This document shows positions 1-46,476 of a DNA stretch of 46,476 nt, piece by piece; within the stretch, counting starts at the first letter, position 1, and each line of letters opens with the position of its first letter. The stretch is from assembly GCA_903881425.1 (NCBI GenBank), contig CAIRTF010000112.1:1-46476 (forward strand), in the 5' to 3' direction. The notes below the pieces were generated by a model. That model ran no database searches and was not told the origin of the DNA. It was given only the letters and a program-made list of their open reading frames with translations. Position numbers and translations under genes: made by a program. Source of the stretch: an uncultured Chitinophagaceae bacterium (GTDB lineage: Bacteria > Bacteroidota > Bacteroidia > Chitinophagales > Chitinophagaceae).

Positions 1-512
1 AAATAATAAGCATGTTCCCAGACATCCACACCCAAAATCGGTGTACCTTTTATTTCGGCAACATCCATCAAAGGATTATCCTGATTGGGTGTTGAAGAGA
101 TTTCTAATTTACCATCTTTCACAATCAACCAAGCCCAACCACTTCCAAATCTGCCAACACCGGCTGCCGAAAATTTTGTTTTGAATTCATCAAAACTTCC
201 AAATGTTGCAGTAATTGCATCACCCAGAGCACCACTTGGCGTACCACCTGCATTAGGTGCTAAACTCTCCCAAAAAAAACTATGATTCCAATGACCGCCG
301 CCATTATTGCGAACAGCAGGAGAAATAGTGCCTGCGTGTTTTACCAATTCCTCTAGACTTTTTCCTTCGTTTGGTGTGCCTGCAATGGCTTTATTTAAAT
401 TATCAACATAAGCTTGATGATGTTTGCCATGATGTATTTGCATGGTCAATGTATCGATGTGTGGCTCTAATGCTTCATGCGCATAAGGAAGAGCAGGTAA
501 TGTAAATGACAT
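1..512 (-). CDS. Superoxide dismutase (Fe/Mn family), 3' end cut by window edge
   Basis: Converts superoxide to peroxide and oxygen. About 170 residues are visible from the ATG at 512; the C-terminus lies beyond position 1. The N-terminal helical hairpin carries metal ligand H27 in the HHGKHH segment, the second ligand histidine lies in [11 protein letters not shown], and the last two ligands lie in DVWEHAYY close to the cut, so all four metal ligands are present. The GGHxNH segment fits the Mn-preferring or cambialistic type, but metal choice is inference. There is no signal peptide, so it is cytoplasmic. An exact TAnnTTTG element lies 38 nt upstream. Confidence 0.95.
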
Positions 513-549
513 ACTATTGTTTGTTATTTTATGAATTAATGATGACTTG

Positions 550-557
550 CAAATTTA
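550..557 (-). promoter_or_regulatory. -7 promoter element (TAAATTTG) of the superoxide dismutase gene
   Basis: An exact match to the Bacteroidota -7 consensus TAnnTTTG on the minus strand, 38 nt ahead of the ATG at 512. This would give a leader of roughly 30 nt. I do not see a convincing -33 TTTG at the usual spacing. Confidence 0.5.
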
Positions 558-652
558 GCCAATCAAAAATTAAAGAGTATATTTTTTATGTTAAGCGTTT
601 TTAGTTTAAATTCATTCTTCAATATTATTCCTAATTTCGAAACGATTGAGCC

Positions 653-2017
653 ATGGATAAAAAAAAATCTTCTCAAACCCGTCGTTCTTTTCTAAATAAA
701 TTTTCAAAAACAATGGCCGCTGCTGCTTTGTTACCGACAATTGGTAATGCTTCATCAGAAGAAAATATGATTGAAATAAAAAGAAAGAAAGACATAAGTC
801 CAAACGATCATTTACAAATTGCATTAATTGGTGCCGGAGGTATGGGAACTGCCGATGCAAATACCGCAATTACATTGCCGGGCATTAAATTAATTGCTGC
901 TTGTGATTTATATGATGGAAGATTGGCCGATGCAAAAAAGAAATATGGCAGCGATATTTTTACAACAAAAGATTATCGTGAAATCATTAATCGAAGTGAT
1001 ATTGATGCGGTGATTGTTGCCACACCCGATCATTGGCATAAAGATATTTCTGTTGCTGCAATGAATGCCGGCAAACATGTGTATTGCGAAAAACCAATGG
1101 TACATGATGTTTCAGAAGGCGCCGCAGTTGTTGAAGCGCAAAAGAGAAACAAAGTTGTTTTTCAAGTGGGCAGTCAGGGAATGAGTTCTTTGGGAAATGA
1201 GAAAGCAAAAGAATTATTAGCTGCAGGTGCTATCGGCAAATTAAATTATGCCGAAGGATTTTGGGCACGCAATTCTCCATTTGGTGCATGGCAATATGAT
1301 ATTCCTGCAGATGCTTCTGATAAAACAGTTGATTGGAAAACATTCCAACATAATTTATCTGACATGCCTTTTGATGCAAAACGTTTTTTCAGATGGCGTT
1401 GTTTTAGAGATTACGGAACCGGTGTTTCAGGCGATTTGTTTGTGCATCTTTTTTCAAGTTTGCATTTTATCACAAATTCAGTCGGACCAAATAAAGTGAT
1501 GGCCACAGGCGGATTACGTTATTGGAAAGATGGAAGAGAAGTGCCGGATATTTTATTGGGCATGTTCGATTATCCTGAAACGCAAGTTCATCCTGCATTT
1601 AATTTATCCTTGCGTGTAAATTTTGTTGATGGTACTGCAGATAATACTTATTTAAGATTGGTGGGTAATGAAGGATCAATGAATGTGGAGTGGGATAAAG
1701 TAACACTCACCAAAAACAAATCGTATGCTGCTGTGGATGATCCTTTACTAAAAACAAAATTGAATCAAGCGTCTAATTACGAGAGAAAAAAAATGTTACC
1801 GCCGGATACAACAATCTTTAAAGCAGAAGAGGGTTACAGAGGAGCGCATTACGATCACTTTAATCATTTCTTTACTTGCATCAGAACAGGTGCTACATCT
1901 AATGAAGATGCCTTATTTGGTTATCGTGCAGCAGCCCCTGCATTACTTTGTAACGATAGTTATTTTAAAGAAAGAGCTATTAAATGGGATCCGGTTAATT
2001 TAAAACTCATTTCATAA
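653..2017 (+). CDS. Tat-exported Gfo/Idh/MocA family oxidoreductase
   Basis: NAD(P)-dependent sugar oxidoreductase of 454 residues, predicted periplasmic. A twin-arginine signal (TRRSFLNKF, R10-R11, then an Ala/Leu-rich h-region to about residue 34) precedes the Rossmann domain with GAGGMG at 60-65. The EKP motif with the family lysine is at 146-148. The C-terminal domain follows, and its conserved GDxxxH segment reads GDLFVH at 260-265, followed by LFSS instead of the usual aspartate two residues later. The gene is followed 10 nt later by a DUF1080 gene, forming a two-gene unit. In related systems such enzymes interconvert sugars and 3-keto sugars; the exact substrate is not readable here. 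Cofactor co-export through Tat, as in glucose-fructose oxidoreductase, is plausible. Confidence 0.9.
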   Translation: MDKKKSSQTRRSFLNKFSKTMAAAALLPTIGNASSEENMIEIKRKKDISPNDHLQIALIGAGGMGTADANTAITLPGIKLIAACDLYDGRLADAKKKYGSDIFTTKDYREIINRSDIDAVIVATPDHWHKDISVAAMNAGKHVYCEKPMVHDVSEGAAVVEAQKRNKVVFQVGSQGMSSLGNEKAKELLAAGAIGKLNYAEGFWARNSPFGAWQYDIPADASDKTVDWKTFQHNLSDMPFDAKRFFRWRCFRDYGTGVSGDLFVHLFSSLHFITNSVGPNKVMATGGLRYWKDGREVPDILLGMFDYPETQVHPAFNLSLRVNFVDGTADNTYLRLVGNEGSMNVEWDKVTLTKNKSYAAVDDPLLKTKLNQASNYERKKMLPPDTTIFKAEEGYRGAHYDHFNHFFTCIRTGATSNEDALFGYRAAAPALLCNDSYFKERAIKWDPVNLKLIS

Positions 2018-2027
2018 AAAGTAAATT

Positions 2028-2741
2028 ATGAAAAATAAATTTTTACTGATTGGTGCTTCATTGTGTTTTGCTTTTTTTTCTTTTCAACCAAAACAAAAAG
2101 AAAATACACTGAGTGCTGCTGAAAAAAAACAAGGATGGATTTTATTGTTTGATGGAAAAACAATGGATGGATGGCGCATTTATAAAAATAAAACAGCTAC
2201 CAGTTGGGAAGTTGCCAATGGTGAGTTACATGCAAAGGGAAGTGTAACCGATAAAACAGATAAGCGCTCTGATATTATCACAACAGATCAATACGATAAT
2301 TTTGAATTGAGTATTGATTGGAAAATTTCTAAAGAAGGTAACAGCGGTATTTTGTATCATGTTACCGAAGAGTTTGACGCCTCTTATAAATCAGGCCCCG
2401 AATATCAATTAATAGATGATGATGGTTTTCCGGAGCATTTGGAAGATTGGCAAAAAACTGCTGCTGATTATGCAATGCATACCACTTCATCAAGACCAAC
2501 TAAACCCCTGGGAGAATACAATCATACTGTTATTAAAGTGAATGGAAGTCATGTTGAACATTGGTTAAACGGAGTTAAAGTGGTTGAGTTCGAAGCATGG
2601 ACTCCTGAATGGTATGCCTTAAAAGCAAAAGGCAAATGGAAAGATGCACCGGGTTATGGCATGGCAAAAAAAGGATACATTGCATTGCAGGATCATGGAA
2701 GCGAAGTGTGGTTTAAAAATATTAAACTCAGAAAATTATAA
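2028..2741 (+). CDS. Secreted DUF1080 protein (3-keto-glycoside hydrolase family)
   Basis: 237 residues with a Sec-type signal peptide (about 1-20, hydrophobic LLIGASLCFAFFSF) and one DUF1080 (PF06439) beta-sandwich domain over most of the rest. The family N-terminal signature is GWILLFDGKTMDGW and the C-terminal one is YIALQDHGSEVWFKNI. DUF1080 proteins have been linked to hydrolysis or elimination of 3-keto-glycosides. Here the gene is the second of a unit with a Gfo/Idh/MocA oxidoreductase and has a paralogue at 3840-4538 with the same start and end signatures. A strong terminator follows. Substrate is inferred from the family and neighbours only. Confidence 0.87.
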   Translation: MKNKFLLIGASLCFAFFSFQPKQKENTLSAAEKKQGWILLFDGKTMDGWRIYKNKTATSWEVANGELHAKGSVTDKTDKRSDIITTDQYDNFELSIDWKISKEGNSGILYHVTEEFDASYKSGPEYQLIDDDGFPEHLEDWQKTAADYAMHTTSSRPTKPLGEYNHTVIKVNGSHVEHWLNGVKVVEFEAWTPEWYALKAKGKWKDAPGYGMAKKGYIALQDHGSEVWFKNIKLRKL

Positions 2742-2744
2742 AAT

Positions 2745-2775
2745 AAAAAATCCTGTTGATGAAGCGGGATTTTTT
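2745..2775 (+). terminator. Rho-independent terminator between convergent units
   Basis: A 10-bp stem, AAAAATCCTG (2746-2755) pairing with CGGGATTTTT (2765-2774) with one G-T pair, a 9-nt loop and a T-run. It lies just after the DUF1080 stop. A-rich flanks on the other side let it serve tadA on the minus strand as well. Confidence 0.85.
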
Positions 2776-2779
2776 ATTA

Positions 2780-3223
2780 TTATCTTTTATTTTTAAAGAA
2801 CGATTTAATTAAGGCGGCGCATTCATTTTCTAAAATACCTTTTACCAATTCTGTTTTTGGATGAAACGGTGAAAGGTCTTTTACAAAATGTTTGAACCCA
2901 TTTTTTTCATCAGTGGCGCCATACACAATTCTGCCGATCTTTCCCCAATACATCGCACCGCAACACATTAAACAAGGCTCCAAGGTTACATATAAAGTTG
3001 CATCGGGTAAATATTTAGAACCCAAGAAACTGAATGCAGAAGTGAGTGCGAGTATTTCTGCATGTGCAGTTGCATCATTCAATAATTCTACTTGATTATG
3101 TGCTCTTGCAATAATTTTATTATTGATGACTACTATCGCACCAACAGGTACTTCATCATTTGCAAATGCTTCTTCCGCTTCTTTCAAAGCCTGACGCATA
3201 AAATACTCATCATTTAATAACAT
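2780..3223 (-). CDS. tadA: tRNA-specific adenosine deaminase
   Basis: 147 residues, the normal TadA length. Deaminates the wobble adenosine of tRNA-Arg(ACG) to inosine. Zinc-site motifs are complete: TAHAE with H54 and catalytic E56, and PCLMC with C84 and C87. The region EVPVGAIVV and ARAHN upstream is characteristic of TadA. The gene stands alone between the two sugar-oxidation units and is convergent with unit A, so it is likely independent of them. A guanine deaminase is the main alternative, but the motif context and length favour TadA. Confidence 0.9.
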   Translation of the reverse strand: MLLNDEYFMRQALKEAEEAFANDEVPVGAIVVINNKIIARAHNQVELLNDATAHAEILALTSAFSFLGSKYLPDATLYVTLEPCLMCCGAMYWGKIGRIVYGATDEKNGFKHFVKDLSPFHPKTELVKGILENECAALIKSFFKNKR

Positions 3224-3271
3224 ATTAGTGCTAAGTTATTTTGAATTGTTTATTTTCATGAGAATTATTTT

Positions 3272-3832
3272 ATGAGAAAATCATTTATTATTTTATTCAT
3301 TGCTTTATTCTCTCTAACCAATATAAAAGCACAAAGTAAATTACCCGATACAAAAACAATTGTTGCAGCGGCTTGTAAAGAAGCTGGAAAACAAAATAAA
3401 AAAGCATTTATTATTTTTCATGCATCGTGGTGTGGTTGGTGTCATAAAATGGATAGTAGCATGAATGATGCTTCTTGCAAAAATTTCTTTGATAAAAATT
3501 ATGTGATAAAACATGTTACTATTTATGAACAAAAAGATAAATCAAATTTGAATAATCCGGGCGGAGAAGAATTTTTAAAACAATATCATGCAGATAAACA
3601 AGGAATACCTGCATGGTTTATTTTTGATAAAGATGGAAAATTATTAGCAGATGCACAAATAAGACCTGATGGTGCAAGCTTAGACAGCGAAGGAAAAAGT
3701 GTTGGCTGTCCTGCTGAAAAAGAAGAAGTATCGCATTTTGTTAAAGTGTTGAAACAAACCGCCTCTTTATCTGACGCACAAGCAGATGAAATAATAGCCA
3801 GGTTTTCAAAGAATGCAATTACACAGCATTAA
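3272..3832 (+). CDS. Secreted thioredoxin-like protein
   Basis: 186 residues with a signal peptide (cleavage near KAQ, about residue 21) and a thioredoxin-fold domain with the redox pair CGWC at C54-C57 in HASWCGWCHKM. The cis-proline segment is GIPAWF. It resembles periplasmic thioredoxin_7/DsbD-C-like reductases. It stands alone, ending 7 nt before the convergent stop of the second DUF1080 gene. A role in keeping periplasmic cysteines or the nearby cytochrome c reduced is possible but not shown. Divergent from tadA with a 48-nt gap. Confidence 0.85.
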   Translation: MRKSFIILFIALFSLTNIKAQSKLPDTKTIVAAACKEAGKQNKKAFIIFHASWCGWCHKMDSSMNDASCKNFFDKNYVIKHVTIYEQKDKSNLNNPGGEEFLKQYHADKQGIPAWFIFDKDGKLLADAQIRPDGASLDSEGKSVGCPAEKEEVSHFVKVLKQTASLSDAQADEIIARFSKNAITQH

Positions 3833-3839
3833 ATAGCCT

Positions 3840-4538
3840 CTACAATTTCTTGATTATAATATTTCTAAACCAAACATCATTGCCATGATCTTGCAAGGCA
3901 ATTTTTCCTTTGGTAAATGTTCCGAAGTTGGGCATTGATTTAAATTTGCTTCCGGCAATTAATTGTTTCCAATTATCATCCCATAAAGTAGTTGAAACTA
4001 CTGTTGTACCGTTAAGTTTTAATTCTAATTTTCCTTTGTTACAAATAATCTCCACTTCATTCCATTCGCCAACAGCTTTAACAGTTTCGGTACTGCAAGG
4101 AATCAAATCATACAAATCACCTGCACGATGTTTGTGAATTTTTCCATCCGGATGTCCATCATTATCCAATACCTGCATTTCCATTCCTGTTCTCCAGCTT
4201 TCATCATAAGTTGGAACCTCTTCATGTACGTTAAAAATAATTCCGCTGTTACCATTCTTAGAAATTTTCCATTCTAATTTCAAATCATAATTTTCAAATT
4301 CGTCGTTTGTTACTAAATCACCACCGCCATCTGTTTGATAAGATTTTTTAGCTGCTGCATTTAAATGTATTGCTCCGTCTTCCACTTGCCAAGCCTTTCC
4401 GGGAGCGGGTTTTCCGTAACTGTGCCAGCCATGTAATGTTTTTCCATTAAATAATGTTATCCATCCTTTTTCTTTTTTTTGTGCAAAAGAAAAAGTAATA
4501 ATCAGTGAAAGGGCAGCAGCAATCGTTATTTTATTCAT
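3840..4538 (-). CDS. Secreted DUF1080 protein, second copy
   Basis: 232 residues with a Sec signal peptide ending near SFAQ (about residue 19), then a single DUF1080 domain. Its opening GWITLFNGKTLHGW and closing IALQDHGNDVWFRNI match the paralogue at 2028-2741, while the middle differs (here GTEMQVLD-like GMEMQVLDNDGHPDG against GPEYQLIDDDGFPEH), which suggests a different aglycone or linkage. It is the last gene of a minus-strand unit after a cytochrome c (7-nt gap), so it is probably co-expressed with a Gfo oxidoreductase and a sugar isomerase. Function from the family: cleavage of 3-keto-glycosides in the periplasm. Confidence 0.87.
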   Translation of the reverse strand: MNKITIAAALSLIITFSFAQKKEKGWITLFNGKTLHGWHSYGKPAPGKAWQVEDGAIHLNAAAKKSYQTDGGGDLVTNDEFENYDLKLEWKISKNGNSGIIFNVHEEVPTYDESWRTGMEMQVLDNDGHPDGKIHKHRAGDLYDLIPCSTETVKAVGEWNEVEIICNKGKLELKLNGTTVVSTTLWDDNWKQLIAGSKFKSMPNFGTFTKGKIALQDHGNDVWFRNIIIKKL

Positions 4539-4545
4539 GATGAAT

Positions 4546-4920
4546 TTATTTTTTAAGTAGCAAAATGTATTTTATCATTTGTTCTGCATCTGCCTGTGCT
4601 AATGCGGGATGTGGTGTCATTGGAATAGCACCCCAAACACCTTGTCCGCCTTTAATTACTTTTTGTGCCAATGTTGTAATATCTTTTTCAGAATATTTGT
4701 TGGCAACATCTCTGTAAGCCGGACCGGTTAATTTGGTATCTACTTTATGACAAGTTAAACAATCATTCTTTGCAATCAATGCCAACCCTTTTTGATAATC
4801 AGGATTTGAGCTTAAGTTGTTTGTTGTTTCTGTTGCTGTTTCTTTTGTTCCTTCTGTTTTATTATCGCCGCATGCAACGATGGCAGATAGTAATAATGAT
4901 ACGATCAAATACTTTTTCAT
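4546..4920 (-). CDS. Lipoprotein c-type cytochrome
   Basis: 124 residues. A lipoprotein signal ends at the lipobox cysteine C17 (SAIVAC), followed by a Thr/Glu-rich linker of about 25 residues and one cytochrome c domain. The heme attachment site CLTCH is at 54-58 and the likely axial methionine is M101 in IPMTPHP. This is the size of a class I monoheme cytochrome. It is embedded between the sugar isomerase (27-nt gap) and the DUF1080 gene, so it probably serves this pathway; the natural donor would be the GMC flavoprotein complex in the divergent operon. That partnership is inference from gene order. Confidence 0.9.
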   Translation of the reverse strand: MKKYLIVSLLLSAIVACGDNKTEGTKETATETTNNLSSNPDYQKGLALIAKNDCLTCHKVDTKLTGPAYRDVANKYSEKDITTLAQKVIKGGQGVWGAIPMTPHPALAQADAEQMIKYILLLKK

Positions 4921-4947
4921 TGGTATACTTTGTTTTGTAAAATAAAA

Positions 4948-6006
4948 TTAAGGTTGTATTCCTAATATTTGCCGATTAAATTTTTCATCAGCATTTGTTG
5001 CTGCAAAGTCATCAAAAGCTTTTTCTGTTACTTTAATAATATGATCATGAATAAGTACAGCACCTTCTTTTGCACCATCTTCCGAATTTTTTATACAGCA
5101 TTCCCATTCTAATACTGCCCATCCCTTATAATTGTATGCTGCTAATTTGGAGAAGATAGATTTAAAATCTACTTGTCCATCACCTAATGACCTGAATCTT
5201 CCTGCTCTGTCAATCCAATTCTGATAACCACCGTATACACCTTGTTTACCTGTTGGATTAAACTCCGCATCTTTCACATGAAATGCTTTAATGCGTTGAT
5301 GATAGTGATCGATATACGTTTTATAATCTAAGCATTGCAAAACAAAATGTGATGGATCGTATAACAAACAAGCTCTTGAGTGTTGATTTACTTTCTCTAA
5401 AAACATTTCATAAGTAATACCGTCGTGCAAATCTTCTCCCGGATGAATTTCATAACAAACATCTACACCACATTCATCAAAATAATTTAAGATGGGCAAC
5501 CATCTTTTGGCTAATTCGGTAAAGCCTGTTTCAACCAATCCTGTTGGTCGTTGTGGCCAAGGATAAGCAGTATGCCACATCAATGCACCACTGAAAGTGG
5601 CGTGGGCATTGAGTCCTAAATGTTGTGATGCTTTGGCTGCATATTTTAATTGATTGACAGCCCATTCGGTTCTTGCTTTATTATTTCCCCGAACAGCTTC
5701 CGGTGCAAAGCTATCGAATAAAGCATCATAAGCAGGATTCACTGCAACCAATTGTCCTTGTAAATGAGTGGATAGTTCTGTTATTTCTAAACCTGCTTCA
5801 TGTACAATTCCTTTTATTTCATCTGCATAAGTTTTGCTTTCAGCAGCTTTTTGTAAATCAATTAATCTTCTATCCCAAGATGGAATCTGTACACCTTTAT
5901 AACCTAATGATGCAGCCCATTTGGTAATATCTTTCAAATTATTATAAGGAGATATATCTCCCATAAACTGTGCTAAAAAAATAGCAGGACCTTTTATTGT
6001 TGTCAT
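4948..6006 (-). CDS. Sugar phosphate isomerase/epimerase family protein (cytosolic)
   Basis: 352 residues, an AP-endonuclease-2/xylose-isomerase-like TIM barrel with no signal peptide. Metal-site segments are visible in order: YEIHPGEDLHDG, LLYDPSHF, FHVKDAEF and VLEWEC near the C-terminus, supplying the Glu/Asp/His/Glu ligands of the family. It lies 36 nt downstream of a Gfo/Idh/MocA gene, a frequent Bacteroidota pairing for keto-sugar or inositol metabolism. The substrate is not readable; epimerisation or isomerisation of the product of the upstream oxidoreductase is the best guess. Confidence 0.88.
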   Translation of the reverse strand: MTTIKGPAIFLAQFMGDISPYNNLKDITKWAASLGYKGVQIPSWDRRLIDLQKAAESKTYADEIKGIVHEAGLEITELSTHLQGQLVAVNPAYDALFDSFAPEAVRGNNKARTEWAVNQLKYAAKASQHLGLNAHATFSGALMWHTAYPWPQRPTGLVETGFTELAKRWLPILNYFDECGVDVCYEIHPGEDLHDGITYEMFLEKVNQHSRACLLYDPSHFVLQCLDYKTYIDHYHQRIKAFHVKDAEFNPTGKQGVYGGYQNWIDRAGRFRSLGDGQVDFKSIFSKLAAYNYKGWAVLEWECCIKNSEDGAKEGAVLIHDHIIKVTEKAFDDFAATNADEKFNRQILGIQP

Positions 6007-6042
6007 TAATATATTAGAATTGAATATTGATGATTAAATATT

Positions 6043-7209
6043 TTATACTATAAATTCAGTCCATTTTTTATCACTCTTTGACGAAGCCACTACATTGTCA
6101 ATGAATGCCATACCTCTAATGCCATCTGCTACAGAAGGGAAGTCTAAATTTTCTTTTGTTGGACTTCGGCCTTCAATTTTTGCGGATAATGTTTGAGCGA
6201 AGTTTTTATAAATATTTCCAAATGCCTCGAGATAACCTTCGGGGTGTCCACCTGGTGTTCTGCAATTGCTTGTTGCATAACTTGATAAACGATCTGTATA
6301 ATTACTTCCGGCTCTTAATATTTGTGTGGGTGCCTCTAACCATTTTACTAATAATGTATTTGGTTCATGCTGTGCCCATTCAATGCCCCCTTTTTCTCCA
6401 TATACGCGAATCTTTAATGCATTCTCTTCACCTGCTGCAACCTGCGATGCCATCAATACGCCTGCTGCACCATTATTGAATTTCAATAATACATTGCCAT
6501 CATCATCCAATGCTCTGCCCTCTACCAAAATATTTAAATCGGCACACAAATGTGTGATTTGTAATCCGGTTATATATTCTGCTAAGTGTGCTGCATGTGT
6601 TCCAATATCTCCCATTGAACCAGCTTTACCACTTTTCTTAGGATCTGTTCTCCATGCGGCTTGTGCATTACCTTCGCGTTCACTTAATTTGCTTAACCAT
6701 CCTTGCGGATATTCCACCCAAACTTTTTTAATTTTGCCCAATACACCATCTTGTAACATTGCCTTTGCTTGTTTTACCATCGGATAACCGGAATATGTGT
6801 GCGTTAAACAAAGCATCAATCCTGTTTCTTCAACTTTTTGTTTTAATTGTTTGGCTTCGTCTAATGAAAAGGCAATAGGTTTTTCTATCACTACATTAAA
6901 TCCATTATTCAATGCCATCATGGCCGGTGCAAAATGAGCAAAGTTGGGGGTAACGATAGTAACAAAATCAATTCTTTTATCGACAGGCAATTGACTTTCT
7001 TTTTTAATCATCTCTTCATAATTGAGATAGATTCTATTCTCATCTAAAAATAAAGATCGACCAGAATCAACAGCGATATCAGGATTAATACTTAATGCGC
7101 CACATTTCAATTCAATCAATCCATCCATATTTGCAGCGATGCGATGAATGGCACCAATGAAAGCACCTTTGCCTCCTCCAATCATTCCCATTCGTAGTTT
7201 TCTTTTCAT
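6043..7209 (-). CDS. Gfo/Idh/MocA family oxidoreductase (cytosolic)
   Basis: 388 residues. The Rossmann start is GMIGGGKGAFIG at about 8-19 with no Tat or Sec signal, so the enzyme is cytosolic, unlike the Tat-bearing copies at 653 and 14423. The EKP motif is at 109-111 (VVIEKPIAF) and the C-terminal domain carries GDIGTHAAH. It is the first gene of the unit that continues into the isomerase, cytochrome c and DUF1080 genes. It faces the MFS operon across a 195-nt divergent gap, so joint control is likely. Expected to reduce or oxidise a sugar or keto-sugar taken up by the transporter. Confidence 0.9.
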   Translation of the reverse strand: MKRKLRMGMIGGGKGAFIGAIHRIAANMDGLIELKCGALSINPDIAVDSGRSLFLDENRIYLNYEEMIKKESQLPVDKRIDFVTIVTPNFAHFAPAMMALNNGFNVVIEKPIAFSLDEAKQLKQKVEETGLMLCLTHTYSGYPMVKQAKAMLQDGVLGKIKKVWVEYPQGWLSKLSEREGNAQAAWRTDPKKSGKAGSMGDIGTHAAHLAEYITGLQITHLCADLNILVEGRALDDDGNVLLKFNNGAAGVLMASQVAAGEENALKIRVYGEKGGIEWAQHEPNTLLVKWLEAPTQILRAGSNYTDRLSSYATSNCRTPGGHPEGYLEAFGNIYKNFAQTLSAKIEGRSPTKENLDFPSVADGIRGMAFIDNVVASSKSDKKWTEFIV

Positions 7210-7404
7210 TTGACAAAATTCGTTTAGGTTTTAAAGGTCGTAATTATTGTAGATTGAAGGAATGAATTTTTTTCCTGCAAACCATTGAGATAAAAATAAA
7301 ACAGATATTCATCAAAAAATTCAAGGCATAAATTGTTTTTTGAAAATAAAAAATTACATTTAATTCTCTTTTCAATAAAAAGGTCAAACCCCAATTTAAC
7401 GATT

Positions 7405-8643
7405 ATGCCAACCAACATTCAACGCAATAAACTTTTTGTGGCCAGTTGTCTGGCTTTATTAGTTACATCACTTTCCTTCGGAATCAGAGCAGGAGTATTA
7501 AATCAGCAGGGAATCGATTTTCATTTAAATGCTTCTAAGTTGGGAACTATTGCTGCCACTGCATTCTGGGGCTTTCCATTAGCTGTGATCATTGGTGGTA
7601 TAGTAGTAGATATCATTGGAATGAAAAAATTATTAGTGATGGCATTTGTATTTCATTTGGCGGGTATTCTATTAACTATTTTTGCCAGCGGTTATTGGAG
7701 TTTGTTTATTTCAACCTTGTTAATTGGAATTGCCAACGGCACCGTTGAAGCGGCCTGTAATCCTTTGGTAACTGCATTATTTCCCGATAATAAGACAACC
7801 AAGCTCAATCATTTTCATTTATGGTTTCCGGGCGGTATTGTTATTGGCACATTGATTGTCTTTTTGTTTAATAAATTAGGATTGAGTACACAAGTACAAG
7901 TTGGTGTAATGTTAATCCCTGCATTATTATACGGTTATTTATTTTCTCAATTAGAATTCCCTGCAACAGAAAGAGTATCCAGTGGTGTATCAACAAAAGA
8001 TATGTATGCATCTTTATTGAATCCTTTATTTTTCTTTATGATCATTTGTATGTTCGGAACAGCAATTACAGAATTGTTTACCGGGCAATGGATTGATGTA
8101 TTATTAAAAAATGTTAGCGATAATGCTATTTTATTATTAACCATTGAAACGGGCATTATGGTTGTTGGGCGTGGTTTTGCCGGCCCGGTGGTACATAAAT
8201 TTTCTCCGCAGGGTGTATTATTGATCTCAACGATATTAGCATCATTGGGATTATATTTATTGGGTCATACAATAGGTAATATGTTGTTTGTAGGTGCCAT
8301 TATTTTTGGAATGGGCGTTTGTTATTTTTGGCCAACCATGTTGGGTTTTGTTTCGGAGAACTTACCAAAAACAGGTGCTGTCGGCATTAATTTAATGGGT
8401 GGTGCCGGCATGTTTGCTGTTTCTGTGTATACCATTTTTATGGGTGGATTTTATGATAGATTAGTTGCTGCAAAAATTCCAGCAGGTACAACCGAAGCTA
8501 ATATGGCCAATGTAATGAATGAAGCAAAAAAAGCTGCTGGTCCGGAAGTGATTAATGCAACTTTAGTAATTCCCGTTGTTTTAATCTTGGCTTTTATTGG
8601 ATTGAACGTTTATATGCGCAGAAAAAAAATGGCAGTTGCATAA
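7405..8643 (+). CDS. MFS transporter, likely sugar importer
   Basis: 412 residues with about 12 hydrophobic segments. I chose the ATG at 7405 (MPTNIQRNKLF) over an in-frame start at 7333, because the extra 24 residues are Lys/Phe-rich, not membrane-like, and lie in the low-complexity intergenic region. A loop motif typical of MFS follows the second helix region (VVDIIGMKKLL). It heads a five-gene + strand unit with an isomerase, the GMC dehydrogenase and its small subunit, so transport of an oxidised sugar or its cleavage product into the cytosol is a reasonable inference. Confidence 0.88.
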   Translation: MPTNIQRNKLFVASCLALLVTSLSFGIRAGVLNQQGIDFHLNASKLGTIAATAFWGFPLAVIIGGIVVDIIGMKKLLVMAFVFHLAGILLTIFASGYWSLFISTLLIGIANGTVEAACNPLVTALFPDNKTTKLNHFHLWFPGGIVIGTLIVFLFNKLGLSTQVQVGVMLIPALLYGYLFSQLEFPATERVSSGVSTKDMYASLLNPLFFFMIICMFGTAITELFTGQWIDVLLKNVSDNAILLLTIETGIMVVGRGFAGPVVHKFSPQGVLLISTILASLGLYLLGHTIGNMLFVGAIIFGMGVCYFWPTMLGFVSENLPKTGAVGINLMGGAGMFAVSVYTIFMGGFYDRLVAAKIPAGTTEANMANVMNEAKKAAGPEVINATLVIPVVLILAFIGLNVYMRRKKMAVA

Positions 8644-8662
8644 ATTTTAATCAGTCATTATC

Positions 8663-9550
8663 ATGTCGCAAAAAAAATCAAGAAGAGAAATTATTAAAAA
8701 CATTGCATTGAGTGCCGTGGGTATTGGTGCAGCATCAAGCATTGCTTTTGCAGAAAAAAATATCATTCAGAATAAAGTATCATTGAAAGGAAATATTAAT
8801 CATTCTGTTTCTCGTTGGACTTTTGGTTATTTAACTTTAGATGAATTATGTGTTGCAGTTAAAGAAATTGGTTTCCATGCAATCGATCTCACCAAACCTA
8901 ATGAATGGCCAACTATGCAAAAGCATGGTGTGTATGCTTCTATGTGTTATACATCAGGCGATAATAATTTGAATAAAGGATTGAATAATCCAATCTACCA
9001 TGATCAATTGATAAAAGAATATTTGGAAACCATTCCAATCATGGCAAAAGCAGGGTATAAAAATTTGATTTGTTTTACCGGGCAAGGGAAAGGCATGGAT
9101 GATGAAACTGGTATGAAAAATTGTATGAATGCTTTATCAAAAATTTTGCCTGTTGCAGAAAAGAATGGCGTGACGATGGTGATGGAATTATTGAACAGTA
9201 AAATTGATCACAAAGATTATATGTGCGATCATGTTGAATGGGGTGCAGAATTATGCAAACGCATCAGCTCAGAAAATTTTAAATTATTGTTCGATATCTA
9301 TCATATGCAAATTCAGGAAGGAGATATTATCAGAAATATCAGAGATTATCATCAATACATCGCACATTATCATACCGGTGGTATTCCGGGAAGACATGAA
9401 ATAAATAATTCGCAAGAATTATATTATCCGGCTGTAATGAAAGCCATTGTTGAAACAGGATACAAAGGATATGTGGCACAGGAATTTTCGCCAACCTATC
9501 CAAATAAATTAGATTCATTAAGAGAAGCAATCAGTATTTGTGATGTGTAA
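8663..9550 (+). CDS. Tat-exported hydroxypyruvate isomerase-like TIM-barrel protein
   Basis: 295 residues. The N-terminus KKSRREIIKNIALSAVG followed by a small-residue hydrophobic stretch is a twin-arginine signal (RR at about 6-7), so the folded protein is probably periplasmic. The barrel has hydroxypyruvate-isomerase-like segments: MVMELLNSKIDHKDYM, LLFDIYHMQIQEGD, HYHTGGIPGRHE and a C-terminal QEFSP, which supply the metal-binding Glu/Asp/His/Glu residues. It sits 19 nt after the MFS gene and 47 nt before the GMC gene. A true hydroxypyruvate role is doubtful in the periplasm; a keto-sugar substrate fits the neighbours better. Confidence 0.85.
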   Translation: MSQKKSRREIIKNIALSAVGIGAASSIAFAEKNIIQNKVSLKGNINHSVSRWTFGYLTLDELCVAVKEIGFHAIDLTKPNEWPTMQKHGVYASMCYTSGDNNLNKGLNNPIYHDQLIKEYLETIPIMAKAGYKNLICFTGQGKGMDDETGMKNCMNALSKILPVAEKNGVTMVMELLNSKIDHKDYMCDHVEWGAELCKRISSENFKLLFDIYHMQIQEGDIIRNIRDYHQYIAHYHTGGIPGRHEINNSQELYYPAVMKAIVETGYKGYVAQEFSPTYPNKLDSLREAISICDV

Positions 9551-9597
9551 TGCAATTCAAAAACTAAAAAATTCTTCATAACATAATAAATAAAAGT

Positions 9598-11277
9598 ATG
9601 TCAGACAATGTTTTTGATGCCATCGTAATTGGCTCCGGAATCAGTGGTGGCTGGGCTGCCAAAGAATTAACCGAAAGAGGTTTGAAAGTGATTATGCTGG
9701 AACGTGGTAAAGATATTGAGCATATCAAAGATTATGTGAATGCCAATAAAGAAGCATGGGATCATCCGCATCGTGGTGGAAGAACACAACAAATGATCAA
9801 TGATTATCCTGTATTGAAAAGAGATTATCCATTGAATGAAGTGAACTTAGATTGGTGGGCAAGTGATAAAGACTCTCCTTATACCGAAGTAAAAAGATTT
9901 GATTGGTTTAGAGGATACCATGTGGGTGGGCGTTCATTGTTATGGGGAAGACAAAGTTATCGTTGGAGTGATTTTGATTTTGAAGCAAATGCCAAAGAAG
10001 GTATTGGTGTTGATTGGCCTGTGCGTTATGCAGAGATCGCACCATGGTATGATTATGTAGAAAAATTTGCTGGCATCAGTGGATCAAAAGAAGGATTGCC
10101 TCAATTACCCGATGGTCAATTTTTGAAACCAATGGATATGACTTGCGTGGAGAAAGATGTTGCTGCAAGAATTAAAGAACATTACAAAGGTGCAAGACAT
10201 ATGATCATTGGAAGAACAGCACATATCACTGAACCGCATGCTGATAGAACTGAATGTCAGTTCAGAAATAAATGTTGGTTGGGTTGTCCATTTGGTGGTT
10301 ATTTCAGCACACAATCATCTACATTACCAGCTGCAAGAAAAACAGGGAATCTAACACTTCGTCCATGGAGTATTGTTACAAAAATTTTATACGATAAAGA
10401 TACCAAGAAAGCAACTGGTGTTGAAGTATTGGATGCAGAAACAAATAAAACTTACGAATACAAAGCGAAGATCATTTTCTTAAATGCGTCAACATTAAAC
10501 TCTGCATGGATATTAATGAATAGCGCCACTGATATTTGGCCTGATGGTTTAGGAAGTAGTAGTAATGCTTTGGGAAAATATTTAATGGATCATCATTTAG
10601 GTGTTGGTGCTAGTGGCGAAGTTGATGGGTATGAAGATAAATATGTTTTCGGCAGAAGAGCAAATGGTGTGTATGTTCCGCGTTATAGAAATTTATTTGG
10701 TGATAAACGTGATTACTTGCGTGGCTTTGGTTATCAAGGTGGCGGAAGCAGACAAGGATGGGGCAGAGAAATTGCAGAATTAAATATTGGTGGTGCATTT
10801 AAAGATGCATTAACAGAACCTGGAGTTTGGACAATGGGTATTGGCGGCTTTGGTGAGATGTTACCAAATGCCGATAACAAAGTAACATTAGATAAAACTA
10901 AAAAAGATAAATGGGGATTGAATGTTTTATCCATTGATTGTGAGTTGAAAGAAAATGAATTGAAGATGAGAAAAGATATGATGAACGATGCTGCTGAAAT
11001 GTTAGAAATAGCCGGTGTTAAAAAAATAAAAACCAATAATAGTGATGGCACACCAGGTCGTGGTATTCATGAAATGGGAACAGCACGTATGGGTAAAGAT
11101 CCAAAGACATCTGTGTTGAATAAATGGAATCAAGTGTGGGATGCACAAAATGTTTTTGTAACCGATGGTTCATTTATGACATCTGCATCTTGCGTTAATC
11201 CATCATTAACTTATATGGCCTTCACAGCCCGTGCAGCGGCATATGCCGTTGAAGAATTAAAAAAAGGAAATCTATAA
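9598..11277 (+). CDS. GMC-family FAD dehydrogenase with [3Fe-4S]-type motif, probable glucoside 3-dehydrogenase large subunit
   Basis: 559 residues. The FAD-binding dinucleotide motif GSGISGGWAAKEL is at about 12-24 and ends in MLERG. Three cysteines at about 220, 226 and 230 are spaced C-x5-C-x3-C, the arrangement that holds the [3Fe-4S] cluster in FAD glucose dehydrogenase complexes. The catalytic pair of the family is visible as H491 (GIHEMGTARMG) and N534 (CVNPSLT). There is no signal of its own, but the next gene (30 nt downstream) is a Tat-signal small subunit that could carry it across the membrane. Oxidation at sugar C3 is inferred from the family and from DUF1080 neighbours; glucose C1 or gluconate C2 oxidation are alternatives. 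Confidence 0.9.
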   Translation: MSDNVFDAIVIGSGISGGWAAKELTERGLKVIMLERGKDIEHIKDYVNANKEAWDHPHRGGRTQQMINDYPVLKRDYPLNEVNLDWWASDKDSPYTEVKRFDWFRGYHVGGRSLLWGRQSYRWSDFDFEANAKEGIGVDWPVRYAEIAPWYDYVEKFAGISGSKEGLPQLPDGQFLKPMDMTCVEKDVAARIKEHYKGARHMIIGRTAHITEPHADRTECQFRNKCWLGCPFGGYFSTQSSTLPAARKTGNLTLRPWSIVTKILYDKDTKKATGVEVLDAETNKTYEYKAKIIFLNASTLNSAWILMNSATDIWPDGLGSSSNALGKYLMDHHLGVGASGEVDGYEDKYVFGRRANGVYVPRYRNLFGDKRDYLRGFGYQGGGSRQGWGREIAELNIGGAFKDALTEPGVWTMGIGGFGEMLPNADNKVTLDKTKKDKWGLNVLSIDCELKENELKMRKDMMNDAAEMLEIAGVKKIKTNNSDGTPGRGIHEMGTARMGKDPKTSVLNKWNQVWDAQNVFVTDGSFMTSASCVNPSLTYMAFTARAAAYAVEELKKGNL

Positions 11278-11307
11278 CTCATCATTCATAACTTATAATT
11301 TAAAAAC

Positions 11308-11967
11308 ATGGAAAGAAGAGAACTGTTAAAAATGATTGCATTAGCAACAGGTAGTGCTGTTATTGGTGGCGAATTTTTACTGAGTGGTTGTAAAAACGAA
11401 AATGCCGGCAGTGGGTTAACTTTCAGTGAAGATGATATTGCTTTTTTAGATGAATTAGCAGAAACCATCTTACCTAAAACCAATACACCCGGTGCAAAAG
11501 ATGCACAAGTGGGTAAATATATGGCAGTAATGGTGACTGATTGTTATGAAGCACCGGATCAACAAATATTTAAAGCAGGCATTCAAAAATTGAATGAAGA
11601 AAGTAAGAAAATGTTTGATACTAATTTCTTAAAATTATCCTTGCAACAAAAAACACAACTGTTAATACAAATAGATTCAAGTTGTAAAGCATTTAATAAA
11701 AAAGTAGATGATGAGTATGATGCTTTATCTGCTGAAGAACGTCATAAACTATCTCTGGAAGAGCACACTACCAATAAAAATTATAAAAAAGAAAAATTAA
11801 GGCAGAATCCGTATCGCTTTTATACTATGATGAAACAATTAACCTTATCCGGTTTCTTTACATCAGAAGTGGGTGCTACAAAAGCGCTAAGATATATTGC
11901 AGTGCCCGGTAAATTTGATGGATGTGCACCTTATACTAAAGGAGAAAAAGCCTGGGCAACATCATAA
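11308..11967 (+). CDS. Gluconate 2-dehydrogenase subunit 3 family protein (small subunit, Tat lipoprotein)
   Basis: 219 residues. The N-terminus ERRELLKMIALATG has a twin arginine, and the signal ends in a lipobox (FLLSGC, cysteine near residue 28), so it is probably exported folded and anchored by lipid. The rest matches the subunit 3 family: an acidic DDIAFLDELAETILPKT opening, an aromatic QNPYRFYTMMKQLTLSGFFTSEVG segment and a closing PGKFDGCAPY. In known FAD dehydrogenases this subunit is needed for export of the catalytic subunit. It directly follows the GMC gene, the usual arrangement. Confidence 0.9.
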   Translation: MERRELLKMIALATGSAVIGGEFLLSGCKNENAGSGLTFSEDDIAFLDELAETILPKTNTPGAKDAQVGKYMAVMVTDCYEAPDQQIFKAGIQKLNEESKKMFDTNFLKLSLQQKTQLLIQIDSSCKAFNKKVDDEYDALSAEERHKLSLEEHTTNKNYKKEKLRQNPYRFYTMMKQLTLSGFFTSEVGATKALRYIAVPGKFDGCAPYTKGEKAWATS

Positions 11968-12010
11968 AAAATATTTATCGATATAAATTTATCATTCTTA
12001 ATTATCAATC

Positions 12011-12901
12011 ATGTCAAATTCAAGAAGAGATTTTATAAGGCTCAGTGGTTTATCTGCATTGGCTTTTACTTCACCTATTAAAAAATTATCGTCAATTATT
12101 GGGGATGATTTTTTTGCGGAAAAAAAATTACCGGCTTTTGGTTTACAATTGTATACCATTAAAGAGGACATGAAAAGCGATGCCAAAGAGTCAATAAAAA
12201 AGGTAGCATCTTTCGGTTACAATTACATAGAGAGTTTTGAAGAAAAAGATGGTAAGGGAATGTTTTGGGGAATGACAAACAAGGAGTTCAAAAAATTTAT
12301 GGATGATTTGAATATAAAAATTATTTCGAGCCATTGCGATATTCAGAAAGATTTTGAACGCAAAGCCGCTGAAGCTTCAGAGATCGGAATGAAATATTTG
12401 ATTTGTCCATGGAAAGGTCCGCAAAAGTCAATCGATGATTTTAAAAGATTCGCAGATGAGTTCAATAAATGCGGAGAAATTTGCAGGAAGAATGGTATTC
12501 GCTTTGCTTATCATAATCATGATTATTCTTGGAAAGTATTAGACGGACAAATTCCGCAAGAAGTAATGATGAATAATACAGATAAAGAATTGGTTGATTT
12601 TGAAATGGATATTTATTGGGTGGTAACGGCAGGTATTGATGCTGAAGCTTATTTTAAAAAGTATAAAAATCGATTCAGATTATGTCACATTAAAGACAGA
12701 ATGAAAACGCCATTACCTGATAATAAAAACTCGTCCTGTGTAATTGGAACCGGTGTTATTCCATTCAATAAAATTTTAAAAACAGGAATGGATAATGGGT
12801 TAAACTATTTTATTGTAGAGCAGGAATATTTTGAGAATACAACACCATTAAAAAGTGCAGCAGATAATGCAGCATATATGAGGAAATTTGAAGTAAAATA
12901 A
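12011..12901 (+). CDS. Tat-exported sugar phosphate isomerase/epimerase family protein
   Basis: 296 residues. A textbook Tat signal, NSRRDFIRLSGLSALAF, is followed by an AP-endonuclease-2-like TIM barrel. Barrel segments FGLQLYTIKEDM, FAYHNHDYSW, VDFEMDIYWVVTAG and LCHIKDRM supply the putative ligand residues. It closes the + strand unit after the dehydrogenase small subunit (43-nt gap). Sugar isomerase proteins with this Gln-Leu-Tyr opening are common next to Gfo/Idh/MocA genes. A periplasmic keto-sugar epimerase or lyase is likely; the reaction cannot be fixed from sequence. Confidence 0.86.
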   Translation: MSNSRRDFIRLSGLSALAFTSPIKKLSSIIGDDFFAEKKLPAFGLQLYTIKEDMKSDAKESIKKVASFGYNYIESFEEKDGKGMFWGMTNKEFKKFMDDLNIKIISSHCDIQKDFERKAAEASEIGMKYLICPWKGPQKSIDDFKRFADEFNKCGEICRKNGIRFAYHNHDYSWKVLDGQIPQEVMMNNTDKELVDFEMDIYWVVTAGIDAEAYFKKYKNRFRLCHIKDRMKTPLPDNKNSSCVIGTGVIPFNKILKTGMDNGLNYFIVEQEYFENTTPLKSAADNAAYMRKFEVK

Positions 12902-12956
12902 CTAAATTTATTTAGTCTTTGTCCTCATCATTTTTTTATTTTACTCGATAATAAAA

Positions 12957-14423
12957 TTAAATTCCTAAACTATATCCGTTTGCATATTCTCTTTTTACAA
13001 ATGCATTGGCATCATCAAAGTTGGTAATCTTCATATTATCGCCATCCCATAATAATTTTGCATATCGTCCGGGATAATCGAATTCATTTGGTTTATTGGC
13101 TTTTGCTTTTTTAATATCATAACTTCTGATGGCTAAATTTCCCATTAATACAATTTCAGTTAATGGTCCGGCCAGATCAAAATGAGAACTTAAATTTTTA
13201 TGTTCATTACTATTGTAACCTGCAATACAAGCTTCCACCCATGCCTGATAATGCCCAGCTGATCCACCCGGAACTCTTAAGAGCGTTGGCTTAACATGCA
13301 CTTCATCATTTTTTGATAAGGGCAATAATTTTGGATCTTCACCATAAACCGAGCATACCATTTTTCCTTTTGTTCCAACAAATAAAACTGCATTACCGCC
13401 ATCACCAAACTTTTCTGTTGCAGGTAATTCTTCCGGACGTTCAGGTTGAATACCTCCATCCATCCAATGTAATTTAATAGTTGGTTTATTGTGTTTATCG
13501 TTAAAGGTTAATGTGATATGAGAAGAAATCGGTCCACTTTCTGGTGTATAAGCTCTTGTCCAGTTTCTTACATAACGATTAGCCACACTGCATTCTGCAG
13601 ATACAGGATATTTCAATCCTAATACACGATAAGGTGCTTCAATTATATGACAACCCATATCACCCAATGCACCTGTACCATAATCCCACCAACCACGCCA
13701 ATTAAACGGAACTAAATTTTCAATAAAATCTTTTCTTGGTGCATTGCCTTGCCACAAATTCCAATCTAATTCAGCAGGCACAGGCACTTTACCCGACCAT
13801 TCAATCCCTTGCGGCCAAACAGGTCTGTCAGTAAAACAATAAATGGTATGTACATCACCAATAATGCCCGCGTTAAACCATTCACGCAATTGACGAACCC
13901 CATCACCAGATGCACCTTGATTACCCATTTGTGTTACCACTTTGTATTTATGTGCTGCTTCCGTCATTACTCTTGCTTCATAAATATCATGCGCCATCGG
14001 TTTTTGAACATATACATGTTTATTTAATTGCATAGCAGCCATTGCACATACTGCATGCATATGATCTGGTGTTGAAACAGAAACCGCATCAATGTTTTTA
14101 TGTTCTTTATCAAGCATCTCACGATAGTCTTTGTATAAAGGTGCTTTAGGAAAACGTTCCAATGATTTTTTGCATTGCCTTATATCCACATCACACAATG
14201 CAACAATTTCTGCTTTGCCACTTTTATAAAAACTATTTAAATCGCCTTCACCTTTACCACCGGCGCCAATTCCTGCAATTAATAATTTATCACTCGGTGC
14301 TGTAAAACCCTTGCCCAATACATGTCGTGGAACAATATAAAATCCCGCAGTAGCTAATGCTGCATTGCGAATAAATGATCGGCGAGAATTGTGTTGAGAA
14401 TTTTTGATTGAAATTTTTTTCAT
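12957..14423 (-). CDS. Tat-exported Gfo/Idh/MocA family oxidoreductase, QKP subtype
   Basis: 488 residues from the ATG at 14423. An in-frame upstream start at 14513 would add 30 residues ahead of the Tat signal and is unlikely. The signal is NSRRSFIRNAALATAG (R14-R15), the Rossmann motif GIGAGGKGEG is at about 51-60, and the usual EKP motif reads QKP at 140-142. GDMGCH follows in the C-terminal domain. It is a single-gene unit convergent with the isomerase at 12011-12901 and divergent from the aldehyde dehydrogenase. Likely acts in the periplasm on the same group of sugars; the missing EKP glutamate marks a recognised subgroup, not a broken gene. Confidence 0.9.
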   Translation of the reverse strand: MKKISIKNSQHNSRRSFIRNAALATAGFYIVPRHVLGKGFTAPSDKLLIAGIGAGGKGEGDLNSFYKSGKAEIVALCDVDIRQCKKSLERFPKAPLYKDYREMLDKEHKNIDAVSVSTPDHMHAVCAMAAMQLNKHVYVQKPMAHDIYEARVMTEAAHKYKVVTQMGNQGASGDGVRQLREWFNAGIIGDVHTIYCFTDRPVWPQGIEWSGKVPVPAELDWNLWQGNAPRKDFIENLVPFNWRGWWDYGTGALGDMGCHIIEAPYRVLGLKYPVSAECSVANRYVRNWTRAYTPESGPISSHITLTFNDKHNKPTIKLHWMDGGIQPERPEELPATEKFGDGGNAVLFVGTKGKMVCSVYGEDPKLLPLSKNDEVHVKPTLLRVPGGSAGHYQAWVEACIAGYNSNEHKNLSSHFDLAGPLTEIVLMGNLAIRSYDIKKAKANKPNEFDYPGRYAKLLWDGDNMKITNFDDANAFVKREYANGYSLGI

Positions 14424-14544
14424 GGCAATTAGTAGAATGATTAATCGGCAATGAATGTACTTAATAAATATAAAATGGTTGAGAATTTTACAATAAAATA
14501 TTTCAACCAACAAATTGTAACTTGTTGCTCTTTAATTAATAATT

Positions 14545-15912
14545 ATGATGGAAGATTTGCTTGCGATGCGCCATTTTTTTGAAACAGGCATCACTAAAAG
14601 ATATGAATTCAGAAAACAACAATTGAAAGCGTTGAAAGCCTCAGTGGAAATGCATGAGCACGAAATTTATGATGCATTATATACCGATCTTAAAAAAAGT
14701 AAAGAAGAATGCTGGGTTACAGAAAATGGTTTTTTGATTGCAGAAATTAATGCTGCCATCAGTAATTTAAAAGCGTGGATGGAGCCGGACAGAGTAGCTA
14801 CTAATTTATTAAATCTTCCTTCCAGTAGTTATGTAATGCATGAACCCTTGGGTGTTGTATTAATTATTGGCCCATGGAATTATCCTTTGCAATTACTGTT
14901 TACACCTTTAGTTGGTGCAATTGCAGCAGGTAATTGTGTAGTATTAAAACCAAGTGAGTTTGCACCAACAACCAGTGGAGTGATGAAAAAAATTATTGAA
15001 GAAACTTTTACTAAAGAATATGTTTTGTTTGTTGAAGGTGATGGAGTAACTGTTGTTCCACAATTAATGAATGAATTTACATTTGACCATATTTTTTATA
15101 CAGGAAGTACTGCTGTTGGAAAGATCATTTATAAAATGGCTGCGGAAAAATTAGTGCCTGTAACATTAGAACTAGGTGGTAAAAGCCCCTGTGTAGTTGA
15201 ATTTGATGCTGATATTAAAGTAGCAGCACGCAGAATCGCTATGACAAAATTTTCTAATTGCGGACAAATGTGTGTGGCACCCGATTATATTTTAGTACAT
15301 GAGTCTAAAAAACAAGAATTGATTAACGAAATGAAAATAGTAATTCATAATTTTTTTGGTGATGATGCATCACAAAGTGATAATTATGGAAAGATGATCA
15401 ATGCAAAACAATTTGATCGTGTTATCAATTATTTAAAAGATGGGAATATTTTATCAGGCGGAAAATTTAATAAAGAAAAATTATTTATTGAACCCACTTT
15501 GATTGATAATGTTTCGTTGGATAGTTCTGTGATGAGGGATGAAATATTCGGACCTGTTTTGCCCATCATTTCATTCAGTTCATTTGATGACGCAAAAAAG
15601 ATCATTCAGTTAAATAAAAACCCATTAGCCTTTTATGTATTCACTTCATCCAAACAAAAAGAAGAGCAATGGTTAAATAGTATTGCATTTGGTGGCGGCT
15701 GTGTAAACAATGCAAGTTGGCATTTAACCAATCATCATTTGCCCTTTGGTGGCAGGGGTTTCAGCGGATCGGGTCAATATCATGGCAGATATTCTTTTGA
15801 AACATTTAGTCATCAAAAAGCCATTATGAAAACACCTACTTGGTTTGATCCTTCTATCAAATATCCTCCATTCAAAGGCAAGTTAGGTTTGTTTAAATTA
15901 GTTATCCGTTAA
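14545..15912 (+). CDS. NAD(P)-dependent aldehyde dehydrogenase (class 3-like)
   Basis: 455 residues, short for the superfamily and typical of class 3/fatty-aldehyde enzymes. The catalytic cysteine is C243 in NCGQMCVAP, the general-base glutamate is E209 in VTLELGGKSP, and the oxyanion asparagine is N112 in PWNYP. The C-terminus ends near a hydrophobic GLFKLV stretch that might associate with membrane. It starts a + unit with the GPx-like gene 8 nt downstream and TrmO after that. Probable role: oxidation of aliphatic or aromatic aldehydes. No specific link to the sugar cluster upstream can be seen. Confidence 0.92.
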   Translation: MMEDLLAMRHFFETGITKRYEFRKQQLKALKASVEMHEHEIYDALYTDLKKSKEECWVTENGFLIAEINAAISNLKAWMEPDRVATNLLNLPSSSYVMHEPLGVVLIIGPWNYPLQLLFTPLVGAIAAGNCVVLKPSEFAPTTSGVMKKIIEETFTKEYVLFVEGDGVTVVPQLMNEFTFDHIFYTGSTAVGKIIYKMAAEKLVPVTLELGGKSPCVVEFDADIKVAARRIAMTKFSNCGQMCVAPDYILVHESKKQELINEMKIVIHNFFGDDASQSDNYGKMINAKQFDRVINYLKDGNILSGGKFNKEKLFIEPTLIDNVSLDSSVMRDEIFGPVLPIISFSSFDDAKKIIQLNKNPLAFYVFTSSKQKEEQWLNSIAFGGGCVNNASWHLTNHHLPFGGRGFSGSGQYHGRYSFETFSHQKAIMKTPTWFDPSIKYPPFKGKLGLFKLVIR

Positions 15913-15920
15913 AGTATTCT

Positions 15921-16586
15921 ATGAAACAACTTTTTATTAAACTAATGATTGCGATAGTTGTTATTTTATTAGTTGCATTCATGTTAAAAAGAAAAGAAAT
16001 GACATTTAGACAATCATTGCTCAAAGCTGTTTATCCGATTGTGATGTTTTTTGGAAAAGTATTCCCATCAAAACATGCAGTGATGATTAATGATAAACAA
16101 ATTCTGCCAACGACTTCTTTGTATGATTTTGTTCAAACAGATATTAAAGGAGATACTGTTCATTTCTCTCAATTCAAAGGAAAAAAAATAATGATTGTTA
16201 ATACAGCCAGTGATTGTGGTTTTACTGCACAATATGATCAATTGGAAAGTTTATCGAAACAATACAGAGATAAATTAGTGATAATCGGTTTTCCGGCAAA
16301 CGATTTTAAAAATCAGGAGAAAGGAGACAATCAATCCATATCTCAATTCTGCAAATTAAATTATGGTGTTACTTTTTTATTGATGAAGAAAAGCCATGTG
16401 GTGAAAGGACCTGAGCAAAACGAAATATTCAATTGGTTGAGTGATTCAACAAAAAATGGCTGGTGTAATCAACAACCTGTTTGGAATTTTAGCAAGTATG
16501 TGATTAATGAGAATGGAGTGCTGACGAATTTCTTTTCAAATATGGTTTCACCATTGGATAAGAAAGTGATTAAATCTATCGAGTAA
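15921..16586 (+). CDS. Membrane-anchored glutathione peroxidase-family thiol peroxidase
   Basis: 221 residues. An N-terminal transmembrane segment (about 6-23) precedes the thioredoxin-like peroxidase domain. The peroxidatic cysteine is C99 in NTASDCGFT, and C144 in FCKLNYGVTF is well placed as resolving cysteine, so electrons probably come from thioredoxin and not glutathione. The segment that normally reads FPCNQF is FPANDF at 124-129, so the usual catalytic Gln is Asp; the Trp-Asn pair is kept in WNFSKY. Located 8 nt after the aldehyde dehydrogenase; a joint role in lipid peroxide and aldehyde removal is a fair inference. Confidence 0.85.
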   Translation: MKQLFIKLMIAIVVILLVAFMLKRKEMTFRQSLLKAVYPIVMFFGKVFPSKHAVMINDKQILPTTSLYDFVQTDIKGDTVHFSQFKGKKIMIVNTASDCGFTAQYDQLESLSKQYRDKLVIIGFPANDFKNQEKGDNQSISQFCKLNYGVTFLLMKKSHVVKGPEQNEIFNWLSDSTKNGWCNQQPVWNFSKYVINENGVLTNFFSNMVSPLDKKVIKSIE

Positions 16587-16597
16587 AAAATCAACCT

Positions 16598-17056
16598 ATG
16601 TCAATTTTAATTGAACCGATTGGTATTGTAAAAAACACACGTAAAGATTTAAGTGATGATTATTGGGGGGCCATTATCAGCGAAATTGAATTATTACCGC
16701 ATGTTCCTGCAGAAGCATTCGATGGCATTGAAACATTTTCTCACGCAGAAATTATTTTTCAATTCAATCAAGTCGATAAAAATAAAATTGTCTTTGCAGG
16801 ACATCCTCGTGGCAATAAAGATTGGCCATCAGTAGGAATATTTTCTCAAAGAAAAAAAGACAGACCCAATGCATTGGGGTTAACCATTGTTGAAATAGTT
16901 AAACAGGAAGGCAATAAATTATTCGTGAAATACTTGGATGCCATTGATGATACACCTATCATTGATATTAAACCGGTAATGAAAGAATTTCTGCCGAATT
17001 CACCCATCAAACAACCGGAATGGAGCAGTGAATTAATGAAAGAATATTGGAAGTAA
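16598..17056 (+). CDS. trmO: tRNA (N6-threonylcarbamoyladenosine(37)-N6)-methyltransferase TrmO-like
   Basis: 152 residues forming a single TsaA/UPF0066 (YaeB-like) domain, without the extra C-terminal domain of the E. coli protein. Characteristic segments are PIGIVKN at the start, HPRGNKDWPSVGIFSQRKKDRPNALGLT split around the binding site, and the LDAIDDTPIIDIKP motif. The family methylates t6A37 of tRNA-Thr using SAM. It ends the aldehyde dehydrogenase/GPx unit (11-nt gap) and is followed by a strong terminator. Short forms are common in Bacteroidota; methyl acceptor identity is family inference. Confidence 0.82.
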   Translation: MSILIEPIGIVKNTRKDLSDDYWGAIISEIELLPHVPAEAFDGIETFSHAEIIFQFNQVDKNKIVFAGHPRGNKDWPSVGIFSQRKKDRPNALGLTIVEIVKQEGNKLFVKYLDAIDDTPIIDIKPVMKEFLPNSPIKQPEWSSELMKEYWK

Positions 17057-17064
17057 TAATAAAA

Positions 17065-17101
17065 TAAAAAAGGTCATCAATATCATTGATAACCTTTTTT
17101 G
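17065..17101 (+). terminator. Rho-independent terminator after trmO
   Basis: A-rich arm and GGT (17065-17073) pair with ACC and a T-run (17092-17100); the interior ATCAAT/ATTGAT also pairs, giving a long hairpin. It is nearly symmetric and could end the convergent lipoprotein gene at 17121 too. Confidence 0.85.
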
Positions 17102-17120
17102 TGATTATAAAACTGAAACA

Positions 17121-17642
17121 CTATTTTTTCAATACTTGTTTCTTTGAACTTATAAAATTTATTTTACCATCTTTAATGCGGTTATCATCCTGATAAAAAG
17201 AAGAATCTACTTTACCTGTTTTATAAGTATCAGTTTGCTTGTACCAAACGCCTACCCAATCTTCATTTTTATCTGTACTGTGCAAATTAGTCCAGGCAAC
17301 TACATCAATTTTACTGCTGCTTAAACTATCTCTGGATTTTTGCCAAAGATGAATGGCGCTATCTCTTGTTAATGTTAATTTATCTCCGGTCCATGTATTC
17401 CAATAAAGGGTATCTGCTAAATAGGCGGTACCGTTGGCTAATTTATTGTCTTCCCAATCTTTATAAGATTGCAGAACAGCTGCTGCATTTTTGCTGTTAT
17501 CAGAACAAGTAAATGTGGAAGAATAGCTGGCTTTGTAAGGATAGGTGGTACTGTCGGTTGAGGCAGTAGCAGCGGGTTTATCTGCATTATTACATGCAAC
17601 CGCAATTATTGCCAAACAGAAAATGGAAAGAATTTTTTTCAT
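17121..17642 (-). CDS. Hypothetical lipoprotein, SnoaL/NTF2-like
   Basis: 173 residues with a lipoprotein signal ending at a cysteine near residue 17 (IIAVACNN), then a Thr/Ala/Ser-rich linker. The body alternates helices and strands with several tryptophans and a W-x-x-Y-x-Q segment (VGVWYKQTDTYKTG), which resembles NTF2-like (SnoaL) domains. No catalytic motif is recognised. It is a lone gene between two convergent/divergent units, with a gap of about 130 nt to dusB that holds nothing I can identify. Confidence 0.7.
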   Translation of the reverse strand: MKKILSIFCLAIIAVACNNADKPAATASTDSTTYPYKASYSSTFTCSDNSKNAAAVLQSYKDWEDNKLANGTAYLADTLYWNTWTGDKLTLTRDSAIHLWQKSRDSLSSSKIDVVAWTNLHSTDKNEDWVGVWYKQTDTYKTGKVDSSFYQDDNRIKDGKINFISSKKQVLKK

Positions 17643-17771
17643 AAATGTTTTAGTTTAAGGATGATAAATAGATTGGAGTGTTGAGTAAGGTACATTGCAG
17701 AATTGACAAATGCAAACGATTTCAATTAAATAATAAAGGAAATATAAATTTCACGAAGAATGGTGCGTTAG

Positions 17772-18809
17772 TTATACTGCACACTTTTCATGGTAATTAA
17801 TTAGTTGAATGGGTGTTCTTTCTAATTCAAAACCTGCATACTTTGCTTCTATCTCATTCAATGTTTCTTCTATTTCTGCCACTTCATTTATCTGAACTAA
17901 TTTATTGCGGTATTGTTTTATATCGGGAAAGCCTTTTAAATAATTGGCATAATGACTGCGCATTTCAAAAATGCCCAACATGCCTTTTTTCCATTCAATG
18001 CTTTTATGTAAATGTTTTTTAATTACTTGTATTCTTTGATGAATATCAGGCGGAGCAGGCATTTCGCCATGTTGTACAAAATATTTGATTTCATTAAAAA
18101 TCCATGGGTAACCAATGGCAGCTCTGCCAATCATGATACCATCTACGCCATATCTATTTTTATATTCAACAGCTTTTTGAGGTGAATCGATGTCACCATT
18201 TCCAAAAATGGGAATATGAATACGTGAGTTGTTTTTTACTTTGGCAATCAAACTCCAATCTGCTTCACCCTTATACATCTGACTGCGTGTTCTTCCATGA
18301 ATACTCAATGCTTTAATACCAGCATCTTGTAAACGTTCGGCAACTTCTTCAATATTTTTTGTTGCATCATCCCAGCCCAATCTTGTTTTAACGGTAACCG
18401 GTAATGAAGTGGAGCGCACAACCGCTTCAGTTAATCTAACCATCAAGTCAATATCTTTCAATACACCAGCACCAGCACCTTTGCTCACAACTTTTTTTAC
18501 AGGGCAACCAAAATTAATATCTACTAAATCCGGATTAACCGCATCAACAATTTTTGCACTCAATGCCATCGCCTCTTCATCGCCGCCAAAAATTTGAATA
18601 CCTACCGGACGCTCATAATCGAATATGTCTAATTTTTGTCTGCTTTTAATGGCATCACGAATCAATCCCTCACTCGAAATAAATTCTGTGTACATCAAAT
18701 CTGCACCATTATCCTTACACACTGCACGAAAAGGCGGATCGCTCACATCTTCCATGGGTGCGAGTAGTAATGGAAAATTGGGTAATTGTATTTTATCTAT
18801 CAATACCAT
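17772..18809 (-). CDS. dusB: tRNA-dihydrouridine synthase
   Basis: 345 residues, an FMN-dependent TIM barrel that reduces uridines in the tRNA D-loop. LLAPMEDVSDPPFR opens the barrel, the catalytic cysteine is C102 in NFGCPVKKV, and phosphate-binding segments SIHGRTRSQMYKG and FGNGDI follow. GIMIGRAAIGYPWIF is the usual closing signature. The DusB-like length and the KGAGAG segment favour DusB over DusA or DusC. It is a single gene, with a leader of about 70 nt from an exact TAnnTTTG element. Confidence 0.93.
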   Translation of the reverse strand: MVLIDKIQLPNFPLLLAPMEDVSDPPFRAVCKDNGADLMYTEFISSEGLIRDAIKSRQKLDIFDYERPVGIQIFGGDEEAMALSAKIVDAVNPDLVDINFGCPVKKVVSKGAGAGVLKDIDLMVRLTEAVVRSTSLPVTVKTRLGWDDATKNIEEVAERLQDAGIKALSIHGRTRSQMYKGEADWSLIAKVKNNSRIHIPIFGNGDIDSPQKAVEYKNRYGVDGIMIGRAAIGYPWIFNEIKYFVQHGEMPAPPDIHQRIQVIKKHLHKSIEWKKGMLGIFEMRSHYANYLKGFPDIKQYRNKLVQINEVAEIEETLNEIEAKYAGFELERTPIQLINYHEKCAV

Positions 18810-18887
18810 AATTTCTTTGTTGTTTCAATTGCCGCTAATCATTCATTTATTCCCTGTATCCTGTAACTTGCAATTTTAAACGAAGTA

Positions 18888-18895
18888 CAAATTTA
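18888..18895 (-). promoter_or_regulatory. -7 promoter element (TAAATTTG) of dusB
   Basis: Exact TAnnTTTG on the minus strand about 80 nt ahead of the dusB ATG. It sits inside a 14-nt word (18880-18893 on the + strand) that recurs ahead of the HAD phosphatase gene at 22633-22646. Confidence 0.45.
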
Positions 18896-18915
18896 CATGC
18901 TTATTTTTGGATGAT

Positions 18916-19887
18916 ATGAATTTACAACCACGAATTAATTACGGCGCACAGTTTGCCATTTTATTAGGATTCACTGGAGCTGCTTTTGTAATTGCAGGAA
19001 TTGGAATGATTTTGACTGTTACACTTGTGTTTCATGTGGATATGAATAATGCTTCCACATTTTTATTAAAGCCCGAAAATGCTACCAAAGCGCAGTGGCT
19101 AAATACCGGATTTTCTTTTATTGCTTTTTTTGTACCAACTATTGCTACTGCCGCTATTGCCAGTAATAAGCCTTTTGCTTACACCAATTTCAATACTAAA
19201 ATAAATTGGAAGCAAGTTGTTTTGGTGATTGTTTTGGTATTTTTTGGAATGATGTTAAGTGGCACATTAGGTGCATTAACAGAAAAAATTCCTTTATCCC
19301 CACAGTTATTAAAAAAAGCAAAAGCATTGGAAGATACATACGATGAAGCAGTAGCAGCAATGGCTACGATGAAAAATTTTCAACAATATTTAATTGCATT
19401 GATTGTGATTGCATTGGCACCTGCTATATTCGAGGAAACCCTTTTCCGCGGAGGATTACAGAAGATTTTAACAGGCTGGACAAAGAACGCATGGGTATCC
19501 ATCATCATCACTGCTATTTTATTTAGCCTGGTACATTTTTCTTATTTTGGATTTTTATCACGCTTTGCATTGGGTATGTTATTGGGTTTTGTTTTTTACT
19601 ACAGTGGAAATATTTGGTTAAATATTTTATTGCATTTTTTAAATAATGCAGCGGCAGTTACGCAATTATATTTTTTATTGAAAAGCGGGAAACCGATTGA
19701 TAAAGCCATGAACGATAATTTACCCGGCATGAGTTCCAATACATGGATATTATTATTGATGACTACTGTTGTTATCGGCATCATTATTTTTCTATTTAAA
19801 AGATTTAAAGAAGAAACTGCATTGGTAAATCCAACAGCAACAGACATTGCTCCTGTAATTAATAATAATCCTTTTGCAAATGAATAA
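18916..19887 (+). CDS. CPBP (CAAX/Rce1-type) intramembrane metalloprotease
   Basis: 323 residues from the ATG at 18916; a TTG nine bases earlier is in frame but less likely. About eight transmembrane segments. Motif 1 EETLFRGGL has the glutamate pair at about 173-174, and motif 2 has H207 in LVHFSYFG; the N/D-containing last motif is LHFLNNAAAV. These are the metal and catalytic residues of the ABI/CPBP family. The gene overlaps the next one by 8 nt and heads the operon running into cdsA and psd. Its substrate is unknown. Confidence 0.88.
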   Translation: MNLQPRINYGAQFAILLGFTGAAFVIAGIGMILTVTLVFHVDMNNASTFLLKPENATKAQWLNTGFSFIAFFVPTIATAAIASNKPFAYTNFNTKINWKQVVLVIVLVFFGMMLSGTLGALTEKIPLSPQLLKKAKALEDTYDEAVAAMATMKNFQQYLIALIVIALAPAIFEETLFRGGLQKILTGWTKNAWVSIIITAILFSLVHFSYFGFLSRFALGMLLGFVFYYSGNIWLNILLHFLNNAAAVTQLYFLLKSGKPIDKAMNDNLPGMSSNTWILLLMTTVVIGIIIFLFKRFKEETALVNPTATDIAPVINNNPFANE

Positions 19888-20086
19888 TTGGTTTTTATTA
19901 TTCTCAACCACACAATTTGCAGAAGCTAATATTGTGAAAGGTGTATTGGAAGAAAACAATATTCCCGTACAATTATTAAATAAACAGGATAGCAGTTATT
20001 TGGTGTTCGGTGAGATTGAATTATATGTGCCTGCGCATTTAAAAGAAATGGCGCAACAATTATTAAATAAAGTATTATTGAATTAA
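19880..20086 (+). CDS. DUF2007 family small protein
   Basis: 68 residues, soluble. I start it at the ATG at 19880, inside the end of the protease gene (the start and the upstream stop overlap), which is more likely than the TTG at 19874. The domain is the DUF2007 'putative signal transducing protein' fold: a start like WFLLFSTTQFAEANIVKGVLE split by an amphipathic helix, then IELYVP. The family is often found beside CPBP or lipid genes; no biochemical function is known to me. Coupled translation with the protease is likely. Confidence 0.8.
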   Translation: MNNWFLLFSTTQFAEANIVKGVLEENNIPVQLLNKQDSSYLVFGEIELYVPAHLKEMAQQLLNKVLLN

Positions 20087-20089
20087 TAT

Positions 20090-20965
20090 ATGGCGTTTAA
20101 TATTCAAACCTTTAAGACCAGAACCCTTACTGCCATTGTGTTTGCAGTGATCATGCTTTCAGGTTTATTAATCAATCAATGGACTTTTTTAATTTTATTT
20201 TCTATTATTCATATTGGTTGTTGGATAGAATATTTCAAATTAGTTGGATTAATCGATTCTGATTATGTACAGATCAATTCCATTCATAAAAACGGATTGA
20301 TGTTATTGGGTTGGGCATTTATGTTATGGATGACGAATCATTTTTATAAAATTGGTTCAATAGAATTACATGGATTGGGTTGGCTATTAATGATGATTTT
20401 GGCTGTGGTTTTATTGTCAACAGAAATTGTATTTAAAAAGCAATTGAATATAAAATTGCTTGGCTATTCTTTTTTTGGATTGATCTATATTTCTTTAAAC
20501 TGGGGATTGATGATAGATTTAAGAAATGCCGATTCGGCATTTGGCGGAAAATATATATTAAATGATTTTGGAAAATATTTGCCTTGTATCATCATCTTTT
20601 CTATTTGGATAAATGATACTATGGCATATATTGTTGGATCATTGATTGGTAAAACACCATTATCAAAAATATCTCCAAAAAAAACATGGGAAGGAACAAT
20701 TGGAGGAATTATTTTATCTGTTTTGGTAATGGGTTTAATCACCTGTCTCATCACAAAAAGTATTGATAAAAATATTTTAATAATAGCGCTGATATCTTCT
20801 GTGGCAGGCACTTTCGGAGATCTGTTAGAAAGTAAATTAAAACGAATGGCCAATGTAAAAGACAGTGGTCGTTTTATGCCCGGGCATGGTGGATTCTTAG
20901 ATCGTTTTGATTCTTTATTATTGGCAACGCCATTTGTTTGGTTGTATGTACATTTGCTCTCATAA
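20090..20965 (+). CDS. cdsA: Phosphatidate cytidylyltransferase
   Basis: 291 residues with about eight membrane segments. Makes CDP-diacylglycerol from phosphatidic acid and CTP. The signature is split as SPKKTWEGTIGG at about 197-208 and GTFGDLLESKLKR through VKDSGRFMPGHGGFLDRFDS near the C-terminus, holding the acidic metal-binding residues. It begins 3 nt after the DUF2007 stop and is followed 9 nt later by the phosphatidylserine decarboxylase gene, so two steps of phosphatidylethanolamine synthesis are in one operon; PssA is not in the window. Confidence 0.95.
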   Translation: MAFNIQTFKTRTLTAIVFAVIMLSGLLINQWTFLILFSIIHIGCWIEYFKLVGLIDSDYVQINSIHKNGLMLLGWAFMLWMTNHFYKIGSIELHGLGWLLMMILAVVLLSTEIVFKKQLNIKLLGYSFFGLIYISLNWGLMIDLRNADSAFGGKYILNDFGKYLPCIIIFSIWINDTMAYIVGSLIGKTPLSKISPKKTWEGTIGGIILSVLVMGLITCLITKSIDKNILIIALISSVAGTFGDLLESKLKRMANVKDSGRFMPGHGGFLDRFDSLLLATPFVWLYVHLLS

Positions 20966-20974
20966 ATTTTTATC

Positions 20975-21634
20975 ATGACCATTCACAGAGAAGGTTACAG
21001 AACCATTGGGGTTGTTGCATTAATATTCGGCGTTGTTAATGTGATATCATTTAGTTTTTTAAGCGCAGATCTTCCTTGGCTTGCTGCCTCTATCTTCATT
21101 GTTACTTTAGTTTTATTGTTATTCATCATTTCGTTTTTTAGAATACCGAACAGAACATTAACTATTGATGATGATAAAATTATTTGTCCTGCCGATGGTA
21201 AAGTGGTGGTAATAGAAGAAATAACAGATGTAGAATATTTTCAGGATAAAAGAATTCAGGTAAGCATTTTTATGAGCCCGGCTAATGTGCATGTAAACCG
21301 CAATGCCATGAGTGGAAATGTAACGTATACAAAATATCATCCCGGAAAATATTTAGTAGCATGGCATCCCAAATCATCTACTGAAAACGAAAGATGGAGT
21401 ACGGCCATTAAAAACAGTCATGGCGAAATATTGATGAAACAAATTGCAGGTGCATTGGCCAAACGAATTTGTAATTATGCGGTTGTTGGTAGCGAAGTAA
21501 AACAAGGCGATGAATTTGGCTTCATTAAATTTGGTAGCCGTGTTGATGTGTTGTTGCCTGTTGGCACAACCATTAATGTTCAGTTAAATCAGGCTGTTCA
21601 AGGTGGGGTAACGGTTTTGGCAAGCTGGAGTTAA
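20975..21634 (+). CDS. psd: Phosphatidylserine decarboxylase, short form
   Basis: 219 residues, the short (archaeal/Bacteroidota) type. Two N-terminal membrane segments (about 11-30 and 36-55) precede the catalytic domain. The self-cleavage site that creates the pyruvoyl group is Gly187-Ser188 in FIKFGSRVDVLLP. Conserved SPANVHVNR and WHPKSSTENER segments lie upstream. It forms phosphatidylethanolamine from phosphatidylserine at the inner membrane. Last gene of the CPBP-DUF2007-cdsA unit; the next gene has its own promoter element. Confidence 0.94.
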   Translation: MTIHREGYRTIGVVALIFGVVNVISFSFLSADLPWLAASIFIVTLVLLLFIISFFRIPNRTLTIDDDKIICPADGKVVVIEEITDVEYFQDKRIQVSIFMSPANVHVNRNAMSGNVTYTKYHPGKYLVAWHPKSSTENERWSTAIKNSHGEILMKQIAGALAKRICNYAVVGSEVKQGDEFGFIKFGSRVDVLLPVGTTINVQLNQAVQGGVTVLASWS

Positions 21635-21645
21635 AATAATTTCAA

Positions 21646-21653
21646 TATATTTG
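21646..21653 (+). promoter_or_regulatory. -7 promoter element (TATATTTG) of the small cysteine-rich gene
   Basis: Exact TAnnTTTG 20 nt ahead of the ATG at 21673 and 11 nt after the psd stop. It suggests the small gene is transcribed on its own with a leader of about 13 nt. Confidence 0.5.
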
Positions 21654-21672
21654 ATCATCAAAAAACAATCGC

Positions 21673-21873
21673 ATGAAAAAATTAATAGTATTAACGATCG
21701 CTGCTTTTTTAACTACAGGAATTGTAGTTGCGCAAGACAAAACAAAAGCAAAAGAAAAATGCACTAAAGCTTGCTGCAAAGACGGCAAAGAAAAATGCGG
21801 CAAAGATTGCAAAGGCACAGATGCAAAATGTTCAAAAGACATGAAAAAAACATCTGCAACTAAAAAAGCGTAA
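21673..21873 (+). CDS. Small secreted Lys/Cys-rich protein of unknown function
   Basis: 66 residues. A signal peptide ends at about residue 20 (VVA-QD), leaving a mature peptide of about 46 residues with roughly one third lysine. Six cysteines lie at 30, 34, 35, 42, 46 and 53: two C-x3-C units separated by C-x6-C spacings. There are no aromatic residues after the signal, so it will hardly fold without metal or disulfides. Short promoter and strong terminator flank it, so it is a monocistronic, probably well-expressed gene. Metal binding or a redox sink in the periplasm are possible; no family is recognised. Confidence 0.75.
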   Translation: MKKLIVLTIAAFLTTGIVVAQDKTKAKEKCTKACCKDGKEKCGKDCKGTDAKCSKDMKKTSATKKA

Positions 21874-21892
21874 TCAAAAAATTATCTTATTT

Positions 21893-21925
21893 AAAAAGCC
21901 AATCAAATTTTGATTGGCTTTTGTT
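21893..21925 (+). terminator. Bidirectional terminator after the small cysteine-rich gene
   Basis: Near-perfect 13-14 bp inverted repeat, AAAGCCAATCAAA pairing with TTTGATTGGCTTT, with T-run and A-run flanks. It lies between two convergent genes and can end both. Confidence 0.88.
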
Positions 21926-22621
21926 TTATAGAATAGCTTCTAATTCTTTTAGGTGTTTTATTTCGTAAGTGGCTTTGATATGCGGTTCGATGTTTAAATG
22001 ATTGACGAAAATAGTATCCATACCTGCATTGATGCCGCCTTGAATATCTGCATCTAAATTATCGCCGATCATGATACTTTCTTTAATATCAGCTCCGGAT
22101 TTTTTAATAGCGTATTCAAAAATTTCTTTATTGGGTTTCAAGCTGTTACTTGCTTCAGAAGTAATTACTTCTGCAAAATAACCTTTCAAATTACTGTGAT
22201 GCAGTTTATTATGTTGCACATTTTCAAATCCATTGGTGACTAAATGCATCACATAATTCTTATCTTTTAAATAATTCAGGATCTCAAACGTATAAGGGAA
22301 AAGATTTTTTTTAAATGGCAAACGTTCTAAAAATTCAACCGATAATTGTTTGGATAATATTTCATCACCAATTTTAAAATCCAATAAAGTCAGCCACATT
22401 CTTTTCCATCTTAATTCATCTTGTTTAATCAAACCCTTGGTGTATTTATCCCACAACTTCTCGTTGTGGATACTATATTTTGTGAAAAAAGTTTCAAAAT
22501 CAGGAATTCCTTTTTTATCTAAAGCATGCAATTCATACAAATCAAACAAAGTTTCTTTGGCATTCATTTCAAAATCCCAAAGTGTATGATCTAAATCAAA
22601 AAATAAATGTTTGTATTTCAT
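21926..22621 (-). CDS. YjjG-like HAD phosphatase (noncanonical pyrimidine nucleotidase family)
   Basis: 231 residues from the ATG at 22621; an upstream in-frame start at 22687 lies in promoter sequence and was discarded. HAD motif I is FFDLDHTLWDF (nucleophile D9, D11), motif II LVTNG, motif III the lysine in SLKPNKEIFEYA, motif IV MIGDNLDADIQGG. The cap is the helical C1 type with a long insert between motifs I and II. The YjjG/PynA group removes phosphate from damaged or unusual pyrimidine nucleotides; specificity here is family inference. Divergent from the SDR gene. Confidence 0.88.
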   Translation of the reverse strand: MKYKHLFFDLDHTLWDFEMNAKETLFDLYELHALDKKGIPDFETFFTKYSIHNEKLWDKYTKGLIKQDELRWKRMWLTLLDFKIGDEILSKQLSVEFLERLPFKKNLFPYTFEILNYLKDKNYVMHLVTNGFENVQHNKLHHSNLKGYFAEVITSEASNSLKPNKEIFEYAIKKSGADIKESIMIGDNLDADIQGGINAGMDTIFVNHLNIEPHIKATYEIKHLKELEAIL

Positions 22622-22631
22622 TGCTGCAAAA

Positions 22632-22681
22632 TACGAAGTACAAATTAAGAAATGCGAATTAAAAAAATGACTTACTTCGTA
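22632..22681. promoter_or_regulatory. Divergent promoter region with 9-bp inverted repeat TACGAAGTA/TACTTCGTA
   Basis: Perfect arms at 22632-22640 and 22673-22681, 32 nt apart, in the 77-nt gap between the divergent HAD and SDR genes. Each arm lies just ahead of one start codon. The left arm is part of a 14-nt word also present upstream of dusB. It looks like a pair of back-to-back promoters sharing TACTTCG, or a regulator site. Confidence 0.4.
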
Positions 22682-22698
22682 CTTCAAATGTTGCGTAT

Positions 22699-23397
22699 AT
22701 GATTATTGTAATTACAGGAGCATCGAAAGGATTGGGTAAAGCAATGGCAAAACAATTTGCTGGCGCAGGAAATACTTTACTGCTGAATGCCAGAAATGAA
22801 ATTGGATTAAATAAAACCAAAAATGAATTAAGTAAAGAATTTCCACAATCAAGTTTTCATTCCTTTGTTGCTGATTTAAGTGTGAAAGAACAAACGCAAT
22901 CTTTCGCTGAATGGTGTTTACAATTTGGCACAACAGATATTTTGATTAACAATGCAGGGCAATTTTTACCCGGTTCTGTTCATAATGAAGAAGATGGTGT
23001 GTTAGAAAAAATGATGGAGACCAATGTGTACAGCGCTTATTATTTAACGAGAGCATTATTGCCCAAAATGATGAACAATAAAAACGGACATATTTTTAAT
23101 ATTTGTTCCATTGCTTCTATCGCAGCTTATGCAAATGGAGGCAGTTACAGCATCAGTAAGTTTGCCATGTTAGGCTTTAGTAAAAATTTGCGTGAAGAAT
23201 TAAAACCGTATCAAATTAAAGTTACTGCAGTCTTGCCAGGCGCAGCATATACAGATAGTTGGATTGGCAGCGGTGTGGATGAAAAAAGAATTATGCAAGC
23301 CGAAGATGTTGCTAAAATGGTGTATGCTGCTGCGCAATTATCGCCGCAAGCATGTGTTGAAGAAATTTTAATGAGACCGCAGCTAGGAGATTTGTAA
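22699..23397 (+). CDS. Short-chain dehydrogenase/reductase
   Basis: 232 residues, a classical SDR. Cofactor motif TGASKGLGKA (6-15), NNAG at 84-87, and the catalytic set Ser (NICSIAS, about 137-140), Y150 and K154 in YSISK. A GxxGxG-type motif with a preceding basic residue and R32 after strand 2 (NARNE) suggests NADP. The gene stands alone between the HAD gene (divergent) and the sterol desaturase-family gene (convergent, 3-nt gap). The substrate cannot be told. Confidence 0.9.
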   Translation: MIIVITGASKGLGKAMAKQFAGAGNTLLLNARNEIGLNKTKNELSKEFPQSSFHSFVADLSVKEQTQSFAEWCLQFGTTDILINNAGQFLPGSVHNEEDGVLEKMMETNVYSAYYLTRALLPKMMNNKNGHIFNICSIASIAAYANGGSYSISKFAMLGFSKNLREELKPYQIKVTAVLPGAAYTDSWIGSGVDEKRIMQAEDVAKMVYAAAQLSPQACVEEILMRPQLGDL

Positions 23398-23400
23398 TTG

Positions 23401-24177
23401 TTAAGCTGCTTTCAAATCGTTGGTTCTGTTTTTTACTTCGTCAAATTTTGAATCATAATCTTCTCTAAGAGTACCCATCCATCTGTCCCACCACAAAAAA
23501 TACAAACTATAATTGCCTTTAAAGAATTGATGATGTTGATTATGATTGACTGAAGTATTGATCCATTTACCAAACCAATGTTTACTGAAACCTTTGGGAT
23601 ATAATTCCCAACCCAAATGTCCATACACATTATATATAATCATAAATAGAAAGAAAATAAAAAAATGCAAAAAGGTCAATGGCATAATGAAAATAAACAC
23701 CACAAAGATTCCAGCTTCTACAACAGCTTCTGTTGGATAAAAGGCATAAGCAGCCCATGGCGATGGATTAACAGATTTATGATGTAATAAATGAAACGTT
23801 TTAAACAATGTAGGATGGTGCATTAATCGATGCATCCAATAAAAGTAAGTATCGTGAATGATAAGCATTAATGGAAATGCCAGATAAAACCACCACATAC
23901 TATATTGATGAATATCAGAATAGAATTGAGTATGTTCTCTAAAAGGTGTTCCTAAAATAAGAGAAGGCACCAATGCAAAAATGATCATGGTGATCAATGA
24001 ATAAAAAATTTCTCTTTTATAATCTTTATTGTCCGGAAAACGTAATTGTATTTTTTTGAAAGATATTTTATTGCGAAGTAAAACATACCAAATTAACCAA
24101 ACAATCCCTGCAAATACAAAATAGCGAATCGAGATCATTCGAATAGATTTGATAAAATGATCTAAAAAATTATCCAT
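23401..24177 (-). CDS. Sterol desaturase/fatty acid hydroxylase family membrane protein
   Basis: 258 residues with about four membrane segments. The three histidine clusters of the di-iron family are present: HDTYFYWMHRLMHH (H108, H116, H120, H121), HLLHH (129-133) and HNQHH (212-216). The family introduces hydroxyl groups or double bonds in lipids using oxygen. It follows the flavin reductase gene by 22 nt on the same strand, so it may form a three-gene operon with it and the FAH-family gene. Bacterial members act on fatty acids, carotenoids or alkyl-lipids; the substrate here is open. Confidence 0.88.
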   Translation of the reverse strand: MDNFLDHFIKSIRMISIRYFVFAGIVWLIWYVLLRNKISFKKIQLRFPDNKDYKREIFYSLITMIIFALVPSLILGTPFREHTQFYSDIHQYSMWWFYLAFPLMLIIHDTYFYWMHRLMHHPTLFKTFHLLHHKSVNPSPWAAYAFYPTEAVVEAGIFVVFIFIMPLTFLHFFIFFLFMIIYNVYGHLGWELYPKGFSKHWFGKWINTSVNHNQHHQFFKGNYSLYFLWWDRWMGTLREDYDSKFDEVKNRTNDLKAA

Positions 24178-24199
24178 TCGTAAAATTTATTTAATAAAA

Positions 24200-25090
24200 T
24201 TAAACATTCTCTGCTGCTAATAAAACTTGCCAGGCATCCTTAACATTTCCTTTTTCTAATAATTCTTTGGCATACAAATGCAATTCATTTTCCATTTCAT
24301 TTGGGTTGACAGAAAAGTATTGAATGATGCTTTTTAATTTGTCATCTTCAAATGCAGGATCAACAATTGGCAAATTTTGTATATTGGCCAATTGCCCTAA
24401 ATCGTTTCCGGATAAGGTTTTGCTTTGTTTTATGCCTTCGGGTAAAGCATCTACGCCAATCCCTAATTCTTTATTAGGCTTAGGAACAGTGAACAAATTC
24501 TGTTCATTTACAACCGTGTAATAATCGCCGCCTAACCTGGCCACCTGTTGTAATTTTCTTTGATCGATCATTGTTCCCTCGGTATTTAAAATAGTTTCAT
24601 CAATATGCATAAACAGCACTTCTGCAATCACTAATTGTCCGGCACCGGCTTGATCTCCTAAACTTTTTACTTCATTTACTTTGCATTCCATTTTTATTTT
24701 GGCTTCTTTCACCATCGGAGGTTGAATGATGCTTGCTTTTTCTTTTGTAAAACCTGATTTAACAAATTCATCTACCCCTTTTGGATATTCGCAACTGCTT
24801 AAACTCATTTGTTGAACCATTGCATAATCACAAATATTGATGACTACTTCAGGTACTTCCAAAACATTTTGTAAAGTATGTTTAAGATGATTATCTCTTC
24901 CGCTTCTTGACGGAGAAAATATGACAATAGGGGGATTAGTAGAAAACAAATTAAAAAAACTAAAGGGACTTAAATTTACATTTCCATTTTTATCAATCGT
25001 ACTTGCAAATGCAATAGGACGCGGAGCAATAGCATTTTGTAACCATGCAGCTCTTTGTTGAATGGGTAGTTCTGTTAAATCAATCTTCAT
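24200..25090 (-). CDS. Flavin reductase-like FMN-binding protein
   Basis: 296 residues. The N-terminal two thirds is a flavin-reductase split barrel with RPIAFASTIDKNGNVNLSPF (about 24-43), FNLFSTNPPIVIFSPSR and a substrate/flavin segment SCEYPKGVDEF. The remaining C-terminal part (about 215-296) is helical and not recognised as a separate domain. Its start overlaps the stop of the FAH-family gene (ATGA, 4 nt), so the two are translationally coupled. The family supplies reduced flavin or acts as FMN-dependent oxidase; the pairing with a fumarylacetoacetase-like enzyme suggests aromatic degradation. Confidence 0.87.
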   Translation of the reverse strand: MKIDLTELPIQQRAAWLQNAIAPRPIAFASTIDKNGNVNLSPFSFFNLFSTNPPIVIFSPSRSGRDNHLKHTLQNVLEVPEVVINICDYAMVQQMSLSSCEYPKGVDEFVKSGFTKEKASIIQPPMVKEAKIKMECKVNEVKSLGDQAGAGQLVIAEVLFMHIDETILNTEGTMIDQRKLQQVARLGGDYYTVVNEQNLFTVPKPNKELGIGVDALPEGIKQSKTLSGNDLGQLANIQNLPIVDPAFEDDKLKSIIQYFSVNPNEMENELHLYAKELLEKGNVKDAWQVLLAAENV

Positions 25091-26097
25091 ACATTTTTCT
25101 TTTTTGCTAAAATGGAGATATCACTTTCTTCTTTTACAATTGTATTCGTCAATTTACCCAATCCATCAATTTCCATTTCAATAACATCACCTTCCTGTAA
25201 CCATTGTTCAGAATAATTAGGATTATTTAATTTTCCTGTGCCATTCAATTCTAAAAAACAACCTGTGCCAACTGTTCCGCTGCCAATCACATCTCCCGGC
25301 AATAATGTTGCACCATAGCTGCAACGTTCAATAATCTCAGCAAAAGTCCAATCCATATCACTAACATTTCCTTCGCTCACTTGTTTGCCATTTACTGAAC
25401 ATTTCATTTTTAAATTCCAGGATTTGCCTACATGATTTTCCTTAGCCGGCATTTCAAAATTTTCTAACTCATCCAATGTAACTAAACAAGGCCCGATAAC
25501 TGTTGAAAAATCTTTTCCTTTTGCAGGGCCAAGATTCAATAACATTTCATCCATTTGTAATCGCCTAGCACTCATATCGTTCATGATCATTAATCCGCCA
25601 ATATAATTATCTGCTTCTTCAGCAGGAATATTTCTTCCTTGTTTGGCAATGACGATGGCAACTTCTAATTCAAAATCTAATTTTTCAAAATGATCGGGCA
25701 TGCACTTTATTTCTCCGGGTCCCTGAATACTATGATGGTTGGTAAAATAAAAGATAGGATATTGATCAAACTCCGGAATCATTGGTACGTTTCGGTTTCG
25801 GCGTGCTGCAGCCACATGTTGGCGAAATGCATAAGCATCTCTGCAACTGGTTGGAAATGGAACAGGTGCCAATAACTCAACATCATTTAATGAAATTCCT
25901 TTGGTGGTATCTATTCTCCCATCAATAATAGCGGCATTTACTTTTTCGGCGATTGGATAAGTCTCTTCCCAAAAATTCAAGAACATATTCATGCTGTTGG
26001 GCAATTCAGGATGAACAGCATCACAATCATATAAAAAGTCATTCACTAAAAATGCTAATTGATCATGGCCATCGCGTAGGTATGAGACTAATTTCAT
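25087..26097 (-). CDS. Fumarylacetoacetate hydrolase (FAH) family protein
   Basis: 336 residues, a two-domain bacterial FAH homologue. The N-terminal part to about residue 110 is variable; the C-terminal catalytic domain shows the metal and active-site segments FELEVAIVIAKQGRNI, GLMIMNDMSARRLQ, KDFSTVIGP and SGTVGTGCFLELNG. Such enzymes cleave C-C bonds of 1,3-diketo acids in tyrosine or other aromatic breakdown. Homogentisate dioxygenase and HPPD genes are absent here, so the pathway is not fixed. First gene of an operon with a perfect palindrome and a TAnnTTTG element just upstream. Confidence 0.9.
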   Translation of the reverse strand: MKLVSYLRDGHDQLAFLVNDFLYDCDAVHPELPNSMNMFLNFWEETYPIAEKVNAAIIDGRIDTTKGISLNDVELLAPVPFPTSCRDAYAFRQHVAAARRNRNVPMIPEFDQYPIFYFTNHHSIQGPGEIKCMPDHFEKLDFELEVAIVIAKQGRNIPAEEADNYIGGLMIMNDMSARRLQMDEMLLNLGPAKGKDFSTVIGPCLVTLDELENFEMPAKENHVGKSWNLKMKCSVNGKQVSEGNVSDMDWTFAEIIERCSYGATLLPGDVIGSGTVGTGCFLELNGTGKLNNPNYSEQWLQEGDVIEMEIDGLGKLTNTIVKEESDISILAKKKNV

Positions 26098-26098
26098 T

Positions 26099-26115
26099 CG
26101 ACAAATAATTTGTCG
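26099..26115. promoter_or_regulatory. 17-bp perfect palindrome, candidate repressor operator of the FAH operon
   Basis: Arms CGACAAAT and ATTTGTCG around a single A. It begins 2 nt upstream of the FAH start codon and ends 1 nt from the -7 element, so it spans the expected transcription start and the whole short leader. A dimeric repressor bound here would block initiation. No regulator gene lies next to it. Confidence 0.6.
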
Positions 26116-26116
26116 T

Positions 26117-26124
26117 CAAAGGTA
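26117..26124 (-). promoter_or_regulatory. -7 promoter element (TACCTTTG) of the FAH operon
   Basis: Exact TAnnTTTG on the minus strand, 20 nt ahead of the FAH start. The next downstream bases form the 17-bp palindrome. Confidence 0.5.
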
Positions 26125-26134
26125 ATAGAAACAA

Positions 26135-26425
26135 TTACCACTTTTCATCTTCTGGAATATCGTTTGGAGGTGTGTTATATTTTTTTCTGGATTCGGCTTT
26201 TTGTTGTTGTCTTTCAATAATTAATTGCGCAATAATCACAGCTGCGTCTTCATTGGGATGTTCTTGCAAGATCTGTTTTAATTTTTTTTCACTAACATCA
26301 ACTCGGTACAGGAGTTGTACCAATTTAGAGAAATCAGAAAGAATCAGCCGATTAATATAACCGGCCAATTCATTCAGTGAGAGTTTGTGTAACTCAATAT
26401 CTTCCGAAGGGGAATTATTTTCCAG
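26135..26425 (-). CDS. Small conserved-looking protein of unknown function, no ATG start
   Basis: Up to 96 residues. The frame has no ATG at all: after an in-frame stop the only usable starts are CTG at 26425 (giving MENNSPSED), other CTGs, and TTG at 26368 (77 residues). I favour a start near 26425 because the sequence ENNSPSEDIELHKLSLNELAG reads like a natural N-terminus and overlaps the upstream stop by 11 nt. The body is helical (INRLILSDFSKLVQLLYR, then SEKKLKQIL), ending in an acidic Pro-rich tail. A start mutation or sequence error is possible. Downstream of a small membrane protein gene on the same strand. Confidence 0.6.
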   Translation of the reverse strand: MENNSPSEDIELHKLSLNELAGYINRLILSDFSKLVQLLYRVDVSEKKLKQILQEHPNEDAAVIIAQLIIERQQQKAESRKKYNTPPNDIPEDEKW

Positions 26426-26627
26426 CCACTTTTGTTTTAATAATCGAATTTATAGCTAACCACTCATATACCAATACAAATGCGATGGTATTAATGGTAG
26501 AAGCTAAAATAGCACTGCTGATACCGCCAGTAAACAATGGCTTACTGTCAATCATGGGGAAAAGAATTGTTCTAGTTAGAAAGAACGCTACGAAAGTAAT
26601 AATGCTTGTTTTTACAATCTGCTTCAT
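26415..26627 (-). CDS. Small two-helix membrane protein of unknown function
   Basis: 70 residues. Two hydrophobic segments at about 6-25 and 38-57, separated by a short loop (DSKPLFTGG). Ends in a basic KTKVAGK tail. No family is recognised. It has an approximate -7 element (TACTTTTA) about 40 nt upstream and overlaps the following gene by up to 11 nt, so both are probably one unit. The 139-nt gap to the TIGR02757 gene upstream of it shows no other feature. Confidence 0.65.
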   Translation of the reverse strand: MKQIVKTSIITFVAFFLTRTILFPMIDSKPLFTGGISSAILASTINTIAFVLVYEWLAINSIIKTKVAGK

Positions 26628-26766
26628 AGTTATTGGGTTTTAGGATGTAAAAGTATCTATGATAATGGAGGGTACATATTTTTTATCATTAAAAAGCCCC
26701 TAAAACAAATTAAAGAAGGTTTAAAATTTATTGAAACGAATGAAGTTTTATGTTTTGAAACAATTA

Positions 26767-27531
26767 TTAAGAGAATTTTTCCATCACACCCAATCCAAAT
26801 AAAGCAAAATCATATTTAACAGGATCATTTTTATCAAATTCAATTAAATGATTGGTTAATTCAATCGCAGCATTCCAATCTGTTTGTTTACGATGCAGTA
26901 AATTCAAGCGTTTAGTCACTCTGGCAACATGTAAATCAATCGGACAAATTAATTGCGAAGGAAGAATGTTTTTCCAAATACCAAAATCAACACCTTTATT
27001 ATCATTACGAACCATCCATCTTAAAAACATATTCAATCTTTTACAATTGGAGTGTTTGCTTGGCGTAGCAATATGTTTTTTTGTTCTGGCAGGAATATCG
27101 GGTAATGAAAAAAAATAATGATGAAAACCAATCAGCATTTGTCCTATTGTTTTTCCGTTTTGTGTGAATGCTGTTTCTAATGAAGAATGATTTGAATAAT
27201 GATGATTTAAAAATTCTATAAAATATAAAAGATCGGTGGTGTTGAATGTTCTGTGTTTGAAGGATAATAATTTTTTAAGATCATGATCTGAATGATGTAA
27301 GATGAATTGATGTGGTTGCATCTCCATCAATTGCATTAACTCTTTTGATTTGTTGATGATGATGTTTCGATGTCCCCATGCAAAGATGGCTGCAAAAAAT
27401 CCGGCAATTTCAATGTCTTGTATTTTGGTAAATAAATGTGGAATACAAATAGGATCATTTGTAATAAAAAAAGGTTGATTGTATGCATCAACCTTTTCGT
27501 CTAAAAATATTTTAAGCTCTTTTTTGTTCAT
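26767..27531 (-). CDS. TIGR02757 family protein, HhH-GPD-like
   Basis: 254 residues, all helical. It matches the Bacteroidota-rich TIGR02757 (DUF2400) family, for which I know no proven function. The segments RLNMFLRWMVRND, VDFGIWKNILPSQL, and IDLHVARVTKRLNLL followed by YDFALFGLGVM resemble the end of helix-hairpin-helix DNA glycosylases, where an aspartate in a DxHxxR context is catalytic (here D199). A DNA repair role is therefore an inference from fold-like motifs. It starts 1 nt after the stop of the cystathionine gamma-synthase-like gene, so they are co-transcribed. Confidence 0.82.
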   Translation of the reverse strand: MNKKELKIFLDEKVDAYNQPFFITNDPICIPHLFTKIQDIEIAGFFAAIFAWGHRNIIINKSKELMQLMEMQPHQFILHHSDHDLKKLLSFKHRTFNTTDLLYFIEFLNHHYSNHSSLETAFTQNGKTIGQMLIGFHHYFFSLPDIPARTKKHIATPSKHSNCKRLNMFLRWMVRNDNKGVDFGIWKNILPSQLICPIDLHVARVTKRLNLLHRKQTDWNAAIELTNHLIEFDKNDPVKYDFALFGLGVMEKFS

Positions 27532-28671
27532 TTATCCAAGCGCATTATTCAAATCATCAATCAAATCATCCGCATCTTCAATGCCTACACTTAATCTAAT
27601 CAGTCCATCATTCAAACCATTTTTAATTCTTTCTTCTCTTGGAATAGAAGCATGCGTCATTGTTGCAGGATGATTGATTAAACTTTCTACACCACCTAAA
27701 CTTTCTGCCAAGGAAAATAAATGAGTAGCAGATAAAACTCTTTTTACTTCTTCTGCATTATCATTCTTTAATTCAAAACTCATCATGCCGCCAAAATCAC
27801 GCATTTGTTTTTTGGCGATGGCATAACCGGGATGATCTTCAAAACCGCACCAGTAAACAGTTTTAACTTTGGGATGATTGCGTAAGAAATGAGCGATTTT
27901 TTTTCCATTCTCACAATGACGTTGCATTCTTACATGCAAAGTTTTAATACCACGCAATACTAAAAAACAATCCATTGGTCCTGGAACAGCACCGCAAGAT
28001 TTTTGAATAAAGTATAATTTTTCTCTTAATGCAGCATCGTTCATTACCAAACATCCTTGAATTACATCACTATGTCCGCCTAAATATTTTGTAGCAGAGT
28101 GCATAACAATATCAGCACCCAGGTCCAAAGGATTCTGTAAATAAGGAGAAGCAAACGTATTGTCAACACATAATAAAATATTGTTCGTCTTTGCAATAGT
28201 TGCAACAGCAGTAATATCAACTATGTTCATTAATGGATTAGTTGGGGTTTCAGTCCAGATGAGTTTTGTTTTTGCATTGATGAGTGCTTTGATATTGTTG
28301 GTGTCCTGCATATTCACATAATGAAATTTCAATCCAAATTTTTCAAATATTTTAGTGAACAAACGATAAGTGCCTCCATACATATCGTTCGCTGCAATGA
28401 TCTCATCACCCGGTTCTAATAATTTAATTACAGCATCAGTTGCAGCAACACCACTGCTAAATGCCAAACCATATTTCCCATTTTCAATTTGTGCATATGC
28501 TTCTTCTAATGCTTTGCGTGTTGGATTCTGGCTTCGAGCATATTCAAATCCTTTATTTACACCGGGTGCTTCCTGCACATAAGTAGAAGTTTGATAAATA
28601 GGTGTCATGATTGCACCGGTAGATGGATCAGGCTCTGCACCGGCATGTATAAATTTTGTGGCGATTTTCAT
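27532..28671 (-). CDS. Cystathionine gamma-synthase/lyase-type PLP enzyme
   Basis: 379 residues, Cys/Met-metabolism PLP family. The PLP lysine is K195 in HSATKYLGGHSD, and the cofactor segments GYARS-like FEYARSQNPTR (about 42-53), SSGVAAT and CVDNTFASPYLQNP are in place. Closing SLGGVESLINHPATMTH is typical of cystathionine gamma-synthase and gamma-lyase groups, which cannot be separated safely by eye. It makes or splits cystathionine in methionine/cysteine metabolism. TACTTTTA lies close upstream as an approximate promoter element. Confidence 0.92.
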   Translation of the reverse strand: MKIATKFIHAGAEPDPSTGAIMTPIYQTSTYVQEAPGVNKGFEYARSQNPTRKALEEAYAQIENGKYGLAFSSGVAATDAVIKLLEPGDEIIAANDMYGGTYRLFTKIFEKFGLKFHYVNMQDTNNIKALINAKTKLIWTETPTNPLMNIVDITAVATIAKTNNILLCVDNTFASPYLQNPLDLGADIVMHSATKYLGGHSDVIQGCLVMNDAALREKLYFIQKSCGAVPGPMDCFLVLRGIKTLHVRMQRHCENGKKIAHFLRNHPKVKTVYWCGFEDHPGYAIAKKQMRDFGGMMSFELKNDNAEEVKRVLSATHLFSLAESLGGVESLINHPATMTHASIPREERIKNGLNDGLIRLSVGIEDADDLIDDLNNALG

Positions 28672-28716
28672 TAATATTTATTTTGATTGTAAAAGTAGTG
28701 ATTAATATTCTCCACT

Positions 28717-30594
28717 TTAAGGGTTAAACATAGCAGCGGCAGATAAATATCTGAAATCAAAATTATGGACAGCATGTGCTGCTGTTGGTTGTATAGATTG
28801 ATTTAAAACTTCTTTTGATAAGACATCTTTTTTAACTAATAAGTTTTTACTTTCCTGAATCATCTCTTGTATTTGTGAATGCTGCATCCATTTTTGTTGT
28901 GGCGGTTCGTAACCAATTTTATTGGTTTGCCATGTTATACTATCCGGTAAAAGATTCTGTATGTTTTTTCTTAAAATCCATTTTGTATAACCATCTTTTA
29001 TTTTGAAGGATGATGGCAATGAAAAAATGAACTCTGCCAATTCATGAAATAAAAAAGGTAATCTTACTTCAATAGAATTTGCCATTGCATTTCTATCGGC
29101 ATATCTTAATAAGGTCGTTAAACTTGAATGTACAACGTCGAAATATAAAATATCTTCTAAGGATTTGATGACAGGCTTTTGCAACGAATTTTTATTTTGA
29201 TATTGTTGCAAAAATTCTTTTTGAATGAATATTTGATTATTCTGCTGCTGAACAGCCCTTTTTTGTAATTGCTTTGCTGCTTGTTCGGGAAAGAATGCAG
29301 CAACATAATTTTTATAATTCCATTTATCTAAGAAATGATGTTGCTGCAATAATTTCTTTTCTATTTTAAATATTGAAAGATCAGTTTTTAATAATTGTTG
29401 CAAATACCAATGACTGTATTTTTTATATCCACCCAATATTTCATCAGCTCCTTGTCCGTCTAAAATTACTTTTATTCCACTTGACTTTGCATGACGATAC
29501 AACATGAACTGTGATAGTACACTACTGCTTTGTAACGGCTCTTCTTGATAAGAGGTCAGTGTTTGCCATTGCTTGATCCAATCGTCAACAGTTACTTCAA
29601 TCGTATATTGCTGTAAATTAAAATGATCAGCAACTTGTTTGCTTTTGATGCTTTCATCATTTTCAAAATCCGGGAAGACTGCCGTAAAACATTCATGCGA
29701 TAAATGAGCAGATGAAAATTGCTGACTGATTGCTACAATCGATGAACTATCTATTCCGCCACTTAGGCTGGTTCCGATTTTTACATCACTTCTTAACCTT
29801 CTGCTGATGGATGTTTTAAATAATTCTTGAAACTTTTCTATTGCATCCGATTCATTTTTAATTTCGTCATTCGTATTTCGTAATTCATTTTTTAATTCAT
29901 ACCATCTTTTCATTTGTAATTTTCCTGCCGATGGTTGTACGGATAAATAGTGTCCGGCAGGAAGTGATAAAATATTTGTATAAAATGTTTCTGTCTTCTT
30001 TAAAAAATTATTCGTGTAACCAAGCGTTAAATAATTCAATACCATTGTACCGTTTAATTGCTTAGGCAAACCCAACGCCCATAAAGCTTTCATCTCACTT
30101 GCGAAAATAAAATGATCAAATTTTCCTCTTTCAGTATAAGCGGCGTGATAAAATAATGGCTTCTCCCCAAATCTATCCCTTGCAATAAAAATTTCTTTTT
30201 TTTGTGCGTCATAAATGGCAAATGCAAACATGCCATCAAAATGATGTACGCATTCTTTGCCCCAACAATCAAAGGCAGCACAAATTATTTCTGTATCAGA
30301 TTTGGTATTGAATTGGTAACCTTTAGTTACTAGTTCATGTTTTAATTCAACATAATTATAAATAGCTCCATTGAAAATGATAGAGTAATGTAAATAATGT
30401 AATGGTTGATTTGCATTGGTGTTAAGATCAATGATAGATAAACGACGATGTGCCAATGCAACCGTATTATTTTGATTGATCCAAATACCTTCACCATCAG
30501 GGCCACGATGCTGCAAATTTTGCAACATTGCTTTTAATTTTTCTTCTTTAATGAAAGAAGCATGAGGTGATATGATTCCTGCTAATCCGCACAT
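28717..30594 (-). CDS. asnB: Asparagine synthetase (glutamine-hydrolysing)
   Basis: 625 residues. Cysteine 2 after the initiator Met is the glutaminase nucleophile (MCGLAGI), with RRLSIIDL (about 50-57), NGAIYNY and DRFGEKPLFY of the class II amidotransferase domain to about residue 190. The ATP-pyrophosphatase domain has SGGIDSS at 278-284 and a C-terminal NSIEVRLPFL segment. Makes Asn from Asp with glutamine nitrogen. Members of this form can also modify cell-surface sugars or peptides, but no such genes are adjacent. Separate unit, preceded by a terminator of the DUF2911 gene. Confidence 0.93.
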   Translation of the reverse strand: MCGLAGIISPHASFIKEEKLKAMLQNLQHRGPDGEGIWINQNNTVALAHRRLSIIDLNTNANQPLHYLHYSIIFNGAIYNYVELKHELVTKGYQFNTKSDTEIICAAFDCWGKECVHHFDGMFAFAIYDAQKKEIFIARDRFGEKPLFYHAAYTERGKFDHFIFASEMKALWALGLPKQLNGTMVLNYLTLGYTNNFLKKTETFYTNILSLPAGHYLSVQPSAGKLQMKRWYELKNELRNTNDEIKNESDAIEKFQELFKTSISRRLRSDVKIGTSLSGGIDSSSIVAISQQFSSAHLSHECFTAVFPDFENDESIKSKQVADHFNLQQYTIEVTVDDWIKQWQTLTSYQEEPLQSSSVLSQFMLYRHAKSSGIKVILDGQGADEILGGYKKYSHWYLQQLLKTDLSIFKIEKKLLQQHHFLDKWNYKNYVAAFFPEQAAKQLQKRAVQQQNNQIFIQKEFLQQYQNKNSLQKPVIKSLEDILYFDVVHSSLTTLLRYADRNAMANSIEVRLPFLFHELAEFIFSLPSSFKIKDGYTKWILRKNIQNLLPDSITWQTNKIGYEPPQQKWMQHSQIQEMIQESKNLLVKKDVLSKEVLNQSIQPTAAHAVHNFDFRYLSAAAMFNP

Positions 30595-30629
30595 TTGTTT
30601 AAGGTAAACAATTCAAATTATATAAATAA

Positions 30630-30658
30630 AAAAGTCTCCATTGTTTGGAGACTTTATA
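30630..30658 (-). terminator. Rho-independent terminator after the DUF2911 gene
   Basis: 10-bp perfect stem, AAAGTCTCCA (30631-30640) with TGGAGACTTT (30646-30655), 5-nt loop. The minus-strand side runs into a T-rich stretch, 20 nt past the DUF2911 stop. Confidence 0.85.
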
Positions 30659-30674
30659 AATAAACGAATATGTT

Positions 30675-31244
30675 TTACGGAACTGAAGTGATTGGTAAAA
30701 CAGCTTTCACATCATCCCAAAGAATTACCAAATTAGCGCCATCTTTTGTTGAATCAAAATACATAGTGAAGTTTTCAATTACATCAATATTTTTCTCCGG
30801 TTTAATATCAACTCTTACAACATCTTTTTTCTGATCGTAATTATAGTTGCCCCAACTATAATTATCATTACTTACAATAATGGTCCATTTATCGGCGGAG
30901 TTTAGCATACAATATAAAGTATATCGACCTTTAGTGATAGTTTTATTGCCAATTTTAACTGAATTGAAAAATTCAATTTCAGTTGACTCATTTGCCCCTA
31001 ACCGCCACATCTCACCGTATTTTTGAATACCTCCAAAAATTACACGACCATTTTTTTGCGGCCGACTATAAATTAATCTTGCAACTGGAGCATCTTTTGC
31101 TTTGCCATTTAATTTTAAAATCGGGTAATTGGCAGGCCAGTAACTCATATCCATCGGACTCTTATCTAAATCGGTTGGTTTTTGTTGCGCCCAAATAAAA
31201 GGTGTGAAACATAAAGCACAGGCAAGAATAATGATATTTTTCAT
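30675..31244 (-). CDS. Secreted DUF2911 domain protein
   Basis: 189 residues with a Sec signal peptide ending near WAQ (about residue 19). The DUF2911 domain follows with RLIYSRPQKNGRVIFG, EMWRLGANESTEI and RYTLYCMLNSADKWTII, the usual landmarks of this family. Predicted periplasmic or outer-membrane exposed; function unknown, though the family is widespread in Bacteroidota. Single gene with its own terminator; 44 nt downstream of the AcpH-like gene, so read-through from the SdpR unit is possible. Confidence 0.87.
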   Translation of the reverse strand: MKNIIILACALCFTPFIWAQQKPTDLDKSPMDMSYWPANYPILKLNGKAKDAPVARLIYSRPQKNGRVIFGGIQKYGEMWRLGANESTEIEFFNSVKIGNKTITKGRYTLYCMLNSADKWTIIVSNDNYSWGNYNYDQKKDVVRVDIKPEKNIDVIENFTMYFDSTKDGANLVILWDDVKAVLPITSVP

Positions 31245-31288
31245 GGTACTTGTTTTAAATAATCAGTAAAAAAAATTTTATTAAAAGT

Positions 31289-31867
31289 TTACAGATGCAA
31301 TAAACAGAATTTTTTAACATCAGGGAAAAAATTGTGATAACATTCGCTTAAAGCAGTATAATGTTCTTCAAATGCGTGAAAAGCGTCTATTCCATTATCT
31401 AAATAGATTGCACGACGAGCAACACCACCAAAACTTTTTTCGGCTCCCCATAAAAATCGATAATTGAATAACCAATCTTGCGATTGCATGTAGGGAAACA
31501 GTAATTTAAATTTTTCAGGAAAGATGTTTTCATGTTTTTCTAGTTGATGATAAGTTTCAGTGACAAATGTTTTTAATGCTTCATTATTGATAAATTCATG
31601 GGTATCGTTTGCTAAGAAATGATCATACACTACATCAATAAAAGCACCGGCATATAAACCCACAGCGGGTTTTAAAAATTGTTTGGCTTGTTTGGTAGCT
31701 TCATGTTTATCGGTATACTCATCTATCAATCGATGCAGTGTAATCCCTTTTTGAATAGTGATTGAATAATCATATTTCTTTTTGCCTTTCACAAAATCAC
31801 TGATCATGTTGCCCACTAAAATATCCTCATTACCAAAAGAGAGATAAGCATGCGCCAAATAATTCAT
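31289..31867 (-). CDS. ACP phosphodiesterase (AcpH, DUF479) family protein
   Basis: 192 residues. Opening MNYLAHAYLS, then NMISDFVKGK and GITLHRLIDEYTDKH, and AGAFIDVVYDHFLAND carry the His/Asp residues of the HD-related metal site. The E. coli member removes 4'-phosphopantetheine from acyl carrier protein; no direct evidence for the same substrate here. It follows the alpha/beta hydrolase gene by 4 nt in the SdpR-SdpI unit, so it is probably co-expressed with them. Confidence 0.87.
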   Translation of the reverse strand: MNYLAHAYLSFGNEDILVGNMISDFVKGKKKYDYSITIQKGITLHRLIDEYTDKHEATKQAKQFLKPAVGLYAGAFIDVVYDHFLANDTHEFINNEALKTFVTETYHQLEKHENIFPEKFKLLFPYMQSQDWLFNYRFLWGAEKSFGGVARRAIYLDNGIDAFHAFEEHYTALSECYHNFFPDVKKFCLLHL

Positions 31868-31871
31868 GATA

Positions 31872-32819
31872 TTAATTCGATTGTATAAAACTAATTATAT
31901 CTTTTAATAATTGTGTATTCAATGGTAGAGAAACATCGTGGTAAGTTTTTAAATTGGTATCCACACAATTCGCTTCGGCATTTTTTAAAACATGTGTCAT
32001 GCCGTCAACAATATCCAATTTTGCCTTTTTGTTGCCATTGTATAAAGTTTCTGCATCTAATATTTTAACCTGAATATCGCAACTGCCTTGAAGAATAAGT
32101 ATTGGTTTTTTGATATGACTGATTTCAATAGACGGATTATATTTCATCCAGGAAACCATATAAGGCTGAATACTTGGCCTGAATAACGATATTAAATAAG
32201 GCGGAACAGTATCGAGTTTATTTTTTGTTTTCAGCACTTGAAATAATGAATCTGTTTCCTTTCCAATAAGTGGAGATTGTTTGCTTACTTGTTCGGTTAT
32301 TACTACATCAATTGGTCTGCCGGCACCTGCAATAGAAACATAACCGGATGCATTCGTTCTTTCAGTTGCAATCATTCCAATTAAAGAACCTTCGCTATGC
32401 CCCGCAAAAAATATTTTTTTAAAACCGGATGAATCTTTCAAATAATTATAAATGGATACTGCATCATTTACATAATCATCGAAGGTGATATCTTTCTCAT
32501 TAAAATTTTTGATAGCACTTTTTGCTATACCTCTTTTGTCATATCTGAAACTAGCTATATTATTTTTTGCTAACTCTTCTGCCAGCATTTTATAAGAGTT
32601 ACAGGTTACACCCAAGCCACTATTTCCATTTCTGTCAGTTGGTCCGGATCCGGCAATAATAATTGCAATCTTTTGATTGGGTGAACTAGATAACAGGGTT
32701 CCTTCAATGGCAACGCCTTTAATGTTTATAGAGATTATTTTTTCTGAAGCATTATTTTCTTGGGCAAATAAAAATGTATGACTTAATAATAAAGTAAATA
32801 GTGTAATAATTTTTTTCAT
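31872..32819 (-). CDS. Secreted alpha/beta hydrolase
   Basis: 315 residues with a signal peptide ending near FAQ (about residue 20). Nucleophile elbow GHSEGS with S142, oxyanion region AGSGPTDRNGN (about 56-66), acid in the segment ILQGSCDIQV, and catalytic His in DGMTHVLK. Resembles the secreted esterase/peptidase-like hydrolases of Bacteroidota. It overlaps the SdpI-like gene by 4 nt (ATGA type), so it is translationally coupled to an ArsR-controlled membrane protein. Substrate unknown. Confidence 0.88.
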   Translation of the reverse strand: MKKIITLFTLLLSHTFLFAQENNASEKIISINIKGVAIEGTLLSSSPNQKIAIIIAGSGPTDRNGNSGLGVTCNSYKMLAEELAKNNIASFRYDKRGIAKSAIKNFNEKDITFDDYVNDAVSIYNYLKDSSGFKKIFFAGHSEGSLIGMIATERTNASGYVSIAGAGRPIDVVITEQVSKQSPLIGKETDSLFQVLKTKNKLDTVPPYLISLFRPSIQPYMVSWMKYNPSIEISHIKKPILILQGSCDIQVKILDAETLYNGNKKAKLDIVDGMTHVLKNAEANCVDTNLKTYHDVSLPLNTQLLKDIISFIQSN

Positions 32820-33481
32820 AAAGATGATTGATGATGTTTTTTAAAATAGATATATGAATAAATAACAGGGATTAATGCAATGATTATTATAATACTGATA
32901 AAAATCGGAACAGCAAATTTAGCGGGAGTGATTAACGTAATGATTGTAATAGCGATGCCACCAATAAACCACATTTTGCCACCCAATTGATGCGTGGCAC
33001 GCCATGTTTCAGCGTCTTCTAATGTCCATGGTGTACGAATACCAAAAAAATAATTAGGTTTAATGTTATGCATCAGATTGCCAAGGTATGCAAAGAATAA
33101 TCCCATCATTGGCAACATAAATTTATTCAATGTAAAACTTCCTGTGATAGAAGAATTGATGATTAGTAATTGTAATGCAGAAAGAAAAATGACTAATAAA
33201 AACGAAACTTTTTTAAAAGTCTCTGCAGAATACCTGGCTGTTTTTTTGGGATCGATCTTTGGCAGAAATGTTATTAAAAAATATACACCAATATTAATTG
33301 CAGTGAGCAAACACATCGTCCAGAGTAATTCTTCTTTATTGCCAAACCTATTGGGTTTACCATCCATTCCAAAATGCAATGCTATTGTTTGCGGTAAATT
33401 TGAATAGATATGAATAAAATAAAATATTGGCACGAGCCAAATAATGATAGCAGCAATAGTTGCTAAGTTTTTCTTTATCAT
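32816..33481 (-). CDS. SdpI-family membrane protein
   Basis: 221 residues with about six membrane helices. An N-terminal DUF1648-like segment (LPQTIALHFGMDGKPNRFGNK split by a turn) and the C-terminal SdpI signature FFGIRTPWTLEDAETWRATH identify it. In Bacillus, SdpI gives immunity to the SDP toxin and also sequesters its autorepressor SdpR at the membrane. The ArsR/SdpR-type gene lies directly upstream (1-nt gap), the same arrangement. No toxin gene is visible in the window, so an immunity role is not supported here; envelope stress sensing is an alternative. Confidence 0.9.
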   Translation of the reverse strand: MIKKNLATIAAIIIWLVPIFYFIHIYSNLPQTIALHFGMDGKPNRFGNKEELLWTMCLLTAINIGVYFLITFLPKIDPKKTARYSAETFKKVSFLLVIFLSALQLLIINSSITGSFTLNKFMLPMMGLFFAYLGNLMHNIKPNYFFGIRTPWTLEDAETWRATHQLGGKMWFIGGIAITIITLITPAKFAVPIFISIIIIIALIPVIYSYIYFKKHHQSSL

Positions 33482-33482
33482 T

Positions 33483-33749
33483 TTATTTTTTCTTTTTTTG
33501 TGAAAATTGCATCAGCCATTGAACAATTTCATCCATGACTGTTGTGTTGATAGAATAAAAAATAAATTGCCCTTCTTTTACTGCTACTACCAAGTCTGCC
33601 TGTTTCAAAAGATCTAAATGATGCGAAATGCTCGGTTTGGAGATATTGAATTGATCGGCAATTTCACCGGCGGTCATATCTTTCTTCTTCAGCATTTCTA
33701 AAATACTTCGCCTCGTTGGGTCATTCAGTGCTTTAAATAAGTTGTTCAC
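33483..33749 (-). CDS. ArsR-family autorepressor, SdpR type
   Basis: 88 residues from a GTG at 33749 giving MNNLFKALNDPTRR, which fits the family N-terminus. A TTG at 33776 would give 97 residues but falls inside the palindrome that I take to be the operator. Winged-helix landmarks: ALNDPTRRSILEMLKK, MTAGEIADQFNISKPSISHHL (recognition helix region) and a wing ending in FIFYSIN. There are no CxC metal-site cysteines, as expected for SdpR and unlike metal-sensing ArsR. It leads the unit into SdpI, hydrolase and AcpH-like genes and probably represses it. Confidence 0.88.
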   Translation of the reverse strand: MNNLFKALNDPTRRSILEMLKKKDMTAGEIADQFNISKPSISHHLDLLKQADLVVAVKEGQFIFYSINTTVMDEIVQWLMQFSQKKKK

Positions 33750-33765
33750 CGATTTATTATTTATA

Positions 33766-33787
33766 TATTTAGACAAATGTCTAAATA
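33766..33787. promoter_or_regulatory. Candidate SdpR/ArsR operator: 10-bp inverted repeat
   Basis: TATTTAGACA and TGTCTAAATA, perfect arms around AA, ending 16 nt upstream of the preferred GTG start of the ArsR-type gene. The length and AT-rich character match ArsR-family operators. It supports autoregulation of the SdpR-SdpI unit. Confidence 0.65.
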
Positions 33788-33936
33788 ATATTTCTTTTCA
33801 CCTAATTTTTCTTAATGATTGCCGTTCTTCCGTACCACTGATACCGCTTTTACATTTTAGCAGATTCATTACCTGTTTTAGTTTTTTATTAAGAAATCTT
33901 TGCTAACCCTTTACTGTATTGCATTTCAGAAGATGA

Positions 33937-33954
33937 TTAACATTGGTTAACATT
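33937..33954 (+). repeat. Tandem direct repeat TTAACATT, 10-bp period
   Basis: Two copies of TTAACATT start exactly 10 bp apart (33937 and 33947), one DNA turn. They lie about 80 nt ahead of the predicted -7 element, where an activator could bind. No regulator can be named. Confidence 0.4.
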
Positions 33955-34035
33955 TGCAGTAACGCCGTTCATACCAAAGAAACAGGGTAGCGTGTAACTA
34001 ATCACAATGTGCCACGTCTCTTATACATGTGTTTC

Positions 34036-34043
34036 TACTTTTG
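34036..34043 (+). promoter_or_regulatory. -7 promoter element (TACTTTTG) of the secreted-protein gene
   Basis: Exact TAnnTTTG 54 nt ahead of the ATG at 34097, giving a leader of about 45 nt that is A-rich. No clear -33 TTTG. Confidence 0.5.
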
Positions 34044-34096
34044 ACTTATCAATAAAAAAATAAAACAACAATCTTAAACTTTAAAAATTTCAAATC

Positions 34097-34549
34097 ATGA
34101 AAAAAATGTTTCTCGCTGCATTATTAGCAGTAACCATCGGCGCAAGTGCATTTGCAGCACCAGACAAATCAATTAACTATCACATTCGCCATCAATTTTC
34201 TATAGCATTTAATGATGCAGAAAATGTAAGTTGGAAAATAGATAGACATTTTGTAAAAGCAAGTTTTGTTCTTGATGGAGAACAAATGGAAGCCTTTTAT
34301 AATAATGAAGGTGATTTTTTGGGAACCAGCAAAACATTTGCGTTTGATAAACTACCTAAAAAAGCATTGGCAATTATTATGCAGCAATATCCTTATCCAC
34401 CCTACAAATTGCAGGAATGTATTGAGTTTGTGAACGGAGATGGAGATAAAAACTATTTTGTTTCTTTTCAAAAAGAAAATGAAAAATTAGTGTTACAAAT
34501 TTCTTCTTTCGGAAAAGTAGAATTATTCAAAGGCGATCAAAGAAAATAA
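34097..34549 (+). CDS. Secreted hypothetical protein (PepSY-like/BLIP-like size and style)
   Basis: 150 residues with a signal peptide cleaved near AFA-AP (about residue 21). The mature part has the pattern FNDAENVSWK early and repeated short beta strands with F/Y (VSFQKENEKLVLQISSFG), much like the small secreted PepSY-like proteins common in Chitinophagaceae. No catalytic residues recognised. Own promoter and terminator make it monocistronic. Confidence 0.75.
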   Translation: MKKMFLAALLAVTIGASAFAAPDKSINYHIRHQFSIAFNDAENVSWKIDRHFVKASFVLDGEQMEAFYNNEGDFLGTSKTFAFDKLPKKALAIIMQQYPYPPYKLQECIEFVNGDGDKNYFVSFQKENEKLVLQISSFGKVELFKGDQRK

Positions 34550-34576
34550 GTTGGTTATAGTTTCATTGTAGTTGGC

Positions 34577-34606
34577 AAAGCCTTGTTATTTTATAACAGG
34601 GCTTTT
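34577..34606 (+). terminator. Rho-independent terminator after the secreted-protein gene
   Basis: AAAGCCTTGTTAT pairs with ATAACAGGGCTTT (one G-T pair) across a TTT loop, followed by TTTTT. It ends before the promoter element of the next gene. Confidence 0.85.
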
Positions 34607-34620
34607 TCATGCAAAAAATT

Positions 34621-34628
34621 TACTTTTG
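34621..34628 (+). promoter_or_regulatory. -7 promoter element (TACTTTTG) of the deoxyhypusine-synthase-like gene
   Basis: Exact TAnnTTTG 21 nt ahead of the ATG at 34649. It lies after the start of the longer reading frame (34583), which supports the later start. Confidence 0.5.
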
Positions 34629-34648
34629 CCCGTATCAAACCAATTTAT

Positions 34649-35623
34649 ATGAACAAAGGACCCATTTCTCAATTTATAGAACATCATTACCGCCATTTTA
34701 ATGCGGCCGCCTTAATGGATGCTGCTAAAGGTTACGAAACACATTTATTAGAAGGTGGAAAAATGATGGTTACATTAGCCGGTGCCATGAGTACTGCCGA
34801 ATTAGGTATTTCATTAGCAGAAATGATTCGTCAGGGAAAGATTGATATTATTTCTTGTACAGGCGCCAACTTAGAAGAAGATGTAATGAATTTAGTTGCA
34901 CACTCTCATTATAAAAGAGTTCCCAACTATCGTGATTTAACACCCCAGGAAGAATGGGATTTATTGGAGAACCATTACAATCGGGTTACTGATACTTGTA
35001 TTCCTGAAGAAGAAGCATTTCGTCGTTTGCAAAAACATTTGGTAAAACAATGGAAAGATGCTGAAGCAAAAGGGGAAAGATATTTTCCGCATGAATTTTT
35101 ATATAAAACTGTTTTAAGTAAAGAATTAGAACAGTATTATGAAATTGATCCGAAAGACAGTTGGATTTTAGCTGCAGCAGAAAAAAATATTCCTATCATC
35201 GTTCCGGGTTGGGAAGACAGCACTACCGGAAATATTTTCGCGAGTTATGTTATTAAACAAGAGTTAAAAGCAAGCACTGTAAAAAGCGGTATTGAATACA
35301 TGGTATACTTAACCGAATGGTATCGTGCCAACAGTGGTGGTAAAGGAGTGGGATTTTTTCAAATTGGTGGTGGTATTGCAGGTGATTTTCCTATTTGTGT
35401 GGTGCCCATGATGTATCAAGATTTAGAGTGGCACGATGTTCCGTTCTGGAGTTATTTCTGTCAAATTAGCGACAGCACTACATCTTACGGTTCATACAGC
35501 GGTGCGGTTCCAAACGAAAAAATCACCTGGGGTAAATTAGATATTCATACACCAAAGTTTATTGTTGAGAGTGATGCAACCATTGTTGCTCCGTTAATGT
35601 TCGCATGGATTTTGGGATGGTAG
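34649..35623 (+). CDS. Deoxyhypusine synthase family protein
   Basis: 324 residues from the ATG at 34649; an earlier in-frame start at 34583 lies inside the preceding terminator and was rejected. The fold and motifs follow the NAD-dependent eukaryotic enzyme: GAMSTAELG, CTGANLEED, PIIVPGWEDS, GFFQIGGGIAGDFPI, and TWGKLD near the end, where K296 aligns with the catalytic lysine of the WGK motif. Bacteria have no hypusinated eIF5A, so homospermidine or another aminobutyl-transfer product is likely. Single gene ended by a strong terminator. Confidence 0.88.
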   Translation: MNKGPISQFIEHHYRHFNAAALMDAAKGYETHLLEGGKMMVTLAGAMSTAELGISLAEMIRQGKIDIISCTGANLEEDVMNLVAHSHYKRVPNYRDLTPQEEWDLLENHYNRVTDTCIPEEEAFRRLQKHLVKQWKDAEAKGERYFPHEFLYKTVLSKELEQYYEIDPKDSWILAAAEKNIPIIVPGWEDSTTGNIFASYVIKQELKASTVKSGIEYMVYLTEWYRANSGGKGVGFFQIGGGIAGDFPICVVPMMYQDLEWHDVPFWSYFCQISDSTTSYGSYSGAVPNEKITWGKLDIHTPKFIVESDATIVAPLMFAWILGW

Positions 35624-35672
35624 GGTGAATGTGCAGATGAGAAGATGTGCAGATTTGCAAATGAAATGAATA

Positions 35673-35706
35673 AAAAAAGCGCTGAAATTTTTCAGCGCTT
35701 TTTTTA
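35673..35706. terminator. Strong bidirectional terminator
   Basis: AAAAAGCGCTGAAA pairs with TTTCAGCGCTTTTT almost perfectly, with A-run and T-run on the two sides. It lies between the convergent deoxyhypusine-synthase-like and M28 peptidase genes. Confidence 0.92.
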
Positions 35707-35744
35707 TTTGTATATGATAAAAATATTTTCCTTTAATTTTTCAA

Positions 35745-37298
35745 CTATCTCGAATTCGGCATATTCAAAGGAGTATCACGTTTCAACATCTCATCTCTGT
35801 TAGCCATTTCCCATGCAGTATAAAATACTAATTGTGCACGTTTTGCCATCAAATCAAAATTAATTTTTTCAACCGTATCGGTTGGTTTATGATAATCTGC
35901 TTGTAACATACCATCATAAAAAAATAAAATCGGAACGCCTTTGCGTGCAAAATTATAATGATCACTTCTGTAATAAATTCTGTTTTGATCATTTGGATCA
36001 TCATATTTATAATCCAGTGTCATTTTAGTGTATTTATTATTCATTGCTTCATTGATCTTAGGCAAATCACTGCTTAATTTATCATGACCTATTACATAAA
36101 TATAATTCAGTGTGTCAGGTGTTTTGCGTTCTGTATCCACTCTTCCGTCCATATCAGTATTCAAATCAACAGATGTTTTATCTAAAGGATAGATAGGATG
36201 TTCTGAATAATATTGAGAACCCCACAAACCCTTTTCTTCACCACTCACAGTCATAAAAACGATTGTACGTCTGGGTTTGTTTCCTTTTTTAGCAGCAGCA
36301 GTAAATGCTTCAGCCATTTGCAAAACAGAAGTAGTTCCGCTACCATCATCATCAGCACCATACCAAATAACATCACCGCGTTTTCCTAAATGATCGTAAT
36401 GACCTGTTAAGAAAACATATTCATCTTTTTTATCTGTACCCGGTAATACACCTAATACATTACTACTTTCTAAATCGCTAGTTGTTTTTGTTGCAGTAAT
36501 TTTTATTTCAGAAACATAATTTCCTTTAGGCACTTCTTTGAATTGCGCTGAAGACATTTTAAATGTTCTTCCCAATAGTGCAGAAGCAACTTCCTCAGAA
36601 ACAGTAGCTACTAAAAAAGAAGTGGTATTGGCAGCTTTATTTAAATACATATTTCCTTGTGTTGCGGTAGGTGTTTTTTTAGGAAAATCTTTTGAGACAA
36701 CTATAAAACCCACAGCACCTTTTGTTCTTGCCGTCATGGCTTTGGTGTTTGCAGAACCGGGTCCGCCAAAACCACGTCTGCCTTGAGGTGCAGCCGGCGC
36801 AACATAATTATCAGGTAAGCCATCTAATACAATAACGATCTTTCCTTTTACATCAAGATTTGCATAATCATTGATGTTTTTTGCAGAATCAACTAAACCA
36901 TACCCTGCAAATACAGCATTACTGAATGACCAATCACCACTCGATAAAGTTTGCAATGAAAAGTTATAATCTTTATCCCATTCAAAAACTTTTCCATTGA
37001 CTTGTAATTTTTTTGCAGTCAATTCATCCTGATATACAGGATAAGTTTGTTGATAGCTGGTTCCATTGCCGGGTTGTAATCCAAATTTTTTGAATTGTTC
37101 TTCAATGTAAGCAGCGGCTTTCTTTTGTCCTGGTGTTGCTGTTTCTCTTCCTTCCATTTCTGCACTTGCCAAAATGGATAATTTTTCTTTTAATCCTTGC
37201 GGAGTGATTAAGCTGGCAAATTTTGGTGCAGCTTCTTGTTTTTGTGCAAATGCAGTTATTACTGCAAATGATAAACTAACAAATAATAATCGTTTCAT
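35745..37298 (-). CDS. Secreted M28 family metallopeptidase with PA domain
   Basis: 517 residues from the ATG at 37298 (MKRLLFVSLSF), where a proper signal peptide ending in FAQ begins; the longer frame to 37325 adds nine residues. An inserted PA (protease-associated) domain lies about 110-270. Zinc-site motifs of the aminopeptidase: TGHYDHLGKRG (His), YGADDDGSGTTS (bridging Asp), VSGEEKGLWGS (catalytic Glu pair), a DTDMDGR-like NTDMDGRVD (Asp) and YRSDHYNFARKG (His). A periplasmic or outer-surface aminopeptidase or dipeptidase. It lies 17 nt downstream of rpiB, possibly one unit. Confidence 0.92.
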   Translation of the reverse strand: MKRLLFVSLSFAVITAFAQKQEAAPKFASLITPQGLKEKLSILASAEMEGRETATPGQKKAAAYIEEQFKKFGLQPGNGTSYQQTYPVYQDELTAKKLQVNGKVFEWDKDYNFSLQTLSSGDWSFSNAVFAGYGLVDSAKNINDYANLDVKGKIVIVLDGLPDNYVAPAAPQGRRGFGGPGSANTKAMTARTKGAVGFIVVSKDFPKKTPTATQGNMYLNKAANTTSFLVATVSEEVASALLGRTFKMSSAQFKEVPKGNYVSEIKITATKTTSDLESSNVLGVLPGTDKKDEYVFLTGHYDHLGKRGDVIWYGADDDGSGTTSVLQMAEAFTAAAKKGNKPRRTIVFMTVSGEEKGLWGSQYYSEHPIYPLDKTSVDLNTDMDGRVDTERKTPDTLNYIYVIGHDKLSSDLPKINEAMNNKYTKMTLDYKYDDPNDQNRIYYRSDHYNFARKGVPILFFYDGMLQADYHKPTDTVEKINFDLMAKRAQLVFYTAWEMANRDEMLKRDTPLNMPNSR

Positions 37299-37315
37299 TG
37301 TATATATTGATTGAA

Positions 37316-37771
37316 TTATGAACAAGCGATTTTATTAACGCGATTAGCATGGCGACCACCTTCAAATGCAGTGGTCATAAAGTTTTCTATCATTTGTTCT
37401 GCTAATGCAAGTGCAACAAATCTTGCAGGAATACAAATAATATTAGCATTGTTGTGTTGGCGAATTAATTTGGCAACATCATTCTCCCAACTTAATCCTG
37501 CACGTACTTGCTGATGTTTGTTTGCAGTGATGGCAACACCATTGGCGCTTCCACAAAATAATATTCCAAAAGCTGTTTCATTTTTTTCTACACTTGCTGC
37601 AACAGGATGCGCAAAATCCGGATAATCAACAGATGCTAAAGAATAAGTTCCAAAATCTTTTACCAGCAAACCTTTATCAGTAAGCCATTTTTTAATAGCT
37701 TCTTTGTATTCAAAGCCGGCATGATCGCTGCCAATGGCAATGGGTTTTGTAGTATCAAATACAATATCCAT
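37316..37771 (-). CDS. rpiB: Ribose 5-phosphate isomerase B
   Basis: 151 residues, RpiB/LacAB family. Interconverts ribose 5-phosphate and ribulose 5-phosphate in the pentose phosphate route. IGSDHAGFEYK near the N-terminus (D16-H17), the catalytic cysteine C73 in FCGSANG, and NIICIPAR with the phosphate-binding arginine near 117. Normal length for the family. The following M28 gene is 17 nt away, so the two may share a transcript. The leader carries TACATTCG about 20 nt before the ATG, a one-mismatch promoter word. Confidence 0.93.
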   Translation of the reverse strand: MDIVFDTTKPIAIGSDHAGFEYKEAIKKWLTDKGLLVKDFGTYSLASVDYPDFAHPVAASVEKNETAFGILFCGSANGVAITANKHQQVRAGLSWENDVAKLIRQHNNANIICIPARFVALALAEQMIENFMTTAFEGGRHANRVNKIACS

Positions 37772-37836
37772 CAGTAATAATTTGCCCGAATGTAATTAAA
37801 GAATGGTAAGTTTAAATGAATAAGTATATGAATGGA

Positions 37837-38955
37837 TTAGTCTTCATCTAATAACGGCAAGGTAATGGTTAAAATAGTTCCCTGATCTTCTTTGCTGTTA
37901 ATATGAAGTTCACCGCGATTAAATCCAATCAATTGTTTTACCAAATGCAGACCCAATCCCAATCCTTGTTGAGAAAATCGTTTACTGTTGAATTGTTTAA
38001 ATGCATTGATTTCATCAATATTATTGATATTGAAGCCCGAACCCTGATCTGTGATTTCAAGAATATATTGATGCTCATTTTTGTTTCCTTTTACAGTTAC
38101 TTTTTGCCCCGCTCTTGAAAACTTAAGCGCATTATCGGTTACTTCTATCATGATCCTCAATAAATAATCAAAACTGATTCCGAGATCAGTCGGGTCATTG
38201 AATTCAACAGTCAAATCATCAGCCCGATTATATATTTGATGGGCAATGATGGTTAATTCGTCTTTTATTTTGGTATTCCATGATGCAGATGCCTGACCGC
38301 CTGTAAACATCGTTTCTAATTCAGGGTGAACTGCTGCACGCTTTAATTCTTCATACAACATTAAATTAGACAACACATGATTTAAACGAATGGCAGATTT
38401 TAAAGTGGAAATCAATAAATCCTGAATTTGCTTTTCATCGAAAGACCTTCTTGCCGTAACCAATAAATTCAATGCGCCAACCATTCCGCTTAAGGGAGTA
38501 TTGAATTGATGATAATAATTAGCAAAAACAGAAGTATCTAATTCATGTTTTACTTTAGAATATTGAGTGTTAAGTTTTTCGTGACGTTTTAATCTTGCTT
38601 CAATGGCACTCATCAATTCCTTTGCTGTAAAGGGTTTACTGATATAATCATCGGCACCCATTTCCATTCCATGACGCAGATCCTGTTTCTCGATCTTGGC
38701 AGTTAAAAAAATAAAAGGAACATTTTGTATGTTGGAAGATTTGCGAATTTGCTCTAAAACTTTAAAGCCATCCATCTTAGGCATCATCACATCACACAAA
38801 ATTAAATTTGGCCGAAAGTCAATAGCTTCTAGTATTCCCTGCTTACCATTTGTTGCAGTTCTGATGTTGAAACCTTTTGCTTCTAATAACTCCTGAATAT
38901 TCTCTCTGATATTATCTTCATCTTCAATGACGAGTATTTTAATCTTGGGTTGCAT
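37837..38955 (-). CDS. Response regulator-histidine kinase hybrid (REC-HisKA-HATPase)
   Basis: 372 residues. The N-terminal REC domain (about 5-123) has the acidic pocket D12 with E11, phospho-acceptor D55 in CDVMMPKMDG, T85 and K107. A coiled-coil-like linker leads to a His box, YYHQFNTPLSGM with H149, and then a HATPase_c domain with N, G1 (ITDQGSGF) and G2 (GLGLGLHLV) boxes near the C-terminus. There is no DNA-binding output domain. The start overlaps the end of the PAS kinase gene by 17 nt, so the two are coupled and probably form a phosphorelay. Whether H149 is phosphorylated is unknown. Confidence 0.88.
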   Translation of the reverse strand: MQPKIKILVIEDEDNIRENIQELLEAKGFNIRTATNGKQGILEAIDFRPNLILCDVMMPKMDGFKVLEQIRKSSNIQNVPFIFLTAKIEKQDLRHGMEMGADDYISKPFTAKELMSAIEARLKRHEKLNTQYSKVKHELDTSVFANYYHQFNTPLSGMVGALNLLVTARRSFDEKQIQDLLISTLKSAIRLNHVLSNLMLYEELKRAAVHPELETMFTGGQASASWNTKIKDELTIIAHQIYNRADDLTVEFNDPTDLGISFDYLLRIMIEVTDNALKFSRAGQKVTVKGNKNEHQYILEITDQGSGFNINNIDEINAFKQFNSKRFSQQGLGLGLHLVKQLIGFNRGELHINSKEDQGTILTITLPLLDED

Positions 38956-40111
38956 TGTTTTCGATCTTGTTTTTTAAAGGTAATGAAATTGTTACGGTTG
39001 TTCCTTTATCAACTTCACTCATCACAAAAATTTGTCCGTGATGTTCATCAATAAAATCTTTTACAATAGATAAGCCTAACCCTGTTCCCTGAATATCTGA
39101 AGAATTACTGGCACGATAAAAAGGTTGAAATAAATTACTGAGATCTTTTTCGGGAATGCCGATGCCATTATCGGTGATGTGTATATTCACTGTTTCAAAT
39201 TCAAATTTTATTTTAAACTGAATGTTGCCGGTAGTAGAATATTTATAAGAATTACTGAGAATATTCTCGAGTGAATGATGCAATAGCTTAGGATCGAATT
39301 CAACTAATTGTTTTTTTCCTTCAATTGATAAAATAATTTTCCTGTCATTCGGATAACGATTGTTGTATCTGTTCTCTATTAAATTAGTACAGAAATCAAC
39401 CAGGTCCATTGATTGCGGATGAAAAGGAGTTCTTTTTGCATCGGTACGTCCTAGCAATAAAACATCATTCATTAAATCTTGCAATCGACTAACTTCTGTT
39501 TCTATTCTCTTAAAATGTTTATCAAATGGTTTTCTTTTTTCTTCAGAAAAATCTTCCAAATACATATTCATTATTTCAACACCACTTTGTATCACCGTTA
39601 AGGGTGTTCGGAATTGATGTGATGCAGTTGCAATAAAAGAAGAACGTAATTCATTCAATTCTCTTTCTTTTTGTAATGCTTTTTCCAGATCGTGCATTAA
39701 GCGTTCGCGTTCGGAAGTATCACGCAAAACGCAGAGTAAATATTTTTTGTTTTTGAAAGTATATAATACAGTAGAAAATTCAAACGGAACAAATAATACA
39801 TCTCCCTTTGTGGGCAATAGTACCGGCTGGCTCGTAGCTTCTGCGGTACTTTTGCTGGCATGTTTTAATAATAAAAAAAATAATCTTCTTTTGGCTAATG
39901 GCCAATGACGAAAATTTTGACCTTCCCATTCTTTCTTTTTATATCCCAATACTTCAACCGAATCGTTTACATTTTCTATGATCCCTTTTTCAATATCAAT
40001 GGTAAAGATAATTTCGCGTAAGCTGTTAAAAATGGTATTTAGTTTCTCGTAATGCAGTCGCAGTTCTGTTTCCGAAAGTGTTGGTGATGGAATGAATGCT
40101 TCAATTGACAT
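38939..40111 (-). CDS. PAS-domain sensor histidine kinase
   Basis: 390 residues, no membrane segment, so cytosolic. A PAS domain (about 20-140) opens with FNSLREIIFTIDI and closes at CVLRDTSERERL. HisKA box ATASHQFRTPLT has H165; the N box is LLHHSLENILSNSYKYS, the G1 box DNGIGIPEKDL, F box LFQPFYRAS and G2 GTGLGLSIV. It is the first gene of a coupled pair with the REC-kinase hybrid (17-nt overlap). The signal sensed by the PAS domain cannot be told. Confidence 0.93.
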   Translation of the reverse strand: MSIEAFIPSPTLSETELRLHYEKLNTIFNSLREIIFTIDIEKGIIENVNDSVEVLGYKKKEWEGQNFRHWPLAKRRLFFLLLKHASKSTAEATSQPVLLPTKGDVLFVPFEFSTVLYTFKNKKYLLCVLRDTSERERLMHDLEKALQKERELNELRSSFIATASHQFRTPLTVIQSGVEIMNMYLEDFSEEKRKPFDKHFKRIETEVSRLQDLMNDVLLLGRTDAKRTPFHPQSMDLVDFCTNLIENRYNNRYPNDRKIILSIEGKKQLVEFDPKLLHHSLENILSNSYKYSTTGNIQFKIKFEFETVNIHITDNGIGIPEKDLSNLFQPFYRASNSSDIQGTGLGLSIVKDFIDEHHGQIFVMSEVDKGTTVTISLPLKNKIENNATQD

Positions 40112-40165
40112 AAAGCGGAATGTTTATATGACGCTGCTAATTGTAAAGAATAATTGAATGATATT

Positions 40166-41425
40166 TTATCTCAGCACTTTCATTTTAACCAACTCAATTC
40201 TGGTATCACTTACATCTAAAATATCGAATTGATAAGAGCCAATGATGATGCGTTCTTTCGGTGTTGGAATGGTTTCGTGTTCGTTGATAATGTAACCACT
40301 TAATGTTTCAGATTCATCTTGCGGAAAATCAAATTCATATTTTTCTCTCAGGTAATCCAATTCCAATCTGCCACTTAAAATATATTCACCATCAGCCAAT
40401 TGCTTTTCTTCAAATTCTTCTGTATCATATTCATCTTTGATCTCACCAAAAATTTCTTCCAGCAAATCTTCCATTGTTACAATACCTGCAGTGCCACCAA
40501 ATTCATCTACCACCCAGGCAATGCTTTTTCTTTCTTTGGCAAATCGATTAATCAGATCTGCAGCGCTCATGCTTTCCGGAACAGCTGAAATGGGCAGCAG
40601 CATATCTTTTACGGAATTGGGATTTTTAAACAGATCCAATTGATGAATATAGCCTTGTATATCATCGATTGTATCATTGAAAACAACCAGTTTACTTAAT
40701 TTGGTATTGATGAAATGTTGTTTTACTTCTTCTATCGGTGTGGTTAATTCAACTGCCTCAATCTCGGTTCTTGGCACTAAGCATTGTCGAACTTTTACCA
40801 TCGGTAAGCTCAAAGCATTTTCAAATAACTCTTTATTCAATTCAGGATTTTCTTCTGTTTGTTCTTTTGTTTGTTGATAGAAATGTTCCAGATCAACATT
40901 CGAAAAAACCTCATCCTCGTTTTTCAAGTGCACATTGAATAAATATTTCAATATCCATTGAGAAACAGAGACAAAAAAGTTTGCCAGCGGCTGAAAAATA
41001 CTGTGAAAGAAATTGGCAACACGTGCAAATGTGGCTAATAATGTATCATTCTTTGCTCTGAAAATGGCTTTTGGAATAAATTCACCCAATACAACAACAA
41101 CAACTGTAGATAAAAAAGTATCAACCACTAATTTTAAATAATCATTTTGTATTTTCAATGGATTCCATGCAATGCTTTTCAAAAATTCATCGAAGAGCAA
41201 GCCATACACCACTAAAAAAATGTTTAATCCCACTAAACAAGTACCAATGAATTTTGCCGGCTCATCAAAAAAGCGACTTAAAATAATACCGCTTGCTTTT
41301 CCTTGTTTTTTCTTTAATTCAACACCTAATCTATTAGCACTTACAAAGGCGATTTCATAACCTGCAAAAAAGCCAATGAAAACAAGCGTAATGCCAATCC
41401 ACAAAAGGGTATATAACTCAGACAT
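40166..41425 (-). CDS. CNNM/CorC-type (HlyC/CorC) membrane protein with CBS domains
   Basis: 419 residues from the ATG at 41425 (MSELYTLLW); a start 27 nt earlier is less likely. An N-terminal DUF21/CNNM membrane domain (to about 180, four hydrophobic segments) is followed by a CBS pair (PRTEIEAVELTTP and YIHQLDLF to EFGGTAGIVTMEDLLEE) and a C-terminal CorC_HlyC transporter-associated domain. The family is linked to Mg2+/divalent ion efflux; GldE, a gliding protein, also belongs here, but gliding genes are not adjacent. Leader carries two hairpins. Confidence 0.9.
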   Translation of the reverse strand: MSELYTLLWIGITLVFIGFFAGYEIAFVSANRLGVELKKKQGKASGIILSRFFDEPAKFIGTCLVGLNIFLVVYGLLFDEFLKSIAWNPLKIQNDYLKLVVDTFLSTVVVVVLGEFIPKAIFRAKNDTLLATFARVANFFHSIFQPLANFFVSVSQWILKYLFNVHLKNEDEVFSNVDLEHFYQQTKEQTEENPELNKELFENALSLPMVKVRQCLVPRTEIEAVELTTPIEEVKQHFINTKLSKLVVFNDTIDDIQGYIHQLDLFKNPNSVKDMLLPISAVPESMSAADLINRFAKERKSIAWVVDEFGGTAGIVTMEDLLEEIFGEIKDEYDTEEFEEKQLADGEYILSGRLELDYLREKYEFDFPQDESETLSGYIINEHETIPTPKERIIIGSYQFDILDVSDTRIELVKMKVLR

Positions 41426-41453
41426 ATTACGAATGTAATAAAAAGCGTGCACA

Positions 41454-41480
41454 TAAAAATGCCCTGTGGAAACAGGGCAT
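41454..41480 (-). terminator. Terminator-type hairpin upstream of the CorC-type gene
   Basis: Nine-bp stem ATGCCCTGT/ACAGGGCAT with a 4-nt loop (41459-41480), followed on the minus strand by TTTTT. It is 30 nt ahead of the CorC-type start and 150 nt after the aldo/keto reductase stop. It may end the aldo/keto reductase transcript or act as an attenuator for the CorC-type gene. Confidence 0.7.
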
Positions 41481-41632
41481 GAAGCCTAAATGCACATGAG
41501 AAAATATTAGGCTGAAAATATAGCAACAATATTATCCAATCGTTGTTTATCGCAAATGCATTTATCTAAGTTTTGTTACAATATTTGTGATGAATGGAAA
41601 ATAGGCAGGATGAAATAATAAAAGAATTAATA

Positions 41633-42622
41633 CTACATCAAATCTAATGTTGGTTTGTTTTGAAGAATCTTTTCAATTTGCTCATTTACCGCAGGCGTTA
41701 ATAATTTTATTGTATCTAATGCTTCTAAATTTTCAATGAGTTGTTGTTTTTTTGTTGCGCCTAAAATGGCTGTGGTAACATTTTGATTTTGAATACACCA
41801 GGCGATGCTTAGTGCAGATAGTTTTACATTTAATTCATTCGCTACAACGCTTAATTTTTTTACTTTATTCAATTTCTCTTCTTGTATCCACCTTTCTTTT
41901 AACCAATCAAAACCTTCTACAGCTAAACGAGAATCTGGGGGAATACCATTATTATATTTACCTGTTAAAAAGCCTGCTGCCAAAGGACTCCAGATGGTAG
42001 TGCCCATTCCAACGTTTTTAAAAACAGATAAATAATCCTGCTCCATTTTAAAACGCTCGAACATATTGTATTGAGGTTGCTCCATGGCAGGTCCAATTAA
42101 TTTATACTGATGTGCTACTCTGTGCGCTTCCATTATTTCTGCAGCACTCCACATACTTGTTCCCCAATATAAAATCTTTCCTTGTTGAATTAAAGTATTC
42201 ATTGTCCAAACCACTTCTTCAATAGGAACAGCTGTATCAGGTCTGTGGCAAAAAAATAAATCTAAATAATCAACTTGTAAACGTTGCAATGCTTCGTGGC
42301 AGGCTTCGGTTAAATGTTTTCTGCTTAATCCTGTTTGATTGGGTTTATTATTTTTTCCTCTCCAACCAAAAAATGCTTTTGATGAAATAACATACGATGT
42401 ACGGTCCCATTTTTTTTTCTTCAAAACTCTGCCCATCATTTTTTCGCTTTCGCCCAATGCATACACTTCGGCGTTGTCAAAAAAATTAATGCCATTATCG
42501 TAAGCAATGCCCATTAATTCATCTGCAATGCCATCGTTAATTTGTTTGTGAAAAGTAACCCAGCTACCAAAGCTTAACACGCTTAATTGTAAACCGGTAT
42601 GGCCCATTCTTCTGTATTCCAT
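41633..42622 (-). CDS. Aldo/keto reductase, Kv-beta/YghZ-like
   Basis: 329 residues, a TIM-barrel NADPH oxidoreductase. MEYRRMGHTGLQLSVLSFG opens (split here at residue 19), the catalytic set is D in FFDNAEVY with Y, K in VISSKAFF and H in LFFCHRPD. NADPH-binding is closed by ILGATKKQQL. The closest style is the potassium-channel beta-subunit/L-glyceraldehyde-3-phosphate reductase group. It is a single gene. TACCTTTA lies 24-31 nt ahead of the ATG. Physiological substrate unknown. Confidence 0.92.
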   Translation of the reverse strand: MEYRRMGHTGLQLSVLSFGSWVTFHKQINDGIADELMGIAYDNGINFFDNAEVYALGESEKMMGRVLKKKKWDRTSYVISSKAFFGWRGKNNKPNQTGLSRKHLTEACHEALQRLQVDYLDLFFCHRPDTAVPIEEVVWTMNTLIQQGKILYWGTSMWSAAEIMEAHRVAHQYKLIGPAMEQPQYNMFERFKMEQDYLSVFKNVGMGTTIWSPLAAGFLTGKYNNGIPPDSRLAVEGFDWLKERWIQEEKLNKVKKLSVVANELNVKLSALSIAWCIQNQNVTTAILGATKKQQLIENLEALDTIKLLTPAVNEQIEKILQNKPTLDLM

Positions 42623-42670
42623 AAAACTATTTTGAATGATAAAGGTATAACTGTTGAGCGAAAGAAATGT

Positions 42671-43270
42671 TTAATAACTGCTGTCTTTTACATTGATAAA
42701 ACTTTCAAAGCCGTTATAAATTTTGCCAACACTTTTAAAAGTTACATTCTTGAAATTTTGATCTGAGAGCATTCCATCTTTGGCAAATATCTTTTGTTGC
42801 GGATCGTGCTGACGCATCACAACAGGTTTATCTGTGTAGAACTGTTCTTTATCCTGATCCCAATACAATTCATTACACCATAATGTATCTTTTCTTATAT
42901 TAAATATGATGACACTATCGCGAAGAAAAATTTTGTTGCTATTTTCTAAATATCGTCCATACTTGGCAAATAACTGACTTTCTACTTGCAAAGTGCTATC
43001 ATAAAAATCTACATGCAATGTTTTTGGAAATTCAATTTTTGCCGAATCGAATTGATAACGCAACATTAATGGTGCTGTTAGTTTTGCACGCATTTTTCCG
43101 GCATGACTTAAAAAACTTTCAATCTTGGTTCCCTGATCTACACCTAATTTTTTTTCCTGCAATTCTTTTACCCTTTTAATATCATTTTCACAAGAAGCCA
43201 TCATTAATACAACCATTACAAATGGAAGTATTAATCTTTTTGCAGTCAATAAATGAAGTGTTTTTTTCAA
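42671..43270 (-). CDS. lptC: LPS export factor LptC (lipoprotein form)
   Basis: 199 residues. I place the start at the TTG at 43270, because it gives MKKTLHLLTAKRLILPFVM, a normal signal start leading to lipobox MMASC; the frame extends to TTG 43300, and an ATG at 43216 would cut the basic n-region. The body is the LptC/OstA-like beta-jellyroll: short alternating strands, YGRYLENSNKIFLRDSVIIF and DGMLSDQNFKNVTF segments. Bridges LptBFG and LptA in lipopolysaccharide transport. It follows CoaX after 38 nt, the usual Bacteroidota gene order. Confidence 0.85.
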   Translation of the reverse strand: MKKTLHLLTAKRLILPFVMVVLMMASCENDIKRVKELQEKKLGVDQGTKIESFLSHAGKMRAKLTAPLMLRYQFDSAKIEFPKTLHVDFYDSTLQVESQLFAKYGRYLENSNKIFLRDSVIIFNIRKDTLWCNELYWDQDKEQFYTDKPVVMRQHDPQQKIFAKDGMLSDQNFKNVTFKSVGKIYNGFESFINVKDSSY

Positions 43271-43308
43271 AGCGTTACAAATATCCGTCAAACAAAACAA
43301 TTAAAGAA

Positions 43309-44037
43309 CTAAGGATTGTTAAATTCACTGATGGCATATAAACCTTTATATAAAAGATTTTCGTCTGCAGTAATCTTATTCTTGATGTAAGGAATAAAAA
43401 ATTCCCAGTCACCACCCGTGACGGTTACTTTAAGTTTTTCATATTTTTCCTGATAAGCTTCAATAATACCATCAATCTCTTTTGCCATTCCCAAAATAAC
43501 ACCGCTTAATAAATTGGTTTTGGTATCATATCCAACCAAAGGAAATAAATGTTCTGCTTTAATCATTGGCAACAAAGCTGTTTGTTCGTGCATGGCACGA
43601 AAGCGCATATTCATTCCGGGTGAAATACTGCCGCCTAAAAATTGATGTTGGTTATTGATAAAATTATACGTGATGCAAGTGCCTAATCCGATAGATAAAT
43701 TATGTTGATTGGGGAATAAGTGAACAGCTCCAGCACAGATCGCTAATCGGTCTGCACCAATGGTTTCAGGCTTTCCAACGGGAGTAGTGAAGGGTAATTT
43801 GCTTTGATGATTTAATTTATGAAAAGAAGTATTGTCTGATAGAAATTGTTCGATAGCTACATCATGATTAATAACAGAAGATAAGATTGTTTTATCAGGA
43901 TGATATTGTTCAATAATTGTTTTGATGGTAGATGTAGTGGCATCGAGTAAAACAATTACTTCTTTAAAATTTCCATCAATAAATATGGCACATTTTAAAC
44001 GCGTATTTCCAAAATCTAAACAAAGTGTTGTAATCAT
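43309..44037 (-). CDS. coaX: Type III pantothenate kinase
   Basis: 242 residues, ASKHA-fold kinase for the first step of coenzyme A synthesis. Phosphate-binding motif LCLDFGNTRLK with D8, pantothenate-site TIGADRLAICAGA (about 106-118, D108-like), a second phosphate loop LGTCITYNFI and a dimer/adenosine segment GGSISPGMNMRFRAMHE. The type III form needs K+ and is not inhibited by CoA. It lies 12 nt after the LON-domain gene and 38 nt before lptC in one operon. Confidence 0.93.
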   Translation of the reverse strand: MITTLCLDFGNTRLKCAIFIDGNFKEVIVLLDATTSTIKTIIEQYHPDKTILSSVINHDVAIEQFLSDNTSFHKLNHQSKLPFTTPVGKPETIGADRLAICAGAVHLFPNQHNLSIGLGTCITYNFINNQHQFLGGSISPGMNMRFRAMHEQTALLPMIKAEHLFPLVGYDTKTNLLSGVILGMAKEIDGIIEAYQEKYEKLKVTVTGGDWEFFIPYIKNKITADENLLYKGLYAISEFNNP

Positions 44038-44049
44038 GTAACGGAGGTT

Positions 44050-44691
44050 TTACAAATCAAAATTAAAGCCTTTCAATTCTCTGAAGTGGCCATTTAATTT
44101 AATTTTTTCTTTTAAACTCTCAATACCCGTAATCATTGGTATTGCTTTTTTTAAATGTCGCTTTAAATATTCTAAACGTTGACTTTCTCTTGTAAGCAAT
44201 AACAATTCATATTCTTCATCTAAAGACAAACCGGTATGATGGGCAACATCGTAACTAATTAATTGTTCGTCGGGCTTCTTAAAATCTTTTGAAACATTAA
44301 GCAGCAAATGCAAATTTCTAATGTTTTTTAAAACATTTCGCATCATTACCGTGTGCTTAGAAAAATCGTTTAGAGGGTAATCAACAATTGCACCACTGTA
44401 TAATTTTTCAGGGATTTCTTTTACAATTTCCAATGTTCTAAAAATTTGAAGTCCGGTGGTTTTAATGTCCATTTTGTCATCGTCGTAAGTTTTTACAATT
44501 TCTGTAATGGCTACGAGGCAACCCATTTCAGCGATTCCTTTCTCTAAAACAACGGGAATGCCAAAAGGTTTTTTATCCTTAAAACAATCGTTGATGAGTT
44601 GTTTGTAACGAGGCTCAAATATATGCAGGTTAAGCTTTTCGCCGGGATAAACAACAGTGTTTAACGGAAATATAGGAATGAAGTTGATCAT
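44050..44691 (-). CDS. LON peptidase N-terminal (substrate-binding) domain protein
   Basis: 213 residues from the ATG at 44691 (MINFIPIFPLNTVVYPGE); the frame to 44718 adds nine residues and is less likely. IFPLNTVVYPGEKLNLHIFEPR (quoted in part) and FGIPVVLEKGIAEMGCLVAITEI are standard for the LON-SB/YcaM-like fold. No ATPase or protease domain follows, so it is a stand-alone substrate-binding protein of unknown role. First gene of the operon with coaX and lptC. Confidence 0.88.
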   Translation of the reverse strand: MINFIPIFPLNTVVYPGEKLNLHIFEPRYKQLINDCFKDKKPFGIPVVLEKGIAEMGCLVAITEIVKTYDDDKMDIKTTGLQIFRTLEIVKEIPEKLYSGAIVDYPLNDFSKHTVMMRNVLKNIRNLHLLLNVSKDFKKPDEQLISYDVAHHTGLSLDEEYELLLLTRESQRLEYLKRHLKKAIPMITGIESLKEKIKLNGHFRELKGFNFDL

Positions 44692-44775
44692 GTATTTTAT
44701 GTATGAATAAAGCTGCAAGAAAATGAAATTTTAAGTAGTAGAAAATTTTCTGTTCTTTGCATACAATTAGAAAGT

Positions 44776-45636
44776 ATGAAAATATCTGGATTCACAATTA
44801 TAAAAAATGCGGTGATTAACGATTATCCGATTGTTGAAGCCATAACTTCTATTTTGCCTGTTATAGATGAAATGATTGTGAGTGTGGGTGATTGTGAAGA
44901 TGAAACCAGAAAACTAATTGAATCCATTCCTTCAGATAAAATAAAAATAGTTGATTCTGTTTGGGATCCTGCATTGCGTGAAGGTGGACGAGTATTGGCT
45001 GTTGAAACTGATAAAGCTTTTGCACATATTTCACCGGATAGCGATTGGGCTTTTTATATTCAGGCAGATGAAGTGGTACACGAGCAATATCATGCAACGA
45101 TTAAAGCAGAGGCTGAAAAATATTTGAATGATAAAAAAGTAGATGGATTACTTTTTAAGTACACACATTTTTACGGCAGTTACGATTATGTTGGCGATAG
45201 CAGAAAATGGTATCACAGAGAAATTCGTTTGATACGAAATGATAAAAATATTCAATCATACAGAGATGCACAAGGCTTTAGAAAGAACAATAAAAAGCTG
45301 CACGTAAAATTAATTGATGCATATATCTATCATTATGGTTGGGTTAAAAATCCTGCCAAGATGAAAGAAAAAATAAAAAACTTGCACAAGCTTTGGCATG
45401 ATGATCGTTCGTCTGAATTAATGGCAGCTTTATTTGATTACAATGATTTTGATTCGATTGATAAGTTTACCGGAACGCATCCATCGGTTATGTACAAAAG
45501 AATTGAAGCACAAAATTGGAATACTGAACTGGATGTAACACAAAAGAAAATGTCTTTGAAAAAACAGTTTTTGTATTGGTTCGAAAAGCAAACAGGAATT
45601 CGTTTGTTTGATTATAAAAATTATAAGATTATTTAA
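44776..45636 (+). CDS. Glycosyltransferase family 2-like protein
   Basis: 286 residues. A GT-A Rossmann-like start (SGFTIIKNAVINDYPIVEA) is followed by MIVSVGDCEDETRKLI and, at the metal-binding position, YIQADEVVH in place of the common DxD. The last third is basic and helical (KNPAKMKEKIKNLHKLWH). No membrane segment. It precedes the second glycosyltransferase by 8 nt, so they form one + strand unit, probably for cell-surface polysaccharide or LPS core synthesis. Donor and acceptor are unknown. Confidence 0.87.
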   Translation: MKISGFTIIKNAVINDYPIVEAITSILPVIDEMIVSVGDCEDETRKLIESIPSDKIKIVDSVWDPALREGGRVLAVETDKAFAHISPDSDWAFYIQADEVVHEQYHATIKAEAEKYLNDKKVDGLLFKYTHFYGSYDYVGDSRKWYHREIRLIRNDKNIQSYRDAQGFRKNNKKLHVKLIDAYIYHYGWVKNPAKMKEKIKNLHKLWHDDRSSELMAALFDYNDFDSIDKFTGTHPSVMYKRIEAQNWNTELDVTQKKMSLKKQFLYWFEKQTGIRLFDYKNYKII

Positions 45637-45644
45637 TTGCGGAT

Positions 45645-46397
45645 ATGAAATTATCTGTTGTCATCATAACGTTTAATGAAGAAAGAAATATTCAACGATG
45701 CCTTGAAAGTGTTAAGGAGATTGCTGATGAGATAATCGTTGTAGATTCTTTGTCAACTGATAAAACCGAAGAAATTTGTTCTCAATATGCTGTACAATTT
45801 ATTAAGCAAAGTTTTCTGGGATATATTGAGCAGAAGAATTTTGCATTGAATAAAGCTTCGTCTGAATATGTTCTATGTTTAGATGCAGATGAGGCATTAA
45901 GTGAAGTGTTGAAAAAAAATATATTGAAAGAAAAAGGAAATGGTTTTTTGAAGGATGGATATATCATGAACCGATGCACTTCTTTCTGCGGAAAATTTAT
46001 TAAACACGGCTCTTGGTATCCCGATTCAAAATTGCGATTATTTGATTTGCAAAAAGGGAAATGGGGTGGTATTAATCCACACGATAAAATTGAAATTCAA
46101 GAAGGTTCATCAATTGAACATTTGAAAGGAGATATTTTGCATTATAGTTATTATAGTTTGGAAGAAGTAATTACGCAAAATAATAAGTTCACTACAATTC
46201 AGGCGCAGGCTATGTTTCAACGAAATAAAAAAGCGCCATTTTATAAATTATTTCTCAATCCTTTAATTGCATTTGTAAGCGGCTATATTTTTAAATTAGG
46301 TTTTTTTGATGGAGCAGATGGGCTTTTTATTGCATCATCTGTAGCTTATCAAACCATGGTTAAATATGCTAAACTGAGGAAACTGTATCGCTCGTAG
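45645..46397 (+). CDS. Family 2 glycosyltransferase, WaaE/KdtX-like
   Basis: 250 residues. GT-A start KLSVVIITFNEERNIQRCLE, then EIIVVDSLSTDKTEEIC, and the metal-binding site LCLDADEAL. The segment FCGKFIKHGSWYPDSKLRLF and the C-terminal hydrophobic stretch (FLNPLIAFVSGYIFKLGFFDG, partly quoted) match the LPS-core beta-1,4-glucosyltransferase (WaaE/KdtX) type. Second gene of the pair. Its 3' end overlaps by 29 nt the end of a convergent gene at the window edge. Confidence 0.9.
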   Translation: MKLSVVIITFNEERNIQRCLESVKEIADEIIVVDSLSTDKTEEICSQYAVQFIKQSFLGYIEQKNFALNKASSEYVLCLDADEALSEVLKKNILKEKGNGFLKDGYIMNRCTSFCGKFIKHGSWYPDSKLRLFDLQKGKWGGINPHDKIEIQEGSSIEHLKGDILHYSYYSLEEVITQNNKFTTIQAQAMFQRNKKAPFYKLFLNPLIAFVSGYIFKLGFFDGADGLFIASSVAYQTMVKYAKLRKLYRS

Positions 46398-46476
46398 ATT
46401 TCGTTTGCAATTTTAAATAGTATGCCAAACTTATGGCTAAAACAAATATTACTAATCCATATTGCGTTTCTAAACA
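46369..46476 (-). CDS. C-terminal end of an unidentified membrane protein (partial)
   Basis: An open minus-strand frame of 35 residues enters from the window edge and stops at 46369. It contains one transmembrane-like segment, YGLVIFVLAISLAYYL, followed by a polar tail (KLQTKSTSDTVSSV). The start and most of the protein lie outside. It overlaps the end of the glycosyltransferase gene by 29 nt, so it could also be a chance frame; the membrane-like composition and clean ending make a real gene somewhat more likely. Confidence 0.4.
   Translation of the reverse strand, partial: CLETQYGLVIFVLAISLAYYLKLQTKSTSDTVSSV

Follow-up and report, generated by a model that had tools for sequence, protein, structure and literature searches.

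A perfect palindrome at the predicted start site of an FAH-flavin reductase operon, possibly a genus-restricted operator

The promoter of the FAH-flavin reductase operon of an uncultured Chitinophagaceae bacterium carries a perfect 17-nt palindrome, and a congener carries it at the same place with both arms intact. The best explanation is that the palindrome serves as an operator of this operon restricted to the genus, a reading drawn from sequence comparison to which we give a probability of about one half and which we rank ahead of a chance palindrome in a conserved promoter and of an RNA hairpin. Positions are those of the window, i.e. the whole stretch of 46,476 nucleotides that was analyzed, and the features are listed in Table 1.

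The palindrome reads CGACAAATAATTTGTCG, with 8/8 arm pairs around a 1-nt centre. On the minus strand, a single base separates it from the -7 element TACCTTTG on the upstream side and another from the ATG of the FAH-family gene (26097-26095) on the downstream side, which confirms the claim of an earlier note on this DNA that a perfect palindrome lies between an exact -7 element and the start codon. In Flavobacterium psychrophilum, according to PMC9723704, the -7 box spans -12 to -5. Such a spacing puts the start site at about 26112, within the palindrome, and gives a leader of 15 nt. Both marks of a Bacteroidota sigma-A promoter are thus found, a TAnnTTTG -7 box and a short 5' UTR, the latter being predicted. 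No intrinsic terminator (a stem followed by a T run) was detected in 25900-26300, and no Rfam 15 family exceeded its gathering score at the palindrome, the one sub-threshold match lying elsewhere (26340-26414).

Table 1. Features of the operon, its promoter and the ArsR-type gene in the window
Feature	Position	Strand	Remarks
Proposed operator: perfect palindrome CGACAAAT-A-ATTTGTCG, 8-bp arms, 1-nt centre	26099..26115	.	Arms unchanged in congener (L016)
Operon promoter -7 element TACCTTTG, exact TAnnTTTG	26117..26124	-	Consensus and position after PMC9723704
Predicted 15-nt 5' UTR, start site near 26112	26098..26112	-	Start site predicted
First gene: FAA_hydrolase family protein, 336 aa	25087..26097	-	PF01557, E 2.6e-56
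Second gene: flavin reductase-like, 296 aa, 4-nt overlap with first	24200..25090	-	PF01613, E 2.4e-15
Third co-directional gene: FA_hydroxylase family, 258 aa	23401..24177	-	PF04116, E 1.3e-25
Upstream co-directional gene, 77 aa, family not assigned	26135..26368	-	Stop 37 nt before FAH start codon
ArsR-type gene	Inferred GTG start 33749, stop 33483	-	Adjoins SdpI-like membrane protein gene (named by eye)

The operon is probably one for the breakdown of aromatic amino acids. Its FAA_hydrolase protein scores below the cut-offs of all the NCBIfam equivalogs listed. A protein search returned 592 relatives of FAH, the best 80 of which were compared: the 77-aa upstream gene has a tblastn match in 50 of these 80, and the FA_hydroxylase gene has one near FAH in 6 of them. 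The congener possesses a second FAH, 67% identical, whose open frame is broken by an internal stop (L169:11-3269, G001:C487) and which precedes homogentisate dioxygenase-like and phenylalanine hydroxylase-like genes (the hydroxylase named by eye), with a short flavin reductase-like ORF, also named by eye, between the second FAH and these HmgA-like and phenylalanine hydroxylase-like genes. The own genome holds one strong FAH, an HPPD over cut-off and an HmgA-like gene below cut-off. These genes and the neighbours of the second congener FAH support a homogentisate-pathway role for the operon without proving it. When the earlier note proposed an "aromatic or lipid" metabolite as ligand, the aromatic half fits, because the second congener FAH adjoins the two aromatic-pathway genes, while the lipid half can point only to the downstream fatty-acid hydroxylase-family gene. 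In the congener, a beta-lactamase-like gene of 361 aa (named by eye; L016:6006-7091) separates FAH from the flavin reductase gene, whereas the two genes overlap in the window. Literature searches returned nothing on an operon of flavin reductase and fumarylacetoacetate hydrolase in Bacteroidetes, only work on IclR for a Bacteroidetes homogentisate regulon and, for both 8-mer arms, no title on this operon among the matches listed.

Conservation inside the genus was read from a single congener, at the orthologous locus L016, where protein identity is 85-86%. The palindrome sits there at the same place with 0/16 arm bases changed, its sole change being the unpaired centre base. Identity of the FAH gene itself at codon positions 1, 2 and 3 is 0.89, 0.94 and 0.64, so that the intact arms and the centre-only change, set against third positions only 64% identical, favour the operator reading. 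As a background we compared the own genome and the congener over the 46 nt upstream of each of 39 orthologous starts. The FAH upstream region ranks fourth of 39 by identity (0.91), and its last 25 nt, at 0.96, share first rank with two other genes. FAH alone among the 39 keeps -2 to -18 unchanged outside the centre, a further point for an operator, yet some unchanged 17-mer occurs within 40 nt of the start in 9/39 regions, which shows that high promoter conservation between these two species does not require a palindrome. The window contains 12 perfect palindromes with arms of at least 8 bp and a spacer of 0-4, and two of them keep all their arm bases in the congener, namely the FAH one and one located 17 nt before the ArsR-type regulator gene. 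Of the other ten, four have flanks that align at no more than 0.50 identity and one has flanks at 0.64, so these five are weak comparisons. A 40-nt inverted repeat with 18-bp arms and a T run was also observed at 35669-35708; it keeps 13/18 pairs in the congener and is likely a bidirectional terminator between convergent genes.

The conserved palindrome may nevertheless be fortuitous, in a promoter-to-start stretch maintained for promoter or translation-start reasons and with no protein reading its symmetry, an explanation that we consider possible but doubtful. Part of its support comes from counts. Palindromes built like this one, with perfect 8-bp arms around a 1-nt centre, number 4 in the window versus 2.4 expected from 40 dinucleotide shuffles, 9 of which reached 4. 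A palindrome lies within 43 nt of the start in 2/267 genes (window plus 13 stretches, 295,576 bases of the own genome), close to the frequency in random composition-matched 43-mers (111/21600 for spacers of 0-4; 33/21600 for a spacer of 1). Among the 32 sampled genes with a recognizable -7 element, one has a start-proximal palindrome, and this is the window FAH gene. These counts together indicate that such a palindrome is rare at a given promoter, yet about as frequent as chance predicts. "Unlikely by chance", as the earlier note put it, is thus correct for one given promoter (the 33/21600 random 43-mers) and incorrect for a window of this size, where one is expected somewhere. The absence of a regulon and the equal conservation of other promoters of the species pair over 25 nt are also in favour of chance. 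Against it stand the exact fit at the predicted start site, the changes confined to the centre with none in the arms, and the singular conservation of -2 to -18 (1/39).

Outside the genus the palindrome is lost from view: it is absent from the FAH promoters of 79/80 relatives (best 80 of 592) and present only at L016, a result that also speaks for chance. The orthologue at L017, 84% identical, has the -7 element and not the palindrome. Since TAnnTTnG is found 12-28 nt before the ATG in 53/80 relatives (best 80 of 592), the promoter position has been kept and the palindrome has not. The FAH promoters of the relatives do not exceed other promoters from these loci in palindrome score (mean 4.19, n=53, versus mean 3.98, n=56; p=0.38), a comparison that took in the 53 FAH loci and left out the 27 without a recognized -7 element. 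A different perfect 16-nt palindrome occupies the same place at L032; as one unrelated case in 80 (best of 592) it is uninformative, and a shared palindromic habit of FAH promoters was not found. The exact 17-mer occurs in 7/394 genomes of the family. Two of these occurrences, those already known, are the FAH locus, three fall at one homologous position within a single genus, one lies in a terminator-like hairpin between convergent genes and the last is within an ORF that by eye resembles a pseudouridine synthase; on these contexts, a family-wide regulon sharing the 17-mer was rejected. Poor conservation among close relatives that retain the operon, which the earlier note named as refuting its idea, is seen outside the genus and not in the one congener compared.

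A regulon was also sought inside each of the two genomes. At up to 3 mismatches, the own genome contains 17 other sites (18 with the FAH site) versus 21 for the reversed control, and the congener 24 in all versus 19 for its control. Context was read for all 17 other sites in the own genome and for 5/23 in the congener. In the own genome 16/17 lie inside ORFs and none before a regulator gene; one match with 2 mismatches (L002) falls on codons 2-7 of a different gene and looks like coding sequence. The regulon was rejected as chance, and within the own genome the FAH-operon site appears to stand alone. The search for the same palindrome near a regulator gene, suggested by the earlier note, thus came back negative. 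The "TetR, MarR or GntR type" proposed for the regulator fared no better when these three families were profiled in the own genome (TetR_N, MarR_2, GntR): no GntR domain was over cut-off, four TetR_N matches were, and two of six MarR_2 matches were, one of the two being the window ArsR-type gene; at the 10 TetR/MarR loci even the best sites differ from the palindrome by 4 to 6 mismatches, so none is similar to it. A Pfam scan of 15 window proteins revealed no regulator beside the operon, the sole regulator being the ArsR-type one about 7 kb away. An exact half-site ATTTGTCG is found at L096:1399-1406 in the own genome, 31 nt before the HPPD start (GTG 1438), while among 266 sampled genes the only one with an exact half-site within 100 nt of its start is the FAH gene itself. 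HmgA has no exact half-site, and the congener yielded no HPPD. The HPPD half-site is suggestive but a post hoc observation.

The ArsR-type gene is preceded, 17 nt upstream, by the perfect palindrome TATTTAGAC-AAAT-GTCTAAATA (33766-33787), which has the look of an autoregulatory operator. Like the FAH palindrome it is perfect, located in a promoter region and intact in the congener, but it adjoins its own regulator gene, whereas the FAH palindrome has no adjoining regulator among the window proteins scanned, and it is the stronger operator case of the two. As a likely true operator kept by the same species pair, it offers a comparison that favours the operator reading of the FAH palindrome. The arms and the centre-to-GTC spacing differ between the two palindromes, so one dimer is unlikely to bind both, and the window ArsR regulator is an unlikely binder of the FAH site.

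If the FAH palindrome is an operator, a homodimeric helix-turn-helix regulator would bind from about -3 to +14, across the start site, and would block RNA polymerase at the TAnnTTTG promoter until released by its ligand, probably a metabolite from the tyrosine/homogentisate route. What is observed is the sequence, its position and its conservation in the congener; we infer the start site, the binding, the repression and the ligand of this model. A site for a dimeric repressor, as the earlier note proposed, is the best reading of a symmetry placed at the predicted start site and intact in the congener, while the regulator class and the ligand named with it are not supported. Start-site operators are known for dimeric one-component repressors of the TetR, MarR and ArsR types. 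The FAH palindrome resembles them as a perfect inverted repeat of operator length at the start site of a catabolic operon, but differs by lacking a linked or identifiable regulator, a second site and an autoregulated copy. The palindrome is an element of an ordinary kind. Where PMC8222616 lists operators, that of HmgR (IclR family) of Pseudomonas putida is given as ATTACGTTATTCGTAAT, a palindrome-like sequence that controls homogentisate-pathway genes and, like the FAH palindrome, has 17 nt. The two sequences differ, and the FAH palindrome fits neither of the IclR consensus sequences quoted there.

The operator reading is favoured by a perfect symmetry placed exactly between the -7 element and the ATG, where there is no terminator. 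A dimeric-repressor operator requires a two-fold symmetric site at the promoter, which is present; a cognate regulator gene, linked or with a similar site of its own, was found neither among the 15 window proteins nor at the 10 TetR/MarR loci, nor did the own genome yield a regulon of further sites before functionally linked genes. The reading is weakened by the lack of a second site and of an adjoining regulator and by the 79/80 relatives (best 80 of 592) without the palindrome, and likewise because the relatives' FAH promoters are not extra-palindromic, two other promoters of the pair match it in identity over the last 25 nt and a single congener is at hand.

The palindrome could instead act in RNA, which we judge unlikely. 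A presumed read-through mRNA would form a 7-bp hairpin one base before the AUG that excludes ribosomes and insulates FAH, while the mRNA from the operon's own promoter, lacking the first three left-arm bases, cannot form the hairpin and would be translated. RNA starting at 26115 indeed has a folding energy of -7.2 kcal/mol and a 7-bp stem beside the AUG, versus only -1.1 kcal/mol from the predicted start at 26112, and the upstream gene is co-directional, its end lying 37 nt from the start codon. However, longer RNAs show no unusual stability (z -0.15 and z -0.67), 12/200 shuffles of the 46-mer fold equally well, and no pairs show compensatory changes. Still more improbable is a switch gated by the start site, in which the hairpin closes the AUG in the upstream-gene mRNA only and the own-promoter mRNA, cut in the left arm, stays open; were it true, promoter choice alone would set translation, in a phylum without Shine-Dalgarno control.

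The case illustrates the need for conservation controls before a perfect promoter palindrome counts as evidence. If the palindrome is an operator, it would be a bait for finding its regulator in a genome where TetR, MarR and GntR genes are few, and would point to the way in which a homogentisate-type operon is regulated in one Chitinophagaceae-like genus.
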